DNA of 64,000 nt from Oscillospiraceae bacterium (lineage in GTDB: Bacteria > Bacillota > Clostridia > Oscillospirales > Oscillospiraceae): contig CAJTGJ010000006.1 in assembly GCA_910575695.1 (NCBI GenBank), positions 1 to 64,000 of the forward strand, in the 5' to 3' direction. Each line of letters starts with the position of its first letter. Positions within the stretch are counted from its first letter, which is position 1. The notes beneath the pieces are model-generated. The model saw only the letters and a program-made list of their open reading frames with translations. It made no database searches and was not told the DNA's origin. A program made the translations under genes and the position numbers. Shown here one piece after another: positions 1 through 64,000 of the stretch.

Positions 1-155
1 TGGCGGCGGAGAAGCCGGTCAGGTTATCCGTACAGGCAATGAAGATGTCCTCCACACCCCGGTTCCTCAGGCCATTGAGGATGGTGGCCCAGTACCTGCC
101 CCTCGCTGCGGACATGGTAGTGGATCGCGTCCAGAAACACCACCGCATTTCCCAT
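1..155 (-). pseudogene. IS256-family transposase fragment (internally deleted, frameshifted)
   Basis: Read on the minus strand from an ATG at 155 with a good ribosome site (AGGAGG at about 162-170). The frame opens with VVFLDAIHYHVRSEG, the segment around the first catalytic Asp of IS256-type DDE transposases. At the GGGGCAGGTA stretch it must shift frame to continue as WATILNGLRNRGVEDI and IACTDNLTGF, a later part of the same domain. About 150 N-terminal residues and about 30 residues between the two blocks are absent, judged from family length. The left end of the element lies near 205-228. It runs off the window start and cannot make a working enzyme. Confidence 0.75.
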
Positions 156-204
156 AATGTAAACCTCCTTAGTGATGTCCTTATTCTACACCTCCTTGGT
201 GGTT

Positions 205-228
205 TACACAATTTTAGGGGGTGTCCCT
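205..228. repeat. Probable IS256-type terminal inverted repeat
   Basis: On the minus strand this reads GGGACACCCCCTAAAATTG followed by TGTAAACC, the style of IS256-family left ends. It sits upstream of the minus-strand transposase fragment. The related end TTACACAAAATTTGGGACGC occurs at about 641-660 beyond the plus-strand fragment. The exact boundary was not defined by a target duplication. Confidence 0.5.
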
Positions 229-528
229 AAGAAATATCCCAAGATTTCCTGTTCCTGGCGGGATAATTGGCCCAATCTCTGCACTTATTTCAAGTATCCC
301 CAGGAGATTCGGCGTCTGATTTATACCACCAATGCCATTGAGGGCTTTAACCGCCAGCTTCGCAAGGTGACCAAGGCCAAGTCTGTTTTCCCCACCGATG
401 ACAGTTTGCTGAAAATGCTATACCTGGCTATGATGGATATTACCAGAAAATGGACTGGCCGGCGCCAGGACTGGAACATCATCCACGCCCAACTGGCGGT
501 CTACTTCGCCGAGCGTATGCCGGACTGA
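226..528 (+). pseudogene. IS256-family transposase, C-terminal fragment
   Basis: The coding part begins at about 226 with KKYP and continues SWRDNWPNLCTYFKYP, then EIRRLIYTTNAIEGFNRQLR and KVTKAKSVFPTDDSLLKMLY. This is the C-terminal third of an IS256-family transposase, including the helix with the last catalytic Glu (NAIEGFNRQLR). The protein ends normally at 528, but everything upstream is missing. It lies in the opposite orientation to the fragment at 1-155 and abuts that copy's terminal repeat. This suggests one copy was cut by the other or by recombination between them. Non-functional. Confidence 0.85.
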
Positions 529-804
529 TCTGGCTGCACCTTGACATACGGCGGAAACGTCGTTAATATGGCGGTGAAAGGGGCAGTTTTCGCCCCGCCC
601 CCTTGCCTATATTTCCACTCTATCCGCACCGCTTTGGGCGGTTACACAAAATTTGGGACGCTCTCATTTCCGTTCACTCGGGACAGCTGCCCTATACTGC
701 GGAAGATATTTCCCACAAAATCCAGTCATTTATGCGCAGATTACAGCATCATCCCCTGACGTTTCCAGTTTCCTCCTCCGTTTGCCGCTTTCCTATCTTT
801 GCCT
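529..804. other. IS remnant region without a gene
   Basis: Nothing convincing is encoded here. It contains the putative right end of the plus-strand IS256 copy (about 641-665) and a small GGGGC/GCCCC hairpin near 580-597. The stretch 669-804 has no frame that resembles a known protein. It probably consists of joined ends of decayed elements. Confidence 0.5.
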
Positions 805-1108
805 GTAGAAGTAATAGCAAAGCAATTTACAGATGACATCATTCTCCTTTGCTGTGATGATGCCGCATGGCATAAGTCCGAAACCATCTGCATTCCAGAA
901 AACATACGCCTGTTTTTTATTCCGCCATATACACCGGAAATGAATCCAATTGAACAGATATGGAAAGAGTTACGGCGGCGCGGGTCCAGAAATGAGATTT
1001 TTGCACCCTTGAAAAGGTTGTAATTTGCCTTTGCGATGTGGTTTGAAGGCTTTCCCGTGAGGGAATCAAAGGAATTACTGCTCGTGATTGGATTATTAAA
1101 TGTTTAAT
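805..1108 (+). pseudogene. IS630-family transposase, C-terminal remnant with frameshift
   Basis: The frame reads FTDDIILLCCDDAAWHKS and then IRLFFIPPYTPEMNPIEQIW, KELRRRGSRNEIF. These are the second Asp (in CDDAAWH) and the catalytic Glu (in NPIEQIW) blocks of an IS630-type DDE enzyme. The first frame stops at 1023. A shift of frame near 1010 continues the family C-terminus (KVVICLCDVV, stop, then GITARDWI). The N-terminal half with the first catalytic Asp is absent. This is a dead fragment, part of the IS scrap heap at the window start. Confidence 0.8.
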
Positions 1109-1200
1109 TGAAGTTTATTGTTACCGCCTGATTTCAAGGAGAAAACTGGACAGGTGAAGGATTCCACAATACTTTTTTGTGAATATTGAACAAAAAGAGC

Positions 1201-1231
1201 AAGGACACCAAACGGATCGTTTAGCGTCCTT
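1201..1231 (-). terminator. Terminator of the VanY-type gene
   Basis: Nested inverted repeat AAGGAC...GTCCTT with an inner AAACG-GAT-CGTTT stem. Read on the minus strand it is followed by CTTTTTG. It lies 47 bases past the stop codon of the minus-strand carboxypeptidase gene. Nothing else is seen in 1109-1277. Confidence 0.65.
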
Positions 1232-1277
1232 GAGGTCGGCTGCGTTTATGGAGCTTTCAGGAAAAACGTGCCCAAGC

Positions 1278-2060
1278 TCAGGTGAGGGCCAGGTATTCCT
1301 CCAGGCAGAGCCCGTTCGCCATGATTTCCCGTGCGGCCTCCACACCCACATAGCGGTAGTGCCAGGGCTCATAGCCCACGCCGGTGATCTCGCTCTTGTC
1401 GGTGGGATAGCGCAGGATGAAGCCGTATTCGGCGCAGTGGGCCATCAGCCATTGCTGGACGGGGGTGTTTTCCTGGCCCTCGTCCAGGATTTGGTAAGAC
1501 GTATCCACGATATCCACCGCCAGCCCAGTCTGATGTTCGCTGGTGCCGGGGCGGGCCACCCACATGGCAGCCTGGCGCTGGGCATCCTGCTGGGTACAGC
1601 CCCGTGCCAGCCAGTTCTGGACCTCGGCCTCAAAGAGCTGCGCCTGGGTGTCCTGACTGCGGTAGGACGAGCAGATCAGCGGCTGGAGGCCTGCTGTCCG
1701 GGCGTCGTCCATCATGGCCTGCAGGGCGGGGTAGATCCGGCTGTCCACGGCGTGGCCATTGCGAAGCCTGGCGAGGTCGGGGATGGAAAAGCTGTCCGGC
1801 AGGGCGTGGCCGAAATTCACCAGCATCAGGTTCCAGCTGTCCGGGGCGGGGGAGGGCTTGTCCAACGGCGCGGCGGAAGGCTGAAGCGGGGGAAGGGTAA
1901 CCGCCGCCAGCGCGGGTTCGGAAATGTCGAGTGGCTGGGGCGCGGGTTGGTCATAGGCGGACGCGCCGGACCAGCCCACGCCCATCCCGGCGGCGAACAG
2001 CAACAGGGACAGGGTGAATAGCAGGGGCAGGGGAAGGGTGCGGCGGCGGGTGGTTTTCAT
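1278..2060 (-). CDS. VanY-type D-alanyl-D-alanine carboxypeptidase (M15B)
   Basis: A 260-residue secreted or membrane-anchored zinc peptidase of the VanY/LdcB family, which trims the terminal D-Ala from cell-wall peptides. An N-terminal hydrophobic segment (PLPLLFTLSLLLFAAGMGVG, about residues 9-28) is a signal or anchor. The zinc site is visible as SEHQTGLAVDIVD (His and Asp ligands) and EPWHYRYVG (catalytic Glu, third His). The SSYRSQDTQAQLF block is the usual substrate-side motif. I start at the ATG at 2060, eight bases after AAGGAG. A GTG three codons earlier overlaps that ribosome site. No vanRS-like regulators or van ligases are nearby, so this looks like wall maintenance rather than a glycopeptide-resistance cluster. 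Confidence 0.9.
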   Translation of the reverse strand: MKTTRRRTLPLPLLFTLSLLLFAAGMGVGWSGASAYDQPAPQPLDISEPALAAVTLPPLQPSAAPLDKPSPAPDSWNLMLVNFGHALPDSFSIPDLARLRNGHAVDSRIYPALQAMMDDARTAGLQPLICSSYRSQDTQAQLFEAEVQNWLARGCTQQDAQRQAAMWVARPGTSEHQTGLAVDIVDTSYQILDEGQENTPVQQWLMAHCAEYGFILRYPTDKSEITGVGYEPWHYRYVGVEAAREIMANGLCLEEYLALT

Positions 2061-2156
2061 TGGGAACACTCCTTTGTATCAACTGTGTTCCCAGAGTATC
2101 ATAATCCGCCGTCGAATTTTACACTACTTTGCATCAAAGTGCCATCTTTTCCGCTC

Positions 2157-2576
2157 TCACCGCCGCTGCCCCTCTGCCGGCGTGGGTTGGTGCTCAATGG
2201 TAAGAATATCCTCAATGGGAATTGAGGCGCCGTCTGTCAGGACAATGCGCTGCTCTAGGCCATTGATTTTCCGGATGGCTCCAGAAAGGGAGACATACCG
2301 CCCGCCCTGCTTTTTTTCATCGGACAGGAAATAGGTGAACACGGCCTGCCCGCCTGTATTGACCAGCAGGCGCAGCTTTTTGTCCAGCAGCGACTGTTCC
2401 TCCTCAGTCAGCTCGATTTTCCGGTCTGTGAGCCGTGCGGTCTCCCGGATGGCGGCGCCATGGCCGGACAGCGCGGCAAATGGGGTGAACTGCGCCGCCC
2501 GGTCGGCCATGGACATTCGGAGATGCCGGTCCGATGCGGGGTGAGGCAGGTTAATGATGTCGTCGTAGGCTCCCAT
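2157..2576 (-). CDS. YolD-like protein
   Basis: A 139-residue protein with the YolD-type start: YDDIINLPHP, then MSMADRAAQFTPFAAL, and a TEEEQ segment. YolD proteins accompany UvrX-type Y-family polymerases in Bacillota and are thought to act as their partners in damage-induced mutagenesis, analogous to UmuD (inference for this copy). Its ATG overlaps the stop codon of the polymerase gene by one base (TAATG), so the two are translationally coupled. Expression should follow the promoter at 4142-4170. Confidence 0.85.
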   Translation of the reverse strand: MGAYDDIINLPHPASDRHLRMSMADRAAQFTPFAALSGHGAAIRETARLTDRKIELTEEEQSLLDKKLRLLVNTGGQAVFTYFLSDEKKQGGRYVSLSGAIRKINGLEQRIVLTDGASIPIEDILTIEHQPTPAEGQRR

Positions 2577-4099
2577 TATGCCCGGTGTCCTCCAATCTTT
2601 TCATTGCGCTCGGCGGCGGTGGCCCCCTTCACCAGGTTGGTCCCCTTCAAAATGGCGTTTTTGCCGTACCTGTTCTTGATGCCCAGCATGGCCTGCTGGA
2701 GCCGCTTTTCCTTTGACAGCTCCGCCGCCTGGGCTTCCCGCTCCGCCTGGAGCGTCTCAAAATCTGTAAACAAATCCAGCTGTTCCATGGCTGCTTCCTG
2801 AGAGATGGAGCATTCCTCCGCTACCCGGTTGGCGGTGAGGTACATACGGCGGATAGAGAGGGTTTTGTCTACGACCCGGTCGAACAGTTCCAAAACCGCC
2901 GCAGTGATCCGTTTGGAAGAGGCGGTGTACTCCTCCAGGTGGACGGTGCCGTGGGCGTGCTTGGGGACCTGCCTGCCGTAGCGGTCGGTGGATACCTGGC
3001 CGCTGTACTGTTGTCGGCGTTTCTGATCCCGTAGATTTTCCTTGTCATAGCCCACCGTAAGGGTGAGCTGGTTTGTGACCAGCCCATGGGCCACCAGTTC
3101 CAGGGCCAGCTGGTCCGCCATTTCCCAGATCACTGTCCGGGCCTTGTCAAAGGGATAGGGCTCGTTGAGCACCTGTCCGCCGCCGATGCTGCTGGCGGCG
3201 GGCTTGTACGACTTGATGTCTGCCATGGTGCAGGGCTCCCAGCCCCAGGCGTGGTCGATGAGCAGTTCCGCGTTGACGCCGAACAGTTTGTATAGAAGCT
3301 CCTCATTATAATAATCCCCCGGCTTCCCGATGGAGCACCGGGCGATGTCTCCCATGGTGAACAGGCCCTGGGCTTCCAGCTTCTGGGCGTATCCCCGGCC
3401 CACCCGCCAGAAGTCAGTGAGAGGCCGGTGCTCCCACAGCAGCCTGCGGTAACTCATCTCATCCAGTTCCGCGATGCGTACGCCGTTTTCATCCGGGGCG
3501 GTGTGCTTGGCCCAGATATCCATGGCCACCTTGGCCAGGTAGAGGTTGGAGCCGATGCCTGCCGTGGCGGTGATGCCGGTGGTGTTCAGCACATCCAGCA
3601 CGATTTTCCGGGCCAGCTCCCGGGGGGTGAGCTTGTAAGCGGGCAGATAGTTGGTGGCGTCTATCATGACCTCGTCAATGCTGTAGACGTGTATGTCCTC
3701 CGGGGCGGCGTATTTCAGGTATACGTCAAACACGTCGGTGCTGCACTGGATGTAATGGGCCATCCGGGGCGGGGCGATCAAGTAGTCCAGAGCCAGGGTC
3801 GGGTTTGCGCGCACCTCCGGGTCATGACAGGATGAGCCGGAAAACTGCCGCCCCGGTGCGCTTTTTCGCCGTTTGTCGTTGATTTCCGATACCTTCTGCA
3901 CCACCTCAAACAACCGGGCTCGTCCGGAAATGCCGTAGGCTTTCAGCGAGGGAGAGACGGCCAGGCAGATGGTCTTTTCCGTGCGGCTGGCATCCGCTAC
4001 CACCAGGTTGGTGGTCAGCGGGTCCAGGCCCCGTTCTACGCACTCCACCGAGGCGTAAAAGCTCTTGAGGTCTATGGCCAGATAAACCCTGTTGTTCAT
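2576..4099 (-). CDS. Y-family DNA polymerase (UvrX/UmuC type)
   Basis: A 507-residue translesion polymerase. The N-terminus carries the catalytic YLAIDLKSFYASVEC motif (first metal-binding Asp, steric-gate region). The YSIDEVMIDAT block holds the second acidic pair. AGIGSNLYLAKVAMDIWAK is the palm/thumb HhH region and a little-finger domain follows. An insertion after residue 80 (KVSEINDKRRKSAPGR) is typical of the UvrX branch rather than housekeeping DinB. Start chosen at 4099, where GGGAGG lies nine bases upstream; a longer frame to 4171 would run through the promoter. Likely damage-inducible, see the LexA-like boxes at 4166-4193. The C-terminus (LDLFTDFETLQAEREAQ) may include a clamp-binding motif. 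Confidence 0.92.
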   Translation of the reverse strand: MNNRVYLAIDLKSFYASVECVERGLDPLTTNLVVADASRTEKTICLAVSPSLKAYGISGRARLFEVVQKVSEINDKRRKSAPGRQFSGSSCHDPEVRANPTLALDYLIAPPRMAHYIQCSTDVFDVYLKYAAPEDIHVYSIDEVMIDATNYLPAYKLTPRELARKIVLDVLNTTGITATAGIGSNLYLAKVAMDIWAKHTAPDENGVRIAELDEMSYRRLLWEHRPLTDFWRVGRGYAQKLEAQGLFTMGDIARCSIGKPGDYYNEELLYKLFGVNAELLIDHAWGWEPCTMADIKSYKPAASSIGGGQVLNEPYPFDKARTVIWEMADQLALELVAHGLVTNQLTLTVGYDKENLRDQKRRQQYSGQVSTDRYGRQVPKHAHGTVHLEEYTASSKRITAAVLELFDRVVDKTLSIRRMYLTANRVAEECSISQEAAMEQLDLFTDFETLQAEREAQAAELSKEKRLQQAMLGIKNRYGKNAILKGTNLVKGATAAERNEKIGGHRA

Positions 4100-4141
4100 G
4101 CCGTGGACGCCTCCCTTTAGACTGCCGCGCTTAATGAGGAT

Positions 4142-4170
4142 ATTATACCCTACTCCTGTGAAATTGTCCA
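4142..4170 (-). promoter_or_regulatory. Promoter of the polymerase-yolD operon
   Basis: Minus strand: TGGACA (4165-4170), 17 bases, TATAAT (4142-4147). The -35 box overlaps GAACGTATGGAC (4166-4177), and GAACAAATTTTC lies just upstream (4182-4193). Both resemble the Bacillota LexA box GAAC-N4-GTTC imperfectly. SOS control is inferred. Confidence 0.55.
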
Positions 4171-4277
4171 TACGTTCGATGGAAAATTTGTTCTAAAATT
4201 TTTCCCAAAAAGCGCCCCGCCCATCCAATCTGGAGGGCGGGGCGCCGGTGAAGCTGTTTGTTGATGGAAATCGGGAC

Positions 4278-6002
4278 TCAGCTCAGGGGATAGTAGACCA
4301 TCAGGTTTTCGCCCAGTGAGACGGCCAGATAGAGCTGCTCGCCGCTCTGAGCCAGGGAATCGGGGATCTCAAAGATCAGCTCTCCGTCCTTGGACTCGCC
4401 GGGGTCCAGTGTGGTGTTGTTCAGGCTGGGGCTGTACGTGATGGGGTCCACGCAGTCGTAGAGGTCCGTCTTGGTGGAATCTGCCACCTGCACGATGGGG
4501 TCCTGGCCCACGTAGTAGAGCATGGGCAGGAAAGTGTCCGACTCGAGGCCCCGGTTGGTGATGGTCATATCGGCGACAACGAACTGTTTCCCATCGGAGG
4601 CTGTGTAGATGTACAGGCTTGATTCAAACTGATTCATAACCTTGGAGGAATGATAGGTGATCTCCCAGTTGGAAAGGATGACCGGAACATCGGGGTCCAG
4701 CACAGTGCCGTTGACCGGCGTGTTGTCTACCAGAGAGATGTAGGCGTCGGGGTTGTTGACATTGTGGTACAGGTAGGCCAGCACGTCCGCCGCGACGGGG
4801 ACCGGGTATTGTAGGGAGGTATCGCCGTAGGAGGTGTAAATGGTGTCCGGTGGCGTCTCCTTGACGTTGCCCAGGTGGCGCAGGAACGCGCCGGTGGAGG
4901 CCTCGTACAGGTCCACAGAGGTGATGGAGTTGACCTGCTGATTGCTGGTGTCGCTCCCGCCCATGGTCTGGTAGAAGTCGCCCTTCTCAAAATTGGCGGT
5001 GAGCACCAGATAGTAGTCGGCAACGGACAGGCTGGCGGGGACCTCCTCCGCAGGAAGGCTCAGCAGGAATCCGCCCATGAACTGGAGGGAGGGGAGGTAG
5101 TCCTGGAAATTCCCGGCGGTGGGGTTGCGGTAGAAGGCGGCGACGGTCTTGCCCTCCAGCTCGATAGTTTCAGGCAGGCCGTCTTCCGCCGGTTCCTGGA
5201 GGCTCGGCCCGTCCCCGGTGATGGTAACCATCATGGAATCGCTGTAATAATCCGCACCGGTGATGTCGGAGGTCTTCATCAGGCTCTGCTGGCTGTCGCC
5301 GGCGACGGCGGGAAGCATGGTGTCCCGCAGGTAGGTGACGTACTGGAAGGCGTCCTCCGGGTTGTCCGTCTGAACCAGGAAGGAGTTGGGGTCCAGGGCG
5401 CAGAAGGTGGAGCGGAAGTCGCTCAGCTCATAGTCGTCGAAATAGCCCTGTTCCAGCAAGGTGCTGCCGATTTCAGGCAGTCTGCCGGGGTTGTGCTCCA
5501 CCCATTCGTCGATGGCGTCCTGGAACTTGGCCATGTCGGAGGGGATGGTCTCCAGGAGCTTGCCCAGGGTAGCCGCGTCCAGCTCCTGGGCGGCGGCGAA
5601 AATGGGGAGGTAGCAGTCATAGGGGCTGAACGCGTCCTCCATGGAGGCCCAGAACGCGTCCGGATCGGCGTTGACCTTGCTCAGGAACTGGACGGCATAG
5701 GTCCCGCTCGTGGGGTAGTCGAACCGGAACCGGGTGAGGCTGGAATCCCCGGCGCTGGCCTGCTGGTATTCCAGGGTGCTGAGAATCGCGGCGGCCTTGA
5801 ACTGCTGGCTCAGCTCACCCTCCTGGGCCTCCTGCTTGAGGGCCTCCGTATCGATGCTTTCAGCCTGTTCCTTGACATAGTCCTCCAGGCCGCCCGCCTT
5901 TTTGGCGGCGTCCCAGCACGTGTCCGTGGCAGACTTGGCCTGACAGGCGCTTAGCAGGACAAGCATCAGGCAGGCGGCTGTCAGCAGCAGCTTTCGTTTC
6001 AT
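4278..6002 (-). CDS. Lipoprotein of unknown function
   Basis: A 574-residue lipoprotein. The signal peptide MKRKLLLTAACLMLVLLSAC ends in a lipobox (LSAC), so the mature protein would be tethered by Cys 20 or so on the outer face of the membrane. The body has no motif I recognise. Roughly residues 25-230 are helical and charged (many Ala, Asp, Glu, Phe). The last 130 residues (from ILSNWEITYHSSKVM, with FVVADMTITNRGLESD and TLDPGESKDGELIFEIPD) look like the immunoglobulin-like DUF4352-type fold common in Clostridia lipoproteins. Start at 6002 after AGAAGGA. It is monocistronic, with its own strong promoter at 6079-6107. Confidence 0.8.
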   Translation of the reverse strand: MKRKLLLTAACLMLVLLSACQAKSATDTCWDAAKKAGGLEDYVKEQAESIDTEALKQEAQEGELSQQFKAAAILSTLEYQQASAGDSSLTRFRFDYPTSGTYAVQFLSKVNADPDAFWASMEDAFSPYDCYLPIFAAAQELDAATLGKLLETIPSDMAKFQDAIDEWVEHNPGRLPEIGSTLLEQGYFDDYELSDFRSTFCALDPNSFLVQTDNPEDAFQYVTYLRDTMLPAVAGDSQQSLMKTSDITGADYYSDSMMVTITGDGPSLQEPAEDGLPETIELEGKTVAAFYRNPTAGNFQDYLPSLQFMGGFLLSLPAEEVPASLSVADYYLVLTANFEKGDFYQTMGGSDTSNQQVNSITSVDLYEASTGAFLRHLGNVKETPPDTIYTSYGDTSLQYPVPVAADVLAYLYHNVNNPDAYISLVDNTPVNGTVLDPDVPVILSNWEITYHSSKVMNQFESSLYIYTASDGKQFVVADMTITNRGLESDTFLPMLYYVGQDPIVQVADSTKTDLYDCVDPITYSPSLNNTTLDPGESKDGELIFEIPDSLAQSGEQLYLAVSLGENLMVYYPLS

Positions 6003-6078
6003 TTTGACATCCTTCTTTCTTAAATAGTGCAGGGAAATCATCTCCCGGGTGCGGCCAATCCTCAAAGCCGCTAAGCCT

Positions 6079-6107
6079 ATCATAGAATGGAATTTTTAAA
6101 GTGTCAA
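6079..6107 (-). promoter_or_regulatory. Sigma-A promoter of the lipoprotein gene
   Basis: Minus strand: TTGACA (6102-6107), exactly 17 bases, TATGAT (6079-6084). This places the transcription start about 70 bases before the ATG at 6002. Confidence 0.7.
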
Positions 6108-6119
6108 CATTAATTTTCA

Positions 6120-6398
6120 TTGCTGGCGCATAAAAAGCAGCGGCTTGAAGCGGAACTGCTCCAGGCTGCTCTCTCATGCCGGGGCATCCTCAGCGTGGTG
6201 GACGCCATCTGGGACCTGCTGTGCGCGGTCCTGCCCTACCGCCCCTTCCGGATCAAACCAAACAACCACGAGCTGGGGGAGATCTTCGTCCAAACCCTCG
6301 CCACCGGCCGTTTGGACGACCGTCGGTATTTGGAATACACCGATATCAAAGTGGTGTGGGGCGGCCTGTTTGTCCTTTCCATTTTGGGTGCGATGTGA
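6120..6398 (+). CDS. Short uncharacterised ORF, possibly a gene remnant
   Basis: A 92-codon frame between the divergent lipoprotein and flavoprotein genes. The second half reads like real protein (NNHELGEIFVQTLATGRLDD, RRYLEYTDIKVVW) and ends in a hydrophobic tail (GGLFVLSILGAM). I recognise no family. There is no clear ribosome site at the first ATG, so it may be the 3' part of a lost gene. Third-position GC is high, as in its neighbours. Otherwise 6003-6437 holds only the lipoprotein promoter. Confidence 0.25.
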   Translation: MLAHKKQRLEAELLQAALSCRGILSVVDAIWDLLCAVLPYRPFRIKPNNHELGEIFVQTLATGRLDDRRYLEYTDIKVVWGGLFVLSILGAM

Positions 6399-6437
6399 TA
6401 TACTCGCTTTGACAATTTTTGAAGGAGGCGTAATCAA

Positions 6438-7055
6438 ATGAAAATCCTTATGCTCAACGGCAGTCCCAGGCCGGAGGGGAATACGTTCCTCGCCCTGCGG
6501 GAGATGGAGCGGGTTTTCCAGGCGGAGGGCCTGGAGACCGAGCTCATCCAGGTGGGAAACCGGGACATCCGCGGTTGTGTCGCCTGCGGCGGCTGTGCCA
6601 ATCTGGGCAGATGCGTATTTGACGACCTGGTGAACGAGCTGGCCCCCAAGTTTGAGGCCTGCGACGGTCTGGTGGCAGGCACGCCGGTGTACTATGCTTC
6701 GGCCAACGCCACCCTTGTGGCGCTGCTGACCCGGCTGTTTTACAGTACATCCTTTGACAAGACCATGAAGGTGGGGGCGGGTGTGGCGGTGGCCCGCCGG
6801 GGCGGACTGTCCGCCACCTTTGACGAGCTGAACAAATTTTTCACCATTTCCGGGATGCCGGTGGCCTCCAGCCAGTATTGGAACAGTGTCCACGGCAGAC
6901 TGCCCGGCGAAGCCGTTCAGGACGCGGAGGGCCTCCAGACCATGCGCACCCTGGCCCGGAACATGGCGTTCCTGGTGAAAAGCATCGCCCTGGGCAGGGA
7001 TGCCTACGGCCTGCCGGAGCAGGAGCCCCGCCAGACTACCAATTTTATTCGATAA
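6438..7055 (+). CDS. Iron-sulfur flavoprotein / NADPH-dependent FMN reductase family
   Basis: A 205-residue flavodoxin-fold protein. The FMN phosphate loop is at the very start (LNGSPRPEGNTFLAL). A compact cysteine cluster CVACGGCANLGRC (CX2CX2CX5C, about residues 48-60) is the signature of Isf-type flavoproteins, which bind a [4Fe-4S] cluster beside FMN and pass electrons between a ferredoxin-like donor and oxidised acceptors, often in oxygen defence. GTPVYYASANATL is the second flavin-contact loop. AAGGAGG lies nine bases before the ATG. The next gene on the same strand is a superoxide-dismutase family member, which fits a redox-stress role, though no partner reductase is nearby. Confidence 0.88.
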   Translation: MKILMLNGSPRPEGNTFLALREMERVFQAEGLETELIQVGNRDIRGCVACGGCANLGRCVFDDLVNELAPKFEACDGLVAGTPVYYASANATLVALLTRLFYSTSFDKTMKVGAGVAVARRGGLSATFDELNKFFTISGMPVASSQYWNSVHGRLPGEAVQDAEGLQTMRTLARNMAFLVKSIALGRDAYGLPEQEPRQTTNFIR

Positions 7056-7179
7056 CGCCTGTCAAGGAGGGGGGCGGCGCGTTCAGGGACGGGCTGAAGT
7101 GGAAGGCTTTTTTTGAACCCCGTGCCCTCTGCCCGCATAGGATGCCATGTGTAACATAAAGCATAAAGGAGCGTTTCAT

Positions 7180-7701
7180 ATGAGCAAGCCATCCTCCTGC
7201 GGTCGTTTCAAGCTTCCCCTGCTCCCGGTCCTGCGGGGCAGGGCGCAGGCAGCGGCCAGCATCGCGGGCAGCGAACATTATCCAGACATATCGGGCGTTG
7301 TGCGCTTTTATCAGACCGGGGAGGGCGTGATCGTCTGGGCTGAGGTCAGCGGGCTCCCCCGGTCCGGCCAGCCCTGCGGCGGACAGGTTTTTGGGTTCCA
7401 TATCCACAAGGGAAGTGGCTGCGGCGGCAATATGGACGACCCGTTTGCGGACGCCATGTCCCATTACGACCCCGGCGGCTGTGAGCATCCGTACCACGCC
7501 GGGGATCTGCCGCCGCTGTTTGGAAACGACGGATTCGCGCTGTCCCTGTTTCTGACCAGCCGTTTTACTGTGGACGAGGTGCTTGGCAGGACGGTCATTA
7601 TCCACGACCATCCGGATGATTTCACTACCCAGCCGTCCGGCAATTCCGGCACGAAAATTGCCTGCGGAGTGATCCGGAGGGTATCGGGGCCTTGTGGGTA
7701 A
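7180..7701 (+). CDS. Cu/Zn superoxide dismutase family protein
   Basis: A 173-residue protein whose C-terminal 125 residues match the SodC fold. Ligand positions are recognisable: FHIHKGSGC (two Cu His and the disulfide Cys), HYDPGGCEHPYHAGDL (bridging His, two Zn His and the Zn Asp) and VIIHDHPDDF (last Cu His). GTKIACGVI carries the second disulfide Cys, but the active-site Arg that normally precedes it (SRLACGVI in animal enzymes) is Lys here. No signal peptide is evident, unusual for this mostly exported family. AAAGGAG lies seven bases before the ATG at 7180. The Lys may weaken superoxide attraction. Similar proteins occur on Bacillota spores and in the cytoplasm, so its site is uncertain. 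Confidence 0.85.
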   Translation: MSKPSSCGRFKLPLLPVLRGRAQAAASIAGSEHYPDISGVVRFYQTGEGVIVWAEVSGLPRSGQPCGGQVFGFHIHKGSGCGGNMDDPFADAMSHYDPGGCEHPYHAGDLPPLFGNDGFALSLFLTSRFTVDEVLGRTVIIHDHPDDFTTQPSGNSGTKIACGVIRRVSGPCG

Positions 7702-7761
7702 GCCGCTGCCGGGACGGTCCGGTTATCAGGATTTTTAATGTGTGCCATAACTTCGCAGTGA

Positions 7762-7811
7762 CAAAACAAATTGACAGACCACCGGAATGGGTGGTCTGTC
7801 AATTTGTTTTG
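7762..7811. terminator. Bidirectional terminator
   Basis: A perfect 22-base inverted repeat (7762-7783 and 7790-7811) around a six-base GGAATG loop. A- and T-rich arm ends give T tracts in both directions. It separates the convergent SOD-family and Cys-Pro stalk genes. Confidence 0.9.
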
Positions 7812-7822
7812 CTTCTGTTGGC

Positions 7823-8728
7823 CTATAGTTCAAAAATGCTCAGGGATGCCTGTTCCACGAAAAGGCTGCCCCCGTAGTTCAAAAGCAGGGACAGATTGGC
7901 GCAGGGGGCAGGGTGGGCCTGGGGAAAGAGCGTGGCGGAGTAATGAAGCGTCATAGGCTCACAGTCCAGGCATTTCACAGAGAAGTATAGGGGCAGGACA
8001 TCGGAAAAGGCATCACAGGGGGTGAGCCTGACAAAAACAGCCCCCGCATCGTCCCCCTGATAGGGGCCTCGGACGTTTATCGTATAATCCAGCAGATAGG
8101 CCTTTCCTGGCTCCAGATCCACCAGGGACGGATGCTCCTCGCTCCAGCGGATGCCGCAGCTCTTCTGATCCTGGCACTTCCAGGACAGGAGGAAGCCGTT
8201 GTCCCAGGAGAAGCCATTGCACCGGCTGACCAGCTGGATGGCGCTTTTTTGACAGCAGGGCCCGCCGCAGGGCGGCTCACAGGGATGGCCTGGCTTGCAG
8301 GGGCGGTCCGGTTCGCAGGGACGGTTTGGCTTGCAGGGGTGGTCCGGTTCGCAGGGACGGTCCGGCTTGCAGGGACGGTCTGGCTTGCAGGGATGATCCG
8401 GCTCACACAGACAGGGCGGTTTCGGCGGGGGTTCATGGCCTCCAGCCGCCAGCGCTTTTTCCAGTTTGCCCTTCAACAGCATCTGGCTCTGCATCACGGT
8501 GTCCAGCAGCTCTGTGACGCTCTTGTTCACCTCCAGTATTTCCTGAGGCCCGGCGCACAGCTTCGGCCCACCCGGCAGAGTGCCCAGGATATATTGCAGC
8601 TTTTCGCCCTCCGCGTTGACGATGTGGCTGAGGGCCAGCTCCTCCATGGCGATGGAGGCGATAATCATGGTGATCGCCTCGTCTTTGGTCATGTCCGCCC
8701 CGCAGGGCGGGAAAGAAGGCATAGACAT
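7823..8728 (-). CDS. Cys-Pro repeat stalk protein, probable spore-surface protein
   Basis: A 301-residue three-part protein. Residues about 17-53 ([31 protein letters not shown]) are the same anchor found in the next two genes and in BclA-like collagen proteins of spore formers (recollection). Residues 108-149 are seven tandem hexapeptides of the form C-[EK]-P-[DNG]-[HR]-P, then CEPPCGGPCC. The last 140 residues (LEPGKAYLLDYTINVRG, GAVFVRLTPCDAF) resemble a beta-sandwich head. Cysteines are abundant throughout, so disulfide cross-linking is plausible. GGGAGA precedes the ATG. It is transcribed away from its two paralogues. No signal peptide, as expected for spore proteins made in the mother cell. 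Function inferred only. Confidence 0.7.
   Translation of the reverse strand: MSMPSFPPCGADMTKDEAITMIIASIAMEELALSHIVNAEGEKLQYILGTLPGGPKLCAGPQEILEVNKSVTELLDTVMQSQMLLKGKLEKALAAGGHEPPPKPPCLCEPDHPCKPDRPCKPDRPCEPDHPCKPNRPCEPDRPCKPGHPCEPPCGGPCCQKSAIQLVSRCNGFSWDNGFLLSWKCQDQKSCGIRWSEEHPSLVDLEPGKAYLLDYTINVRGPYQGDDAGAVFVRLTPCDAFSDVLPLYFSVKCLDCEPMTLHYSATLFPQAHPAPCANLSLLLNYGGSLFVEQASLSIFEL
8282..8407 (-). repeat. Tandem 18-base repeat encoding a Cys-Pro hexapeptide
   Basis: Seven units coding C-[EK]-P-[DNG]-[HR]-P. Alternating Glu and Lys after Cys and alternating His and Arg make a charged, Pro-rich, potentially cross-linked rod. Near-identical units mean repeat number could vary between strains. Confidence 0.9.
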
Positions 8729-8856
8729 ATTGATTTGTCTCCCATCGCCGCCTTTGCTCCGGCCCGGGGGAAAGGTGGCGGATGTACGGCGCGTCTGCCG
8801 CGCCGCCGGTTCATTTTATGCGCCCGGCGCCTCCTTTGGGAATGTCGAAAAAAGGA

Positions 8857-8884
8857 ACCTTCTGTAGGGGAGGCACATAGGATG
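8857..8884 (+). promoter_or_regulatory. Possible late mother-cell (SigK/SigE-like) promoter
   Basis: AC (8857-8858), 17 bases, CATAGGATG (8876-8884), against the SigK consensus AC-N16/17-CATANNNTA. A similar CATAAAATG lies on the opposite strand at about 8811-8819, facing the minus-strand paralogue, but without a matching -35. No TTGACA/TATAAT promoter is seen here. Weak evidence. Confidence 0.3.
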
Positions 8885-8958
8885 TGTCAGGCGCGGGCAG
8901 GGGCAGGAACATCCGGCTGAGCAAACGGCCCGAAGCCGTCTGGAAAGGAGTAATGTCC

Positions 8959-9333
8959 ATGTCTATGCCCAGCTTTCCCGTGGTGGATCCACCCATCGAC
9001 CGGGAAGGCGCAGTCAATCAGATCCTGTCCTCCATTGCCATGGAGGAGCTTGGTCTCAGCCATATTTTGAACGCCGAGGGCGAGAAGCTCCAATATATCC
9101 TGGGCACCCTGCCCGGGCTCAGCGGGCCTCCGGCCACTGTCAGCGATGTGCTGGCGGCCAACACGGCTTCCACCATCGCGCCGCTGGTGTCCTTGAGCCA
9201 TTTCTCCAATGAGATCATGCTGAACCTTGCTGCCGGCACCACCATATCTCTGCAAATGTTTGGGATCGTGTCTGCCGCGACGCTGCTTCCGGGCTCCGCG
9301 GGCGCTTCCCTGATGATTACCCGTCTGAGCTGA
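8959..9333 (+). CDS. Stalkless anchor-head paralogue of the collagen-like protein
   Basis: A 124-residue protein joining the shared anchor ([41 protein letters not shown]) directly to a sequence matching only the last 58 residues of the next gene's head ([45 protein letters not shown]). There is no repeat stalk and the first half of the head is missing. I start at the ATG at 8959 (MSMPSFP, as in the minus-strand paralogue), eight bases after AGGAG; an ATG at 8953 is too close to that site. It ends 14 bases before the collagen-like gene, probably in one operon. It could be a shortened cap or basal protein, or a deletion product. Confidence 0.7.
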
Positions 9334-9347
9334 GGAGGTGCAACGGT

Positions 9348-10454
9348 ATGTCGCAGCCCAATTTTCCCATTATTGATCCCCCTTTGACCCGAGACGGGAG
9401 CGTCAATGAAATCATTTCCTCCATTGCCGCCGAGGAGCTGAGCCTGAGCCACATCCTGAATGCCGAGGGCGAAAAGCTGCAATACGTTCTGGGCACCCTG
9501 CCGGGGCTCAGCGGCGGCGCGGATATTGAAGATGTCCTGGACGTCAACAGGAGCGTTCAGCGGATGCTGGATGAGGTCGCCCAGCAGCAGCTCCTGATGG
9601 GCGCGAAGCTGAGCGCGGCGCTGGATGCTCCGGTATTCACCGGCCCCACTGGCCCTACCGGTCCCACTGGTCCGACCGGCCCCGCCACGGGTGCCACGGG
9701 CCCCGCCGGCCCGGACGGTCCCGAGGGTCCTGCCGGTGCGGTGGGTGCTGCCGGGCCTGACGGCGCTGTCGGCCCTATCGGGCCTACCGGCGCGGATGGC
9801 CTGCCCGGCCCTGCCGGAGCTGTGGGCGCGGTGGGCGCGGAAGGCCCAGTTGGCCCTGTCGGTCCCACTGGAGCCGCTGGCCCTGCTGGCGCAGCAGGCG
9901 CGGTGGGCATCACCGGCCCCACCGGCCCGGACGGCGCGGCTGGCGCCATCGGTCCTGCTGGCGCGGTTGGCGCTGCCGGTCCCACCGGGGCCGCCGGAGC
10001 CACGGGGGTTATCGGTCCCACCGGCCCCACCGGGCCCAATCCCACGGCAACGGCGGGGTTTGCCGCCAACACGGCGGGGACCAGCCTCACCGTGGCCCTG
10101 GGCGGCACGCCCATTCCGCTGCCCAATGCTCAGCTGCTCTCGGCGGACATCACCCCCAACGCGGGGAATACTGTGTTCACCGTGGCCACCGCAGGGCGTT
10201 ACCGCATCTCCTACCACGTGAATACCACGGCGGCCCTGCTGATGGGCAGCCGCCTGGTCATCAACGGGACGAACAACACCGCGTCCACCATTGTGCCGGT
10301 GCTGTCTGTCTCCAACTATGAGAACGAGATCGAGGTCAGCCTGCCTGCCAACTCCACCATCTCCCTCCAGCTCTATCCCATTGTGCTGGCCGGGCTGGCG
10401 GTGCTGATCAGCGGCGGCGCGGGCGCGTCTCTGATGATTGTCCGGCTGAGCTGA
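9348..10454 (+). CDS. BclA-like collagen-like protein, probable spore surface filament
   Basis: A 368-residue protein. The anchor (about residues 19-53) is followed by a linker, then a collagen region from Gly 99 to residue 231: about 44 GXY triplets, rich in GPT, GPA and GAV, broken once by an extra Thr (GPATGAT). The C-terminal 135 residues ([48 protein letters not shown]) form a TNF/C1q-like trimerising beta-sandwich as in BclA. Such proteins build hair-like filaments on spores. GPT Thr residues are the usual O-glycosylation sites, and a glycosyltransferase gene follows. AGGAGG lies nine bases before the ATG. Confidence 0.85.
9642..10040 (+). repeat. Collagen GXY repeat region
   Basis: Codons for about 44 Gly-X-Y triplets, with one single-residue interruption near its start. 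Strong codon periodicity of nine bases; GC-rich and prone to length change. Confidence 0.95.
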
Positions 10455-10478
10455 CCGGAAAGCCCTCAGCTCCACGCA

Positions 10479-10510
10479 GGGGGCGGCGTCTGTTCGCGGA
10501 CGCCGCCCCC
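10479..10510 (+). terminator. UUCG-capped hairpin between stalk and glycosyltransferase genes
   Basis: A 14-base-pair GC stem (10479-10492 with 10497-10510) closed by a TTCG tetraloop. It is followed by GCTGTTGTC, not a T run. It may end most transcripts, protect the 3' end, or let partial read-through reach the glycosyltransferase gene. Confidence 0.6.
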
Positions 10511-10580
10511 GCTGTTGTCATAAACAAGTTCCCCGCCCAACAGGCAGGGAAGTGAAACCGGTATCAAAGGAGGATGTTCC

Positions 10581-11660
10581 ATGGTTACAGTCAGTCTGTG
10601 CATGATTGTAAAAAACGAGGAGGATGTGCTGGGGCGCTGTCTGGAGAGCATATCGGGCATGGTGGATGAGATTATCGTGGTGGACACCGGCTCCACCGAC
10701 CGGACCCGTGAAATTGCGGCGCAGTTCACCAGCCGGATCTATGACTTCGCCTGGATCGACGACTTCGCGGCGGCGCGGAATTACGCTTTTTCCCTGGCGG
10801 AGATGGACTACTGTATGTGGCTGGACGCGGACGACGTGCTTTTGGAGGCAGACCAGGATGCCTTCCGGGCACTGAAGGAGGAGCTGGACCCCGCTGTCAG
10901 CGTGGTGATGGCCAAGTACAACACCGGGTTTGACGAGAATGGGAACGTGACCTTTTCCTATTTCCGGGAACGGCTCATCAAAAACCACGCCGGAATGCGG
11001 TGGGAGGGTGCGGTCCACGAGGCTGTCACTCCCGCAGGCCGGGTGGAGTACAGCCAGTTTGCCGTCACCCACCGCAAGCTGCGCCCCTCCGACCCGGACA
11101 GGAATCTGCGGATCTATGAAGCCCAGCTGGAGCGGGGGACAGAGCTGGAGCCCCGCCAGCAGTTTTATTATGGGCGGGAGCTGTACTACCACCAGCGTTA
11201 TGCGCAGGCCGTGAAGGTCTTTGAGCTGTTTTTGGACGAGGGCCAGGGCTGGGTGGAAAACAACATCGACGCCTGCTGCCACTGCGCCTACTGCTATGAG
11301 CAGATGGAGCGGCCGGAGCGGGCGCTTCAAGCCCTGCTGCGCAGTTTTTCCTATGACCGTCCCCGGGCGGAGGTGTGCTGTGAGCTGGGGCGGTGGTTTT
11401 TCCAGCGGGATAGGCTGTCCCAGGCGGTTTATTGGTATTCCCTGGCCCTGACCTGCCCCCGGGACGACAGCCGGGGCGGTTTTGTGTCTCCGGACTGCTA
11501 CGGCTATCTGCCCTGCATCCAGCTGTGCGTGTGCTACAGCCGTTTGGGCGACTGGAAGCGGGCAGAGCAGATGAATGGGCTGGCGGCGTTCTTCAAGCCG
11601 GACGCAGCCCCTGTCGCGTACAACCGGGCCTTTTTCCAGAGCCTGGAGGGAGAAGTGTGA
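10581..11660 (+). CDS. Family 2 glycosyltransferase with TPR-like C-terminus
   Basis: A 359-residue cytoplasmic GT2 enzyme. The N-terminal GT-A domain shows SLCMIVKNEEDVLGRCLES, IIVVDTGSTDRT and the metal-binding WLDADD. DFAAARNYAF is typical of the SunS/SPBc2-like branch that transfers sugar to proteins. From about residue 190 onward repeated aromatic helix pairs (QFYYGRELYYHQRYAQAVKVF, ALQALLRSFSYDRPRAEVCCEL) form TPR-like repeats. AAAGGAGG lies before the ATG. Its place right after the collagen-like gene suggests it glycosylates the GXY stalk (inference). No signal or membrane segment. Confidence 0.85.
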   Translation: MVTVSLCMIVKNEEDVLGRCLESISGMVDEIIVVDTGSTDRTREIAAQFTSRIYDFAWIDDFAAARNYAFSLAEMDYCMWLDADDVLLEADQDAFRALKEELDPAVSVVMAKYNTGFDENGNVTFSYFRERLIKNHAGMRWEGAVHEAVTPAGRVEYSQFAVTHRKLRPSDPDRNLRIYEAQLERGTELEPRQQFYYGRELYYHQRYAQAVKVFELFLDEGQGWVENNIDACCHCAYCYEQMERPERALQALLRSFSYDRPRAEVCCELGRWFFQRDRLSQAVYWYSLALTCPRDDSRGGFVSPDCYGYLPCIQLCVCYSRLGDWKRAEQMNGLAAFFKPDAAPVAYNRAFFQSLEGEV

Positions 11661-11703
11661 CGGTGTTTTCTGCCTTATTACGGAGAAGCACGGCTGGAAC
11701 CTC

Positions 11704-11733
11704 TTGACAAAAGGCCGCAAAGTATCTATAATT
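11704..11733 (+). promoter_or_regulatory. Sigma-A promoter of greA
   Basis: TTGACA (11704-11709), 18 bases, TATAAT (11728-11733), about 77 bases before the greA start. Confidence 0.75.
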
Positions 11734-11810
11734 CCATAGAAACATTGTGCCGTTCCGCCGGTCGCGCCCGAATGGGCTGGCGTATGGGCGGAGGAAAGGA
11801 TGGGACCGAA

Positions 11811-12284
11811 ATGGCGAAAGAGTATAAACTGAGCGCGGAGCGCCTGGAGGAATTGAAAAGTGAGCTGACCTATCTCAAAACCGTGCGGGAAAAAGAGGTG
11901 GCGGACCAGATCAAGGAGGCCCGGTCCTTTGGAGATCTGTCAGAGAACAGTGAGTATGACGAGGCGAAAAACGAGCAAGGAAAGCTCTACTCCCGCATCG
12001 CCGAGCTGGAAAATATCCTGGCCAACTGCGTGGTCATTGAAGAGCACGCCACCGACCCCAACACGGTGCGGCTGGGCAGCCGGATCACGGTGAAGGACAG
12101 CGTCACCGGCGACGAGGAGACCTATCAGGTGGTGGGCTCCCAGGAGGCCGACCCCATGAACGGGCGCATTTCGGAAGAATCCCCCTTTGGCAAGGCCCTG
12201 CTGGGCAAGGCCATCGGTGAGGTGGCGGTGGTGGAGGCCCCTGCGGGCAACATTGAATATGAGGTGGTCGCCATCCAGCGCTGA
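11811..12284 (+). CDS. greA: Transcription elongation factor GreA
   Basis: A 157-residue GreA, the usual length. The N-terminal coiled coil (LSAERLEELKSELTYLKTVR) bears the tip acidic residues in EARSFGDLSENSEYDEAK, which enter the RNA polymerase secondary channel and trigger cleavage of backtracked RNA. The C-terminal FKBP-like domain (VRLGSRITVKD, GRISEESPFGKALLGKAIGE) is intact. Start at MAKEYKL (11811), after AGGAAAGGA. It has its own promoter and a terminator at 12341-12369, so it is probably a single-gene unit. Confidence 0.97.
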   Translation: MAKEYKLSAERLEELKSELTYLKTVREKEVADQIKEARSFGDLSENSEYDEAKNEQGKLYSRIAELENILANCVVIEEHATDPNTVRLGSRITVKDSVTGDEETYQVVGSQEADPMNGRISEESPFGKALLGKAIGEVAVVEAPAGNIEYEVVAIQR

Positions 12285-12340
12285 CGGCGGCTATGCGGTT
12301 TTGCCAGGAGGAAAGCCGCCGGCGGAACAAATCGTCCCAA

Positions 12341-12369
12341 AGCATACCGGCATCTGCCGGTATGCTTTT
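12341..12369 (+). terminator. Terminator after greA
   Basis: Stem AGCATACCGG / CCGGTATGCT followed by TTTT. Confidence 0.8.
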
Positions 12370-12393
12370 GCGTATTGGAAAGGGGGGGGCGTC

Positions 12394-13188
12394 GTGGAGC
12401 GGGAAGTGATCACCAGCCGTGCGAATCCCCTGATCGCCCGGGTGCGGAAGCTGAATGCCCGCCGGGCCTTCCGGCGGATGGAGAACGCCTTTGCCGCCGA
12501 GGGGCCTAAGTTGCTGGCGGAGGCCCTGCGCTGGGGGGCGGAGCTGGAGGCGGTGATCGCCGCCCCCGGCACGGCTCTGCCGGAGCTTCCGGACCGGGTG
12601 CGGAGGGTAGAGGTGCCGGACAGCCTGCTGGCCTCCATGGCGGATACGGAGGCACCGCAGGGGATTGTTTTTATCTGTAAAGGGAAAGCTCTTGCCATGC
12701 CGGAACAGCTCCTGGAGGGACGCTGGCTCGTACTGGACGGGGTGCAGGACCCGGGGAACGTGGGCACGATCTGGCGCACCGCGGATGCCTTTGGGGCGGA
12801 TGGATTGATTTTGTGCAATGGCTGTGCCGACCCGTGGAACCCCAAAACGGTGCGGGCCACCATGGGGGCGGTGTTCCGCCTGCCTGTGTATGAGGGGACG
12901 CTGGTGGAAGCGGCGGACAAGCTGGCTCGGGCCGGGGTTCCGCTGTACGCGGCGGCTCTGCGGGATGACACAGAGGATGTGCGGAACATCTGTCTGGAGC
13001 GGTCGGCGGTCATCATCGGCAGCGAGGGCCGGGGGGTGTCGGAGCAGGCCCTGACCCTGTGTCAGAAAACGGTCAAAATTCCCATGCTGGCCCGGTGTGA
13101 ATCGCTGAATGCTGCGGTGGCGGCAGCGGTGGTGCTGTGGGAGATGGGCCGGGAAAGATTGAGAGAAGGGGAGATGCACCATGTCTAA
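12394..13188 (+). CDS. TrmH/SpoU-family RNA 2'-O-methyltransferase
   Basis: A 264-residue SPOUT enzyme. An N-terminal L30e-like substrate domain (RKLNARRAFRRMENAFAAEG, PKLLAEAL) precedes the knotted catalytic domain. This shows the three SpoU motifs: LDGVQDPGNVGTIWRTADAF, IIGSEGRGVS, and IPMLARCESLNAAVAAAVVLWE. It transfers a methyl group from SAM to a ribose 2'-OH, in this RlmB/TsnR-like branch usually of 23S rRNA; the exact base is not predictable. Start is the GTG at 12394 after a G-rich ribosome site; the longer frame would run back through greA. It overlaps dprA by eight bases. Confidence 0.9.
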   Translation: MEREVITSRANPLIARVRKLNARRAFRRMENAFAAEGPKLLAEALRWGAELEAVIAAPGTALPELPDRVRRVEVPDSLLASMADTEAPQGIVFICKGKALAMPEQLLEGRWLVLDGVQDPGNVGTIWRTADAFGADGLILCNGCADPWNPKTVRATMGAVFRLPVYEGTLVEAADKLARAGVPLYAAALRDDTEDVRNICLERSAVIIGSEGRGVSEQALTLCQKTVKIPMLARCESLNAAVAAAVVLWEMGRERLREGEMHHV

Positions 13189-14419
13189 CTTGAAGCATTG
13201 GATCTGGCTTACCCAGCGCAGGGGAATTGCAGGGCAGGCCGCCGTGCAGATTTTGAAGCACTTCGGCTCTCCGGAGCAGGTATATGCCGCAGACCGGGGC
13301 GCGTATGAGACCATGGGCGGCTTGAGCAGTACCGCTATCCGCTCCCTGCTGGACAAGTCCCTGGACCGCGCCGACCAGATTTTGGGCGACTGCGACAGGC
13401 TGGGCATCCAGCTCCTCACTCTCCAGGATTCCACGTACCCGGAGCGCCTTGCCGCCATCCACCAGCCTCCCATGGTGCTGTATTGGAAGGGCAGGCAGTT
13501 TGCCATGGACGAAGAGGTGGCCATCGCCATGGTGGGTGCCCGGGAGGCCACGCCCTACGGCGTGGATGTGGCGATGCGGCTGTCGGCGGAGCTGACCCGC
13601 CGGGGCGCTTTGATTGTCACCGGCATGGCCCAGGGGATCGATGCCTGCGCGGTGCGGGGCGCACTGAAAATGGGCGGGCCGGTGGTGTCCGTCATTGCGG
13701 GTGGTTTGGACCGGGTCTATCCCTGGTATCATAAGGATTTGTATGAGGATGTGGCGGCGGTGGGGACGCTGATGAGCGAGTACCCGCCGGGGACGGACCA
13801 CAAGGCAGGCCATTTTCCCATCCGCAACCGGATCCTCAGCGGCTTGTCTGTGGGTGTGATCGCTGTGGAGAGCGCCCGGTCCGGCGGCACCCTGCTGACC
13901 ATCGGTCACGCGATAGACCAGAACCGGGAAGTATTCGCCGTTCCCGGTCCCATCGGCGCACCTATGAGCGAGGGTACCAACCGGCTGATCCAGTTGGGCT
14001 CCGCCAAGCTGATTCTGAACGCGGATGACGTGCTGTGCGAGTTTGTGCAGCGCTTTCCCGCCAAGCTGGGCCGGAAGCCGCTCCTGCCTCCGGCGGCGGC
14101 GGAGCAGCGGCTGGAGGATATGGCGCCTCCTTCCGGAGACGGGCCTCAACCCCTGCCCCAGGATAAGAACCAGCCGAAGATCAGGGAAAAGACGGAATAT
14201 CTCCATTGGGCTGAGTGTAAAGATATACTGACCGACGACCAGCGGGATATCCTGCTGGCCATGGACGGCGGTATGCTTCGGGCGGACGACCTGGTGGAGC
14301 GCACCCAGATTCCCGCCCGACGGGTACTGTCCGCCCTGACGCTGCTTCAGGTCCAGGGCTATGTGTCCGAGGAGAGCGGCAAGCGGTTTCAAGCGGTTGT
14401 GAAATTGAAAATGGAGTAA
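13181..14419 (+). CDS. dprA: DNA-processing protein DprA
   Basis: A 412-residue DprA (Smf), which loads RecA on incoming single-stranded DNA during transformation. The order is an N-terminal HhH/SAM-like domain (about 1-75), a Rossmann domain with MVGAREATPYG, IVTGMAQGID, VIAGGLDRVYP, FPIRNRILSGLS and SARSGGTLLTIGHA, then a C-terminal winged-helix domain (about 340-412). The dprA-topA order is the classic Bacillota arrangement. Ten bases separate it from topA. Confidence 0.96.
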   Translation: MSNLKHWIWLTQRRGIAGQAAVQILKHFGSPEQVYAADRGAYETMGGLSSTAIRSLLDKSLDRADQILGDCDRLGIQLLTLQDSTYPERLAAIHQPPMVLYWKGRQFAMDEEVAIAMVGAREATPYGVDVAMRLSAELTRRGALIVTGMAQGIDACAVRGALKMGGPVVSVIAGGLDRVYPWYHKDLYEDVAAVGTLMSEYPPGTDHKAGHFPIRNRILSGLSVGVIAVESARSGGTLLTIGHAIDQNREVFAVPGPIGAPMSEGTNRLIQLGSAKLILNADDVLCEFVQRFPAKLGRKPLLPPAAAEQRLEDMAPPSGDGPQPLPQDKNQPKIREKTEYLHWAECKDILTDDQRDILLAMDGGMLRADDLVERTQIPARRVLSALTLLQVQGYVSEESGKRFQAVVKLKME

Positions 14420-14429
14420 GATCAGGACT

Positions 14430-16793
14430 ATGGCAAAGAGTAATTTGGTGATCGTGGAGTCGCCGGCCAAGGCGAAAACCATTGGAAAGTATCTGGGCCC
14501 GGACTTTGAGGTCAAGGCGTCCATGGGGCACATCCGGGACCTGCCCAAGAGCAAGCTGGGGGTGGATGTAACCACCTTCGAACCGGACTATGAGAATATC
14601 AAGGACAAGGCGGACGTCATCAAGGACCTGCGCAAGTCTGCCAAGGCCAGTGACAAGGTCTATCTGGCCACCGACCCTGACCGGGAGGGGGAGGCCATCT
14701 CCTGGCATTTGCAAAGCGTGCTGGGGGTGCCCAAGGAAAAAACCTGCCGTGTGACCTTCAACGAGATCACCCAGAAGGTTGTCAAGGAATCTATCGCGAA
14801 CCCTCGGGATATCGACCAGGACCTGGTGGACGCCCAGCAGGCCCGGCGGGTGCTGGACCGCATCGTGGGCTATGAGCTGTCCCCGCTGCTGTGGAAGAAG
14901 ATCCGTCGGGGGCTGTCGGCGGGGCGGGTGCAGTCGGTGGCCACCCGTCTGGCGGTGGAGCGGGAGGAGGAGATCCGCGCTTTCCAGCCCAAGGAGTATT
15001 GGTCCATTACTGCCGACCTGTCCCGGATCGCCCCCCATCTGGGGCAGTTCAAGGCGGACTTTTACGGCAGGGAAAAGAAGATGGAGCTGTCCAGTCAGGC
15101 GGAAGTGCAGGCCGTCACAGATGCTGTAAAGGGAAATCCCTTTGCGGTCAAAAGCGTGAAGCGGCAGGACAAGAACCGCGCCCCCGCGCCCCCGTTCATC
15201 ACCTCCACCCTCCAGCAGGAGGCGTCCCGAAAGCTGAACATGACCCCGCGGCGCACTATGTCCATTGCCCAGCAGCTCTATGAGGGAGTGGACATCGAGG
15301 GCGTTGGCACCGTGGGCCTCATCACCTATATGCGTACCGACTCCCTGCGCCTGTCCGAGGAGGCGCTGGCGGCGGCGAAAACCTTCATCATTGCCCGGTA
15401 CGGTAAGCAGTATTATCCCGCCCAAACCCGGCGTTTCAAGGCCAAGGGGAATGCGCAGGACGCCCATGAGGCCATCCGCCCCTCCGATGTGAACCTGACT
15501 CCGGAGGATTTGAAAAAGAGCCTGACCTCCGAGCAGTACCGCCTGTACAAGCTGATTTGGAGCCGCTTCCTGGCCTGCCAGATGGCGGGGGCAGTATACG
15601 ACAGCGTGTCCATCGAGGTGGAATCGGCGGGCTACCGCTTCCGGGCCAGTCATTCGTCTGTGAAGTTTTCCGGCTTTACAGCGGTATACGAGGAGAGCCG
15701 GGACGAGGACGACGAGGCGCCCCAGTCCCCGCTGCCCGATTTGAGGGAGGGGGAGGAGCTGAAGCTCAACGGCCTTGCTCCTGCCCAGCACTTCACCCAG
15801 CCCCCCGCCCGGTTTACCGAGGCCAGCCTCATCAAGGCGCTGGAGGAGCGGGGTGTGGGCCGTCCGTCCACCTATGCCCCAACCATTTCCACCATCACCA
15901 GCCGGGAATATGTGGTCAAGGAGGGCAAATACCTGCGCCCCACCCCCTTGGGCGAGGTGGTCACGGGGCTGATGAAGGACAAATTCCCCGACATTGTGGA
16001 CACGGAATTTACCGCTCAGATGGAGGGCCGCTTGGACAAGGTGGAATCCGGCGAGGAACAGTGGAAGCAGGTGCTGGCCGAATTCTACGGCGGCTTTGAA
16101 ACCGAGCTGAAGAAGGCGGAGAGCGAGCTGGACGGCGAGCGTATCAAGGTGCCCGACGAGGTGTCGGAGGAGGTCTGCGACTTGTGCGGACGTCAGATGG
16201 TGGTGAAATCCGGGCGGTTCGGGCGGTTTTTGGCCTGCCCCGGCTATCCGGAGTGTACCTTTACCAAGCCGCTGGTGGTGGAGATGCCGGGCAGATGCCC
16301 CAAGTGCGGGGGGCGTCTGGTGAAGCGCACCGGCGTGAGCAAAAAGAACAACAAACAGTACACCTACTACTGCTGTGAGCACCTGAACAGCAAGGTGGAG
16401 GAAAAACGCTGTGACTTCATGACCTGGGACGTGCCCGTGAAGGACAACTGCCCCATGTGCGGCTGGACCATGTTCAAGCTGTCCGGCCGGGGCTTCAAGA
16501 GGCCCTTCTGCATCAATCCGGACTGCTCCAACTTCCTGCCGGAGGACAAGCGGGGCGGCTACAAGAAAAAGACGGAGGACGCCGCCCCGGCGGAGGGCGC
16601 GGAGAAGGCGGAAGCCGAATCGAAGCCCGCCAAAAAGACGGCGGCAAAAAAGAGTACCACGAAGAAAACTGCGTCCGCCGACAAAACCACAGCAGCGAAG
16701 AAAACTGCCGCTAAGAAAACCACAACGGCCAAAAAGTCGACCGCCGCCAAGAAAACCACAGCCAAAAAGACGACGAAAAAGGCGGAGGAGTAA
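14430..16793 (+). CDS. topA: DNA topoisomerase I
   Basis: A 787-residue type IA enzyme that relaxes negative supercoils. The Toprim domain opens the protein (VIVESPAKAKTIGKYLG, then ATDPDREGEAISWHL with the acidic metal triad). The catalytic Tyr is about residue 300 in ITYMRTDSLRLS. Three four-Cys zinc ribbons follow from about residue 583 (CDLCGRQM...CPGYPEC, CPKCGGRL...CCEH, CPMCGWTM...CINPDC). The last 70 residues are a Lys/Ala/Thr tail resembling histone H1 tails, which probably aids DNA binding. Such tails are seen in other high-GC bacteria. Confidence 0.97.
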   Translation: MAKSNLVIVESPAKAKTIGKYLGPDFEVKASMGHIRDLPKSKLGVDVTTFEPDYENIKDKADVIKDLRKSAKASDKVYLATDPDREGEAISWHLQSVLGVPKEKTCRVTFNEITQKVVKESIANPRDIDQDLVDAQQARRVLDRIVGYELSPLLWKKIRRGLSAGRVQSVATRLAVEREEEIRAFQPKEYWSITADLSRIAPHLGQFKADFYGREKKMELSSQAEVQAVTDAVKGNPFAVKSVKRQDKNRAPAPPFITSTLQQEASRKLNMTPRRTMSIAQQLYEGVDIEGVGTVGLITYMRTDSLRLSEEALAAAKTFIIARYGKQYYPAQTRRFKAKGNAQDAHEAIRPSDVNLTPEDLKKSLTSEQYRLYKLIWSRFLACQMAGAVYDSVSIEVESAGYRFRASHSSVKFSGFTAVYEESRDEDDEAPQSPLPDLREGEELKLNGLAPAQHFTQPPARFTEASLIKALEERGVGRPSTYAPTISTITSREYVVKEGKYLRPTPLGEVVTGLMKDKFPDIVDTEFTAQMEGRLDKVESGEEQWKQVLAEFYGGFETELKKAESELDGERIKVPDEVSEEVCDLCGRQMVVKSGRFGRFLACPGYPECTFTKPLVVEMPGRCPKCGGRLVKRTGVSKKNNKQYTYYCCEHLNSKVEEKRCDFMTWDVPVKDNCPMCGWTMFKLSGRGFKRPFCINPDCSNFLPEDKRGGYKKKTEDAAPAEGAEKAEAESKPAKKTAAKKSTTKKTASADKTTAAKKTAAKKTTTAKKSTAAKKTTAKKTTKKAEE

Positions 16794-16794
16794 A

Positions 16795-17049
16795 TCAGCA
16801 GAACAGCTCCAGGGCCAGACGGAACCCGGCGCAGAAAACGGCGCGTTCATTGAGCAGGTTGAAAAGGGTCTGCTCGGAGAGGTATTTATCAAAACGCGTT
16901 TCTATTTCTTCGTCCAACAGGGCGCGGAAAGATTTTTCCTGCCGATCCAAACAGGAGACCACGCTGGAAAATTCAGGTTCTTCGTCCAGCAGAGGCCGCA
17001 CAAGGTGTTCCTGGGCGTGAAGAAAAAGTGCTTCCATTGCATCGGTCAT
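16795..17049 (-). CDS. Small DUF6809-like protein
   Basis: An 84-residue, acidic, helical protein ending in CAGFRLALELFC, like DUF6809 proteins common on clostridial mobile elements (recognition by pattern only). Start at the ATG at 17049, eight bases after AGGAG. It is transcribed divergently from an XRE regulator, with a shared palindromic control region. Its stop lies one base from the topA stop (convergent). No function known. The pair looks like an insert in the topA-trmFO order. Confidence 0.55.
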   Translation of the reverse strand: MTDAMEALFLHAQEHLVRPLLDEEPEFSSVVSCLDRQEKSFRALLDEEIETRFDKYLSEQTLFNLLNERAVFCAGFRLALELFC

Positions 17050-17069
17050 ATGTATCAACTCCTATCTAT

Positions 17070-17103
17070 CACTTTAAGTACATTGTAATACGTACTTAAA
17101 GTG
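17070..17103. promoter_or_regulatory. Palindromic operator between divergent genes
   Basis: Perfect 12-base inverted repeat CACTTTAAGTAC / GTACTTAAAGTG with a ten-base spacer. It lies between the starts of the DUF6809-like gene and the XRE regulator and is the likely regulator binding site controlling both. Confidence 0.7.
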
Positions 17104-17120
17104 AAGTCAAGAGGCTTACT

Positions 17121-17342
17121 ATGGAAAGTTTTAAAGTCAGAGTAAAAGAACTGCGCAAAGAGAAACGGTTTACCCAGCGGGAAATGGGCGAACAACTGGG
17201 GATAACTATGCGGGCTTACCAGTGCTATGAACAGGGCACAAGGTATCCGGAGTTTCCTGGCCTGATTAAATTAGCTGATTTTTTTGACGTGTCGCTTGAC
17301 TATTTAGTTGGCCGTTCCAATCACAGAGAAAGGGAACCCTAA
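17121..17342 (+). CDS. XRE-family (Cro/CI) regulator
   Basis: A 73-residue single-domain HTH protein: VKELRKEKRFTQREMGEQLG, ITMRAYQCYEQGTRYPEF (recognition helix), then LADFFDVSLDYLVGRS. Almost the whole protein is the DNA-binding domain, so it probably acts as a dimer on the palindrome at 17070-17103 and represses itself and the divergent gene. The coding sequence is noticeably richer in A and T than topA and trmFO, a sign of later arrival. Its stop lies three bases before the trmFO start, so read-through could co-express trmFO. Confidence 0.88.
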   Translation: MESFKVRVKELRKEKRFTQREMGEQLGITMRAYQCYEQGTRYPEFPGLIKLADFFDVSLDYLVGRSNHREREP

Positions 17343-17345
17343 AGC

Positions 17346-18647
17346 ATGAATGTTACCGTCATCGGCGCGGGCCTTGCCGGGTGCGAGGCCGCGTACCAGC
17401 TCGCCCGGCGGGGCGTTTCCGTCTCCCTGATGGAGATGAAGCCCCAGAAAATGACCCCTGCCCACCACAGCCCCGGCTTTGCCGAGCTGGTGTGCTCCAA
17501 CTCCCTGCGCTCCGACCAGCTGGAGAACGCGGTGGGGCTTCTAAAGGAGGAGCTGCGCCGGTGCGGCTCGCTGATCCTGCGCTGTGCCGACGAGAACCGG
17601 GTGGAGGCGGGGGGTGCGCTGGCCGTGGACCGGGAGGGCTTCTCCCAGGCCGTCACGGATGCCGTCCGCGCCCACCCCAACATTACCGTGGTGGAGGGGG
17701 AGGTTACCGCCATCCCCGGCGGGGAGGTGGTAGTGGCCTCCGGTCCGCTGACGTCGGACGGGCTGTCCCAGGCCGTCGCGGGGCTGTTTCCGGCGGACAG
17801 CTGCCTCAATTTCTTTGACGCGGCGGCCCCCATCGTCACCTTCGACAGCATCGACATGGAGCACGCCTGGTTTGCTTCCCGGTACGGCAAGGGGACGGCG
17901 GATTACATCAACTGCGCCCTGTCCGAGGAGGAGTATCTGGCTTTCTGGAAGGAGCTGTGCGCGGCGGAGGAGGCGGAGGTCCACGGTTTTGAGGACAAGC
18001 GGGTGTTTGAGGGCTGTATGCCGGTGGAGGTCATGGCCCGCCGTGGGGTGCAGACGCTGGCCTTCGGACCGCTGAAGCCCAAGGGCCTGCCAGACCCGAA
18101 AACCGGGCGGGAGCCCTGCGCCGTGGTACAGCTCCGCCGGGACAACAAGCAGGGCACGCTGTACAATCTGGTGGGCTTCCAGACCCATTTGAAGTGGGGG
18201 GAGCAGAAACGGGTGTTCTCCATGATTCCGGCGTTGAAAAACGCGGAATACGTGCGCTACGGGGTAATGCACCGCAATACCTACCTGGACTCCCCCCGCC
18301 TGCTGGACCGGTACTACCGGGTGAGGGGGAATGAGCGGATCTCCTTCGCCGGGCAGATCACCGGGGTGGAGGGCTATGTGGAATCCACCGCCTCCGGCTT
18401 CCTGGCGGGGGTGGAGCTGGCCCGCCGCCTGCTGGGGCAGGGGCCTCTGAATTTTCCGCGGGAGACAGCCATCGGGGCGCTGGCGCTCTATGTGAGCAAC
18501 GAGAGCGTGGTGGATTTCCAGCCCATGAACATCAATTTCGGCATTATGCCGTCCCTGGACTGCAGGGTGAAGGGGAAGCGGGAGAAAAACGCCGCGCTGT
18601 CCCGGCGCTCGCTGGAGCTGATCGACGGTATCAAAGAGAGATTATAA
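17346..18647 (+). CDS. trmFO: tRNA (uracil-54-C5)-methyltransferase TrmFO
   Basis: A 433-residue flavin- and folate-dependent enzyme that makes m5U54 in the T-loop of tRNA using methylene-tetrahydrofolate. The FAD site is at the start (VTVIGAGLAGCEAAYQLARRG). Family blocks SNSLRSDQLENAVGLLKEEL, MEHAWFASRYGKG, YINCALSEEEY, FEGCMPVEVMARRG and SFAGQITGVEGYVESTASG are all present, with the catalytic Cys residues in the CNS and CMP contexts. Length is normal. topA-trmFO adjacency is standard in Bacillota, here interrupted by two small genes. Confidence 0.97.
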   Translation: MNVTVIGAGLAGCEAAYQLARRGVSVSLMEMKPQKMTPAHHSPGFAELVCSNSLRSDQLENAVGLLKEELRRCGSLILRCADENRVEAGGALAVDREGFSQAVTDAVRAHPNITVVEGEVTAIPGGEVVVASGPLTSDGLSQAVAGLFPADSCLNFFDAAAPIVTFDSIDMEHAWFASRYGKGTADYINCALSEEEYLAFWKELCAAEEAEVHGFEDKRVFEGCMPVEVMARRGVQTLAFGPLKPKGLPDPKTGREPCAVVQLRRDNKQGTLYNLVGFQTHLKWGEQKRVFSMIPALKNAEYVRYGVMHRNTYLDSPRLLDRYYRVRGNERISFAGQITGVEGYVESTASGFLAGVELARRLLGQGPLNFPRETAIGALALYVSNESVVDFQPMNINFGIMPSLDCRVKGKREKNAALSRRSLELIDGIKERL

Positions 18648-18662
18648 AGGGAGGCCGATGAA

Positions 18663-19706
18663 ATGCGGATTATCGTAGACGCCATGGGAGGGGACAACGC
18701 CCCCAAGGCCCCGGTGCAGGGCGCTTTGCAGGCCGTCAGGGAGTACGGAGTAGAAGTGGTGCTGGTGGGCCGGGGGGAGGATATTTTGAAGGCTTTCCAG
18801 GACGAGGGCGTGGCGGACCTCCCCAAGGAGCTGACCATCACCCACGCCGGACAGGTGGTGGAGATGTGCGACAACCCCGCCACGGCGTTCAAGGAGAAAA
18901 AGGATTCCTCTCTGACCGTGGGCCTGAACATGGTCAAAAACGGGGAGGGGGACGCCTTTGTGTCCGCCGGGTCCACGGGGGCTCTGCTGGCGGGGGCCAC
19001 CCTGCTGGTGAAGCGCATCAAGGGCATCCGCCGTGCGGCCATGGCCCCGGTGGTGCCCACCGGGGGCGGCGGGGCTGTGCTGGTGGACTGCGGGGCCACC
19101 GCCGAGGGTACGCCGGAATTCCTGCTTCAGTTCGCGTTTATGGGCAGCTACTACGCGGAGCGGGTGCTGGGCCGTCCGGAGCCCAAGGTGGGCCTGCTGA
19201 ACATCGGCTCGGAGCCGTCCAAGGGCACCGGGCTCCAGCAGGAGGCGTACATCCTGCTGAAAAAGGCGGGGGACGAGGGCCGCATTAACTTCGTGGGCAA
19301 CGTGGAGGCTCGGGAGGCGGTGGAGGGGGCCGTGGACGTGATTGTGGCGGACGGCTACTCCGGCAATATTTTCCTCAAGACCATGGAGGGCGCGGGGCTG
19401 TTCCTGGGCCGGGAGATCAAGAAAATGTTCCTGCGCAATGTCCGCAGCAAGATCGCCGCCCTGCTGGTGAAGGACGGCGTTTTGGAGTTTAAAAAGCTGA
19501 TGGACTCCAACGAGGTGGGGGGGACGGCGCTGGTGGGCATCGCCAAGCCAGTGATCAAGGCCCACGGCTCGTCCAACGGCACCGCCATGAAGAACGCCAT
19601 CCGGCAGGCGGTGGAGTTTACCCGGTCAGGCATGATCGAGGATATCGCGGAAAATATGGAGCATATGCGCCTGCCGGTGAAGCCCGCGCCGGAGGACAAG
19701 GGATAA
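18663..19706 (+). CDS. plsX: Phosphate acyltransferase PlsX
   Basis: A 347-residue PlsX, which converts acyl-ACP to acyl-phosphate for phospholipid synthesis at the membrane surface. Seen: IIVDAMGGDNAP at the start, SAGSTGALLAGA, NIGSEPSKGTGL and VVADGYSGNIFLKTMEGA. GGGAGG precedes the ATG. It is followed by acpP and rnc, as in many Bacillota, but acpP has its own strong promoter. Confidence 0.97.
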   Translation: MRIIVDAMGGDNAPKAPVQGALQAVREYGVEVVLVGRGEDILKAFQDEGVADLPKELTITHAGQVVEMCDNPATAFKEKKDSSLTVGLNMVKNGEGDAFVSAGSTGALLAGATLLVKRIKGIRRAAMAPVVPTGGGGAVLVDCGATAEGTPEFLLQFAFMGSYYAERVLGRPEPKVGLLNIGSEPSKGTGLQQEAYILLKKAGDEGRINFVGNVEAREAVEGAVDVIVADGYSGNIFLKTMEGAGLFLGREIKKMFLRNVRSKIAALLVKDGVLEFKKLMDSNEVGGTALVGIAKPVIKAHGSSNGTAMKNAIRQAVEFTRSGMIEDIAENMEHMRLPVKPAPEDKG

Positions 19707-19758
19707 GGGGGTTGTGGCCCCAAGTATGGCCCCAGGAGAAAAAAATGTCAAAAGGCTA

Positions 19759-19787
19759 TTGACAGCGGGCTCCAAAGCCCCTATTAT
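19759..19787 (+). promoter_or_regulatory. Sigma-A promoter of acpP
   Basis: TTGACA (19759-19764), exactly 17 bases, TATTAT (19782-19787). TGTCAA lies seven bases upstream as an inverted copy of the -35 box, a possible regulator half-site. Confidence 0.8.
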
Positions 19788-19825
19788 GTATGTGTTCAAA
19801 GCCACATAGAAGGAGCTGCTGTGAA

Positions 19826-20059
19826 ATGTTTGAAAAACTGTGCAAGCTGATTGCCGACCAATTCGGCGTGGAACCGAACAGCGTGAAGGCAGATACCGCT
19901 TTTGTCGATGACCTGGGCGCTGATTCCGTGGATCTGGTGGACCTGTCCATGGCGCTGGAGGAGGAGTTCGGCATGGAGGAGATGGAGGCCGAGGAGATCG
20001 AGTCTATCGTCACTGTCGGCGACTTGTACAAGTATATGCAGGATCATCTGGATCTCTGA
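19826..20059 (+). CDS. acpP: Acyl carrier protein
   Basis: A 77-residue acidic helical protein. DDLGADSVDLVDLSMALEEE contains the phosphopantetheine Ser in the DSVD motif (DSLD in most ACPs). The protein carries growing acyl chains for fatty acid synthesis and donates to PlsX. Start at 19826 after AAGGAG; a GTG at 19821 in another frame is not used. A terminator follows at once. Confidence 0.96.
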   Translation: MFEKLCKLIADQFGVEPNSVKADTAFVDDLGADSVDLVDLSMALEEEFGMEEMEAEEIESIVTVGDLYKYMQDHLDL

Positions 20060-20075
20060 GACTGGGAAGACCGTG

Positions 20076-20103
20076 AAAAAGTCCCGCTGAGGCGGGGCTT
20101 TTT
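20076..20103 (+). terminator. Terminator after acpP
   Basis: AAAAAGTCCCGC-TGAG-GCGGGGCTTTTT: GC stem, four-base loop and T run. Confidence 0.9.
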
Positions 20104-20130
20104 CTGTCGTAGAGGATAGGGGGGCCTTTG

Positions 20131-20802
20131 ATGGATAGGCTGGAAGAAAAATTAGGGTATCATTTTCGGGTCCGGGGCCTGCTTGAGCACGCCATGACCC
20201 ACAGCTCCTACGCCAACGAGCACCGGAGCGCGGGCCTGACCAGCAACGAGCGGCTGGAATTTCTGGGGGACTCCGTGCTGGGGGTGGTGGTGGCGGATTA
20301 TCTGTTTACCACCCATCCGGATATGCCCGAAGGGGAGCTGACCCGTACCCGGGCGGCGCTGGTGTGCGAGGGCAGCCTGCACGAGGCGGCCAAAAGCCTG
20401 GACCTGGGCCGTTACCTGCGGCTGGGCAAGGGCGAGGACGCGGGCGGGGGCCGGAAGCGTCCATCCATCCTGGCGGACGCCACCGAGGCCATGCTGGCGG
20501 CGGTGTACCTGGACGGGGGGATGGAGGCGGTGCGGCCCATCATCCGCACCCTGATTTTGGACAAGGAGCGGGAGAAGTCCGCCGGACGGGACTTCAAAAC
20601 CGCCCTCCAGGAGCTGGTACAGCGCAGGCCCGGTGCGTCGGTGAGTTACCGTCTGGTGCGGGAGAGCGGCCCCGACCACTGCCGCAGTTTTGAGATGGAG
20701 GCATCGGTGGACGGGAAGGTCATCGGCGCGGGGGCGGGCCGGACGAAGAAGGAGGCCGAGCAGATGGCGGCAAAGGCCGCGCTGGAGAAACTGAAGGGGT
20801 GA
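20131..20802 (+). CDS. rnc: Ribonuclease III
   Basis: A 223-residue double-strand RNA endonuclease for rRNA processing and mRNA decay. The catalytic signature NERLEFLGDSVLGVVVADYL and the second acidic site (DATEAMLAAVYLDGG) are present. The C-terminal dsRNA-binding domain ends with AGRTKKEAEQMAAKAALEKL. Start at the ATG at 20131 after AGGGGGG (a TTG precedes it). In many relatives smc follows rnc; here a NUDIX remnant and then scpAB follow. Confidence 0.96.
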   Translation: MDRLEEKLGYHFRVRGLLEHAMTHSSYANEHRSAGLTSNERLEFLGDSVLGVVVADYLFTTHPDMPEGELTRTRAALVCEGSLHEAAKSLDLGRYLRLGKGEDAGGGRKRPSILADATEAMLAAVYLDGGMEAVRPIIRTLILDKEREKSAGRDFKTALQELVQRRPGASVSYRLVRESGPDHCRSFEMEASVDGKVIGAGAGRTKKEAEQMAAKAALEKLKG

Positions 20803-20811
20803 GGTTGAGCG

Positions 20812-21321
20812 ATGCGGCTGTTGTTTGAAATGGACACAAAAGACTATGACAGGAACGGTACTGCGTTTATACGCCACTCGGCCCGCTGTATCAATATCAA
20901 AAACGGGTTAGTCGCGATGGTGCACAGCATCAAGTATGACTACTATAAGTTTCCCGGCGGGGGAATCGAGAAAGGCGAAAGCGCAGAATGTGCGATGATC
21001 AGGGAGACGCGGGAGGAGGCTGGATAGACCGTCGTCCCCGGAACTGTGAAAGAGTACGGGTACGTTCATCGGATTCAAAAAAGCGATCATGACGATGCGG
21101 ACTATTTTGTTCAGGACAATTACTACTATCTCTGCGAGGTTGAGGAAAGCGTACAATCTCAGGATTTGGACGATTACGAGGCGGATGAAAAATTCACATT
21201 GGAGTATGTGGAGCCCGACAAGGCAATTTTTGTGAACAGGAATGTAAATCACGATTGAAAGGAAATTGAACGCGAAGCAAGGGTGCTGGAACTTCTGAAA
21301 GAGGAAGGGTACTTTGATTAA
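20812..21321 (+). pseudogene. NUDIX hydrolase pseudogene with two in-frame stops
   Basis: One continuous frame of 170 codons encodes a NUDIX protein: FPGGGIEKGESAECAMIRET and REEAG, where the Nudix box GX5EX7REUXEEXGU is complete up to its final residue. The next codon is TAG (21025-21027). The same frame continues TVVPGTVKEYGYVHRIQKSD through IFVNRNVNHD, meets TGA (21256-21258), then continues KEIEREARVLELLKEEGYFD to the true TAA. Both stops interrupt well-conserved positions with no frameshift, so this is a recently broken gene (or sequencing error). The sequence is richer in A and T than rnc and scpA. Confidence 0.85.
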
Positions 21322-21353
21322 GAGTTCTGGTTTGCAGAAAAAATAGCCTGCCC

Positions 21354-21382
21354 TTGTTTTTTGCAAGAAAATTTGCTATAAT
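21354..21382 (+). promoter_or_regulatory. Sigma-A promoter of scpA
   Basis: TTGTTT (21354-21359), 17 bases, TATAAT (21377-21382), 27 bases before the scpA start. Confidence 0.65.
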
Positions 21383-21409
21383 ATCCCTATTATAGAAGGG
21401 AGGGGAGCC

Positions 21410-22210
21410 ATGGAAGCCCCCGTCTACCACCTGGACAAGGTGGTGAAGGCCAAGCAGGAGGATCTGGAGGACTTCGACGGCCCCCTTGACCTGATCCTCC
21501 ACCTGCTGAGCAAAAACAAAATCGAGATCCGGGATATCAGCATATCCGACCTGCTGGACCAGTACATGGAGTGGATGAACCAGCGGGAAGAGCTGAACCT
21601 GGAGGTAGCCAGCGAGTTCGTCACCATGGCTGCTCATCTGGTCTACATCAAGACCAGGATGCTCCTGTCCATCGACGACGAGGTGGCCATGAGCGAAATG
21701 GAAGAATTGATGGCTGCTTTGGAGGAGCACAAGAGCCAGGAGGCGTACGTGAAGATCAAGGACGTCACCGGGCCGCTGGGCGGGCGGTACGAGTTCGGCC
21801 GGGACTACCTGACCAAACAGCCCGAGCCGGTGAAAACGGACAACGCCTACAATTATATCCATGACAGCGTGGATATTTTGACGGCCATTTGTTCCGTGTT
21901 CACCCGGTTGGACAGCAAACTGCCCCCGCCCACGGCGGCGTTCGAGGGCATTGTGGGCCGGGAGCCTTACCCGGTGGCGGACAAGGCCCGGTCAATCCTG
22001 GACAGGCTGGTGCAGTTTGGCGTGGCCCGGTTCCGGGCGCTGTTCAAAACCAGCCGGAGCCGCTCCGAGGTGGTGGCCACCTTCCTGGCCATCCTGGAGC
22101 TGTGCAAGGCCAACCGCATCCATCTGGCGGGGACGGCGGAGGATTGCACCGTTACCAGCACGGTGGACGAGGAGCCGGGGGACATAGACGTGACGGTGGA
22201 GAGCTATTGA
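21410..22210 (+). CDS. scpA: Segregation and condensation protein A
   Basis: A 266-residue kleisin of the SMC-ScpAB complex that compacts and separates chromosomes. The N-terminal SMC-neck helix block is LEDFDGPLDLILHLLSKNKI, EIRDISISDLLDQYMEW, then EFVTMAAHLVYIKTRMLLS. The C-terminal winged helix (VVATFLAILELCKANRI) binds the SMC cap. AGGGGAG precedes the ATG. scpB follows after 43 bases. Confidence 0.95.
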   Translation: MEAPVYHLDKVVKAKQEDLEDFDGPLDLILHLLSKNKIEIRDISISDLLDQYMEWMNQREELNLEVASEFVTMAAHLVYIKTRMLLSIDDEVAMSEMEELMAALEEHKSQEAYVKIKDVTGPLGGRYEFGRDYLTKQPEPVKTDNAYNYIHDSVDILTAICSVFTRLDSKLPPPTAAFEGIVGREPYPVADKARSILDRLVQFGVARFRALFKTSRSRSEVVATFLAILELCKANRIHLAGTAEDCTVTSTVDEEPGDIDVTVESY

Positions 22211-22253
22211 GAGGCGCAGAGCTGCTGAGGAATGCGGCGATTGGAGGTAGAGA

Positions 22254-22877
22254 ATGCCGATAATGGATCAAAAAGAGTTGGAAAGTGCCATTGAGGGCAT
22301 CCTCTTTGCCGCGGGGGATCCGGTGCCTGTGGAGCGTCTCTGCCTCACCCTGGATCAGGACCGGGAGACGGTGGACAATGTGTGCCAGCGCTTGTCGGAT
22401 TCCTACAGCTATGAGCGTCGGGGCATCCGCGTCGTGCGGCTGGACGCCAGCTGGCAGATGTGCTCCGCGCCGGAGCAGGCGGAGTATATCCGCAAAACGC
22501 TGGAAAACCGCAAACCCGCCCGGCTGTCCCAGCCTGCCCTGGAGGTGCTGGCCATCGTGGCCTACTTCCAGCCGGTGACCCGGGCCTACATCGAACAGCT
22601 CCGGGGGGTGGACAGCTCTTATACGGTGGGCCTGCTGCTGGAGCGGGATTTGATTTGCGAGGCGGGGCGTCTGGCGGTGCCGGGACGCCCCATGCAGTTC
22701 AAGACCACCAAAACCTTTCTGCGGTCCTTCGGGCTTGCCTCCCTGGACGATCTGCCGGAACTGCCCTCCGCTACCCAGGAGGAGGCCCAGCTTACCATGC
22801 AGCTGGAATCCGCCCTCCAGCGGCTCCGGCAGGCGGAAGGGCAGGAGAGCGGGGGGCAGGAGGAGGCGGAGCCATGA
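22254..22877 (+). CDS. scpB: Segregation and condensation protein B
   Basis: A 207-residue ScpB with two winged helices: LESAIEGILFAAGDPVPVE, then ARLSQPALEVLAIVAYFQPV, TRAYIEQLRGVDSSYTV, LLERDLICEAGRLAVPGRP. It binds the central part of ScpA as a dimer. Four-base overlap (ATGA) with the next gene. Confidence 0.95.
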   Translation: MPIMDQKELESAIEGILFAAGDPVPVERLCLTLDQDRETVDNVCQRLSDSYSYERRGIRVVRLDASWQMCSAPEQAEYIRKTLENRKPARLSQPALEVLAIVAYFQPVTRAYIEQLRGVDSSYTVGLLLERDLICEAGRLAVPGRPMQFKTTKTFLRSFGLASLDDLPELPSATQEEAQLTMQLESALQRLRQAEGQESGGQEEAEP

Positions 22878-23515
22878 CGGTATGGAAGGTCCTGCTGATT
22901 GTGCTGGCTGCGCTGTGGCTGATTTCCCTGGTCCGGGTGGGCGCCCGGGTGCGGTATGGGGAGGAGGGGCTGTTCCTGCTCTGGCTGCTGGGGCCGTTCA
23001 AGCTCCAGCTTTTTCCAGCTGAGGAGGAGACCGAAGAGAAACGGGAGCCGGAGAAAAAACGGAAAAAGGAAAAGCCTCCCAAAGAGGAGAAGCACAAAAA
23101 GAAGCCTGATCAGGACCGTCCCGGCGCTCTGTCCCGGCTGATGCAGCTTTTGCCGGTGGTGGGACAGGCCTGCGGGGCGCTGAAACGGAAGATCCGCATT
23201 GACGAGCTGAAGCTGAAGCTGATCTGGGGCGGCAGCGACCCCGCCGCCATTGCCCTGGGCTATGGACAGGCCAATGCGGTTTTAGGTATGCTTTGGCCCG
23301 TTTTTGATAATAATTTTAAGGTGATGCGCTCTGATTTTCAGATCGGCATGGACTACGGGCGTACCCGTCCGGCGGTGGAGCTGGAGGTTGCCGCCACCTT
23401 TACTGTGGGCCAAATCACTGCCCTGAGCGTACACTATGGTGTAAAAACGCTGATTACGTGGGTCAAAAGCGGGAGGACCGCCGGAAAAAGACAGGAGGCA
23501 ATGAGTCATGAGTGA
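22874..23515 (+). CDS. DUF2953 protein (YtfI-like)
   Basis: A 213-residue protein. One N-terminal membrane segment (VLLIVLAALWLISLVRVGA) leads to a very charged Glu/Lys stretch (about residues 50-80). The conserved C-terminal half contains IRIDELKLKLIWGGSDPAAI, ALGYGQANAVLG and RPAVELEVAATFTVGQI. In Bacillus the same family (YtfI) sits directly before ytfJ/gerW, as here, which suggests a shared sporulation or germination role (inference). The ATG overlaps the scpB stop. Confidence 0.85.
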   Translation: MTVWKVLLIVLAALWLISLVRVGARVRYGEEGLFLLWLLGPFKLQLFPAEEETEEKREPEKKRKKEKPPKEEKHKKKPDQDRPGALSRLMQLLPVVGQACGALKRKIRIDELKLKLIWGGSDPAAIALGYGQANAVLGMLWPVFDNNFKVMRSDFQIGMDYGRTRPAVELEVAATFTVGQITALSVHYGVKTLITWVKSGRTAGKRQEAMSHE

Positions 23516-23915
23516 AAACAACCACCCCATCAACGAAGTGCTGCAAACGACCATGAACAAGATCCGGGAGATGGTGGACGCCAACACCGTGGTGGGCCAG
23601 CCCATCACCACCCAGGACGGAGTGACCCTGATCCCGGTTTCCAGGCTGTCCTTCGGCTTTGCCACCGGCGGCTCCGACTTTGGCAAGACACAGAATGTAG
23701 CCAAGAATTTTGGCGGCGGCGCGGGGGCCGGGGTCAATGTGATCCCCGTAGCCTTTCTGGTGGTGAAGGACGGCTCTGTCCGGCTGCTGCCTGTGGCGCC
23801 CCCGCCGGGGGACACTGTCAGCCGGGTTGTGGACCTGGTGCCCGAGATGTTTGAGAAGGTCACCGGCTATATGGATAAAAAGGGCGCCGGGGGGAGCGAG
23901 GAGGAGAACCTGTAA
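23508..23915 (+). CDS. gerW: GerW-family sporulation protein (YtfJ)
   Basis: A 135-residue protein matching GerW/YtfJ, needed for normal spore germination in Bacillus. Seen: NANTVVGQPI-like DANTVVGQPITTQDGVTLIP, VSRLSFGFATGGSDFG, then a Gly-rich GGGAGAGVNVIPVAFLVV. Length and blocks match the family. Eight-base overlap with the DUF2953 gene indicates coupling. AGGAGG lies nine bases upstream. Confidence 0.93.
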   Translation: MSENNHPINEVLQTTMNKIREMVDANTVVGQPITTQDGVTLIPVSRLSFGFATGGSDFGKTQNVAKNFGGGAGAGVNVIPVAFLVVKDGSVRLLPVAPPPGDTVSRVVDLVPEMFEKVTGYMDKKGAGGSEEENL

Positions 23916-23955
23916 CCTCCCGGGCTGGATAAGGCCGGGGCTTCAAGGCCATACT

Positions 23956-23990
23956 ACTCCCATCTGATGATTCGGATGGGAGTGACCTTT
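23956..23990 (+). promoter_or_regulatory. Hairpin overlapping the carboxypeptidase ribosome site
   Basis: ACTCCCATC (23956-23964) pairs perfectly with GATGGGAGT (23975-23983), then GACCTTTT. The right arm contains the only plausible ribosome site (GGGAGTGA) for the GTG start at 23992. It could be a weak terminator after gerW or a translation block. Confidence 0.5.
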
Positions 23991-23991
23991 T

Positions 23992-25119
23992 GTGAGAAAA
24001 ATGACCGCGGCGGCAGCGTTTCTGCTGGCGCTCACCCTGCTGTGTCCCCCTGCCCGGGCGCTGGGCACCAACGCCGCCAGCGCCATTTTGATGGACGCCG
24101 AGAGCGGCCGGGTGCTTTACGAGTACGATGCACATAAGCCCCGGCTGATTGCCAGCACCACCAAGCTGATGACTGCCCTGGTGGCAGTGGAACAGACGGA
24201 CGATTTGGATGAGGTGGTGACGGTCAAAGGGGAATGGCTGGGCAGCGAGGGTTCGTCCATCTACCTCAAGGCCGGGGAAGAGATCACCCTGAGGGCGCTG
24301 CTGTACGGCCTGCTGCTCCAGTCGGGGAACGACGCCGCCATGGTCATTGCCTGCCATGTCGCGGGCAGCGAGGCGGACTTCGTTGCCCTGATGAACGAAA
24401 AGGCGGCGGCGCTGGGGATGAAAAACAGCTCCTTCGCCAACCCCAGCGGACTGAACGATGACGATCACTACTCCGCCGCATACGATATGGCCCTGCTGGC
24501 CCAGGCTTGTCTGGCCAACGGAACAGTGGCGGAGATCTGCGCCACCCAGTCCATTACCGTGGGTACCCGCACCTTTGTCAACCACAACAAGCTGCTCCGC
24601 CGCTACGAGGGCTGTGTGGGGATGAAAACCGGGTTTACGGAAAAGGCGGGGCGGACGCTGGTATCCGCCGCCACCCGGGACGGGCAGACGCTGATCTGCG
24701 TCACCCTCAACGACGGGGACGACTGGAACGACCATACAAAGCTGCTGGACTACGGCTTTGCCACCTTTCCCCGGCAGGTGCTGTGCAGACAGGGCGAGGT
24801 GCTGGGTTCGGTGGCGGTGGAGGGCAGTCTGATTCCCACCATGCCGGTGGTGACCCAAGGGGAGCTGGGATATCCCCTCACCGAGGCGGAGAAGGCGGTG
24901 ATGGAGGCAGAGATTCTGCAAAGCGCCTCGGCCCCCATAGCTCCCGGCGTGCAGTTGGGGGAGCTTCGGTGGCGGTTGAACGGCAAGGTGATTGCCCAGA
25001 TGCCTCTGGTGAGCCAGAGCGGCGCGGGGCTGGACGTCCGCCAGCCTCTGACTTTGTGGGAGAAGGTGCGGACGCTGTTCGGTGGGGAGGCGGATGTGTT
25101 TTCCCCGGTTTTGAATTGA
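23992..25119 (+). CDS. D-alanyl-D-alanine carboxypeptidase (S11, DacB/DacF type)
   Basis: A 375-residue low-molecular-weight penicillin-binding protein. A signal peptide (TAAAAFLLALTLLCPPARA) leads to the catalytic SxxK (STTK), SxN (SGN in LLLQSGNDAAM) and KTG (GMKTGFTEKAG) motifs. The C-terminal 100 residues form the PBP5-like beta domain. Start is a GTG at 23992. In Bacillus dacB-spmA-spmB-rluB is a mother-cell operon for cortex cross-linking; here the carboxypeptidase directly precedes rluB and spmAB are absent, which hints at a DacB-like sporulation role, though a vegetative role cannot be excluded. Confidence 0.93.
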   Translation: MRKMTAAAAFLLALTLLCPPARALGTNAASAILMDAESGRVLYEYDAHKPRLIASTTKLMTALVAVEQTDDLDEVVTVKGEWLGSEGSSIYLKAGEEITLRALLYGLLLQSGNDAAMVIACHVAGSEADFVALMNEKAAALGMKNSSFANPSGLNDDDHYSAAYDMALLAQACLANGTVAEICATQSITVGTRTFVNHNKLLRRYEGCVGMKTGFTEKAGRTLVSAATRDGQTLICVTLNDGDDWNDHTKLLDYGFATFPRQVLCRQGEVLGSVAVEGSLIPTMPVVTQGELGYPLTEAEKAVMEAEILQSASAPIAPGVQLGELRWRLNGKVIAQMPLVSQSGAGLDVRQPLTLWEKVRTLFGGEADVFSPVLN

Positions 25120-25137
25120 GAGAGAGGAGCGGCGGCG

Positions 25138-25830
25138 GTGGAAGAACGGCTGCAAAAGTTGCTGTCGGCGGCGGGAGTTTGCTCCCGCCGTCAGGCAGAG
25201 GCGTACATTTTGGCCGGGCGGGTAACCGTCAACGGCTGTCAGGCCGGACTTGGGGACAAGGCCGACCCAGCCCGGGACCGGATCGAGGTGGATGGTGTGA
25301 GGCTGTCCGCAGCCCGGAGCCATACTTATATTATGCTGAACAAGCCCCGGGGCTATGTAACCACCCTGTCCGATGAGAGAGGGCGGAAAACGGTGGCCCA
25401 GCTGGTGGCGGACTGCCCCGCCCGGGTGTGGCCGGTGGGGCGGCTGGACATGGATTCCGAGGGGTTATTGCTGCTCACTGACGACGGCGGGCTGACCCAG
25501 CGGCTGACCCATCCCTCCCACGCGGTGGAGAAGGAGTACCATGTCCAGGTGCTGGGGGATGTGGGCCGGGCCCTGCCCATCCTGTCCGCCCCCATATTTG
25601 ACGATGGGGATGAGCTCACCGCCGACCGGGTGGAGCGCACCGGGGCCCATACCCTCACGGTGGTGATCCACCAGGGGAAAAAACGGCAGGTGCGCCGGAT
25701 GTGCGCAGCGGCAGGGCTGAGGGTGGAGCGCCTGCGCCGTGTGCGGGAGGGGGAACTGCCGCTGGGCGGGCTGAAGCCGGGCCGGTGGCGTTTTCTGACT
25801 GTGGAGGAACAGGCGGTTTTGCAAGTTTGA
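25138..25830 (+). CDS. 23S rRNA pseudouridine synthase (RluB/RsuA family)
   Basis: A 230-residue enzyme. An S4 RNA-binding domain (LQKLLSAAGVCSRRQAEAYI, about 1-60) is followed by the RsuA-type catalytic domain with VGRLDMDSEGLLLLTDDG (catalytic Asp) and HQGKKRQVRRMCAAAGL. It isomerises a uridine in rRNA, in the RluB branch near U2605 of 23S rRNA. GTG start eight bases after AGGAG. Position after a dacB-like gene supports RluB. Confidence 0.93.
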   Translation: MEERLQKLLSAAGVCSRRQAEAYILAGRVTVNGCQAGLGDKADPARDRIEVDGVRLSAARSHTYIMLNKPRGYVTTLSDERGRKTVAQLVADCPARVWPVGRLDMDSEGLLLLTDDGGLTQRLTHPSHAVEKEYHVQVLGDVGRALPILSAPIFDDGDELTADRVERTGAHTLTVVIHQGKKRQVRRMCAAAGLRVERLRRVREGELPLGGLKPGRWRFLTVEEQAVLQV

Positions 25831-25852
25831 CATAGAAATCGTGCAAAAACAC

Positions 25853-25881
25853 TTGCAATTTTCCAGAAAAAACGGTATGAT
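25853..25881 (+). promoter_or_regulatory. Sigma-A promoter of the RpiR-family gene
   Basis: TTGCAA (25853-25858), 17 bases, TATGAT (25876-25881). The 13-base string CTTGCAATTTTCC spanning the -35 also occurs at the deoC promoter (34102-34114). Confidence 0.6.
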
Positions 25882-25996
25882 ATTGTCCGCTGGCGAATCG
25901 CGTCGCGGTTCGCTTTCATTTGGGGCGTTTGCCCTGTATGCGGACAGGACCGGCCCGACAGGTATTTCCGCGCGAGAGTGGGGTAGGTTGATTGCT

Positions 25997-26872
25997 ATGA
26001 GCCGTGATATTCTGACTACCATCCAGAGCAGGATGGACAGCTTCTCCAAGGGTCAGAAGCTGATTGGACGCTACATTCTGGAAAATTATGACAAGGCCGC
26101 CTTTATGACGGCGGCGAAGCTGGGCCATACGGTGAACATCAGCGAATCCACTGTGGTGCGCTTTGCCGCCGAGCTTGGCTATGACGGCTATCCCGCCATG
26201 CAGAAGGCCATGCAGGAGATGATCCGGAACAAGCTGACCACGGTTCAGCGCATTGAGGTGTCCTACGACCGGCTGGGCACCCAGGATGTGCTGGACAAGG
26301 TGATGCAGTCGGACATTGAAAAGCTGCGGATGTCGCTGACGGAGCTGAGCCGGGCGGATTTTTCCGCCACGGTGGAGGCTATCGTGAGGGCCCGGCGCAT
26401 TTACATTTTGGGGGCGCGGTCGTCGTCGGCGCTGGCGGATTTCCTCACCTTCTACTTCAAGCTGATTTTCGACAACGTGTGCCAGGTGCAGGCCAGTCTG
26501 GCAAGTGATATGTTTGAGCAGCTGCTCCGGGTGGGGGAGGGCGATGTGGTCATTGGCATCAGCTTCCCCCGGTATTCCACCCGGTCGGTGCGGGCCCTGG
26601 AGTTTGCCCGGGACCAGGGGGCCACGGTGGTGGCCGTCACTGACAGCGAGATGTCGCCCCTGTACGACACCGCCCGGTACCGCCTGCTGGCCAAGAGCGA
26701 CATGGCCTCCTTCGCGGACTCGCTGGTGGCGCCGCTGTCGGTAATCAACGCGCTGATCGTGGCGGTGGGGCGGAAGAAGTCCGCAGAGGTCACCGCCACC
26801 TTTGAGAAGCTGGAGCGCATCTGGGATGAATATCAGGTCTATGAAAAGGTGGAATATGGCGCGCAGCAGTAA
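25997..26872 (+). CDS. MurR/RpiR-family transcriptional regulator
   Basis: A 291-residue regulator. The N-terminal HTH_6 domain (about 1-77) contains FMTAAKLGHTVNISESTVVR, FAAELGYDGYPAMQKAM. The C-terminal SIS domain (about 115-260) contains IYILGARSSSALADF, VVIGISFPRYSTRSVRAL and VVAVTDSEMSPL, and should bind a phosphorylated sugar. Start at the ATG at 25997; earlier in-frame codons would lie in the leader. The downstream oxidoreductase gene starts inside its 3' end, so no sugar-catabolic target is adjacent. The effector is unknown. Confidence 0.9.
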   Translation: MSRDILTTIQSRMDSFSKGQKLIGRYILENYDKAAFMTAAKLGHTVNISESTVVRFAAELGYDGYPAMQKAMQEMIRNKLTTVQRIEVSYDRLGTQDVLDKVMQSDIEKLRMSLTELSRADFSATVEAIVRARRIYILGARSSSALADFLTFYFKLIFDNVCQVQASLASDMFEQLLRVGEGDVVIGISFPRYSTRSVRALEFARDQGATVVAVTDSEMSPLYDTARYRLLAKSDMASFADSLVAPLSVINALIVAVGRKKSAEVTATFEKLERIWDEYQVYEKVEYGAQQ

Positions 26873-28106
26873 AATTATTGTGGCGGGGGGCGGCGCGGCC
26901 GGGATGATGGCCGCAGTCACCGCCGCCGGAGCCGGAGCGGAGGTGCTCCTGCTGGAGCCCAACGAAAAGGTGGGCCGGAAGCTGTACATCACCGGAAAAG
27001 GACGGTGCAACGTTACCAACAACTGCGCACGGGACGAGCTGTTGGCGTCGATTCCCCGGAACGGGCGCTTTTTGTACAGCGCGTTCAGCCGCTTCACACC
27101 TCAGGATGCCATGGCCTTTTTTGAAAAGCTGGGGGTGCCGCTGAAAACGGAGCGGGGGAACCGGGTGTTTCCCAAGTCGGACAAAGCGGCGGATATTGTG
27201 GACGCGCTGTTTTTTGAACTGAGGCGGCGGGGCGTGGAGCTGAGGCAGGACCGGGTGACTGGCCTGACGGTGGAGGACGGGGTGCTGTCTGGGGTCTCCA
27301 CGGAACATATGGGGGAGGTCCAAGGCTGTCAAGGGTTGATCCTTGCCACCGGTGGGGCATCCTATCCCCGCACTGGTTCCACCGGGGACGGCTATAAGCT
27401 GGCCCAGATGGCGGGGCACCGGATTGTACCCCTTCGGGGATCGCTGGTGCCGCTGGAGTCGGGGGATGCCTGCTGCGTCCGGCTGCAAGGCTTGTCCCTG
27501 CGGAATGTGGAGCTGCGGGTGAAGGACCAGAAGGGCAAAACCGTATTCCGGGAACAGGGGGAGCTGTTGTTCACTCATTTCGGGCTGTCCGGGCCGCTGG
27601 TGCTGTCCGCTTCCGCCCATATGGATTTCAACAAGAATCAATATACCGCCCACATTGACTTAAAGCCCGCTCTGGATGAGCAGAAGCTGGACGCGCGCCT
27701 GCTGAGGGACTTCACGGAGCGGGCCAACCAGGACTACGCCAATGCCCTGGGCGGGCTGGTCCCCCGGAGCATGGTGCCTGTGCTGGTACGGCGCACCGGT
27801 GTGGCCGGTGATACGAAGGTGCATGACATCCGCAAAGGACAGCGGCGCAGGCTGCTGGAGACACTGAAGGATTTCCGTATCCCCCTGTCCGGGCCGCGCC
27901 CGGTGGAGGAGGCGGTGGTTACCTCCGGCGGCGTGACCGTGGGGGAGGTCTGCCCCAGGACTATGGAGTCCAAAAAGGCGGCGAGGCTGTATTTTGCCGG
28001 GGAAGTGCTGGACGTGGATGCCTACACCGGCGGCTTCAACCTGCAAATTGCCTGGTCCACCGGCTATGCCGCGGGGCTTGCCGCAGCGGAGCGGGCATTA
28101 AATTGA
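26856..28106 (+). CDS. BaiN/HI0933-like FAD-dependent oxidoreductase
   Basis: A 416-residue flavoprotein. FAD-binding start IIVAGGGAAGMMAAVTAAGA, then VGRKLYITGKGRCNVTN, LATGGASYPRTGSTGDGYKLA and the C-terminal GEVLDVDAYTGGFNLQIAWS are hallmarks of this widespread family. Members include BaiN of bile-acid dehydroxylators, but most are conserved housekeeping proteins of unknown substrate; no other bai genes are present, so bile acid use should not be inferred. The start overlaps the regulator gene by 17 bases. cmk follows 19 bases later. Confidence 0.9.
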   Translation: MARSSKIIVAGGGAAGMMAAVTAAGAGAEVLLLEPNEKVGRKLYITGKGRCNVTNNCARDELLASIPRNGRFLYSAFSRFTPQDAMAFFEKLGVPLKTERGNRVFPKSDKAADIVDALFFELRRRGVELRQDRVTGLTVEDGVLSGVSTEHMGEVQGCQGLILATGGASYPRTGSTGDGYKLAQMAGHRIVPLRGSLVPLESGDACCVRLQGLSLRNVELRVKDQKGKTVFREQGELLFTHFGLSGPLVLSASAHMDFNKNQYTAHIDLKPALDEQKLDARLLRDFTERANQDYANALGGLVPRSMVPVLVRRTGVAGDTKVHDIRKGQRRRLLETLKDFRIPLSGPRPVEEAVVTSGGVTVGEVCPRTMESKKAARLYFAGEVLDVDAYTGGFNLQIAWSTGYAAGLAAAERALN

Positions 28107-28125
28107 TAGGAAAGGGCGTTTTCCC

Positions 28126-28824
28126 ATGAAATACCGCAGCGTTGCCATTGACGGGCCCTCCGGGGCAGGTAAATCTACGCTGGCCAAGCGGTTGGCCCAG
28201 GAGCTGGGCTTCCTCTATGTGGACACCGGGGCCATCTACCGCACGGTGGGGCTTGCGGTGCGCCGCCGGGGGATCGACCCGGTGGATGAGGCTGGGGTGG
28301 CGGCGCTGCTGCCGGAACTGTCCATCAGCATGAGGTATGGGGAGGACGGCTTGCAGCATATGTTCCTCAGTGGGGAGGACGTGACGGGGGCCATCCGGGA
28401 GAATGAGATTTCCGCGTATGCCTCTAAAGCGGCTTCCCTCCCGGCGGTGAGGGATTTTCTGCTGGAGATGCAGCGCCGGACGGCCCGGGAGCATGATGTG
28501 ATTATGGACGGCCGGGACATCGGGACGGTGGTGCTGCCCCAGGCGGATTTGAAGATTTTCCTCACCGCCGCGCCGGAAGCCAGGGCCCAGCGCCGTTACC
28601 GGGAGCTGCTGGCCCGAGGCCAGCAGGCGGATTTTGACCAGGTATTGGCGGAGGTAGTGGAACGCGACCGCCGGGACACAGAGCGGGAGACCGCCCCGCT
28701 GCGTCTGGCAGAGGACGCGGTGACCGCGGATACCACCGCGCTGGATCTGGAGGGGAGCTTTCAGCTTCTGCTGGGCCTGATCCGGGACCATCTCTTAATA
28801 AAGGAAGGGCAGGCTGATGAATAA
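28126..28824 (+). CDS. cmk: Cytidylate kinase
   Basis: A 232-residue CMP/dCMP kinase. P-loop GPSGAGKSTLAKRLAQELG, FLYVDTGAIYRTVGLAVRRR (nucleotide-monophosphate site), MDGRDIGTVVLPQA and the LID region are present. Overlaps plsC by eight bases. The cmk-plsC-ispH-S1 order is conserved in Clostridia. Confidence 0.97.
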   Translation: MKYRSVAIDGPSGAGKSTLAKRLAQELGFLYVDTGAIYRTVGLAVRRRGIDPVDEAGVAALLPELSISMRYGEDGLQHMFLSGEDVTGAIRENEISAYASKAASLPAVRDFLLEMQRRTAREHDVIMDGRDIGTVVLPQADLKIFLTAAPEARAQRRYRELLARGQQADFDQVLAEVVERDRRDTERETAPLRLAEDAVTADTTALDLEGSFQLLLGLIRDHLLIKEGQADE

Positions 28825-29410
28825 GGTATACGCGGTGCTCTACCCCCTGATATGGATTTACATGAAAATTCTCCACCCCTGGAAGGCGGTGGGGGTGGAG
28901 AACGTACCCGAGGGCTCGGCGCTGCTGTGCGGCAATCACAGCACCTTGGGCGATCCGCTGTATGTGGTGTGCTGTCTGGGCTGGCGAAGACAGGTCCACG
29001 TCATGGCAAAAGAGGAGGTCATGAAGTGGCCGGTGATCGGCTTCCTGCTGAAAAAGGCGGGGGTGTTCGGCGTCAAGCGTGGCAAGGCCGATGTGGCGGC
29101 GTTGAAGGAAGCCATGCGCATCCTCCGGGGCGGCGAGAAGCTGCTGATGTTCCCTGAGGGCACCCGGGTCAAGGATGAGGGGGCCTCCGAGGCCCGCACC
29201 GGCGCGGCGATGTTTGCCACCCGCACCGGCGCGCCGGTGGTACCCATCTACATACCGAAAAAGAAGCGGCGCTTCCGCAGGACCACCATCGTGTTCGGGG
29301 AGCCGTACCACCCGGAATTTGAGGGCCGCAAGCCCACCCCGGAAGATTATCAGCGCATTGCGGATGACCTGATGATGCGCATCCGGGCACTGAAGGAAAA
29401 AGCGGTATGA
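28817..29410 (+). CDS. plsC: 1-acyl-sn-glycerol-3-phosphate acyltransferase
   Basis: A 197-residue membrane-associated PlsC. The HX4D motif is in CGNHSTLGDPLY, the second motif is KRGKADVAALKEA-like and the third is FPEGTRVKD. It adds the second acyl chain to lysophosphatidic acid, downstream of PlsX/PlsY. The N-terminal hydrophobic stretch (YAVLYPLIWIYMKIL) attaches it to the membrane. Stop overlaps the next start (ATGA). Confidence 0.94.
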   Translation: MNKVYAVLYPLIWIYMKILHPWKAVGVENVPEGSALLCGNHSTLGDPLYVVCCLGWRRQVHVMAKEEVMKWPVIGFLLKKAGVFGVKRGKADVAALKEAMRILRGGEKLLMFPEGTRVKDEGASEARTGAAMFATRTGAPVVPIYIPKKKRRFRRTTIVFGEPYHPEFEGRKPTPEDYQRIADDLMMRIRALKEKAV

Positions 29411-31356
29411 AGGTACGGCTGGCAAAGACGGCGGGGTTCTGCTACGGGGTGCGACGGGCGGTGGATATGGCGGAGCAGGCGGCGTCTCAGGGACCTGTGT
29501 TCCTGCTGGGGCACATCACCCATAACGACCATGTGATCCGGCGGCTGGAGAATATGGGCGCGGTGACCATCGGCAGTCCGGAGGAGGCGCCTCGGGGAAG
29601 CACAGTACTGATCCGGGCCCACGGGGAGCCGGACGGGGTGTATGACGCGCTGGAAAATCGGGGGTGCAGGGTGCTGGACGCCACCTGCCCCAACGTCACC
29701 CGCATCCATGAGATCGTCCGGGAGGCGGAGGCCTGCGGACGCGTCCCTATCATTGTGGGCGAGGCCAATCATCCGGAAATCTTGGGCATCCTGGGATGTA
29801 CCAGAAGCGGGATGGTGGTATCCGACTGGGATGAATTGGAAATTCTCTTGGCGAAAAAGCCGGAATTGTACGCTCAGCCGCTGACATTTGTCTCCCAGAC
29901 CACGGCCATTGAGGCGGGCTGGAAAAAAACCGTGGAAAACGCAAAAAAAGTGTGTACAAACGCAGAATTTTTTGATACAATATGTGGTGCTACGTCCAGG
30001 CGTCAATCTGAAGCCCTGGAACTGGCTGCTCAATGCGGCGCCATGATCGTGATCGGCGACTCGAAAAGCTCCAACACCAGGAGGCTTGCCCAGCTGTGTG
30101 CCGGCAAATGTCCGGTGGTATTACAGACGGAGCGGGGGACAGGCATTGACCGGGAGCAGTTTCAATCGGTTGGTACGCTTGGGATCACTGCCGGCGCATC
30201 TACGCCGGAGTGGATAATAAAGGAGGTCAGCAACAAAATGAGCGATGAAATTATGGAGATTGAACAGTCCTTCGCAGAAATGCTGGAGGAGTCGTTCAAA
30301 ATTTTGAATACGGGGGATCGGGTCACTGGAACAGTCGCGGCCATCACGCCGACTGAGATTCAGGTGGAATTGGGCGTCAAGTACCCCGGCACCATCGCCC
30401 TGTCTGAGCTGAGCGATGATCCTGACGTCAAGGTGGAGGACATCGCCAAGGTGGGCGAGGAGATCGAAGCCATTGTCATGCTGGTCAGCGACCGCGACTG
30501 CGTGGTGAAGCTGTCCAAGAAGCGTCTGGACGCCGACAAGAACTGGGAGACCGTGGAGAACGCCGTGGAGAACAAGGATGTTCTGGAGGGTATCATTACC
30601 GAGGAGAACAAGGGCGGCCTGGTGGCCAGCGTCAAGGGCATCCGTGTGTTCATCCCCGCTTCCCAGTCCGGCAAGCCCCGTGGGGCCGACCTGTCCGAGA
30701 TGGTCAAGACCCGGGTGAAGCTGCGCATCACCGAGGTGAACCGCGCCCGCCGCCGGGTGGTAGGCTCCATCCGCGCCGTGACCGCCGAAGCTCGTGCCGC
30801 CGCCGCCGCCGAGATTTGGAACAACATCGAGGTGGGCAAGCGGTACAGCGGTACGGTCAAGAGCCTGACTTCTTACGGCGCTTTTGTGGATATCGGCGGT
30901 GTGGACGGCATGGTCCATATCTCTGAGCTGTCCTGGTCCCGGATCAAGAACCCCGCTGAGGTGGTTTCCGTGGGCGATGCCGTAGAGGTGTATGTTATCT
31001 CCTTTGACCCGGAGAAGAAGAAGATCTCCCTGGGCATGAAGGATCACAGCCAGGAACCCTGGGCCGTGTTCACTAGCAAGTACTCCGTGGGCGACGTGGC
31101 CCCCGTGCGCATTGTCAAGCTGATGACCTTCGGCGCGTTTGCCGAGATCGTCCCTGGCGTGGACGGCTTGATCCACATCTCCCAGATTGCCGATCACCGG
31201 GTGGAGAAGCCCGGCGACGTGCTCAGCGAGGGTGAGACTGTGGATGCCAAGATCATTGCCATCGACGAGGAGAACAAGAAGGTGTCTCTGTCCATCCGCG
31301 CCCTGCTGGAGGGTGCTCCCGAGGCTATCGAGGACGAGGCTGAGGACGCCGAGTGA
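29407..31356 (+). CDS. ispH: IspH (HMBPP reductase) fused to S1 RNA-binding domains
   Basis: A 649-residue fusion. Residues 1-280 are IspH/LytB, the last step of the non-mevalonate isoprenoid pathway. The three cluster cysteines are at about 12 (AGFCYGVRRAV), 94 (DATCPNVTR) and 193 (CGATSRRQ), all conserved, along with GEANHPEILGILG. After a short linker (about 280-300), residues 300-640 hold four S1-type repeats (TGTVAAITPTEIQVELGVKY, GTVKSLTSYGAFVDIGGVDG, VRIVKLMTFGAFAEIVPGVDG). This fusion is known in Clostridia and supplies their S1-like ribosomal protein. Whether it is cleaved is not visible. A terminator follows. Confidence 0.96.
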   Translation: MKVRLAKTAGFCYGVRRAVDMAEQAASQGPVFLLGHITHNDHVIRRLENMGAVTIGSPEEAPRGSTVLIRAHGEPDGVYDALENRGCRVLDATCPNVTRIHEIVREAEACGRVPIIVGEANHPEILGILGCTRSGMVVSDWDELEILLAKKPELYAQPLTFVSQTTAIEAGWKKTVENAKKVCTNAEFFDTICGATSRRQSEALELAAQCGAMIVIGDSKSSNTRRLAQLCAGKCPVVLQTERGTGIDREQFQSVGTLGITAGASTPEWIIKEVSNKMSDEIMEIEQSFAEMLEESFKILNTGDRVTGTVAAITPTEIQVELGVKYPGTIALSELSDDPDVKVEDIAKVGEEIEAIVMLVSDRDCVVKLSKKRLDADKNWETVENAVENKDVLEGIITEENKGGLVASVKGIRVFIPASQSGKPRGADLSEMVKTRVKLRITEVNRARRRVVGSIRAVTAEARAAAAAEIWNNIEVGKRYSGTVKSLTSYGAFVDIGGVDGMVHISELSWSRIKNPAEVVSVGDAVEVYVISFDPEKKKISLGMKDHSQEPWAVFTSKYSVGDVAPVRIVKLMTFGAFAEIVPGVDGLIHISQIADHRVEKPGDVLSEGETVDAKIIAIDEENKKVSLSIRALLEGAPEAIEDEAEDAE

Positions 31357-31375
31357 TCCGAAACACAACAGGTAA

Positions 31376-31405
31376 GGGCTGCCGCATTTGCGGCAGTCCT
31401 TTTTC
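31376..31405 (+). terminator. Terminator after ispH-S1
   Basis: CTGCCGC-ATTT-GCGGCAG followed by TCCTTTTTC. Confidence 0.85.
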
Positions 31406-31423
31406 TGAAAGAGGATGATAGCT

Positions 31424-32575
31424 GTGAAGCCTGATGTGGTAATTACACCCTGCTCGGATTATTCGGCAGGGGAGGCCCGCAGGGCCCTGGAACAGGTGAT
31501 GGCCCCGCTGGGCGGTCTGGATTGGGTGCTGCCGGGGATGAAGATCGTAGTGAAGGTAAATCTGGTGACCTTTGCCAAGCCGGAGAAAGCGGCCACCACC
31601 CATCCCGGCCTGCTGTGCGCTTTGACGGAACAGCTTACGGCCCGGGGGGCGGAAGTGGTGGTAGGGGACAGCCCCGGCGGGCTGTACAATGCCGCCTATG
31701 TGAACCGGGTATACGCCGCCGCCGGGATGAAGGCGGTGGAGCAGTCCGGCGGGAGGCTCAACCAAAACTTTGAGGAACGGCAGGCCAGCTTCCCGGAGGG
31801 GAAGGTTTGCCGCCAGTTCCGCTATACTGCGTATCTGGACCAGGCGGACGCCGTCATCAACCTGTGCAAGCTGAAGACTCACGGCATGATGGCTATGACC
31901 TGCGGGGCGAAGAATATGTTCGGGGCCATCCCCGGCACCATGAAGCCGGAGTACCATTTCCGCTATCCCGACCCCCGGGATTTTGCCCGGATGATCGTGG
32001 ATCTGGACGAGTATTTCCGGCCCCGGCTGACCATTGTGGACGCGGTGGACTGCATGGAGGGCAACGGCCCCACCGGAGGCGTCCCCCGGCATATGGGCGC
32101 GGTGCTGGCAGGGGAAAGCCCCCACAAGATCGACCTGGTGTGCGCGGGGCTGATTGGCCTGCGCCGGGAGGAGGTGCCCACCTTGGAGGCGGCGCTGGAG
32201 CGGGGGCTGATCCCGGCCTCGGCGGCGGAGCTGACCGTGGAGGGCGGCCCAGCTGCCTTTGCCATCCCGGATTTCAAATTGATCGGCACCGGGAACAGCC
32301 ACCTGTTCACCGGGAACGGCAGGAGCCTGCTGGGCAGGGCGCAGGGGCTGATGATGGGCTGGGCGTTGTCCCAGCGGCCCCAGCTGAAGCCCGCCAAGTG
32401 CGTGGGCTGCGGGGTGTGCAGGAACGTCTGCCCGGCAGACGCCATCACCATGAGGGGCCGTAAGCCCGGTATCGACCGGAAAAAATGCATTCGGTGCTTC
32501 TGCTGTCAGGAATTTTGCCCGGAGAGCGCCATGGTGGTCCGCCGCGCCGCCATTGCAAAGCTGCTGGACCATTAG
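31424..32575 (+). CDS. DUF362 protein with two [4Fe-4S] ferredoxin motifs
   Basis: A 383-residue protein. The DUF362 domain (about 1-290) shows KIVVKVNLVTF, GAEVVVGDSPGG, INLCKLKTHGMMAMTCGAKN and IVDAVDCMEGNGPTGG. The C-terminus has two CX2CX2CX3C clusters: CVGCGVCRNVCP and CIRCFCCQEFCP. It is probably an electron-transfer or cluster-dependent enzyme in the cytoplasm; substrate unknown. I prefer the GTG at 31424, nine bases after AGAGG; an ATG three codons upstream touches the ribosome site. The GNAT gene follows 16 bases later. Confidence 0.85.
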   Translation: MKPDVVITPCSDYSAGEARRALEQVMAPLGGLDWVLPGMKIVVKVNLVTFAKPEKAATTHPGLLCALTEQLTARGAEVVVGDSPGGLYNAAYVNRVYAAAGMKAVEQSGGRLNQNFEERQASFPEGKVCRQFRYTAYLDQADAVINLCKLKTHGMMAMTCGAKNMFGAIPGTMKPEYHFRYPDPRDFARMIVDLDEYFRPRLTIVDAVDCMEGNGPTGGVPRHMGAVLAGESPHKIDLVCAGLIGLRREEVPTLEAALERGLIPASAAELTVEGGPAAFAIPDFKLIGTGNSHLFTGNGRSLLGRAQGLMMGWALSQRPQLKPAKCVGCGVCRNVCPADAITMRGRKPGIDRKKCIRCFCCQEFCPESAMVVRRAAIAKLLDH

Positions 32576-32591
32576 GATGGAGGATACAGAG

Positions 32592-33065
32592 ATGGATAAA
32601 CTGGTACTTTACCGTCCCCGGCTGGAGGAATTGAGCTGGCGGGAGAAGTGGCTGGGCGACAGTCCGACCATGTCCTACAACCACGCGTTCGGCGGGACGA
32701 TTGCGTTCCCCCGCGAACGCTGGACGGACTGGTATGCCCGGTGGATGGAGGATGATACGGGAACGCACTTTTACCGCTACCTCCAGATGGAGGACGGCGG
32801 GGAGTTTGTGGGGAACGTTTCCTATCACTATGACGAGGAATTTCAGGGACATATCTGCGAGGTGCTCGTCGCCGCCCGGTACCGGGGCCGGGGCTTTGGG
32901 CGGCAGGGGTTGGCGCTGCTGTGCGCCGCCGCCAGGGCCAACGGCGTGAAACGGCTGATGGACAACATCGCCTTGGACAATCCGTCTGTGGAGCTGTTCC
33001 GGCGGATGGGCTTTCAGGAGCGCCTGCGGACGGAGGAATATGTTTTAATGGAAAAGGAGCTGTAA
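32592..33065 (+). CDS. GNAT-family N-acetyltransferase
   Basis: A 157-residue single-domain GNAT. The acetyl-CoA loop is VLVAARYRGRGFGRQGLALL (R/QxxGxG/A type), followed by LDNPSVELFRRMGFQERLR, the usual C-terminal block. Substrate unknown. Start at the ATG at 32592 after GGAGG; another in-frame ATG five codons upstream overlaps that site. Probably cotranscribed with the DUF362 gene. Confidence 0.88.
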   Translation: MDKLVLYRPRLEELSWREKWLGDSPTMSYNHAFGGTIAFPRERWTDWYARWMEDDTGTHFYRYLQMEDGGEFVGNVSYHYDEEFQGHICEVLVAARYRGRGFGRQGLALLCAAARANGVKRLMDNIALDNPSVELFRRMGFQERLRTEEYVLMEKEL

Positions 33066-33068
33066 AAA

Positions 33069-33100
33069 ACCGGGCGGCTGTCCAGCCGCCCGGTTCCTGT
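33069..33100 (+). terminator. Terminator after the GNAT gene
   Basis: 12-base-pair stem ACCGGGCGGCTG / CAGCCGCCCGGT with a two-base spacing, then TCCTGTTG. It lies between convergent genes. Confidence 0.75.
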
Positions 33101-33159
33101 TGTGCCGCCGGGGCGGACAGGAGCGTGATGTGCTTTTCTGTATCTGCCGTGGGAGTGGT

Positions 33160-33957
33160 TCAAGTCATCTCGGCCCACACAAAAAACTTGAGCAGCCGGG
33201 TCACAAAGCCGGGCGCACCCTGACAGGCGGCGTCGATGGCGGCATGGGCTTCCGCCAGCGCTGCGTCCTTCAGACCCTCCATGGGGATCAGGATGGTCTG
33301 GGCGCCCTCAGCGTCCACCCCGATGGCTAGTTGCTGGGCCGCTGCCGCGCCGCCCACCGCCACCTTTGAGGCCACCGTTACGCCCCCGGCGGCGTATACC
33401 CCCAGGGACACACCGCCCACCGCCAGCCAGCCCAAGGCCACGCCGCCCCAGGCCAGCAGGCCCACAGCGAGTCCGCCGATGGAAACCGTACCCAGGGATA
33501 CAGCCCCCAGGGTCAGCAGCAATCCGATGCTGACCCCGCCCAGGGTGAGCAGTCCGAAAGCCACGCCGCCAAGGGCCACCACCCCGGTGGCGATGCTGCC
33601 GATAGCGATAATGCCTCTGGCCCAGCGGTTGCGTCCCAGGTTGATATGGACCAGGGGAATGCCAAACAGGGTGCGCTTGCTCTTGTACTCGTAGTGGAAG
33701 TGTTCGGGGTGCCCGTCATAGTAATTGTTGACGATGGTGGGGGCGGGCGGGGGAGTGGGCTCCGTTCCCTTCACCAGGTAATCCAGTGAGACCTTGAAAT
33801 ATTCCGCCAGGGAAACCAGGTTGTCCATATCCGGACGGGACGTGCCCGCCTCCCATTTCTGCACTGCCTGCCGGGTGACGCCCAGCAGACTGGCCAGCTC
33901 CTCCTGACTCAGCCCGGTCTGTCGGCGCAGTTCAAACAAACGCTCTCGAAAATCCAT
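33160..33957 (-). CDS. XRE regulator with a Gly-rich decapeptide repeat domain
   Basis: A 265-residue protein. Residues 1-65 form a clear XRE HTH (LFELRRQTGLSQEELASLLG, VTRQAVQKWEAGTSRPD, LAEYFKVSLDYLVKG). After a Pro-rich linker and a His/Tyr stretch, residues about 115-200 are seven or so repeats of ten residues, GGVaxGxLax (for example GGLAVGLLAWGGVALGWLAV). This would form either a stacked beta-solenoid or a hydrophobic membrane-associated sheet. A charged C-terminal tail follows. Such HTH proteins with long glycine repeats recur in Clostridia without known function. GGAGG precedes the start. Paired TGTCC/GGACA sites lie in its promoter. Confidence 0.8.
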   Translation of the reverse strand: MDFRERLFELRRQTGLSQEELASLLGVTRQAVQKWEAGTSRPDMDNLVSLAEYFKVSLDYLVKGTEPTPPPAPTIVNNYYDGHPEHFHYEYKSKRTLFGIPLVHINLGRNRWARGIIAIGSIATGVVALGGVAFGLLTLGGVSIGLLLTLGAVSLGTVSIGGLAVGLLAWGGVALGWLAVGGVSLGVYAAGGVTVASKVAVGGAAAAQQLAIGVDAEGAQTILIPMEGLKDAALAEAHAAIDAACQGAPGFVTRLLKFFVWAEMT

Positions 33958-33979
33958 GTTGATACCTCCAAGGAAAGAT

Positions 33980-34049
33980 TGTCCGGTGCCGTTTGGACAG
34001 CGTTATCTTAGCAGAAACCGGTGGACATAGCAACCAAAAACAGTGTCCA
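33980..34049. promoter_or_regulatory. Paired TGTCC/GGACA inverted repeats
   Basis: TGTCC (33980-33984) with GGACA (33995-33999), and TGGACA (34022-34027) with TGTCCA (34044-34049), flank the regulator's -10 and -35 boxes. CAACC-GAT-GGTTG follows at 34057-34069. The first two pairs are the likely autoregulatory operators. Confidence 0.5.
34005..34033 (-). promoter_or_regulatory. Promoter of the XRE-repeat gene
   Basis: Minus strand: TTGCTA (34028-34033), 17 bases, TAAGAT (34005-34010), inside the TGTCC operator cluster. Confidence 0.5.
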
Positions 34050-34102
34050 ATTTGACAACCGATGGTTGCATTATGGATTTTTGAGCAGAATCAGGGGTGT
34101 TC

Positions 34103-34131
34103 TTGCAATTTTCCGCCAGATATAGTACAAT
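34103..34131 (+). promoter_or_regulatory. Sigma-A promoter of deoC
   Basis: TTGCAA (34103-34108), 17 bases, TACAAT (34126-34131), 33 bases before the deoC start. Shares the 13-base string CTTGCAATTTTCC with the RpiR-gene promoter. Confidence 0.7.
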
Positions 34132-34163
34132 GAAACCATATATTATTATATGAGGTGATTCCC

Positions 34164-34829
34164 ATGGACAATCAGGCCGTCCTTTCCACAGTAGACCACA
34201 CCCTGCTGACGCAGACCGCCACCTGGGCGGAGATTAAGCAGATCTGCGACGACGGGGCCGCCTACGGCTGCGCCAGCGTATGCATTCCGGCCAGCTATGT
34301 CAGGCAAGCGGCGGAGTATCTGGGGGACAAGCTCCCGGTGTGTACGGTGATCGGCTTCCCCAATGGCTACTCCACCACCGCTGTCAAGGTATTTGAGACA
34401 AAGGACGCCATCGCCAATGGGGCTAAGGAGATCGACATGGTCATCAACATCGGCTGGGCCAAGGACGGCCGCTGGGACAACCTGATGGCCGAGATCAAGG
34501 CTGTGAAGGAGGCCTGCGGCGGGCTGGTGCTGAAGGTGATCATCGAGACCTGCCTGCTCACCGAGGAGGAAAAGGTGCGCCTGTGCCAGATCGTGTCCGA
34601 CAGCGGCGCGGATTATATCAAGACCTCCACCGGCTTCTCCGCCGCCGGGGCCACCCGGGAAGACGTGGCGCTGTTCAAGGCTAACGTGGCCCCCAATGTG
34701 AAAGTCAAGGCGGCGGGCGGTATTTCCTCCCTCCAGGACGCGGCGGATTTCTTGGACCTGGGGGCGGACCGTCTGGGTACAAGCCGTATCGTCAAATTGG
34801 TAAAAGGCCAGCAAGCCCAGGGGTATTAA
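34164..34829 (+). CDS. deoC: Deoxyribose-phosphate aldolase
   Basis: A 221-residue class I aldolase that splits deoxyribose 5-phosphate into glyceraldehyde 3-phosphate and acetaldehyde in nucleoside breakdown. The Schiff-base Lys is about residue 153 in [27 protein letters not shown] holds the second active-site Lys, and [15 protein letters not shown] the conserved Asp region. Start at the ATG at 34164, seven bases after GAGGTG. No other deo genes are adjacent. Confidence 0.97.
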
Positions 34830-35275
34830 AGCGTGCGTTTTGGTGGTAATTGTGAAACTTTGTGTATGAATATCGCGGGGGGCGGCTATGCTGTTCGGCC
34901 TGTTCAAGTGCGTCGCGGCCTTCTACGACTTTCTTAACATCAACGGGGACGGGATTTATATGCTGAGAGAGCTGAATATCAGCATCCATCTGTACCGAAT
35001 GCGGCCCTGTTTGATTACCCTGGTGGCGCTGGCCTTTACCTCCGGGAAGTCCAGAGCGCCCGGGGCGGAGGGCATTCCCTGCGACAAAGGACAGAGGCAG
35101 CGGCGGCCTGAGAAAAAGGAAAAGTCTGGAACGCCCGATCATGGGTGTTCCGGGCTTTTCACTGTTTATAAAAAATTTACCTGTGTTGGCAAAGTTATAG
35201 GTGTCAAATGTTTGGAAATGATGTATAATAAAAAACCAGTACAAAAGATACAATACCAGCCGAGGAGGAAATACA
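34830..35275 (+). other. Intergenic region with a possible ORF remnant and a terminator
   Basis: A frame opening at 34888 (MLFGLFKCVAAFYDFLNING, then LRELNISIHLYRMRPCLITL) looks protein-like for about 65 codons, then turns to low-quality sequence and runs into the next gene. It has no ribosome site and no family I recognise; probably a remnant. A weak -10-like TATAAT is at 35224-35229 ahead of the M16-family gene. Confidence 0.3.
35128..35158 (+). terminator. Rho-independent terminator, probably for deoC
   Basis: GGAACGCCC-GATCAT-GGGTGTTCC hairpin followed by GGGCTTTT. Confidence 0.6.
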
Positions 35276-36568
35276 ATGGAACAGCATTGGAAACAGCTGG
35301 CAGACGGTGTGGAGCTGATGGTGAACCGGACGGACAAGTTCAAGACCGGCCTGCTCAGCGTAACGCTGACCGCGCCGCTGTGCCGGGAGACGGCCACCGC
35401 AGGGGCGTTGATTCCTGATGTGCTCTACCGGGGAAGCCGCAATTATCCGGATATGGAGCGGCTGTCCGCCGCCACGGACGCGCTGTACGGCGCGTCCCTG
35501 GGCCCTGCGGTGCGCCAGCGGGGGGAGAGCCAATGCGCCAGCTTTTTGTGCAGTGTTATTGACGACCGCTATGCGTTGGACGGTTCGGCGGTGCTGGAGC
35601 CCGCTGCCGCGCTGATGGGCGAGGTGCTTTTGGACCCGGTGACAACAGACGGGGTGTTCCGCCCGGATTACGTGAAGGGGGAGGGGGCCAACCTGGCCGA
35701 CCGCATCCGAGCCCGGGTGAATGACAAGCGAAGCTGGTCCATTTTCCGGCTGGTACAGGAGATGTGCGCCGGAGAGGCATACGCGGTGGACAAGTGGGGG
35801 GATGCGGACGAGGCCCAGTCCATGCCCCCGGAGCGGCTGTGGGCGGACTATCAAAATCTGCTGAGCCAGGGGAAGGTGACCTTCTATTACGGCGGCTGTG
35901 CCCAGCCGGAGCGGGTGGAGGAGGCGGTGCGCCGGGCTTTCGCCCCTCTGATGGCGGGGCGGGCGGCTTCGGTGTCCTGCGAGGTTACGGCGGAGCCCAA
36001 GGGCCCGGTGCGCACGGTGACCGACGTGATGGATGTGACCCAGGGCAAGCTGGCCATGGGCTTCCGCACCGGAGGGGTGACCATGGCCAGCCCGGATTAT
36101 CCCGCTTTGCTGGTGTGCAACGCCCTGTTCGGTGGCAGCGTGAACTCCCGCCTGTTTTTGAACGTGCGGGAGAAGATGAGCCTGTGTTACTATGCCTCGT
36201 CCATGCTTGATAAGCTGAAGGGGCTGATGGTGGTGTCCTCCGGGGTGGAATTTGCCGACTTCGACAGGGCGCAGGAGGCCATCCTGGCCCAGCTGGACGA
36301 AATCCGGCAGGGGAAAATCACAGACGATGAGCTGAACGCCGCCGTACGCTTCGTGGTCAACAGCTTCCGGAGCAGGCTGGACAGCCAGAGCCAGATGGAG
36401 GACGACTGCGTGACTAAGCTGATATTTGGAAAAAAACCGGACGATGGTACGGCGCAGATCCAGGCCGTGGAGCGTGTGACGGCGGAGCAGGTCGCCCAGG
36501 CCGCCCAAAAGATCAAGCTGGATACCATTTACCACCTGACGGGAAAGGAGGAGGCCCACCATGGATAA
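35276..36568 (+). CDS. M16-family protein, YfmF-like (non-catalytic partner)
   Basis: A 430-residue insulinase-fold protein lacking the HxxEH zinc motif. TATAGALIPDVLYRGSRNYP, MERLSAATDALYGASLGP and FGGSVNSRLFLNVREKMSLC are the family blocks. In Bacillus the YmfF/YmfH pair is linked to 5-aminopentanol modification of elongation factor P; the partner gene here is next and overlaps by eight bases. The two would form a heterodimer with one active subunit (inference from M16 pairs). GAGGAGG precedes the ATG. Confidence 0.9.
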   Translation: MEQHWKQLADGVELMVNRTDKFKTGLLSVTLTAPLCRETATAGALIPDVLYRGSRNYPDMERLSAATDALYGASLGPAVRQRGESQCASFLCSVIDDRYALDGSAVLEPAAALMGEVLLDPVTTDGVFRPDYVKGEGANLADRIRARVNDKRSWSIFRLVQEMCAGEAYAVDKWGDADEAQSMPPERLWADYQNLLSQGKVTFYYGGCAQPERVEEAVRRAFAPLMAGRAASVSCEVTAEPKGPVRTVTDVMDVTQGKLAMGFRTGGVTMASPDYPALLVCNALFGGSVNSRLFLNVREKMSLCYYASSMLDKLKGLMVVSSGVEFADFDRAQEAILAQLDEIRQGKITDDELNAAVRFVVNSFRSRLDSQSQMEDDCVTKLIFGKKPDDGTAQIQAVERVTAEQVAQAAQKIKLDTIYHLTGKEEAHHG

Positions 36569-37832
36569 GCTGAACTATACCGCCCTGCGTGAGACGATCC
36601 ACCATTGTGTCCTGCCTAATGGGCTGAACATCTATGTGGATACGCGGCCGGAGTATGGCAAGCAGTTTGCCTTTTTCGCCACCCGCTACGGCGGGATGGA
36701 CCTGCGCTTCCGGGGGGAGGACGGCGAATGGGTGGACACTCCCCAAGGGGTGGCCCATTTCCTGGAGCACAAAATGTTCGACACCAAGGACGGCAACGCC
36801 CTTCAGCGCATGGCCGCTCAGGGGGTGGACCCCAACGCTTACACCACGCCGTCCATGACGGGCTATTTCTTCGACGGTGTCCAGGGGTTTGAGGACAACC
36901 TGCGCACCCTGCTGTCCTTCGTCTCCCAGCCGTGGTTTACCCAGGAGAGCGTGGAAAAGGAGCAGGGCATCATCGGCCAGGAGATCCGGATGTGCGAGGA
37001 CGACCCCAACCACGAGGTATACTACCAGCTGATGGAGGCCATGTACGCCAGCCATCCCGTCCGCATCCGGGTGGCGGGGACGGTGGAATCCATTGCCGAC
37101 ATTACGGCGGATACGCTGTACCAGTGCCACCGGGCGTTTTATCGGCCCGGGAATATGGTGCTGTGCGCGGCGGGGAGCGTGGACCCGAAGCGGGTGGCGG
37201 AGATCGCCCGGGAGGTGCTGGAAAAGGAGCCGTCGGGAGCGGCCATCACGGACCACGGCAGGGCGGAGCCGCCGGAGACGGCCCAAAAATATGTAGAGCG
37301 GGCCATGCCGGTATCCATCCCCCTGTTTGAAATTGGGTTCAAGGGCGGTCCCGCCCCCAAGGGGCAGGGCCTGCGCCAGCGGCTTCTGGCAGAGCTGATC
37401 TGCGATGTGCTGTTCAGCGCTTCCGCGCCGCTGTACAGCCGTTTATATGAGGAGGGGCTGATCAACGGCAGCTTTGACAGCAGCTATGATTCCCTGCCCG
37501 GCTGTGCCTATCTGGTGGCTGGAGGGGAGAGCCGGGACCCCAAACGGGTGCTGGACGAGGTGCTGAAGGAGGCCGCGCGGCTGGCCCGGGAGGGTATCGA
37601 CCCCGCGCTGTGGGAGCGGCTGAAAAAAGCGGCCTACGGCTCCATGGTGCGCCAGCTCAACTCGCTGGACGGCACCTGCTTTGAGCTGGCCCAGGCCCAT
37701 TTTGACGGCGAGGACTATTTCAGCTTCCCCCAGTGTTTCCAGAGTATTGAGCGCTCCGACGCCGAGGCGCTTCTGCGCAGCTGGTGCGTGGAGGGCAGGG
37801 CGGCGCTGTCGGTAGTTGCGCCCTCCGCCTGA
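36561..37832 (+). CDS. M16-family zinc peptidase, YmfH-like
   Basis: A 423-residue catalytic M16 subunit. GVAHFLEHKMFD carries the inverted zinc motif HxxEH, and the distal Glu lies in QEIRMCEDDPNHEVYYQLM. The C-terminal half (LYSRLYEEGLINGSFDSSYD) is the R/Y substrate-pair region. It is the active partner of the preceding gene, cytoplasmic and without a signal peptide. The target in this organism is unknown; elongation factor P processing is the analogy. Confidence 0.93.
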   Translation: MDKLNYTALRETIHHCVLPNGLNIYVDTRPEYGKQFAFFATRYGGMDLRFRGEDGEWVDTPQGVAHFLEHKMFDTKDGNALQRMAAQGVDPNAYTTPSMTGYFFDGVQGFEDNLRTLLSFVSQPWFTQESVEKEQGIIGQEIRMCEDDPNHEVYYQLMEAMYASHPVRIRVAGTVESIADITADTLYQCHRAFYRPGNMVLCAAGSVDPKRVAEIAREVLEKEPSGAAITDHGRAEPPETAQKYVERAMPVSIPLFEIGFKGGPAPKGQGLRQRLLAELICDVLFSASAPLYSRLYEEGLINGSFDSSYDSLPGCAYLVAGGESRDPKRVLDEVLKEAARLAREGIDPALWERLKKAAYGSMVRQLNSLDGTCFELAQAHFDGEDYFSFPQCFQSIERSDAEALLRSWCVEGRAALSVVAPSA

Positions 37833-37906
37833 GCCGGAGTCCGCCGCAGGCATCAAAGCCTTTTTCGATGTGCGGTGACCATAACGAGAAATAAAGAGGA
37901 ATGACC

Positions 37907-39004
37907 ATGACTAATACTGTTTTTTTTCCCGGGCTGGGGCTGGAATTTGAGCTGAACCGGGTGGCATTTTCCGTGTTTGGACACAATATCTATTGGTATG
38001 GCGTCATTATTACCCTGGGCTTTTTGTTGGCGGTGATCTTCGGGCTGTGGAAAGCGCCCCGGCTTTCCATGGACCCGGACGTAATCACCGACGCCATTTT
38101 TGTGGTGATGCCGTCGGCCATCGTGGGCGCCAGGATCTATTACGTGATCTTCAACCCATCGGTATGCTTCGACAGCAGCGGCTCATTCAGCCTGCTCCGG
38201 ATGATCGCTTTCTGGGACGGCGGGCTGGCCATCTACGGCGGCGTCATTGCCACGGTGATCTCCGCCCTGATTTTCTGCAAGGTGCGCAAGGTGAGCTTCT
38301 GGAGCGGCATGGACGTGACGGCCTATGGACTGCTGATCGGCCAGATGATCGGCCGGTGGGGCAATTTTGTCAATGTGGAGTGTTACGGCGGCGTCACCAC
38401 CCTGCCCTGGCGGATGTGCTCGGTGTCCATTGCCAACGAGCTGTGGCGGGACAATCTGCTGGAGTCGGAGGCCGCTTATCAGGGTGTGCTGGACGGTACG
38501 CTGGGCGTCCATCCTGCGTTTTTCTATGAATCCATGTGGAATCTGCTGGGCTTTATTCTGCTGTTGGTGCTGTTGAAGAAGGGGCGAAAGTTCAACGGGC
38601 AGATGTTCCTGAGCTATGTGATCTGGTACGGACTGGGCCGTACGGTGATCGAGGGGATGCGCACGGACAGCCTGTACTTTTTCGGCACTGGCATCCGCTC
38701 CTCCCAGATGGTGGGGATTGTGTCGGCGCTGGTGGGAATTGCGCTGTTTGTGTTCCGCCTGAAGACCGCAGGCCCTGCAGACCCGCCTTTTGTGAAGGTA
38801 AGGGACAGGGTGTCCGCCCCGGTGGAAAGCGCCCCGGCGCCAGTCGTGACCGAAGTGGTGGAGGATACCCCAGCGGCTGCGGTGGAGACGGTGGAAGACG
38901 CTCCAGCGGCGGAAGCCCAGCCTGCTCCGGCAGAGCCGGAGTCTGTGGCCCAGAGTGAGGATGAAATAAAGGAGGAGAACGGTGATGGCGGCGACGATCA
39001 TTGA
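37907..39004 (+). CDS. lgt: Prolipoprotein diacylglyceryl transferase
   Basis: A 365-residue membrane enzyme that puts diacylglycerol on the lipobox Cys of prolipoproteins, such as those at 4278 and 54074. Seven hydrophobic segments, the signature GLLIGQMIGRWGNFVNVECYGG (with the essential Arg and Asn) and HPAFFYESMWN are visible. About 80 C-terminal residues form an acidic Pro/Ala/Val/Glu tail, longer than in most Lgt proteins. Start at 37907, where AGAGGA has proper spacing; an ATG two codons earlier is too close. Overlaps folD by 20 bases. Confidence 0.95.
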   Translation: MTNTVFFPGLGLEFELNRVAFSVFGHNIYWYGVIITLGFLLAVIFGLWKAPRLSMDPDVITDAIFVVMPSAIVGARIYYVIFNPSVCFDSSGSFSLLRMIAFWDGGLAIYGGVIATVISALIFCKVRKVSFWSGMDVTAYGLLIGQMIGRWGNFVNVECYGGVTTLPWRMCSVSIANELWRDNLLESEAAYQGVLDGTLGVHPAFFYESMWNLLGFILLLVLLKKGRKFNGQMFLSYVIWYGLGRTVIEGMRTDSLYFFGTGIRSSQMVGIVSALVGIALFVFRLKTAGPADPPFVKVRDRVSAPVESAPAPVVTEVVEDTPAAAVETVEDAPAAEAQPAPAEPESVAQSEDEIKEENGDGGDDH

Positions 39005-39830
39005 CGGGAAGGCCCTGGCGGCCAAGACAAAAGAAAACGTCCGGGCGGAGGCGGAAAAGCTGTCCCGGAAGCCGGGGCTTGCCGTGGTTTTGGTGGGGGA
39101 CGACCCCGCTTCCAGGGTGTATGTGAACGGAAAAAAACGGGACTGCGAGGAGTGCGGCTTCTACAGCGAGGAATACGCCCTGCCCGCAGATACCACCCAG
39201 GAAGCATTGCTGGCGCTGGTGACCGAGCTGAACGGCAGGGAGGATATTGACGGAATTCTGGTGCAGCTTCCCCTGCCCAAGGGGCTGAACGAAAAGGAAG
39301 TGCTGCTGTCCATCGACCCGTCCAAGGACGTGGACTGTTTCCATCCCTTCAATGTGGGCCAGCTCACCATCGGCGAGCCGGTGTATCAGCCCTGCACCCC
39401 CGGCGGCGTGATGGAGATGCTCCGGGAGTACCACATCGACCCGGCGGGGAAGCGGTGTGTGGTGCTGGGGCGGTCCAACATCGTGGGCAAGCCCATGGGG
39501 ATGCTCCTGCTCCATGCCAACGGTACGGTGGTGACCTGTCACTCCAAAACTCCCGACATGGCGGCGCTGGCCGCTTCCGCCGACATTCTGGTGTCCGCTG
39601 TGGGCAAGACGGGGCTGGTCACCGGGGACATGGTGAAGGAGGGCGCGGTGGTCATCGACGTGGCCATGAACCGCAACGAGGCGGGCAAGCTGTGCGGCGA
39701 TGTGTGCTATGAGGAAGCGGCGGCGAGGGCGTCCTACATCACGCCGGTCCCCGGCGGGGTCGGGCCTATGACCCGGGCTATGCTGATGAAAAATACCCTG
39801 AAAGCGGCAAAGCTGCATCAGGGGCTGTAA
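38985..39830 (+). CDS. folD: Methylene-THF dehydrogenase / methenyl-THF cyclohydrolase
   Basis: A 281-residue bifunctional FolD that interconverts one-carbon folates with NADP. The catalytic region is ASRVYVNGKKRDCEECG (Tyr and Lys). DGILVQLPLPKGLNE and PCTPGGVMEML line the active site, and VVLGRSNIVGKPMG binds the cofactor. It feeds the folate pool used by TrmFO and GlyA in this window. GTG (38982) or ATG (38985) are both possible starts; I use ATG. Confidence 0.97.
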   Translation: MAATIIDGKALAAKTKENVRAEAEKLSRKPGLAVVLVGDDPASRVYVNGKKRDCEECGFYSEEYALPADTTQEALLALVTELNGREDIDGILVQLPLPKGLNEKEVLLSIDPSKDVDCFHPFNVGQLTIGEPVYQPCTPGGVMEMLREYHIDPAGKRCVVLGRSNIVGKPMGMLLLHANGTVVTCHSKTPDMAALAASADILVSAVGKTGLVTGDMVKEGAVVIDVAMNRNEAGKLCGDVCYEEAAARASYITPVPGGVGPMTRAMLMKNTLKAAKLHQGL

Positions 39831-39845
39831 AATTGTCCTGTATCA

Positions 39846-39881
39846 CGGGGCGGGCGGCGGAAGCTGTCCGCCCCGTTTTTT
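39846..39881 (+). terminator. Terminator after folD
   Basis: 13-base-pair GC stem (39846-39858 with 39863-39875) with a GGAA loop and six T. Confidence 0.92.
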
Positions 39882-39962
39882 AAAAAAATTTTTTCCCAGG
39901 CGTCAACAATTCAACCCCGCCGATTGTGTAGTAAGCAGGAAGGACGAAAGGAGGCGGTCTCC

Positions 39963-40460
39963 ATGGCACAAGGGTTGTTATCCAAAGAGGAGCTGGCCAG
40001 CCTCTACCGGCGGCATTTCAGGATGGTGTATCAAATCTGCCTGGTGCTGATGAAAAACGTGCCCGACGCCGAGGACGCCGCCCAGACCGTCTTTCGCAGG
40101 GCGATGGAGCGGGGCCAGACCTTCCGTGATCCGGAGCACGAGAAGGCATGGCTCATTGTTGCGGCCCGGAACGAGTGCAAAAACCAGCTCAAGCACTGGT
40201 GGCGCACCCGGCGGGCGGACAGCGGGGAGCTGGACCAGCTGGTCTGGGAACAGCCCTCGGAGCAGTGGGTGTGGGAACAGGTGGCGGCGCTGCCCAAGCC
40301 CCACCGGCTGGTGCTCTATCTCCACTATTACCAGGGCTATACCACGGAGGAAATCGCGGAAATGCTGGGGGAGAACCCCTCCACCGTGCGCTCCCGGCTG
40401 GCACAGGCCCGGAAGAAGCTGAAATTGAAGCTGGAGGAGGAAGGTTATGGACAGGCATGA
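39963..40460 (+). CDS. ECF-type RNA polymerase sigma factor
   Basis: A 165-residue sigma-70-family factor with only regions 2 and 4. Region 2: LYRRHFRMVYQICLVLMKNV, DAEDAAQTVFRRAME. Region 4: LPKPHRLVLYLHYYQGYTTEE, IAEMLGENPSTVRSRLAQAR. AAAGGAGG precedes the ATG. The following gene overlaps by 14 bases and encodes a membrane protein with a short cytoplasmic N-terminus, the usual anti-sigma arrangement. The signal is unknown. Confidence 0.92.
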   Translation: MAQGLLSKEELASLYRRHFRMVYQICLVLMKNVPDAEDAAQTVFRRAMERGQTFRDPEHEKAWLIVAARNECKNQLKHWWRTRRADSGELDQLVWEQPSEQWVWEQVAALPKPHRLVLYLHYYQGYTTEEIAEMLGENPSTVRSRLAQARKKLKLKLEEEGYGQA

Positions 40461-41544
40461 GCTGAACCGGATGTTCGACGGACTGGCCCCAGACCCACGG
40501 CGGGAGCGGGAGCTGCTGCGCCAGCTCCTCCAGGACGATATGAGGAGGAAACGACCGATGAAAAACTGGAAACAAGTAGTGATAGGCGCGGCCGCAGCCG
40601 CGCTGCTGGTGACAGGCGCCACGGCGGCCTACGATCACTACGTTCGGCAGGACATGGCAGTGGAGCCGTCCCAGACCATCCAGGGGATGTTCGGCGACAG
40701 CCGGCCCGCCTGGACGGAGCGGGTGGAGTATGACGAGTACGGGAACATGGGATACACCCCCAACCGGGAGATCGTGCCGGTGGACGCGGCCCTGGCGCAG
40801 GCCCTGGTGGGAGACTACCTGCCTGAGACGGGCTATCAGTGGCAGATCGGCGACTACACCCTTACCGTGGAGGGCTACCTGCTGGACGAGCACACCGGTA
40901 CCGCCAAGTTCTACTACACGGTGGAGCATCCCGGCGGCTTCGGGGACGGTGCGGTGGACTGGGATCTCGGCCTGCTGAACTACAATAACTACAGGCTCAG
41001 CATCGTATTTGAAACCCAGTCCGATTTGGATAGCAACTGGCAGACCGGCGGCTGGATCACGGGCCGTGAATATGTGGACGTGGGCCGCTCCACTCCAGAG
41101 AAACTGTGCATCGTGGAGAGTGCCGCCAGCGATGGCGGCTGGAAGGCGGAGGACGGCCTGCGCATCTCCTTCACCGTCCACGGGGAGACCGACCGGGATG
41201 ACAATGAGCTGACCGCCCTGCTGGAGCTGCCTGGGGTAAAGAGCCTGCCCGCCGTGTCCGCCGACGATCCGGCCACGGGGGAGGCCGCCCTAAAGCTGTC
41301 CGCCAGTGCCCTGATGCTGAACGCGGTGGACATCGACCGGGTGGGCTGCATCGTGCTGGACTACGCCGACGGCACACAGTACGTGGTGATGGATAAGGCG
41401 AACGGTCTGGATAACACGGACTATGTGTGCGGCTGGGGGGACGCCCCCGTATGGACGGTGCGGTATTGCTTCAACCGCCTGGTGGACCCGTCCCAGGTGG
41501 CGGCTGTCATTGTGGATGGTCAGAGGTATGTGGTAAGCCAATAA
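40447..41544 (+). CDS. Membrane protein, putative anti-sigma factor (DUF4179-like)
   Basis: A 365-residue protein. About 38 cytoplasmic residues (LNRMFDGLAPDPRRERELLR, QLLQDDMRRKR) precede one membrane segment (VVIGAAAAALLVTGATAAY). A large outer domain follows, rich in Tyr, Asp and Gly (YTLTVEGYLLDEHTGTAKFY, LRISFTVHGETDRDDNE). This layout matches DUF4179-type partners of ECF sigma factors in Clostridia. It should hold the sigma factor at the membrane until an envelope signal arrives (inference). Confidence 0.75.
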   Translation: MDRHELNRMFDGLAPDPRRERELLRQLLQDDMRRKRPMKNWKQVVIGAAAAALLVTGATAAYDHYVRQDMAVEPSQTIQGMFGDSRPAWTERVEYDEYGNMGYTPNREIVPVDAALAQALVGDYLPETGYQWQIGDYTLTVEGYLLDEHTGTAKFYYTVEHPGGFGDGAVDWDLGLLNYNNYRLSIVFETQSDLDSNWQTGGWITGREYVDVGRSTPEKLCIVESAASDGGWKAEDGLRISFTVHGETDRDDNELTALLELPGVKSLPAVSADDPATGEAALKLSASALMLNAVDIDRVGCIVLDYADGTQYVVMDKANGLDNTDYVCGWGDAPVWTVRYCFNRLVDPSQVAAVIVDGQRYVVSQ

Positions 41545-41554
41545 ATGGATAAAT

Positions 41555-41590
41555 AAAGCCCGTCCCGGGAAATAAACCGGGGCGGGCTTT
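41555..41590. terminator. Bidirectional terminator
   Basis: AAAGCCCGTCCCGG / CCGGGGCGGGCTTT stem around GAAATAAA between convergent genes; A and T tracts on both sides. Confidence 0.9.
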
Positions 41591-41592
41591 GC

Positions 41593-42237
41593 TCACGCCT
41601 TAAATTCCGTATTGGCGTACTTGCACCAGGGTGCGCACACACACTCCCCGCATTTGGCCTTCCGGGCCGTACAAACCGCCCGCCCGTGGAGCACCAGCCG
41701 GTGGCAGAAGTTGTTGGACTCCTTCGGCGGCAGGACCGCCCGGAGCTGGGTTTCCACCTTGGCCGGGTCTTTGGTGCCGTCGGTCAGCCCCATCCGCCCG
41801 GAAATGCGGATGCAGTGGGTGTCCGCCACCACCACGCCGGGGGTGTTGTGGACGTCCCCTAAAATCAGGTTGGCCGTCTTGCGGCCCACACCGGGCAGGC
41901 GGAGCAAATCCTCCATGGTGTCCGGCACCCTGCCGCCGTACTCGTTGACCAGCATCTGGGCGCACAGCACCATATCCTTGCTTTTCGCCCGGAAAAAGCC
42001 GCAGGAGTGGATGTATTCACCTACTTCCTCGATATCCGCCTGGGCGAAGCTCTCCAGGGTGGGGAAGCGCTGGAACAGGGCGGGGGTGACCATGTTCACC
42101 CGTTCGTCGGTGCACTGGGCGGACAGGCGGACGGCGAACAAAAGCTCGTAGTCCCTTTGGTATTGCAGAGAGCAGATTCCGTCCGGATACAGCTCCTTCA
42201 GCGCGTTAACAATGGAAATTACGTTTTCTTTCTCCAT
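41593..42237 (-). CDS. nth: Endonuclease III
   Basis: A 214-residue DNA glycosylase/AP lyase for oxidised pyrimidines. The HhH with catalytic Lys is LRLPGVGRKTANLILGDV, the catalytic Asp is in VVVADTHCIRISGRMGL. The C-terminal cluster CTARKAKCGECVCAPWC follows the CX6CX2CX5C [4Fe-4S] spacing. Start at the ATG at 42237 after GAGGTG. Single gene, convergent with the anti-sigma gene. Confidence 0.97.
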   Translation of the reverse strand: MEKENVISIVNALKELYPDGICSLQYQRDYELLFAVRLSAQCTDERVNMVTPALFQRFPTLESFAQADIEEVGEYIHSCGFFRAKSKDMVLCAQMLVNEYGGRVPDTMEDLLRLPGVGRKTANLILGDVHNTPGVVVADTHCIRISGRMGLTDGTKDPAKVETQLRAVLPPKESNNFCHRLVLHGRAVCTARKAKCGECVCAPWCKYANTEFKA

Positions 42238-42308
42238 GAAGCTCACCTCATGAACAGGATAACATAAAATGCGGCAAAAAGCGAGACTGTTTTTTCAGTT
42301 GGTGACAG

Positions 42309-42337
42309 TTGTGCTTTTCCGGAAAACAAGGTATAAT
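42309..42337 (+). promoter_or_regulatory. Sigma-A promoter of glyA
   Basis: TTGTGC (42309-42314), 17 bases, TATAAT (42332-42337), 34 bases before the glyA start. No glycine or folate riboswitch is seen in the short leader. Confidence 0.65.
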
Positions 42338-42370
42338 GAGGAAGATCAAATTTGGAAAGGCGGAGACAAC

Positions 42371-43621
42371 ATGGTTTTAGAATATATGGATTTTGTGTCC
42401 CGGCATGACCCCGAGGTGGGCGCGGCCATCCGGTCGGAGTACCAGCGCCAGTGTGAGAACATCGAGCTGATCGCGTCGGAGAACATCGTGTCCGAGGCGG
42501 TGCTGACTGCTATGGGTAGTGTGCTCACCAACAAGTACGCCGAGGGATACCCCGGCAAGCGGTATTACGGCGGCTGTCATTGCGTGGATGTGGCGGAAAA
42601 CCTGGCCATTGAGCGGGCTTGCAAGCTGTTCGGGGCGAAATTTGCCAACGTCCAGCCCCACTCCGGCGCCCAGGCCAATTACGCCGTCTATATGGCCCTG
42701 TGCCAGCCCGGGGACACTGTGCTGGGCATGAACCTGGACCACGGCGGGCATCTGACCCACGGAAGCCCGGTAAACTACTCCGGCAAGTATTTCAACATGG
42801 TGTCCTACGGCGTGAACGAGGAGAGCGGCGTCATTGACTACGACGAGGTGGAGCGTATCGCCAAGGAGTGCAAGCCCCGCATGATCATCGCGGGGGCGTC
42901 CGCCTATCCCCGGGTGATCGACTTCAAGCGCTTCCGTGAGATTGCCGACGAGGTGGGGGCGTACCTCTGGGTGGATATGGCCCACATCGCCGGACTGGCG
43001 GCGGCGGGGCTTCATCCGTCCCCCGTGCCCTATGCCCATGTGACGTCCACCACCACCCACAAGACCCTCCGGGGCCCCCGGGGCGGTCTGCTGCTCACCA
43101 ACGATGAAGATTTGGCCAAGAAGCTGAACTCCGCCATCTTCCCCGGTTCTCAGGGCGGGCCGCTGATGCACGTCATTGCCGCTAAGGCGGTGGCCCTGGG
43201 CGAGGCCCTCACCCCTGAGTTCAAGGTGTACCAGCAGCAGGTGGTGAAGAACTCCGCCGCCCTGGCGGACGGCCTCACCAGGCGGGGTATGAAACTGGTG
43301 TCCGACGGCACGGACAACCACCTGTCCCTCATCGACCTGCGGGACCTGGGCGACCTCACCGGCAAGGAACTGGAGCGCCGCCTGGACGAGGTGCGCATCA
43401 CCGCAAACAAGAACAAGGTGCCCGGCGACCCCCGTTCTCCGTTCCAGACCAGCGGCCTGCGGGTGGGAAGCCCCGCCGTCACCAGCCGCGGCTTCGTGGA
43501 GGCGGACATGGACCAGGTGGCGGAATATATCGCCCTGGCCGCCACCGATTTTGAGGCCAAGGCGGAGTATATCCGCACGGGTGTGGAGGCGCTGACCGCA
43601 AAATATCCCATCTACCGCTGA
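42371..43621 (+). CDS. glyA: Serine hydroxymethyltransferase
   Basis: A 416-residue PLP enzyme that moves a one-carbon unit from serine to tetrahydrofolate, giving glycine. The PLP Lys is about residue 231 in [48 protein letters not shown] and [19 protein letters not shown] are the standard blocks. A GGCGGAG ribosome site precedes the ATG. The next gene starts in its stop codon (TGATG). Confidence 0.97.
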
Positions 43622-43881
43622 TGGCGAAGGGGCCAAAATCGGAGTTGACCGTCATTCCCGGAGTGGGGGCGAATATGGCCTCGCACTTGAATGCGCTGGG
43701 CATTGAGCGGGTGGACGACCTGAAGGGAAAAGACCCGGAGGCGCTCTACGAGCAGGAATGCCTGCTCCAGGGCTGTATGGTGGACCGCTGTGTGCTGTAT
43801 GTGTACCGTCTGGCGGTGGCCTACGCCGAGGGGCGGATTGAGCGTCCGGAGCAGCGCAAGTGGTGGAACTGGAAGGACTGA
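43621..43881 (+). CDS. Helix-hairpin-helix protein, Cdd1 family
   Basis: An 86-residue protein. ELTVIPGVGANMASHLNALG, IERVDDLKGKDPEALYEQ is an HhH pair of the Cdd1-like family, sometimes named after a Clostridioides difficile pathogenicity-locus flanking gene. The second half has several Cys and aromatic residues (ECLLQGCMVDRCVLYVYRL). It probably binds DNA or RNA; no enzymatic motif. Translation is coupled to glyA by a one-base overlap. Confidence 0.88.
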   Translation: MAKGPKSELTVIPGVGANMASHLNALGIERVDDLKGKDPEALYEQECLLQGCMVDRCVLYVYRLAVAYAEGRIERPEQRKWWNWKD

Positions 43882-43884
43882 GCG

Positions 43885-43916
43885 AGCGCCCCGGTAATCC
43901 TGCCGGGGCGCTTCGG
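43885..43916 (+). terminator. Terminator after glyA-cdd1
   Basis: AGCGCCCCGG / CCGGGGCGCT hairpin with TAATCCTG loop, followed by TCGGTTT. Confidence 0.75.
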
Positions 43917-43922
43917 TTTATC

Positions 43923-43951
43923 TTGCGAACACCTGTATAATGTGGTATAAT
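43923..43951 (+). promoter_or_regulatory. Sigma-A promoter of rarA
   Basis: TTGCGA (43923-43928), 17 bases, TATAAT (43946-43951); a second TATAAT at 43936-43941 lacks a -35 at proper distance. Confidence 0.75.
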
Positions 43952-44004
43952 CAAATGACTTGTAAAAGATTCAGCGTTTTTACAGCAGAGAGGGGGAACT
44001 GTGT

Positions 44005-45267
44005 ATGTACCAGCCGCTGGCGGACCGCATCCGCCCGCAGAATTTGGACGAGGTGCTGGGTCAGGGCCATATTCTGGGCCGGGACGGCCTGCTCCGCCGG
44101 GTGATCGACAGCGGAAAGATTCCCAACATGGTATTCTACGGCCCCTCCGGCACCGGAAAAACCACCGTGGCAAATATCATTGCCCAGCGTTCGGGACGCA
44201 CCCTGCGGCGTCTCAATGCCACCACCGCCTCCCTGGCGGATATCCGGGATGTGATGGATCAGGTGGGTACCCTGCTGGCCCCTAACGGCGTCCTGCTGTA
44301 TCTGGACGAGATCCAATACTTCAACAAAAAACAACAGCAGTCTTTGCTGGAGTTTATTGAGAATGGAAAAATCACCCTCATCGCGTCCACCACAGAAAAT
44401 CCCTATTTCACGATTTTTAACGCCATTTTGTCTCGTTCCACCGTGTTTGAATTCAAAATGCTGACAGCGGAGGACATTATGCCCGCGGTAGACCGGGGCA
44501 TTGCCATCCAGGCCAAAGAGCTTGGGGTGGAGGCTGAGTGTGAGGACGGCGTGCGGGAGCACCTATCGGCGTCCTGCGGCGGGGACGTGCGCAAGGCCCT
44601 GAACGCCGTGGAACTGCTGATGACCGCCAGCCGCATCAAGGACGGGGTGCTCACCATCACCTTGGATGACACTCAGCTGGTGGCCCAGCGCTCCGCCATG
44701 CGGTATGACCGGGATGGAGACGACCATTTTGATATTGCCTCCGCGTTGATGAAGTCCATGCGGGGTTCTGACCCGGACGCGGCGCTCCACTATCTGGCCC
44801 GTCTGCTGGAGGCAGGGGATATGCTCACCGCCATTCGCCGGATTCTGTGCTCTGCCAGCGAGGATGTGGGCATGGCCTATCCTCAGGCGGCGTCCATCGT
44901 GAAATCCTGTGTGGACAGCGCCCTCCAGCTTGGCCTTCCAGAGGCCCGGCTTCCCCTGGCCCAGGCGGTGGTCCTGCTGGCCACCGCCCCCAAGTCCAAC
45001 AGCGTATACGAAGCCATCAACGCGGCGATGGCGGACGTGCGGGCAGGGAGGACGGGGGATTATCCCCGGCATTTGCAAAATGTCCACGCGGACGGCACAG
45101 GCTTTGAGCGAGAGCAGGGCTACCTCTATCCCCACAGCTACCCTGGACATTGGGTGGAGCAGCAGTACCTTCCGGACGCTATTCGGGACCATGTTTACTA
45201 CGTATACGGCCCAAACAAGACGGAGCAGGCGGCGAAGGCGTACTGGGAGAAAATTAAGAACCAATAA
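44005..45267 (+). CDS. rarA: Replication-associated recombination protein A (RarA/MgsA)
   Basis: A 420-residue AAA+ ATPase acting at stalled forks. Walker A FYGPSGTGKTTVANII, Walker B GVLLYLDEIQYFNK, sensor 1 IASTTENPYF and the arginine-finger region ILSRSTVFEF are clear. The C-terminal tetramerisation part includes EDVGMAYPQAASIV and the family end block YPHSYPGHWVEQQYLPD. Two small or unrelated genes follow closely (DUF951, aminotransferase), probably one transcript. Confidence 0.95.
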   Translation: MYQPLADRIRPQNLDEVLGQGHILGRDGLLRRVIDSGKIPNMVFYGPSGTGKTTVANIIAQRSGRTLRRLNATTASLADIRDVMDQVGTLLAPNGVLLYLDEIQYFNKKQQQSLLEFIENGKITLIASTTENPYFTIFNAILSRSTVFEFKMLTAEDIMPAVDRGIAIQAKELGVEAECEDGVREHLSASCGGDVRKALNAVELLMTASRIKDGVLTITLDDTQLVAQRSAMRYDRDGDDHFDIASALMKSMRGSDPDAALHYLARLLEAGDMLTAIRRILCSASEDVGMAYPQAASIVKSCVDSALQLGLPEARLPLAQAVVLLATAPKSNSVYEAINAAMADVRAGRTGDYPRHLQNVHADGTGFEREQGYLYPHSYPGHWVEQQYLPDAIRDHVYYVYGPNKTEQAAKAYWEKIKNQ

Positions 45268-45281
45268 GGAGGGCGGCATTT

Positions 45282-45479
45282 ATGCCTATGGATATTCGCG
45301 TCGGCGACGTGGTAGAGCTGAAAAAATCCCATCCCTGCGGCAGTAAGGAGTGGACGGTGCTGCGGGTGGGCATGGACTTCAAGCTGCGGTGCGCGGGGTG
45401 CGGCCATGAGGTGATGACGCCCAGGAGCAAGGTGGAGAGGTCCATCAGGAAGGTAAAACGGGAGGGGGAAACCCTGTGA
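45282..45479 (+). CDS. DUF951 protein
   Basis: A 65-residue protein: RVGDVVELKKSHPCGSKEWT, DFKLRCAGCGHEVM. The single CxxC plus the upstream Cys suggest a small zinc-binding, possibly RNA-binding, fold. Conserved across Bacillota, often beside ychF or parB-type genes; function unknown. AAGGAGG precedes the ATG and it overlaps the aminotransferase gene by four bases (GTGA). Confidence 0.93.
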   Translation: MPMDIRVGDVVELKKSHPCGSKEWTVLRVGMDFKLRCAGCGHEVMTPRSKVERSIRKVKREGETL

Positions 45480-46531
45480 AAGAGTTTTGGAGCAAAAAGA
45501 TTTTAGATATCATCCCCTACACTCCGGGGGAACAGCCCAGAGAACGGCTGTTCATCAAGCTGAACACCAATGAGTGCCCCTATCCGCCCTCGCCCCGTGT
45601 GATCGAGGCCATCCGAGAGGCGGCGGGGGACAGCCTGCGGCTCTATCCCGATCCGGAGTGTACACAGCTTCGGGCCGCGATTGCGGGACGGGAAGGGCTG
45701 GATGTAAGCCAGGTGTTCTGCGGCAACGGCTCAGATGAGATTTTGGCCTTCGCGTTCCAGGCGTTTTTTGACGAGGACAGGGAAGTGGTGTTCCCGAAGA
45801 TCACTTACAGTTTTTACCCTGTCTATACTGATTTTTTTGGGCTGAAACGCCGCGAGATACCCATGAATCCGGATTTTTCCGACCCGGTTGATTTGCTGTG
45901 CGGAAAAAATGGCGGGGTGGTGCTGGCAAACCCCAACGCCCCCACGGGGATCTCCGTGGGGCTGGACACAGTGGAACGGCTTTTGAAAGCCAACCCGGAC
46001 GTGGTGGTCATCGTGGACGAGGCATATATTGATTTTGGCGCGGACAGCGCGGTGGGGCTGATTGCGAGGTATCCCAACCTGCTGGTGGTGCAGACTGCCT
46101 CCAAGTCCCGGGCCCTGGCGGGCCTGCGGGTGGGCTGGGCCATGGGGAACGAAAACCTCATTGCCGCCATGCGGTGTGTCCGGGATTCCATCAACTCCTA
46201 TACGGTGGACCGGCTGGCCCAGGCGGGGGCCGCCGCAGCCATTGAGGATGAGGACTATTTTCAGTCCATCCGCAGGCGGGTGATAAATACCCGCGTATGG
46301 ACGGAAAATGCTTTAAAGGGAAAAGGCTTTACAGTGCTTCCTTCCCAGACGAATTTCGTGTTTGCCAGCCATCCGGGGTACTCCGGGCGGGCGCTGCTGG
46401 ACGGACTGCGGGAGCGGGGCATCCTGGTGCGCTGGTGGGGCAAGCCGGAGATCCGGGATTGGCTGCGCATCAGCATCGGGACTCAGGAGGAGATGGAGGC
46501 GCTGGTCAAGGCGCTGGACGAATTGATTTGA
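45476..46531 (+). CDS. hisC: Histidinol-phosphate aminotransferase family protein
   Basis: A 351-residue class I/II PLP aminotransferase. IKLNTNECPYPPSP, VFCGNGSDEILAFAFQAF, LANPNAPTGI, VDEAYIDFG and the Schiff-base Lys in TASKSRALAGLRVGWAMG are the HisC hallmarks. The end block WWGKPEIRDWLRISIGT binds substrate phosphate. No other his genes are near, so it may serve histidine synthesis or another aromatic amino acid. GTG start. Confidence 0.88.
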   Translation: MKEFWSKKILDIIPYTPGEQPRERLFIKLNTNECPYPPSPRVIEAIREAAGDSLRLYPDPECTQLRAAIAGREGLDVSQVFCGNGSDEILAFAFQAFFDEDREVVFPKITYSFYPVYTDFFGLKRREIPMNPDFSDPVDLLCGKNGGVVLANPNAPTGISVGLDTVERLLKANPDVVVIVDEAYIDFGADSAVGLIARYPNLLVVQTASKSRALAGLRVGWAMGNENLIAAMRCVRDSINSYTVDRLAQAGAAAAIEDEDYFQSIRRRVINTRVWTENALKGKGFTVLPSQTNFVFASHPGYSGRALLDGLRERGILVRWWGKPEIRDWLRISIGTQEEMEALVKALDELI

Positions 46532-46544
46532 AGCCAAAAAGGAT

Positions 46545-46579
46545 ACGCCCCGGACTGCAACGCGGTCCGGGGCGTTTTG
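46545..46579 (+). terminator. Terminator after hisC
   Basis: ACGCCCCGGAC / GTCCGGGGCGT stem, nine-base loop, then TTTTGC. Confidence 0.9.
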
Positions 46580-46605
46580 CTGTCTAATTTTAGCGGGGAC
46601 TTGCT

Positions 46606-46638
46606 TTGACTTTTTTTGATGGCGGGCAAGGCTATAAT
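46606..46638 (+). promoter_or_regulatory. spoIIG-type promoter with long spacer
   Basis: TTGACT (46606-46611), 21 bases, TATAAT (46633-46638). The Bacillus spoIIG promoter likewise has an over-long spacer (22 bases) and needs Spo0A-P. TGTCTAA (46581-46587) differs by one base from the Spo0A box TGTCGAA. Confidence 0.55.
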
Positions 46639-46670
46639 GATGGATAGGCCCGTGAGAGGAGGTCCCTTCC

Positions 46671-47507
46671 GTGACGGTGGTTTACATAGATCTGCTGTTC
46701 CTGCTGAACCTCATCGCCAATTATCTGCTTTTGCTGGCGGCGGGGCGGATGTCCGGAGCGGTGCTGATGCGCTGGCGCATCGGCCTGGGAGCCGCCGCAG
46801 GGGCGCTTTATGCGGTGCTGGTGTTTCTGCCAGGGCTGGAATGGCTGGCGTTTTGGCTGTGTAAAATGGCCTGTGGGGTGCTGATGGCCCTGATTGCCTA
46901 CGGCGGGGAGCGTTATCTTCTGCGGGTGACAGTATTTTTTTTCGGCGCATCCGCCGCTCTGGCGGGGGCGGTGCTGGGGCTGGAAATGCTGGGCAGCGTG
47001 TCACTGACGCTGGAGCACGGGGTGTTTTATTCCAAGCTGGATATCCGCCTGCTTTTGCTGCTGTTTGTGGCCTGTTATTTTGTGCTGTCCCTGTTTTTCC
47101 GCCGGACAGGACGGTACAGCGGCCGGGAACTGGTGCGGCTGGAGGTGACGCTGGACAGAGGTACGGTGTCGCTGACCGCGCTGGTGGACACTGGGCACTC
47201 CCTCACCGATACGGCCACCAACCGCCCGGTGGTGGTGGCCGAGGCGCAGGCGCTGTCCGGCCTTCTTCCGGCCTGGGCGGACGCCGCCCAGCCCATCCGC
47301 TCGGTGGAGCGCTGTCACGCCTCCGGCTCACGGCAGGCCCGGCTGATTCCCTACCGGGCGGTGGGGGTGGAGTGCGGGATGCTTCTGGCCCTGCGCACCC
47401 AAGGGGTGAGGGTGGGTGAAAAATCTCTGGGGCCGCTGCTGATGGCGCTTTCCCCCACGCCGGTGGATGACGGCGGAACGTACCATGCCCTGATAGGAGG
47501 AATATAA
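46671..47507 (+). CDS. spoIIGA: Sigma-E processing peptidase SpoIIGA
   Basis: A 278-residue membrane aspartic protease that activates pro-sigma-E in the mother cell. Five hydrophobic segments fill residues 1-145 ([20 protein letters not shown] at the start). The cytoplasmic protease half has the catalytic Asp (about residue 173) in [26 protein letters not shown] lies before the GTG start. sigE follows after two bases. Confidence 0.95.
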
Positions 47508-47509
47508 AA

Positions 47510-48232
47510 ATGTTTGCTGTTGATACATATATTGCCCTGTGCCGTCTGCTGAACCGGCTGGGGATTCACCTTTATGGCTCACTTCACTACATCGGAGGAA
47601 GCGACACGCTGCCCGCCCCGCTGACGCGGGAGGAGGAGGGCCGTTTGCTGGCGGAGCTGGAAGGGGAGGAGACCCGGCAGGAGGCCCGTGGGCGGCTTAT
47701 TGAGCACAACCTGCGGCTGGTGGTGTATATCGCCCGACGGTTTGAGAACACCGGGGTGGGCATCGAGGATTTGATTTCCATTGGCACCATCGGACTAATT
47801 AAGGCAGTGGAGACCTATAAACCCGCCAAAAACATTAAGCTGGCCACCTATGCCTCCCGGTGCATCGAAAATGAAATATTGATGCATCTGCGCAAAAACG
47901 CCAACCGCCGGGGGGAGGTGTCTCTGGACGAGCCGCTGAATACCGACTGGGACGGAAATGAACTGCTGTTGTCCGATGTGCTGGGCACCGACAGTGACAG
48001 CATCGAAAAGCCCATTGAGGACGACGTGGACCGGGATCTGCTGTTTACCGCAGTCAGCCGCCTGTCGGAACGCGAACGCAAAATTATCACCATGCGCTTT
48101 GGCCTGGACGGACGGAAGGAGCGCACCCAGAAGGAGGTGGCCGACCAGCTGGGCATCAGCCAGTCTTATATTTCAAGGCTGGAAAAACGTATCATCAACA
48201 GGCTGAAAAAGGAGATTTTACGGATGATGTGA
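47510..48232 (+). CDS. sigE: Sporulation sigma factor SigE (pro-form)
   Basis: A 240-residue mother-cell sigma factor. The 27-residue pro-sequence ends in [13 protein letters not shown]: Tyr 27-Ile 28 is exactly where Bacillus pro-sigma-E is cut by SpoIIGA. Region 2 is [39 protein letters not shown]. Region 4 is [40 protein letters not shown]. Full length, no defects. Confidence 0.97.
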
Positions 48233-48305
48233 GGTCAAAAGGGGGCCTGCGGAAAAATCAATCGAAAGTGGTCTGACGATAAAAAATATAGCCTGCCCTG
48301 CCGCT

Positions 48306-48333
48306 GTATGAAAGTGCGTCCATCGGAAATACT
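48306..48333 (+). promoter_or_regulatory. Possible forespore promoter of sigG
   Basis: GTATG (48306-48310), 14 bases, GGAAATACT (48325-48333) loosely resembles SigF/SigG promoters (GYATA and GGNNANNNT). It lies 35 bases before the GTG start. Weak match. Confidence 0.3.
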
Positions 48334-48367
48334 GATTTTGAATCCATTCCGAGTGAGGTGCTGTACG

Positions 48368-49138
48368 GTGCAGGGAAAGGTGGAGATATGCGGGGTCAAT
48401 ACGGCCAAGCTGAAGGTGCTGAAAAGCGAGGAGAGCATAGAGCTGCTCCGGCGGGCCAGGGCAGGGGATATGCAGGCCAGGGAGGAGCTGATCTCCGGCA
48501 ATCTCAGGCTGGTGCTGTCGGTGATCCAGAAGTTTTCCGGCCGGGGAGAGAATGTGGATGACCTGTTCCAGGTGGGGTGCATTGGCCTGATTAAGGCCAT
48601 TGACAATTTCAATATTGAGATGGACGTGCGGTTCAGTACCTACGGCGTTCCCATGATCGTGGGGGAGATCCGGCGCTATCTGCGGGACAACAGTGCCATC
48701 CGGGTGTCCCGGTCGGTGCGGGATACGGCCTATCGGGTGCTCCAGGCCAAGGAGAAGTATATGGCGGAGCACCAGAAGGAGCCCACAGTGGATGAGATCG
48801 CCCAGATTCTGGAGCTGCGCCGGGAGGATGTGGTGATGGCGCTGGATGCGGTGGTGGATCCGGTGTCCCTGTTTGAGCCGGTGTATTCCGACGGCGGGGA
48901 TACGGTGTGCGTGATGGACCAGGTGAAGGACGGCAAAAACACGGATGAGGCGTGGCTGGACCATATCGCGCTGGGGGATGCCATCAACAAGCTGGATGAG
49001 CGTGAACAGCGCATTTTAGCCCTGCGTTTTTTTCAGGGCAAGACCCAGATGGAGGTGTCTGCCGAGGTAGGCATATCCCAGGCCCAGGTGTCCCGGCTGG
49101 AAAAGAACGCGCTGAACAGAATCCGGAAAGAGCTGTAA
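48368..49138 (+). CDS. sigG: Sporulation sigma factor SigG
   Basis: A 256-residue forespore sigma factor. The N-terminal KVEICGVNTAKLKVLKSEES is the SigG signature, which starts right after the initiator in Bacillus. I therefore use the GTG at 48368, with GAGGTG upstream. Regions 2-4 are intact (VDDLFQVGCIGLIKAIDNFN, RVSRSVRDTAYRVLQAKEKY, LALRFFQGKTQMEVSAEVGI). The spoIIGA-sigE-sigG order matches Bacillus. Start is 135 bases past sigE. Confidence 0.97.
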   Translation: MQGKVEICGVNTAKLKVLKSEESIELLRRARAGDMQAREELISGNLRLVLSVIQKFSGRGENVDDLFQVGCIGLIKAIDNFNIEMDVRFSTYGVPMIVGEIRRYLRDNSAIRVSRSVRDTAYRVLQAKEKYMAEHQKEPTVDEIAQILELRREDVVMALDAVVDPVSLFEPVYSDGGDTVCVMDQVKDGKNTDEAWLDHIALGDAINKLDEREQRILALRFFQGKTQMEVSAEVGISQAQVSRLEKNALNRIRKEL

Positions 49139-49709
49139 AGCAAAAACGCCCATACAGGAAGTGCCCGCAGGCTGTCGGTGAGTCTGTGGGTACTGTTTTG
49201 CCAAGAGAAGAGGGGGAGGTATGCTGTACGCATACCTCCTCAGATTGAGATTGTGGTTATATGTTCACGCCGCGCGAAAAATCACCCAAACATCTTCCCC
49301 ACCATTCCCTCATTATGGAAAGTTGTCCGGAAACGGCGGGAGCCGTCATTGAATAGTTGAGAGACTTTGCCAGTGTATCGGCAGAGGAGTGGCAGAACCT
49401 GGGAAAGTCTCAATGAATGCCCTGATATGGGGAAAACCTGAGAAGACTTTGAGAGGATTTTCGGAGGAAAGGCGGCTATTTTTCGAAAAAATGGAAAATA
49501 AGAGGAAAATTGAGCCTTTTTTGAGTGTTCCTGGGCTGAAACCGAAATTCGGCCAGGACTTTTGGGCGAAAACGCTGTCCCGGAGGGGGACTGAAGGGGG
49601 TGGAGTGTGCCAAGAACTTTTTGAACATAAAAAGACCTGTGGAGGGTATTCGCGGGTTCTATCCATTTTTGCTTTTCCAGCATAGAATAAGTGAAAAGGG
49701 GGAGTTGGA
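49139..49709. other. 570-base intergenic region with several inverted repeats
   Basis: No frame here looks like protein. Structure seen: a terminator-like stem after sigG (about 49162-49192, GTGCCCGCAG with CTGTGGGTAC, then TGTTTTG), a perfect 10-base-pair hairpin GGAGGTATGC-TGTAC-GCATACCTCC (49215-49239), ACGGC-GGGA-GCCGT (49333-49346), and arms GAGACTTTGCC (49361-49371) with GGGAAAGTCTC (49401-49411). It is richer in A than its surroundings. It may hold an RNA gene or a decayed element. Confidence 0.5.
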
Positions 49710-50126
49710 ATGAGCGAACAAGAAATCCTGCAGGAACAGTATGGAATCGTCAATCAGTCCATTTTTTACCTGATCCTGATTATTTTCTCGGTGCTTCTCT
49801 CCTTTTGGTCGGTGCTGATCCAGCGAACGGAGTTGGAGAACACCCTGGCAGGAAATCCACAAAAAGAGCCTGCGGCGGACGTCTTTTCCATCAAACTCAT
49901 TGCCTCGGCCCTGGTGATCAGCGCGTTAGGTTTTTTCTTCTGCCTGGCCCTTCGGACCTGCAGGGACGCGTCTCAAGGGAAAGATTCAGCAGCGCAAAGC
50001 TCAGCTGGAAGAAATGTCTGGGCCAGTCTGTTCGTCCTGGCCGCAGCCTTGATTCGGCTCTATGACCTGATCTTTATGGAGGAGGTCCAGCCCTCTTTGG
50101 TGACAGAGGACGTACAGCTGGATTAG
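49710..50126 (+). CDS. Small membrane protein of unknown function
   Basis: A 138-residue protein with three membrane segments: about 17-37 (SIFYLILIIFSVLLSFWSVL), 60-82 (IKLIASALVISALGFFFCLA) and 103-120 (VWASLFVLAAALIRLYDLIF). A polar loop rich in Lys, Asp and Ser lies between the second and third. AAGGGGGAG precedes the ATG. I recognise no family. A terminator follows on the far side of 50190. Confidence 0.65.
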   Translation: MSEQEILQEQYGIVNQSIFYLILIIFSVLLSFWSVLIQRTELENTLAGNPQKEPAADVFSIKLIASALVISALGFFFCLALRTCRDASQGKDSAAQSSAGRNVWASLFVLAAALIRLYDLIFMEEVQPSLVTEDVQLD

Positions 50127-50200
50127 GCACAAGGAGCGGAGCGAGCAGGCAGACAGACCAGCCATACATGAGGATTTGACAGATAAAATCAATCAAAAAA

Positions 50201-50240
50201 GCAGGTCATCCGGTCCAGATCGGATGGCCTGCCTTTCATT
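50201..50240. terminator. Terminator between convergent genes
   Basis: GCAGGTCATCCG / CGGATGGCCTGC stem with an eight-base loop, A run on the left and CTTTCATTTT on the right. Confidence 0.85.
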
Positions 50241-50247
50241 TTCGCTG

Positions 50248-51072
50248 TTAGGCCCGCCGTTTGGCGTGCCTTTCCTGCTTTTTCCGCAAAAATTCCTCGC
50301 GCGCCAACTGAGCGGCAGCCAGGATATCATCGTGGCTGACCTGGTAGTGGTGGTTGATGCTTATCTTGCTGTATCTGCTGCGGAAGCGGCGGCTGTTTTG
50401 CTCCAGCTTAGCAATTTCGGCGTAGTACCTCTGTCGGACAGCCTCTGCTTTGGGCTCCAGCTTATCGGTGAGCTCGGCTTTGCCCAGGGAGAGCTGAACT
50501 TGAAGCTCCTCGCCCAGAGCGGTGACACCAACCACCAGCTTAGACACCAGCGCCAGATGCCGGATGGTAAAGACAGCATCCGTCAGCAAAACTGCCAGCA
50601 GGATGATGCACAGGGCATATTTCAGCACCAGAGGGATCCTGTCAAAGCGTGCGTCAATGGGCGGGTGGATATAGAAGATGACAATATAGGACAGAACGCC
50701 CCATACCAGCGCCACCCACAGACAGATGCGGCCCTTCAGATTGAACCGGAAATTGGAGTAGTCCCAGTATTTCACATGGGTGGTGGTTTCCAGCAGCCAT
50801 GCCACAAAATATTCCCAGGAGCTCATGACTGCCACGGCTACCACATAAAACAACACCAGATTGCGCTTCAGCGGGGTAAAAAACAATATCATCAGCAGTA
50901 CCCCGGTGCCGTAAATTGGGCAGATCGGCCCGTACAGAAAGCCCCGGGGAACCAGTCTGTGTTCGCAGATGGAACAATAGCAGGTCTCCATGACCCAGCC
51001 GAGGAAAGAATAGAAAATAAAGTAGAGAAATAAATCGCTAACGGGATAACCGAAGACGGTCAAAACCTTCAC
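50248..51072 (-). CDS. Membrane protein of the putative ABC-transporter permease family (CmpB-like)
   Basis: A 274-residue protein. FYSFLGWVMETCYCSICEHR, LVPRGFLYGPICPIYGTGVL and SSWEYFVAWLLETTTHVKYWDYS are hallmarks of the family labelled putative ABC transporter permease (PF06541), for which no transport has been shown. Five or so membrane segments fill residues 1-175. The last 100 residues are a charged cytoplasmic coil (LTDKLEPKAEAVRQRYYAEI, REEFLRKKQERHAKRRA). Its start overlaps the upstream DUF4364 stop by four bases. Confidence 0.85.
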   Translation of the reverse strand: MKVLTVFGYPVSDLFLYFIFYSFLGWVMETCYCSICEHRLVPRGFLYGPICPIYGTGVLLMILFFTPLKRNLVLFYVVAVAVMSSWEYFVAWLLETTTHVKYWDYSNFRFNLKGRICLWVALVWGVLSYIVIFYIHPPIDARFDRIPLVLKYALCIILLAVLLTDAVFTIRHLALVSKLVVGVTALGEELQVQLSLGKAELTDKLEPKAEAVRQRYYAEIAKLEQNSRRFRSRYSKISINHHYQVSHDDILAAAQLAREEFLRKKQERHAKRRA

Positions 51073-51599
51073 TCCTTATCTTGTCCGGGAAGCAGAACGC
51101 CGAGGATCCCATTGTATATTCGGTCCGGATGCTGGAGAAAATGGTCAGCGATGTGCTGGCCATCCTCCTGGGACGGGGCCAGCAGGGTGAGGGAAAACAA
51201 GCTGCCCTGGTCGTCATCCATGGTCAGGCACACATCATACCCGGCGGGCTGGGGGCGCAGCTCCGCCCGGACCTGGGCTTTGCGCTTCAGCGCCTGGTTC
51301 AACGGGGCCAGACGCTGGTCACAGCGGCGGCGGATAACAGAGGAGAGACTGCTTTCCCCTGCGGCGCAGGTGCGGCGGCCCTTGTTGGAGATGGCGTAAT
51401 GCTCCCCCTCCTGGGTGAGGTGGCTGCTTTCCAGCAGCTCGGCTACCGCCTCGGCAAACTGGAAGTAGTCCACGCCGCTGTCGCACATGGCCAGGTCCGT
51501 CAGCGTGGCAAAGTCAATGGGGGCGGCGGCACGGTCCATAATGTAAAGCACCAGCAGCTTGATATCCAGCTTGTCGTGAATGAACCCAAATTTGGCCAT
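51069..51599 (-). CDS. DUF4364 protein
   Basis: A 176-residue protein with a winged-helix-like N-terminus: DKLDIKLLVLYIMDRAAAPI, FATLTDLAMCDSGVDYFQF, VAELLESSHLTQEGEHYAIS. The C-terminal half is an alpha/beta segment conserved in DUF4364. It may be a DNA-binding regulator, but no target is known. It is the first gene of a two-gene unit with the CmpB-like membrane protein. Confidence 0.88.
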   Translation of the reverse strand: MAKFGFIHDKLDIKLLVLYIMDRAAAPIDFATLTDLAMCDSGVDYFQFAEAVAELLESSHLTQEGEHYAISNKGRRTCAAGESSLSSVIRRRCDQRLAPLNQALKRKAQVRAELRPQPAGYDVCLTMDDDQGSLFSLTLLAPSQEDGQHIADHFLQHPDRIYNGILGVLLPGQDKE

Positions 51600-51701
51600 G
51601 GCGGTCCAGCCCCTTCCTCTGATGGTAAATCATACTACCCTATTATAGCGGATTGCCGCGCCAAAGACAAGCAGAAATTGTCTGGCGAAATGGTCTGCCG
51701 G

Positions 51702-52238
51702 TCAGCCCCGGGTGACAAGGGCCTGATAGAGCTGCACCAGGAAGGACCAGGTGGCCCGGTCGAGCACGCCGGTGACCGGCAGCCCTGCCAGCCCCTGGAC
51801 GACGCGGATATTGGCGTGGGTCTCGCCGTCATTGCAGCCGTTGATTTTGCAGGTGCTGAAATTGTTCACCTTTTTTGTAAGGGCGGAGAACATGGCCTGT
51901 ACAATGAGCACTGGCTCGCCTTCTGAGCCCTCGTCCGCGGTGTAGGCGCCGCTGGGCAGTACGTTCAGCGGGGGAGGGGCGCCGTAAAGCAGCTCGACCT
52001 GGATATAGGAGCTCCGGATGGCGTCCCAGGTGTTCAGGTCCACTACGCCGGTGACCGGCTCGTGGTTTTCCCGCTGAAAGACCATGACGGCCTCAAGAGT
52101 GCGTTCCCCGAACACGCCGTCCACCGCGAGGCGGACCAGTTTGGGGTCATGGATGGCCAGCTGATTGAGCATATATTGCAGGGATCGGACGGGCTGGCCG
52201 GTCATTTCAGTCCCCTGGGCTTCAGCGTTATTATTCAT
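51702..52238 (-). CDS. Peptidoglycan-binding domain protein
   Basis: A 178-residue protein built of two peptidoglycan-binding type 1 modules. The first is RSLQYMLNQLAIHDPKLVRL, VDGVFGERTLEAVMVFQREN, TGVVDLNTWDAI. The second, about 115-175, ends LPVTGVLDRATWSFLVQLYQ. No signal peptide and no catalytic domain. It is the last gene of a three-gene minus-strand cluster with the SpoIID-like protein, whose modules it resembles. Absence of a signal suggests delivery to a spore structure inside the mother cell (inference). Confidence 0.85.
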   Translation of the reverse strand: MNNNAEAQGTEMTGQPVRSLQYMLNQLAIHDPKLVRLAVDGVFGERTLEAVMVFQRENHEPVTGVVDLNTWDAIRSSYIQVELLYGAPPPLNVLPSGAYTADEGSEGEPVLIVQAMFSALTKKVNNFSTCKINGCNDGETHANIRVVQGLAGLPVTGVLDRATWSFLVQLYQALVTRG

Positions 52239-52267
52239 CTATAACCTTCCTTTCATGTATCGGAGTG

Positions 52268-53437
52268 TCAGTAAGTGAGACTGTAGCCCGGGAACTGGCC
52301 AGCGGTTACAGCGTTTTGGATCTCCTGGGAGCTGGTGGGCAGATTGGCGCCCGCCAGCGCGGTCCTGGAAATGCCCAGGTATTCGTCATACAGCCGCTGC
52401 CAGGTGTCCCTGTCCACCACGCCGGTGACGGCCAGGCCAAACCGTGTCTGGGCGGCCTCCACCGCCTCTCGGGTCTTGGGGCCGAAGATGCCGTCAATTT
52501 GCAGGCCGGGGATAGTGGAGGAGAACTGGCCGATGATGGAGATGAAATACTGCAGGGCGGATACGGCGATGCCGGTACTGCCCTCCCGGAGAGTGATGCC
52601 TGCGGCGGGGCCCTGCACCTGGGTGAAGGGCTGGCCCTCGCTGATCAGCTCCGACAGGTTTGTGACGCCCACATACAGGAATACAAGCTTATACCAGGTG
52701 GCCTGGCCCACGATGCCGTCGGGGGTCAGGTTGAAAATGGATTGGAACTGCTTTACCGAGGCATCGGTCTGTGCGCCGAAGATACCGTCCACGGGGTAGA
52801 TCCTGGGGATGGCGGGATAGTTTTTGGCAATCCGGTTGAGCATGACCTGCAGCACGGTGACGTAGTTGCCGGAGGAGCCGTTTTGCAGGGGGTAGCCGGG
52901 GTAGGAGTAGGCGATGTCCTTGATCGGGGTGTTGGACACCAGCTCGATGTTATTGCCGTAGTAGTGGCGCAGAATGTCCATCGTGGAACTGCCCTCCCGG
53001 GCCATTTTCTCACTTCCCCACTGGGAGAGGCCGTCGCAGGTGACGGTGGTGCCGTTGCAGAAGCGGGCGGACAGCGGCTCCACGAAGCCGGTGCGGCGGA
53101 TATAGGTGGTAAACAGCTCATCCACCAGCTTATCCACATTTTCAAAGGTGCTGCGGCCTTTGATGAACTTCTGGTCGTTCATGGTGGAGCCAGTGATGTC
53201 GAAATCATAGCCCCGGCTGGGGTAGTATTCGGTGTACACCCGGTTGAGGGCAAAGGACACCTGGGCCAGGATATTGGCCCGCAAAGCGGCCTCCGGCCAC
53301 GTGGGATAGATCTCGCTGGAGGCCACGTTTTTGATGTAATCGGGGAACGACACGGTGACATTTTCCGCCCATTGGCTGGCAGGGCCTGTATGGACGGTGA
53401 TGGTCTGGGGTATGTAGGGCGTTACGGTAACAGGCAT
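52268..53437 (-). CDS. SpoIID-like domain protein with two peptidoglycan-binding modules
   Basis: A 389-residue protein. The N-terminal 175 residues resemble SpoIID/LytB: AALRANILAQVSFALNRVYT at the conserved catalytic-region start, and GLSQWGSEKMAREGSSTMDI, LRHYYGNNIEL at the end (SpoIID: GMSQYGA...ILKHYYPG). The catalytic Glu expected in the first block is not obvious, so glycan-cleaving activity is unproven. Two peptidoglycan-binding modules follow (VDGIFGAQTDASVKQFQSIF, about 195-265; IDGIFGPKTREAVEAAQTRF, about 290-355). No signal peptide. AAAGGAGG precedes the ATG. Confidence 0.82.
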   Translation of the reverse strand: MPVTVTPYIPQTITVHTGPASQWAENVTVSFPDYIKNVASSEIYPTWPEAALRANILAQVSFALNRVYTEYYPSRGYDFDITGSTMNDQKFIKGRSTFENVDKLVDELFTTYIRRTGFVEPLSARFCNGTTVTCDGLSQWGSEKMAREGSSTMDILRHYYGNNIELVSNTPIKDIAYSYPGYPLQNGSSGNYVTVLQVMLNRIAKNYPAIPRIYPVDGIFGAQTDASVKQFQSIFNLTPDGIVGQATWYKLVFLYVGVTNLSELISEGQPFTQVQGPAAGITLREGSTGIAVSALQYFISIIGQFSSTIPGLQIDGIFGPKTREAVEAAQTRFGLAVTGVVDRDTWQRLYDEYLGISRTALAGANLPTSSQEIQNAVTAGQFPGYSLTY

Positions 53438-53467
53438 GGGAAACCTCCTTTCAAAAACGCGGGGCTG

Positions 53468-53863
53468 TCACAGCGGCTGGGGGGTCACGATCACCGGTTC
53501 GGCGGAATCCTGTCCGGCGGAGGGCTGGGGCAGGGGAGTGAGGGGGACGTTCTGCACCGTCTCCACGCCGGGGAATACCTGGAGTTTTTCAAAGGTGGCC
53601 AGGTAGTATTCCGGGTGCTCCACCACCAGGGAGTAGTTGGAAAATGGTGCGTTTCCGCCGGGCGTTTCGCTGAGAGACAGGTCGGGGGCTTCCAGCTGGA
53701 ACGCCTTTGTGGCGCCGCTGCTGTCAGTGGTCTGGATGGAATAGACCTTGTGCCGGTCGTCCTCCGCTCTGCTGGAGATGATGACCGTGGCGCCCTGGAT
53801 GGGCAGCTGTGCCTGAGAGGTGAATACACGGACAATCAAAGAGCCGGTCTGAGGCATAGACAA
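53468..53863 (-). CDS. Carboxypeptidase-regulatory-like (transthyretin-fold) protein
   Basis: A 131-residue single beta-sandwich: TGSLIVRVFTSQAQLPIQGA, TVIISSRAED, then SNYSLVVEHPEYYLATFEKL and VQNVPLTPLPQ. This is the CarboxypepD_reg/Ig-like pattern in which a short strand-rich domain binds a partner or wall. First gene of the cluster with the SpoIID-like and peptidoglycan-binding genes, 30 bases apart. No signal peptide, no enzyme motif. AAGGAGG lies close to the ATG. Confidence 0.78.
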   Translation of the reverse strand: MSMPQTGSLIVRVFTSQAQLPIQGATVIISSRAEDDRHKVYSIQTTDSSGATKAFQLEAPDLSLSETPGGNAPFSNYSLVVEHPEYYLATFEKLQVFPGVETVQNVPLTPLPQPSAGQDSAEPVIVTPQPL

Positions 53864-54073
53864 CTCCTCCTTATCGGGATTCGGGAAGCCCAGATCCGGC
53901 TTCCTTGGTTCAGCCTATGCGGCAGGTGGGAAAAGGTGTGCGTGTTTTGGCGGTACAAAGGGATAAAACGCCTGATGTGCTGGAAAAAAAGCAAAAAATT
54001 TCAGCTTGTATTTTGTCCGGCGCGGCACATAATGAGTGGCGGGGAAAGCGATGAATTTGTAGGAGGCATGAAG

Positions 54074-54442
54074 ATGAAAAAGAGACGTTTTGCTTTGGCG
54101 CTGGCTTTTGTGCTGGCACTGGCCCTGACGGGCTGTTCCGCCAACCGGGAAAAGCATTCCGACCCGGTGGAGGCGACCGACCATATGACCGACCCTGACA
54201 ACAGCGCCGGGATGGGCGGCAACGATTCCATGCAGGGCGGCGGCGCCGGGGGTACGAACGACCTGGATAACGACGGCCTGCCCGACGGCGGCGACCGGGA
54301 CGGGGTCAATGACGGCGACAATGTGGTGGACGATATCGGTGATGCCGCGGGGGACCTGGCCCGGGGCGCGGGGGATGTCGTCCGGGATGCCGGAGATGCT
54401 ATTGGCGATGCGGCTAATGACGTTGGCCGGGCCATGAGGTAA
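54074..54442 (+). CDS. Small Asp/Gly-rich lipoprotein
   Basis: A 122-residue lipoprotein. Signal MKKRRFALALAFVLALALTG followed by the lipobox Cys (LTGC). The mature part is very acidic, with DNDGLPDGGDRDGVNDGDN resembling calcium-binding DxDxDG loops. An amphipathic repeat DLARGAGDVVRDAGDAIGD, DAANDVGRAMR follows. I start at the ATG at 54074, seven bases after AGGAGG; an ATG two codons earlier is too close. The function is unknown; it may bind calcium or act as a surface spacer. Confidence 0.8.
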   Translation: MKKRRFALALAFVLALALTGCSANREKHSDPVEATDHMTDPDNSAGMGGNDSMQGGGAGGTNDLDNDGLPDGGDRDGVNDGDNVVDDIGDAAGDLARGAGDVVRDAGDAIGDAANDVGRAMR

Positions 54443-54449
54443 CAAAAAA

Positions 54450-54475
54450 GGGCGGCCGGAAATTTCCGGCCGCCC
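54450..54475. terminator. Perfectly palindromic bidirectional terminator
   Basis: A 26-base perfect palindrome (GGGCGGCCGGAAA and its complement) preceded by AAAAAA, between convergent genes. Confidence 0.85.
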
Positions 54476-54490
54476 TGCGGCATTTTGCGA

Positions 54491-54913
54491 TCAAACAACA
54501 GTTTGGCTCTGCTGAAGGGTGATGCGATAGTGTCCGCTGAACTGCGCCATGTTCAGCATGACGGCACAGCGCTTGTACGGACCTACGTCAAAAAGGATGC
54601 GGGCGTCCCGGCCATAGACGCCGGAGGCGGGGGAGAGGGTAGAGCCGTCCGGTGCCTTGACCTCAAATTCCAGTGTGCCGGAATCTGTCTCCACTTCCAC
54701 GGCAAGGACGCTGTAACTGCGGAATACGGCGAAATTCCGCCGCTGGAATCCGGTGGTCCCTAAGGTTTTGCCCTCCCAGCGGGTGGGCAGGCTGACATCG
54801 GCGCGGAGCCAGCTTGCTCCGGCCCTGGTGACCAGAAAGCCAAAATAGTAGAGGCCATAAATGATGGGGACAAGGATGCAGGCGGCGGTCAGTAGTTTCT
54901 GTAAAATGTCCAA
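54491..54913 (-). CDS. Single-pass membrane protein, unknown
   Basis: A 140-residue protein. A hydrophobic N-terminal segment (LTAACILVPIIYGLYYFGFL) leads to a strand-rich outer domain: FAVFRSYSVLAVEVETDSGT, LEFEVKAPDGSTLSPASG, MAQFSGHYRITLQQS. I place the start at a TTG (54913), eight bases after GGGGAGG; there is no ATG in a sensible place. Seventeen bases separate it from the phosphatase-acetyltransferase gene, so it is probably the last gene of the pyrimidine transcript. Confidence 0.7.
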   Translation of the reverse strand: MDILQKLLTAACILVPIIYGLYYFGFLVTRAGASWLRADVSLPTRWEGKTLGTTGFQRRNFAVFRSYSVLAVEVETDSGTLEFEVKAPDGSTLSPASGVYGRDARILFDVGPYKRCAVMLNMAQFSGHYRITLQQSQTVV

Positions 54914-54930
54914 AGATCCCGCCTCCCCGT

Positions 54931-56076
54931 TTAAATCTCCAGCCCGATGTACTTTTCCATAGTGTCCAGATGGCCTATGCCGCCCGGCTCCTCGCCCACC
55001 TTGTAAAAGCCGTGGGAAAGGTAAAACTGCTTTGCCCTGTCGTTCTCCGGCGCACACCTCAAACGAAGGAACTGCCGTCCCATGGCCCGGTAGGTACAAA
55101 CCGCGTGCCCCAGAAGCTGGACGCCCAGCCCCCTGGAGCGGAACTCCGGCATCATATAGAGGAAGGGGACCCGGCCCACCCGCAGCTCCGCCTCCTGCGC
55201 CCAATCCATTTGGAGCACCCCCACGGGAACATCCCCCAGCAGGGCGAGGACAACACTTTCCCGGGCATGGGCGCTGTTTTTCTCCGCAGCCTGAAGGAAC
55301 GCACCGGCGTCAAAGCCGTCCATGGTGCCGTGGCTGGCCTGCCAGCCGTCCCGGCGGGCGGCGAGGTACTGCTCCCGCTCTTGGGGCAGGGGAAGGGGCT
55401 GGAAATGCAGAGCGTTCTGCTCCATTCCGGCGATGCCATAGACGATGCTGGCCTTGGGGACGGTGGGGGCGGGGAGGTGGCTTTCGTCATTGTAATAGAC
55501 GACCTTCACAGCCCCGTTTTCCACCTCCAGCCTGGCAACGCTTGTGTTATTTCCCAGGTGAAGCTGGTTCATCTGCTCCGGCGCAAGCCCCAGAAAGGCA
55601 GACAGCCCCGCCCGGATGGCACAGCCGTGGGACACCACCGCCACCGTCTGCCCGGGGTGGGCGGCGGCGATGCGTTCGATCGCCGCCTGGACACGGCGGC
55701 GGACCTGGGGATGGGTCTCACTGCCCTCCACCTGCCAGTCGGGGTCACAGCGGAGAAAAGCGGCCAGACTGTCCCGGTGGTCATAGAGGATCTGGCCCCA
55801 GGGCACGTCCTCCCACACTCCCGCGCCGATCTCCCGCAGGTCGGGGTCGATGCGCAGAGGGAGGTTGCGGGGGCGGTAGATGGCCCGGGCGGTGGTCATG
55901 GTGCGATAGAGGTCGCTGGCGTACACCGCGTCGATGAGGATGCCCTCAAACCGCTGCTCCAGAGCTTTGATCTGGGTCCGGCCCTTGACGGTAATCAGCC
56001 CGTTGTGCCAGCTGTGACAGCGGCGGTAGAGGTTGCCCTCTGCCTGGGCGTGACGGATGAGATAAATGGTGGTCAT
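54931..56076 (-). CDS. Histidine phosphatase fused to a GNAT acetyltransferase
   Basis: A 381-residue two-domain protein. Residues 1-200 form a phosphoglycerate-mutase-type phosphatase: IYLIRHAQAEGN (catalytic RHA), ASDLYRTMTTARAI, LREIGAGVWE and the second His in VAVVSHGCAIRAGL. Residues about 215-380 form a GNAT domain with VPFLYMMPEFRSRGLGVQLL (acetyl-CoA loop) and LRCAPENDRAKQFYLSHGFY. Both active sites look intact. It sits 21 bases after pyrD on the pyrimidine transcript. Substrates unknown. The fusion may couple dephosphorylation and acetylation of one metabolite (inference). Confidence 0.88.
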   Translation of the reverse strand: MTTIYLIRHAQAEGNLYRRCHSWHNGLITVKGRTQIKALEQRFEGILIDAVYASDLYRTMTTARAIYRPRNLPLRIDPDLREIGAGVWEDVPWGQILYDHRDSLAAFLRCDPDWQVEGSETHPQVRRRVQAAIERIAAAHPGQTVAVVSHGCAIRAGLSAFLGLAPEQMNQLHLGNNTSVARLEVENGAVKVVYYNDESHLPAPTVPKASIVYGIAGMEQNALHFQPLPLPQEREQYLAARRDGWQASHGTMDGFDAGAFLQAAEKNSAHARESVVLALLGDVPVGVLQMDWAQEAELRVGRVPFLYMMPEFRSRGLGVQLLGHAVCTYRAMGRQFLRLRCAPENDRAKQFYLSHGFYKVGEEPGGIGHLDTMEKYIGLEI

Positions 56077-56097
56077 GAGTTGATGCCTTCTTTCTGT

Positions 56098-57120
56098 TTA
56101 CCAGGGCTGTACGCCGCCGGTGAGTTCCCGAACAGCAGACAGCCCCTGCTTCGCGGCCAGCTCCGCCAGCCCGTCCCGGACCTTCAGCGGGGCATAGGGG
56201 TCGGCGAACAGGGCGGTGCCCACCGCTACGGCGGACGCCCCCGCCAGCATCAGCTGGGCGGCGTCCTCGGCCCTGGACACCCCGCCCATGCCCAAAATGG
56301 GCAGGCGGACGGCGGAGGCGGTCTCCCAAACCATGCGCACGGCCACGGGGAGGACAGCGGGGCCGGACAGCCCCCCGGTGTTCATATGCAGGATAGGGCG
56401 CCTGGTGTTCACATCAATGCGCATCCCCCGCAGGGTGTTGATAAGGGACAGAGCGTCCGCGCCCGCGTCTGCCACGGCCTTTGCGATTTCTGTGATGTCG
56501 GTAACGTTGGGGGAGAGCTTCACCATCACCGGAACGGTGGAATGGGCTTTGGCGATTTTGGTGACCTCCGCCGCCAGCTCGGGGCGGGTGCCGTAGGCCA
56601 GACCGCCGGCTTTTACGTTGGGGCAGGAGATGTTGACCTCAATCAGATCCACACCGGCTCGGGACAGCTTTTCGCACATGACGCCGTATTCCTCCGGAGT
56701 ATTGCCAGAGATGTTGGCAATGACCTTTACGTCATAGCGGCGGAGGAAGGGAAGCTCCTGCTGGATGAACACGTCCACGCCGGGATTTTGCAGGCCTACG
56801 GAGTTGAGGATGCCCAAAGATGTCTCGGCAATGCGGGGAGCTGGGTTGCCCTCTCTGGGATAAAGTGTTAAGCCTTTACAGCATATGCCTCCCAGCTCAG
56901 ACAGGTCAAAGAACTGGCTGTATTCCCGTCCAAAGCCGAAGGTGCCCGAGGCCACCACCACCGGATTTTTCAGGGTGACGCCCGCCAGATTCACGCTCAT
57001 GTCCAGATAGGAGGCTTCCGGCGGCTGGGGAGCAGGGGAAGTTTGTTCCGGTTTTTGGCCGTTTCCTCCTTGCCCGACGACGATTTCAGGCTGAATATTT
57101 ACTTTTTCACGATCAAGCAT
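56098..57120 (-). CDS. pyrD: Dihydroorotate dehydrogenase B, catalytic subunit
   Basis: A 340-residue class 1B enzyme that oxidises dihydroorotate to orotate. After a 35-residue polar N-terminal extension rich in Pro and Gln, the barrel begins SVNLAGVTLKNPVVVASGTF. Also seen: LNSVGLQNPGVDVFI, IEVNISCPNVKAGG (catalytic Cys of class 1B in NISCPNV), KLSPNVTDITEIA and GMGGVSRAEDAAQLMLAGAS (FMN phosphate). It works with PyrK, whose gene overlaps by eight bases. The extension is unusual; an internal ATG at about residue 41 (MSVNL) could be an alternative start. Confidence 0.95.
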   Translation of the reverse strand: MLDREKVNIQPEIVVGQGGNGQKPEQTSPAPQPPEASYLDMSVNLAGVTLKNPVVVASGTFGFGREYSQFFDLSELGGICCKGLTLYPREGNPAPRIAETSLGILNSVGLQNPGVDVFIQQELPFLRRYDVKVIANISGNTPEEYGVMCEKLSRAGVDLIEVNISCPNVKAGGLAYGTRPELAAEVTKIAKAHSTVPVMVKLSPNVTDITEIAKAVADAGADALSLINTLRGMRIDVNTRRPILHMNTGGLSGPAVLPVAVRMVWETASAVRLPILGMGGVSRAEDAAQLMLAGASAVAVGTALFADPYAPLKVRDGLAELAAKQGLSAVRELTGGVQPW

Positions 57121-57898
57121 CCCAGTCCACCTCTTCCGCGTTGAATACCGGACCGTCCTTGCACACGTGCTTCATAGTGCCGTCCTTCATGGGGGTGGCG
57201 CACACCAGGCAGGCCCCCACACCGCATCCCATGCGTTCCTCCATGGATACCTGACAGGGAACGCCGAATTCCGCCGCCGCCTTCGCTACGCTCTTCAGCA
57301 TGGGCCTCGGTCCGCAGGCCAGAATGGCTGTAAAGTTTTTATCCTTTGCAAGGATATCCCGCACCTGATCGTCCACAAGGCCGTGGCGGCCCAGGGTGCC
57401 GTCGTTGGTGCAGATGAAGGTCTGCTCACAGTGTTCCTCAAAGCGGGATGTGACGGCGGGAAATGCCTTGTCTTTGGTGCGGAAGCCCAGCACCGCCACT
57501 CTGGGCCATTTCAGAGCTTCGCCGTACTCAATCAGCGGCGGCACGCCGATGCCGCCCCCCACCAGCAGGTATCGGCCCTCCCTTGATACGTCAAAGCCGT
57601 TGCCCAAGGGACCCAGCACGTCCAGCTTGTCCCCGACTTTGCGCTGGGACAGCCAGCGGGTGCCCTCGCCCCGGACCTCAAAAATCAGCGTGACCAAATC
57701 CTCCGGTTCGTCCCAGCCGGTGACCGCTACCGAAATGGGGCGGCGGAGGAGCTGGCCGTCCCCGCATTTGATGTGTAGGAACTGCCCACCCCGCAGGCCG
57801 CGCTGTTCTACCAGCTTGCCTGCCTCCAACACCATCCACCAGGTGGAGGCGTCCAGCTGGGTCATGGAGGCTACGGTACATAGTTGTTGAACAGGCAT
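57113..57898 (-). CDS. pyrK: Dihydroorotate dehydrogenase B, electron transfer subunit
   Basis: A 261-residue FAD and [2Fe-2S] protein that passes electrons from PyrD to NAD. FAD site: GQFLHIKCGDGQLLRRPISV. NAD site: YLLVGGGIGVPPLIEYGEAL. Cluster cysteines: EERMGCGVGACLVCATPM and the distal KHVCKDGPVF. Family length and order are normal. Confidence 0.96.
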   Translation of the reverse strand: MPVQQLCTVASMTQLDASTWWMVLEAGKLVEQRGLRGGQFLHIKCGDGQLLRRPISVAVTGWDEPEDLVTLIFEVRGEGTRWLSQRKVGDKLDVLGPLGNGFDVSREGRYLLVGGGIGVPPLIEYGEALKWPRVAVLGFRTKDKAFPAVTSRFEEHCEQTFICTNDGTLGRHGLVDDQVRDILAKDKNFTAILACGPRPMLKSVAKAAAEFGVPCQVSMEERMGCGVGACLVCATPMKDGTMKHVCKDGPVFNAEEVDWDA

Positions 57899-57910
57899 GG
57901 CTGACCCTCC

Positions 57911-58834
57911 TTACAAAATGGTGACATACTGGCGGATTTCGTCCCGCATTTTCTCCGCGGCGGCACAGGCGGCTTCCTGATAGTCCGCGCCGTCCTTCCC
58001 GGTCTTCTGCCATGCGCACATGATGGAGCGGGAGGCGTTGACGATGGCCCCCCGGCCCAGCTCATCGAAGGCATAGCGCACGTCGGCGGCGGTGCCGCCC
58101 TGGGCCCCGTAGCCGGGCACCAGGAAGAATACCTTGTCCAGGCGGTAGCGCAGTTCCTTGAGCACAGTGGGATGGGTGGCCCCCACCACCGCGCCCAGGG
58201 TCTGATAGCCGCATTTTCCCTCGGTGCCCTTGCCCCAGCGTTGAATTAAATCGCCCATGACGGTGTATACCAGCCTGTCGCCCGCCACAATGTCCTGGAG
58301 CTCGGTAGACGACGGGTTGGAGGTCTTGGCGAGCACAAAGGCGCACTTGTCCCGCCCGGTACAGTCCTTCAAAAAGGGCTTGACGGCGTCCGAACCCATA
58401 TAGCCGTTGAGGGTGACGCAGTCGGCGTCAAACACGGGGCAGGCGGCGGAGCCCACCTGGGTGCCCCCCAGCCATGCCTCGCTGTAGGCGGCGGCGGTGG
58501 TGCCGATGTCCCCCCGCTTCACGTCGGCAATGACGAACAGGCCCTTGCCTTTGGCATAGGCAATGATTTCCTCCAGCGCTTTCATGCCCCGCCAGCCCAG
58601 CATCTCAAAATAGGCGGACTGGGGCTTGACGGCGGGCACCACACCGGCCAGTGCGTCAATGAGGCCGCAGTCGAACTCCTTCACCGCCAGGGCGGCGGCC
58701 TCCAGGGTCTCGCCGTACTGCTCTGTGTACTTTTTTAAAATCAGCGGGGGAACGTACTCCACACGGGCGTCCAGCCCGGCCACGGTGGGGTTTTTTTTCG
58801 CCTTGATTTTGTCCTGCAATACGTCAAATGACAT
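57911..58834 (-). CDS. pyrF: Orotidine 5'-phosphate decarboxylase
   Basis: A 307-residue PyrF of the longer (type 2) branch found in Clostridia and actinobacteria. The catalytic Lys/Asp array is VIADVKRGDIGTTAAAYSEA. TVAGLDARVEYVPP opens the barrel and VPGYGAQGGTAADVRYAFDE binds the phosphate. Final step of UMP synthesis. Three bases from pyrC and 12 from pyrK. Confidence 0.96.
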   Translation of the reverse strand: MSFDVLQDKIKAKKNPTVAGLDARVEYVPPLILKKYTEQYGETLEAAALAVKEFDCGLIDALAGVVPAVKPQSAYFEMLGWRGMKALEEIIAYAKGKGLFVIADVKRGDIGTTAAAYSEAWLGGTQVGSAACPVFDADCVTLNGYMGSDAVKPFLKDCTGRDKCAFVLAKTSNPSSTELQDIVAGDRLVYTVMGDLIQRWGKGTEGKCGYQTLGAVVGATHPTVLKELRYRLDKVFFLVPGYGAQGGTAADVRYAFDELGRGAIVNASRSIMCAWQKTGKDGADYQEAACAAAEKMRDEIRQYVTIL

Positions 58835-58837
58835 GGT

Positions 58838-60112
58838 TCAGCCCTCCTGATAAATGATATTTCCCTGGGAAATGGTGTATTTGACTTTCCCCCGCACGGT
58901 CCGCCCGTGGAAAGGGGTGTTGCGGCCCTTTGAAACGAACTGGTTTTTGTCCACGACCCACTCCGCATCCGGGTCGAACAGAACAATGTCGGCGTCCCGG
59001 CCTGTGCCCAGTGTCCCCTTGTCCAGCCTCAGCAGGGCGGCGGGGGAGGCGGACATCAGCGAAATCACCCGGCCCAGGGGCAGAAGCCCGCTGTGGTACA
59101 GCCCGGTGAGGGCCAGCGCCAGAGAGGTCTCCAGTCCCACCATACCGCTGGGGGCATCTGGGAGGGGCTTTGCCTTTTCTTCGGCGGTGTGGGGGGCATG
59201 ATCGGTGACGATGGCGTCGATGGTTCCATCTATCAGCCCGGTCCGGATGGCCTCCACGTCCACCTGGGTGCGCAGGGGCGGGTTGACCCGGGCCATGGTA
59301 CCCTGGCTGAGCACCTCGTCCTGGGTGAGGGTGAAATATTGGGGGCAGGTCTCGCAGGTGACGTGTACGCCCCGGGCTTTGGCCTGCCGGACGATGTCCA
59401 CCCCTTTTCCGGTGGAGATGTGGCAGATGTGGACATGGGCCCCTGTTTCCTCCGCCAGCATGACATCCCGCATGATCTGCAATTCCTCAGCGATGGCGGG
59501 ACGGCCGGGGAGGCCCAGCTGCTCGGACACGGTCCCCTCATTGACGGCGTAGTTTTGCACCATGTCCCTATCCTCACAGTGGTCCAGAAGGGGCAAGCCC
59601 AGTGCCCTGGCCTGGAGCAGGGCCTGCCGGAGCAGGGCCAGGTTCTGGATGGGCACGCCGTCATCGGTGAGGGCGGGGACGCCCGCTGCCTTCAGCGCGG
59701 TAAAATCGGTGAGGGCCTGTCCCTTCTGGCCCGCGGTCACCGCTCCGGCGGGGAGGACATTCACCCCGGTGGGGGCGGCTTTTTCCCGCACCAGCCGGAT
59801 GATGTCCGGGCCGTCGGCGGCGGGGCGGGTGTTGGGCATGGCCACCAGGGTGGTTACGCCGCCCTTGGCTGCCGCGGCGCATCCGGTGGACACTGTTTCC
59901 TTGGCCTCAAATCCCGGCTCCCGCAGGTGTACGTGCATATCCACCAGGCCGGGGGCGGCGGTCAAACCGGAAGCGTCCAGAATTTGTGCGCCGGGGATAT
60001 CCAGATCCCGGCCCAGCTGTTTGATGATCCCGTTTTCAATGCAGATGTCCAGGCATTCGTCAACGCCGTAGGCGGGGTCAATGACCCGCCCGCCCTTGAT
60101 CAAAAGGTGCAA
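58838..60112 (-). CDS. pyrC: Dihydroorotase
   Basis: A 424-residue type I dihydroorotase. Metal site GLVDMHVHLREPGFEAKET, further ligands in LPLLDHCEDRDMV, HICHISTGKG and the catalytic Asp in IDAIVTDHAPHT. I start at the TTG at 60112, eight bases after GGGAGG; the reading frame stays open upstream but crosses the promoter. First gene of the pyrimidine operon, with a leader of only about 40 bases. Confidence 0.94.
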   Translation of the reverse strand: MHLLIKGGRVIDPAYGVDECLDICIENGIIKQLGRDLDIPGAQILDASGLTAAPGLVDMHVHLREPGFEAKETVSTGCAAAAKGGVTTLVAMPNTRPAADGPDIIRLVREKAAPTGVNVLPAGAVTAGQKGQALTDFTALKAAGVPALTDDGVPIQNLALLRQALLQARALGLPLLDHCEDRDMVQNYAVNEGTVSEQLGLPGRPAIAEELQIMRDVMLAEETGAHVHICHISTGKGVDIVRQAKARGVHVTCETCPQYFTLTQDEVLSQGTMARVNPPLRTQVDVEAIRTGLIDGTIDAIVTDHAPHTAEEKAKPLPDAPSGMVGLETSLALALTGLYHSGLLPLGRVISLMSASPAALLRLDKGTLGTGRDADIVLFDPDAEWVVDKNQFVSKGRNTPFHGRTVRGKVKYTISQGNIIYQEG

Positions 60113-60160
60113 AGGCTGATCCCTCCCATCGTAAATTTCATGTATACGGGCATTTCGTCT

Positions 60161-60189
60161 ATTATATAGTATTAGAGGGACAAGCGCAA
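60161..60189 (-). promoter_or_regulatory. Promoter of the pyr operon
   Basis: Minus strand: TTGCGC (60184-60189), 17 bases, TATAAT (60161-60166). The leader to the pyrC start is about 40 bases, too short for a PyrR attenuator. Confidence 0.65.
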
Positions 60190-60250
60190 CGGACAAAAGA
60201 AAAAGAAATTCCAGCCCCGTACCGTCAAAGGCAGACAAAATGGACAAGAA

Positions 60251-60280
60251 AACGCGAGGCTCCTCTCGAAGCCCCGCGTT
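60251..60280 (-). terminator. Terminator of rnpB
   Basis: On the minus strand ACGCGGGGCTTC...GGAGCCTCGCGT followed by TTTTC, directly after the RNase P RNA. Confidence 0.85.
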
Positions 60281-60284
60281 TGGT

Positions 60285-60640
60285 GCAAGCAAGCCTGTAA
60301 GCCGGGTTCTGTCATTTAAGACAGCCATCTATCTCGACGTACCGTCGCCGGTACGCTCCAGCCGCCTCCTGAACACGGCCGGGCCGGCCTGTGTGTGTTC
60401 CCACGGCGTTGCTCCGGATAGAGTTTACAGCAATGGGCGCTTGACACGCCATTGGGTGAGCTCTTACCTCGCCTTTCCACCTTTTCCCGCCCTGTTTCCA
60501 GGACGGGTAGTCTATTTCTGTTGCACTTTTCCTGGGGTCGCCCCCGGCAGGCGTTACCTGTTATCCTTGCCCTGTGGAGCCCGGACTTTCCTCACGCGGA
60601 GGCCTTTCGGCCTGGGCGCGCGGCTGTCCAGCTTACTTGC
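60285..60640 (-). ncRNA. rnpB: RNase P RNA
   Basis: The catalytic RNA that trims tRNA 5' ends. Minus-strand landmarks: CGCGTGAGGAAAGTCCGGGC (60577-60600 region) near the 5' end and the universal ACAGAACCCGGCTTACAGGC near the 3' end (60293-60313). P1 forms between GCAAGTAAGC (60631-60640) and GCTTGCTTGC (60285-60294). The P4 halves, AGAGCTCACC and the GGTGG...CGAGGTAAGAG block fit class A. About 356 nucleotides. Ends are set from P1 pairing. Confidence 0.95.
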
Positions 60641-60647
60641 GATTTTC

Positions 60648-60676
60648 ATTGTACTTCATCTTTGGGTGATTGTCAA
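60648..60676 (-). promoter_or_regulatory. Sigma-A promoter of rnpB
   Basis: Minus strand: TTGACA (60671-60676), 17 bases, TACAAT (60648-60653), ending just before the RNase P RNA 5' end. Its -35 overlaps that of murD. Confidence 0.85.
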
Positions 60677-60698
60677 ATGGATTTGAATGGGGTATAAT
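60670..60698 (+). promoter_or_regulatory. Sigma-A promoter of murD
   Basis: TTGTCA (60670-60675), 17 bases, TATAAT (60693-60698). Five of the six -35 bases are shared with the opposite-strand rnpB promoter. Confidence 0.8.
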
Positions 60699-60757
60699 AC
60701 CGTTATGCGCGAATTTTGCCAGGAGGCAAAAATGATTGATACGGAGGTGCGGATCAT

Positions 60758-62137
60758 ATGGAATCGGTGCTGAAGGGATATATGGATTCCCTGAAAGGGA
60801 AGCGGGTTGCGGTCATCGGGCTGGGCATATCCAATATGCCGCTGGTGGAGCGATTGCTGGACGCGGGGGTGACGGTACTGGCCTGCGACAAGCGCAGGCG
60901 GGAAGATTTCAACGGCCTGATCGAATCGCTGGAGCGCCGGGGGCTGGAAACAGCGCTGGGCCCGGATTATCTGGAGCGCTTACAGGGGGCGGATGTGATT
61001 TTTCGCACGCCGGGGCTGAGGCCCGACCTGCCCCAGCTCGTGAAGGCGGTGGAGGGAGGAGCCAGGCTTACCTCTGAGATGGAGGTGTTTTTGACGCTGT
61101 GCCCCTGCCGCATTATTGCGGTGACAGGCTCCGACGGCAAGACCACCACCACCACCATTATCGCCGGGATGCTGAAGGCGGCGGGGTACCGCACCTTTGT
61201 GGGCGGCAATATCGGCAACCCCCTGCTATGTATGGTGGATGAGATCCGCCCCGACGATATTGTGGTGCTGGAGCTGTCCTCTTTCCAGCTTTTGACCATG
61301 AAGCAGAGCCCCAGCATTGCTGTGATCACCAATCTGGCCCCGAACCACTTGGATGTCCACAAGGATCTGGACGAGTATGTGGCGGCAAAGCGGAATATTT
61401 TTGCCTACCAGGACGCCTGCGACAAGCTGGTACTCAATGCGGACAATGATATTACCGCCGGGTTCGCCCAGGAGGCCAGAGGGCAGGTGACGCTGTTCAG
61501 CCGGAAAAAGACGCTGGACCATGGAGTATACTTAAAGGACGGGATGGTGCTGTACTGCGGCCGTCCTATTCTCCATGTGGAGGACGTCCTCATCCCCGGC
61601 CTGCACAATCTGGAAAACTATATGGCCGCCATCGCCGTGGTAGAGGACCTGGTGCCGGACGAGGTGATCCGGGAATTTGCCCGCACCTTCGGCGGCGTGG
61701 CTCACCGCATTGAGCTGGTGCGGGAGCTGAATGGGGTACGCTGGTACAATGATTCCATCGCCTCCAGCCCCAGCCGCACCATTGCGGGCCTGCGCTCCTT
61801 TACACAGCAGGTGATCCTCATTGCCGGGGGCTACGACAAGCACATCCCCTATGATGTGCTTGGGCCGGAGATCACTGCCCATGTCAAGACCCTGCTGCTG
61901 ACCGGGGACACGGCGGAAAAGATCAAAACAGCTGTGCTGGAGGCTCCGGACTACTGTCCGGGTGCGCCGGAAATCATCGACTGCGATGATTTGAAGGGGG
62001 CGGTGGAGCGGGCCTGCGGGCTGGCCCAGCCGGGAGATGTGGTGATCATGTCCCCGGCCAGCGCATCTTTTGACCGGTTCAAAAATTTTGAAGAACGGGG
62101 CAATGTGTTCAAAAATCTGGTCAATGCCCTGAAATAA
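60758..62137 (+). CDS. murD: UDP-N-acetylmuramoyl-L-alanine-D-glutamate ligase
   Basis: A 459-residue Mur ligase adding D-Glu to the peptidoglycan precursor in the cytoplasm. N-terminal UDP-binding VAVIGLGISNMPLVERLLDA, ATP loop VTGSDGKTTTTTIIAGML, central TNLAPNHLDVHKDLDEYVAA (with the carbamylated-Lys region nearby) and the C-terminal HRIELVRELNGVRWYNDSIA, SSPSRTIAGL. GGAGG lies eight bases before the ATG. It is separated here from any mra/mur cluster, an arrangement seen in some gut Clostridia. Confidence 0.95.
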   Translation: MESVLKGYMDSLKGKRVAVIGLGISNMPLVERLLDAGVTVLACDKRRREDFNGLIESLERRGLETALGPDYLERLQGADVIFRTPGLRPDLPQLVKAVEGGARLTSEMEVFLTLCPCRIIAVTGSDGKTTTTTIIAGMLKAAGYRTFVGGNIGNPLLCMVDEIRPDDIVVLELSSFQLLTMKQSPSIAVITNLAPNHLDVHKDLDEYVAAKRNIFAYQDACDKLVLNADNDITAGFAQEARGQVTLFSRKKTLDHGVYLKDGMVLYCGRPILHVEDVLIPGLHNLENYMAAIAVVEDLVPDEVIREFARTFGGVAHRIELVRELNGVRWYNDSIASSPSRTIAGLRSFTQQVILIAGGYDKHIPYDVLGPEITAHVKTLLLTGDTAEKIKTAVLEAPDYCPGAPEIIDCDDLKGAVERACGLAQPGDVVIMSPASASFDRFKNFEERGNVFKNLVNALK

Positions 62138-62159
62138 CTGAAGGAGGATGAACGGAGAA

Positions 62160-63191
62160 GTGAAAATAGAACGGATGTTAGAACGGCTGTGCGCCGTTGG
62201 CGCACCTTCCGGGTTTGAGCGTCCGGCGGTGCTGGCGGCAAAGGATATGCTGGAGCCGTTGGTGGACGAGGTCTGGATCGACCGTCTGGGCAGCCTGGTC
62301 GGAGTGCGCCGTTGTGGAAAGCCGGGGGCAAAAAAGCTGCTGCTGGACGCCCACCTGGACGAGGTAGGTCTGACCGTCACCGGGATCAAAAATGGCTTCC
62401 TGCATTTTCAGAGCATCGGGGTGGACGCCCGGATGCTGCCCGACCGGGAGGTGATGGTGCTCGCCGACCCGCCCATGCTGGGGGTGGTGGCCTGCCTGCC
62501 GCCCCATGTGCTGTCGATGGAGGACCGGGAGAAGGCCCCGAAAACAGAGGAACTGCTGATCGACGTGGGGCTGAGCCAGGAGGAGGCGGAGCGTCAGGTG
62601 CCCCTGGGCACTCCGGTGGTGTATAAGGCAAACTTCCTGCGTCTGGGGAAGCGCCAGCTGTGCAGCAAGGCCATGGATGATCGGGCCTGCTTCGTCTCCC
62701 TGCTGCGGGCAGCGGAGCTGCTGAGCGGGAAAGAGCTGGACATGGACCTGTATATCATGGGCAGTACCCGGGAGGAGACAGGCGGCATGGGCGCCAAGGT
62801 GGTGACCCAGGCGCTGGCGCCGGACTTCTGCGTGGCGGTGGATGTCACCCACGGCAGGACGCCGGACAGTTCCAAGGACGAGGCGTTTGTGCTGGGCGGC
62901 GGTCCGGCGGTAGGCATCGGTCCAAACATGACCCGCTGGATGGTCCGCCGTATGCTGGACACAGCGGCGGCAGAGGAGATTGCCGTCCAGAAGGAAATCA
63001 TGGAGCGCAGCAGCGGCACCAACGGCTGGGGGATGCAGATCTGCAATGAGGGGGTGGCCACTGCGGTGCTGTCTATCCCGCTGAAATATATGCACACTCC
63101 GGTGGAAACGCTGAACAAAAACGATATTGAGAGCACAGCGCGGCTGCTGGCCGCGTTTGCTGCCGGATTGAGGGAGGAGGACGCACAATGA
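62160..63191 (+). CDS. M42-family metallopeptidase
   Basis: A 343-residue glutamyl-aminopeptidase/deblocking-aminopeptidase family member. Metal-binding blocks: LLDAHLDEVGLTVTG, SKAMDDRACFVSLL, GSTREETGGMGAKV (catalytic Glu pair), CVAVDVTHGRTPD and the final His in KYMHTPVETLN. Start taken as the GTG at 62160 (KIERMLERLCAVGAPSGFE follows); an ATG at 62148 abuts AAGGAGG without spacing. Four-base overlap (ATGA) with a second M42 gene. Cytoplasmic peptide breakdown is likely. Confidence 0.92.
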   Translation: MKIERMLERLCAVGAPSGFERPAVLAAKDMLEPLVDEVWIDRLGSLVGVRRCGKPGAKKLLLDAHLDEVGLTVTGIKNGFLHFQSIGVDARMLPDREVMVLADPPMLGVVACLPPHVLSMEDREKAPKTEELLIDVGLSQEEAERQVPLGTPVVYKANFLRLGKRQLCSKAMDDRACFVSLLRAAELLSGKELDMDLYIMGSTREETGGMGAKVVTQALAPDFCVAVDVTHGRTPDSSKDEAFVLGGGPAVGIGPNMTRWMVRRMLDTAAAEEIAVQKEIMERSSGTNGWGMQICNEGVATAVLSIPLKYMHTPVETLNKNDIESTARLLAAFAAGLREEDAQ

Positions 63192-64000
63192 TTGAGACAT
63201 TGAAAACCCTGTGTTCCCTGTCCGGCGTGTCCTCCTTTGAGGACGAGGTGCGCGATCACATCCGCAAGCGGGTGGAGCCGTATGCTGACAGCATCCGCAT
63301 CGACGCGCTGGGCAATCTCATCGTGTTCAAGCGGGGGGCAAAGCCCACTGGGAATAAGCTGATGCTGTGCGCCCACATGGACGAGGTGGGTCTGATCGTC
63401 AAGTCGGTGACGGAGGAGGGCTTTTTGAAATTTGGCTGTGTGGGCGGGATCGACCGGAGGATTCTGCTGGGCAAGGAGGTGGCGGTAGGGGAGAAGCGCA
63501 TCCCCGGCGTCATCGGGCTGAAAGCCATCCATCTGACCACGGCTGAGGAGCGGAAAAAGGTGCCCAAGCTCACTGATTTCTATATTGACATCGGCGCGAA
63601 AAACCGGGACAAAGCCCTGTCCCGGGTGGAGCCGGGGGACTGTGCCGTGTTTGCCAGCGACGCGGTGGAGTTTGGAAGCGGGATGCTCAAGGCCAAGGCC
63701 ATCGACGACCGGGTGGGTTGTGCCGTCATGGTAAAGCTGCTTGAGGAAGATTTGCCCATGGACTGTACCTTCGTATTCAGTGTGATGGAGGAGGTGGGCT
63801 GCCGGGGGGCGTTTGGCGCGGCCTTCTCGGTGACGCCGGAGATCGCCCTGCTGCTGGAGGGCACCACCTCCGCCGATGTTCCCACCCTGACGGAGGACAG
63901 GCAGGTCTGCTGGCCCGGAAAGGGCCCGGTGCTGGCCTGGATGGATGGGGGCGCCATTTACGACAGAGCGCTGTTTGAGCGCCTGCGGGCGCTGGCGGAG
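63188..64000 (+). CDS. M42-family metallopeptidase, second copy (cut by window end)
   Basis: The first 271 codons of a second M42 enzyme with no stop before the window ends. CAHMDEVGLIVKSV, AKAIDDRVGCAVM, SVMEEVGCRGAFGAAF and LLLEGTTSADVP carry metal ligands and the catalytic Glu. It is clearly diverged from the upstream copy (for example EGTTSAD in place of DVTHGRT), so the pair probably differs in peptide preference or forms a mixed dodecamer. ATG start overlaps the previous stop. Confidence 0.93.
   Translation, partial: MIETLKTLCSLSGVSSFEDEVRDHIRKRVEPYADSIRIDALGNLIVFKRGAKPTGNKLMLCAHMDEVGLIVKSVTEEGFLKFGCVGGIDRRILLGKEVAVGEKRIPGVIGLKAIHLTTAEERKKVPKLTDFYIDIGAKNRDKALSRVEPGDCAVFASDAVEFGSGMLKAKAIDDRVGCAVMVKLLEEDLPMDCTFVFSVMEEVGCRGAFGAAFSVTPEIALLLEGTTSADVPTLTEDRQVCWPGKGPVLAWMDGGAIYDRALFERLRALAE

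Follow-up and report, generated by a model that had tools for sequence, protein, structure and literature searches.

A four-gene locus of an Oscillospiraceae bacterium likely encodes proteins of the spore surface that are made late, in the mother cell, and are built on the fiber module of A-ENA. In the window (the whole stretch of DNA analyzed, 64,000 nucleotides), the ORF list and the domain scan recovered four ORFs at the positions given by the initial annotation: gene A (7823..8728, minus strand, 301 aa), genes B (8953..9333, 126 aa) and C (9348..10454, 368 aa), both on the plus strand, and a GT2-TPR glycosyltransferase gene (10581..11660, plus strand, 359 aa) with the architecture of Clostridioides difficile SgtA. 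A joins an A-ENA-type module to a Cys/Pro stalk and a diverged BclA-like jelly-roll head, C combines the same type of module with 44 collagen triplets and a BclA_C head, and B appears to be a deletion derivative of the collagen gene of its relatives. A Cu/Zn superoxide dismutase gene (PF00080; 7180 to 7701, plus strand) adjoins the locus and has a homologue in 1 of 80 related loci. SodC and FMN reductase, each in 1 of the 80, were dropped as parts of the system, as was GreA (0/80, a count that would miss a GreA lying beyond the stretch searched). The Coat_X family had no match in the source genome.

In the mechanism that we propose, sigma-K transcription late in sporulation would lead the mother cell to make A and C, whose modules would self-associate on the spore as in A-ENA fibers, or add to fiber ends. 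The stalk and head of both proteins would then project outward, as the BclA-type tip fibrilla does on other endospore appendages. The SgtA-like enzyme would glycosylate the collagen of C, while occasional cysteine cross-links might stiffen A without being essential.

Shared N-terminal module

A, B and C had been described as sharing one N-terminal anchor block. It is complete in A and C, while B keeps most of it on a truncated anchor; these were the only anchors found in the source genome (which, at 95.6%, may be incomplete). Against Pfam and NCBIfam the module gave no family above chance level, and the match of HisG_C to the anchor of B was likewise at chance (E values of 0.08 in Pfam and 0.14 in NCBIfam). 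A profile built from 18 diverse anchors retrieved a single solved relative, PDB 9IHH, with an E value of 8.2e-29 over query residues 1 to 92, i.e., the whole module. This 101-aa entry with 29 chains, released 2026-03-04 under the title “Ex vivo spore-silk A-ENA fibers”, was also matched by the single sequences of A (2e-18), the C module (1e-10) and B (4.2e-10, limited to residues 1 to 68 of the chain). Given the matches of A and C, and given that a relative of the block is encoded at 467 of the 492 sites in genome contigs that fit the pattern, the resemblance between these sequences is not a matter of chance.

The module is predicted to be a helical hairpin (helices 15 to 48 and 60 to 91, mean pLDDT of 88); in A it takes up residues 1 to 95 (8444..8728, minus strand), with helices at 15 to 48 and 61 to 95. 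Foldseek ranked 9ihh_A first for the predicted module (TM of 0.73, 36% identity) with a modest E value of 4.5e-3, so the homology of the module with the A-ENA subunit is claimed on sequence grounds; A and C have the complete module, and in B it is cut. The likeness extends to the whole 92-residue module, the helical hairpin and an N-terminal MxxPxxP common to both, whereas 9IHH, at 101 aa, is close to module-only and A and C add a stalk and a head. All three anchors of the source genome are extended and no module-only (homopolymer-type) subunit was found at its 95.6% completeness; we therefore class A and C as A-ENA-type-module proteins and not as an A-ENA fiber system. Since, in addition, frames under 150 aa accounted for just 3 of the 61 anchor matches obtained from 18 related genomes, we infer rather than observe fibers made of A and C alone.

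A literature search, with preprints and most subscription journals outside its scope, found no paper on A-ENA with spores, so that what is said here about A-ENA draws on the title of 9IHH and on sequence; nor did it find one on collagen-like spore proteins of Oscillibacter, or one joining exosporium, polyproline, cysteine-rich and spore. In the literature covered, “spore silk” concerned potato scab. A fiber fold visible as one structure entry can now be tied to a large spore-surface family in gut Clostridia, and the A-ENA-type module could serve as a marker by which spore hairs are predicted for gut bacteria not yet in culture.

Exchange of stalks and heads among relatives

The proposal of one shared module with swapped stalks and heads was supported by tabulating 245 complete distinct proteins, obtained from 388 anchor ORFs after removal of duplicates, contig-cut 3′ ends and X-bearing sequences. 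This set leans toward close relatives (one scan contributed its best 80 of 467 loci, to which the loci of the genome searches were added), and the two head profiles used for it were made from a subset of these proteins. Collagen with BclA_C was the commonest arrangement (91/245), followed by the module alone (40, including the element-cut genes L007 and L061) and by Pro-rich stalks with an A-type head (34; 26 with two or more cysteines and 8 with fewer). Collagen was also found with another or no known head (15, including the element-cut L019 and L037) and with an A-type head (5), and a further 10 proteins had a short or other stalk with an A-type head. The remainder were Pro-rich without a known head (6 with Cys, 1 with fewer Cys), Thr/Ser-rich (5), other (31), other with BclA_C (1) or incomplete anchors (6, B among them). 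One polymer module thus seems to be reused with many stalks and heads. In three loci (L098, L099 and L101) the module is C-terminal, behind another N-terminal part and a Thr/Ser-rich stretch, a poor fit to a simple N-terminal leader.

The block had also been called a docking site. Direct docking onto the basal layer is possible, but for a homologue of a fiber subunit the term may be too passive. It is rather unlikely, in our estimate, that the module docks on a basal-layer spore protein without polymerization and that the proteins form a nap instead of fibers. Such docking would agree with the failure to find a module-only subunit in the source genome and with Bacillus, where collagen proteins are attached to ExsF by a leader at their N terminus (PMC11952670). 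However, the homology to the fiber subunit runs over the whole module length and not over a short leader, the module can be C-terminal, as in the three loci above, and module-only proteins are frequent (40/245). For the modularity of the self-associating proteins that we favor, PMC11952670 offers a precedent in Bacillus F-ENA, in which a leader or fiber module carries collagen and head.

Proline/cysteine stalk and head of A

The seven Cys-Pro hexapeptides reported for A are present as C-x-P-x-x-P at residues 108 to 149, within a proline-rich stalk of about residues 97 to 160 (8249..8440, minus strand), for which the structure prediction gave pLDDT block means of 44 to 55 across residues 101 to 160. 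The C terminus (about residues 161 to 301; 7826..8248, minus strand) was absent from the Pfam and NCBIfam scan results and is predicted to fold as a TNF/C1q-type jelly roll, the fold of BclA-type heads. Direct sequence homology to BclA_C heads was not significant, and we accept a shared fold only; two surface-protein models matched A at chance level (E values of 0.4 to 0.5).

Among 32 A-type proteins, including that of the window, the stalk ranged from 27 to 135 residues, with a mean of 40% proline and 0 to 18 cysteines; two or more cysteines were found in 29 of them. These values cover 32 of 34 proteins (L047 and L076 were left out), with stalk limits that assume a 140-residue head. The constant of the A-type stalk is its richness in proline, and cysteine is common but optional, so the “disulfide-linked rods” of the initial annotation are not supported as the defining design. 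The family amounts to a natural test of what such a stalk needs: to be proline-rich and extended, with cysteine optional. L036, L038 and L040 have long (TP)n stalks free of cysteine, encoded by low-complexity DNA whose length may vary between strains. Pro-rich stalks with cysteine were also seen on anchors that belong to other types of locus (L138, L139 and L155), and in L053 (frame 7286) and L060 (minus strand) the anchor leads into a short Cys/Pro tail without a known head.

CdeC and CsxA of the Clostridia exosporium are also Cys-rich spore-surface proteins, a resemblance by description only. CdeM is another cysteine-rich exosporium protein, grouped with these two. S-glycosylation of A by the SunS-like enzyme is not favored, because the SunS model scored 57.8 against a cut-off of 350 and the glycosyltransferase is also found where the stalk has no cysteine (loci L036, L038 and L040).

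Collagen-like protein C and the glycosyltransferase

C has the 44 collagen triplets originally counted (9642..10040, plus strand), in G-X-Y runs of 5 and 39 separated by one interrupting residue and with 10 GPT among them. Its TNF-like head was likewise found to be BclA_C (10059..10451, plus strand; PF18573, E value of 1.9e-40), and C therefore has both the collagen triplets and the PF18573 head of a BclA-type collagen protein. The only two BclA_C matches in the source genome are those of C and B. For a Bacillus exosporium leader, no NCBIfam model matched at E values up to 1, under HMMER filters that can lose short models. C resembles the BclA-type proteins of Bacillus and Clostridia (F-BclA/F-Anchor of F-ENA) in having an N-terminal attachment module, a collagen stalk and a TNF/C1q head, and A resembles them in head fold. 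They differ in that the module here is A-ENA-type and that in A a proline/cysteine stalk replaces collagen.

The neighboring gene had been assigned to the protein-glycosylating type, and it does have the GT2 and TPR parts of SgtA, which modifies spore collagen. Like C. difficile SgtA (about 358 aa), it encodes a GT-A domain followed by TPRs, is of about the same length and adjoins a spore collagen gene; this likeness is one of architecture and length between unaligned sequences, and the gene lies downstream of the collagen gene, whereas SgtA lies upstream. According to PMC7157674, SgtA transfers O-GlcNAc in vitro onto Thr of BclA3 collagen peptides. By analogy, the enzyme of the locus probably adds sugar to C, and the sugar may be O-GlcNAc on Thr of its collagen. 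A homologue was found in 25 of 34 A-type loci, and A and this homologue always (25/25) lie on opposite strands; in 23 loci it is on the same side of A as the collagen gene, and in L034 and L041 on the other side. Seven of the nine loci without it have a short sequence on that side or an intervening element; in L029 and L033 no homologue was found at the locus. The cultured relative Flavonifractor plautii ATCC 29863 (L031) combines a gene of the A type with a single collagen gene and the glycosyltransferase.

Origin of B

In most A-type relatives, the place of B is occupied by a collagen gene of 256 to 370 residues with a head, and in L007 and L019 this gene is cut by a mobile element. B had been described as having no stalk, and collagen is indeed absent, but beyond the truncated module (8953..9162, plus strand; helix 1 with the beginning of helix 2, by predicted helix limits) there follows half of a BclA_C head, the C-terminal one (9163..9330, plus strand; PF18573 profile positions 72 to 128, E value of 4.6e-14). 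Compared with the collagen gene of four relatives, its 5′ part is 89 to 92% and its 3′ part 83 to 92% identical, and about 730 bases present in L008 are absent between the two parts; where these join, a short stretch is shared. The collagen, half of the head and the greater part of helix 2 are thus missing. On this alignment, B derives from the collagen gene by an in-frame deletion; its architecture was seen once among the 245 proteins, and it is probably useless as a fiber subunit. The deletion could possibly be an assembly error. The parts that were kept show dN/dS values of 0.01 to 0.13 against orthologues, i.e., constraint is not visibly relaxed, which means that the deletion is recent or that B is still in use. 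The designed “stub” of the initial annotation gives way to a deletion derivative despite this. Only short or broken anchor frames were found at this place in L030, L034 and L042, as if the gene were often lost.

These data bear on the explanation that B works as a stub and A as a rod linked by disulfides, i.e., three purpose-built stalk designs on one docking site, which we consider improbable. B does retain a start, an RBS-like sequence, its frame, a sigma-K-like site and no clearly relaxed constraint, and most A-type stalks have at least two cysteines. Against this stand the loss of most of helix 2 and half of the head in an architecture found once, the collagen and head of most orthologues, the short or broken frames of other loci and the Cys-free (TP)n stalks.

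Link to sporulation

The assignment to the spore surface, made in the initial annotation, is supported by the title of 9IHH (ex vivo spore fibers), by conserved sigma-K-like promoters and by SpoIVA in the source genome. We used the sigma-K consensus as quoted in PMC5749712, with patterns whose spacing may differ from the published one by a base in either direction. Sites were found upstream of the gene at the place of B in 25/25 sequences with the relaxed pattern and 18/25 with the strict one, and upstream of A in 24/35 and 13/35, compared to 28/719 and 5/719 background ORFs, which are mechanical ORFs and many of them not genes. The window itself holds 18 relaxed matches on both strands, so a single match proves nothing and the argument is one of conservation among relatives that are not independent. 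The candidate promoter of B (8857..8883, plus strand) fits the relaxed pattern, AC...CATAGGAT. CATAnnnTA precedes A in 25 of 35 sequences, the A of the window not being among them; it has no full sigma-K-like site, only a -10-like CATAAAAT (8813..8820, minus strand) that is incomplete, as TA is absent after it and no matching -35 was found.

SpoIVA was detected in 37 of 39 anchor-positive genomes of the phylum versus 299 of 359 others, a difference that is not significant (P = 0.063); since 336 of the 398 genomes have it, co-occurrence is underpowered as proof. Within the family the values were 19/23 and 150/177, and three of the four anchor-positive genomes without a listed SpoIVA are 73 to 83% complete. 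That the proteins are vegetative-cell adhesins unrelated to spores, as the anchor-positive genomes outside the listed SpoIVA positives (2/39 in the phylum and 4/23 in the family) might suggest, is very improbable in view of the spore origin in the title of 9IHH, the sigma-K-like promoters, the low completeness of three of those four family genomes and the LPXTG models, all below cut-off in the NCBIfam scan.

Mobile elements inside collagen genes

An element end sequence gave 11 matches in 10 of 400 family genomes and none in the source genome. Ten matches, in nine genomes, could be placed at an end, and all abut G-X-Y coding DNA; L135 (G144), a weak internal match short of the end, was left out. 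Together with L019, L037 and L061, this makes 13 sites in 12 genomes (L007/L126, a single site, L127 to L134 and L136 being the others), 13/13 in collagen genes; L120 to L122 hold the element. In a random control, 49 of 2,100 windows of 120 bases, drawn from our window and six loci, had at least six triplets in a row. Only two triplets lie ahead of the insertion in L007/L126 and L136. In L061 and L019, the two copies that were examined, a large serine recombinase follows the element end.

Known examples of spore genes that an element interrupts and that are made whole again during development include sigK, spsM and gerE. The text checked on elements in collagen genes was unrelated, with preprints and most subscription journals outside the search. 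A joint reading of these data, which we put forward as speculative, is that the spores of these gut Oscillospiraceae carry bottle-brush A-ENA-like fibers, each subunit having a stalk and a jelly-roll head of its own, with collagen and proline/cysteine stalks as interchangeable spacers; the collagen genes would be preferred homes of serine-recombinase conjugative elements, whose in-frame position would allow excision during sporulation to switch a fiber hair on or off. Such a fiber contrasts with a bare fiber bearing a tip. If the elements do excise during sporulation, spore-surface hairs would be added to the few spore genes that are rearranged in development. In Oscillibacter sp. 1-3, the collagen gene that neighbors A (the homologue of B) has its anchor and head halves separated by an element of 46,978 bases, in which conjugation and mobilization genes are among the ten ORFs scanned; the two halves lie on one strand with frames that fit.
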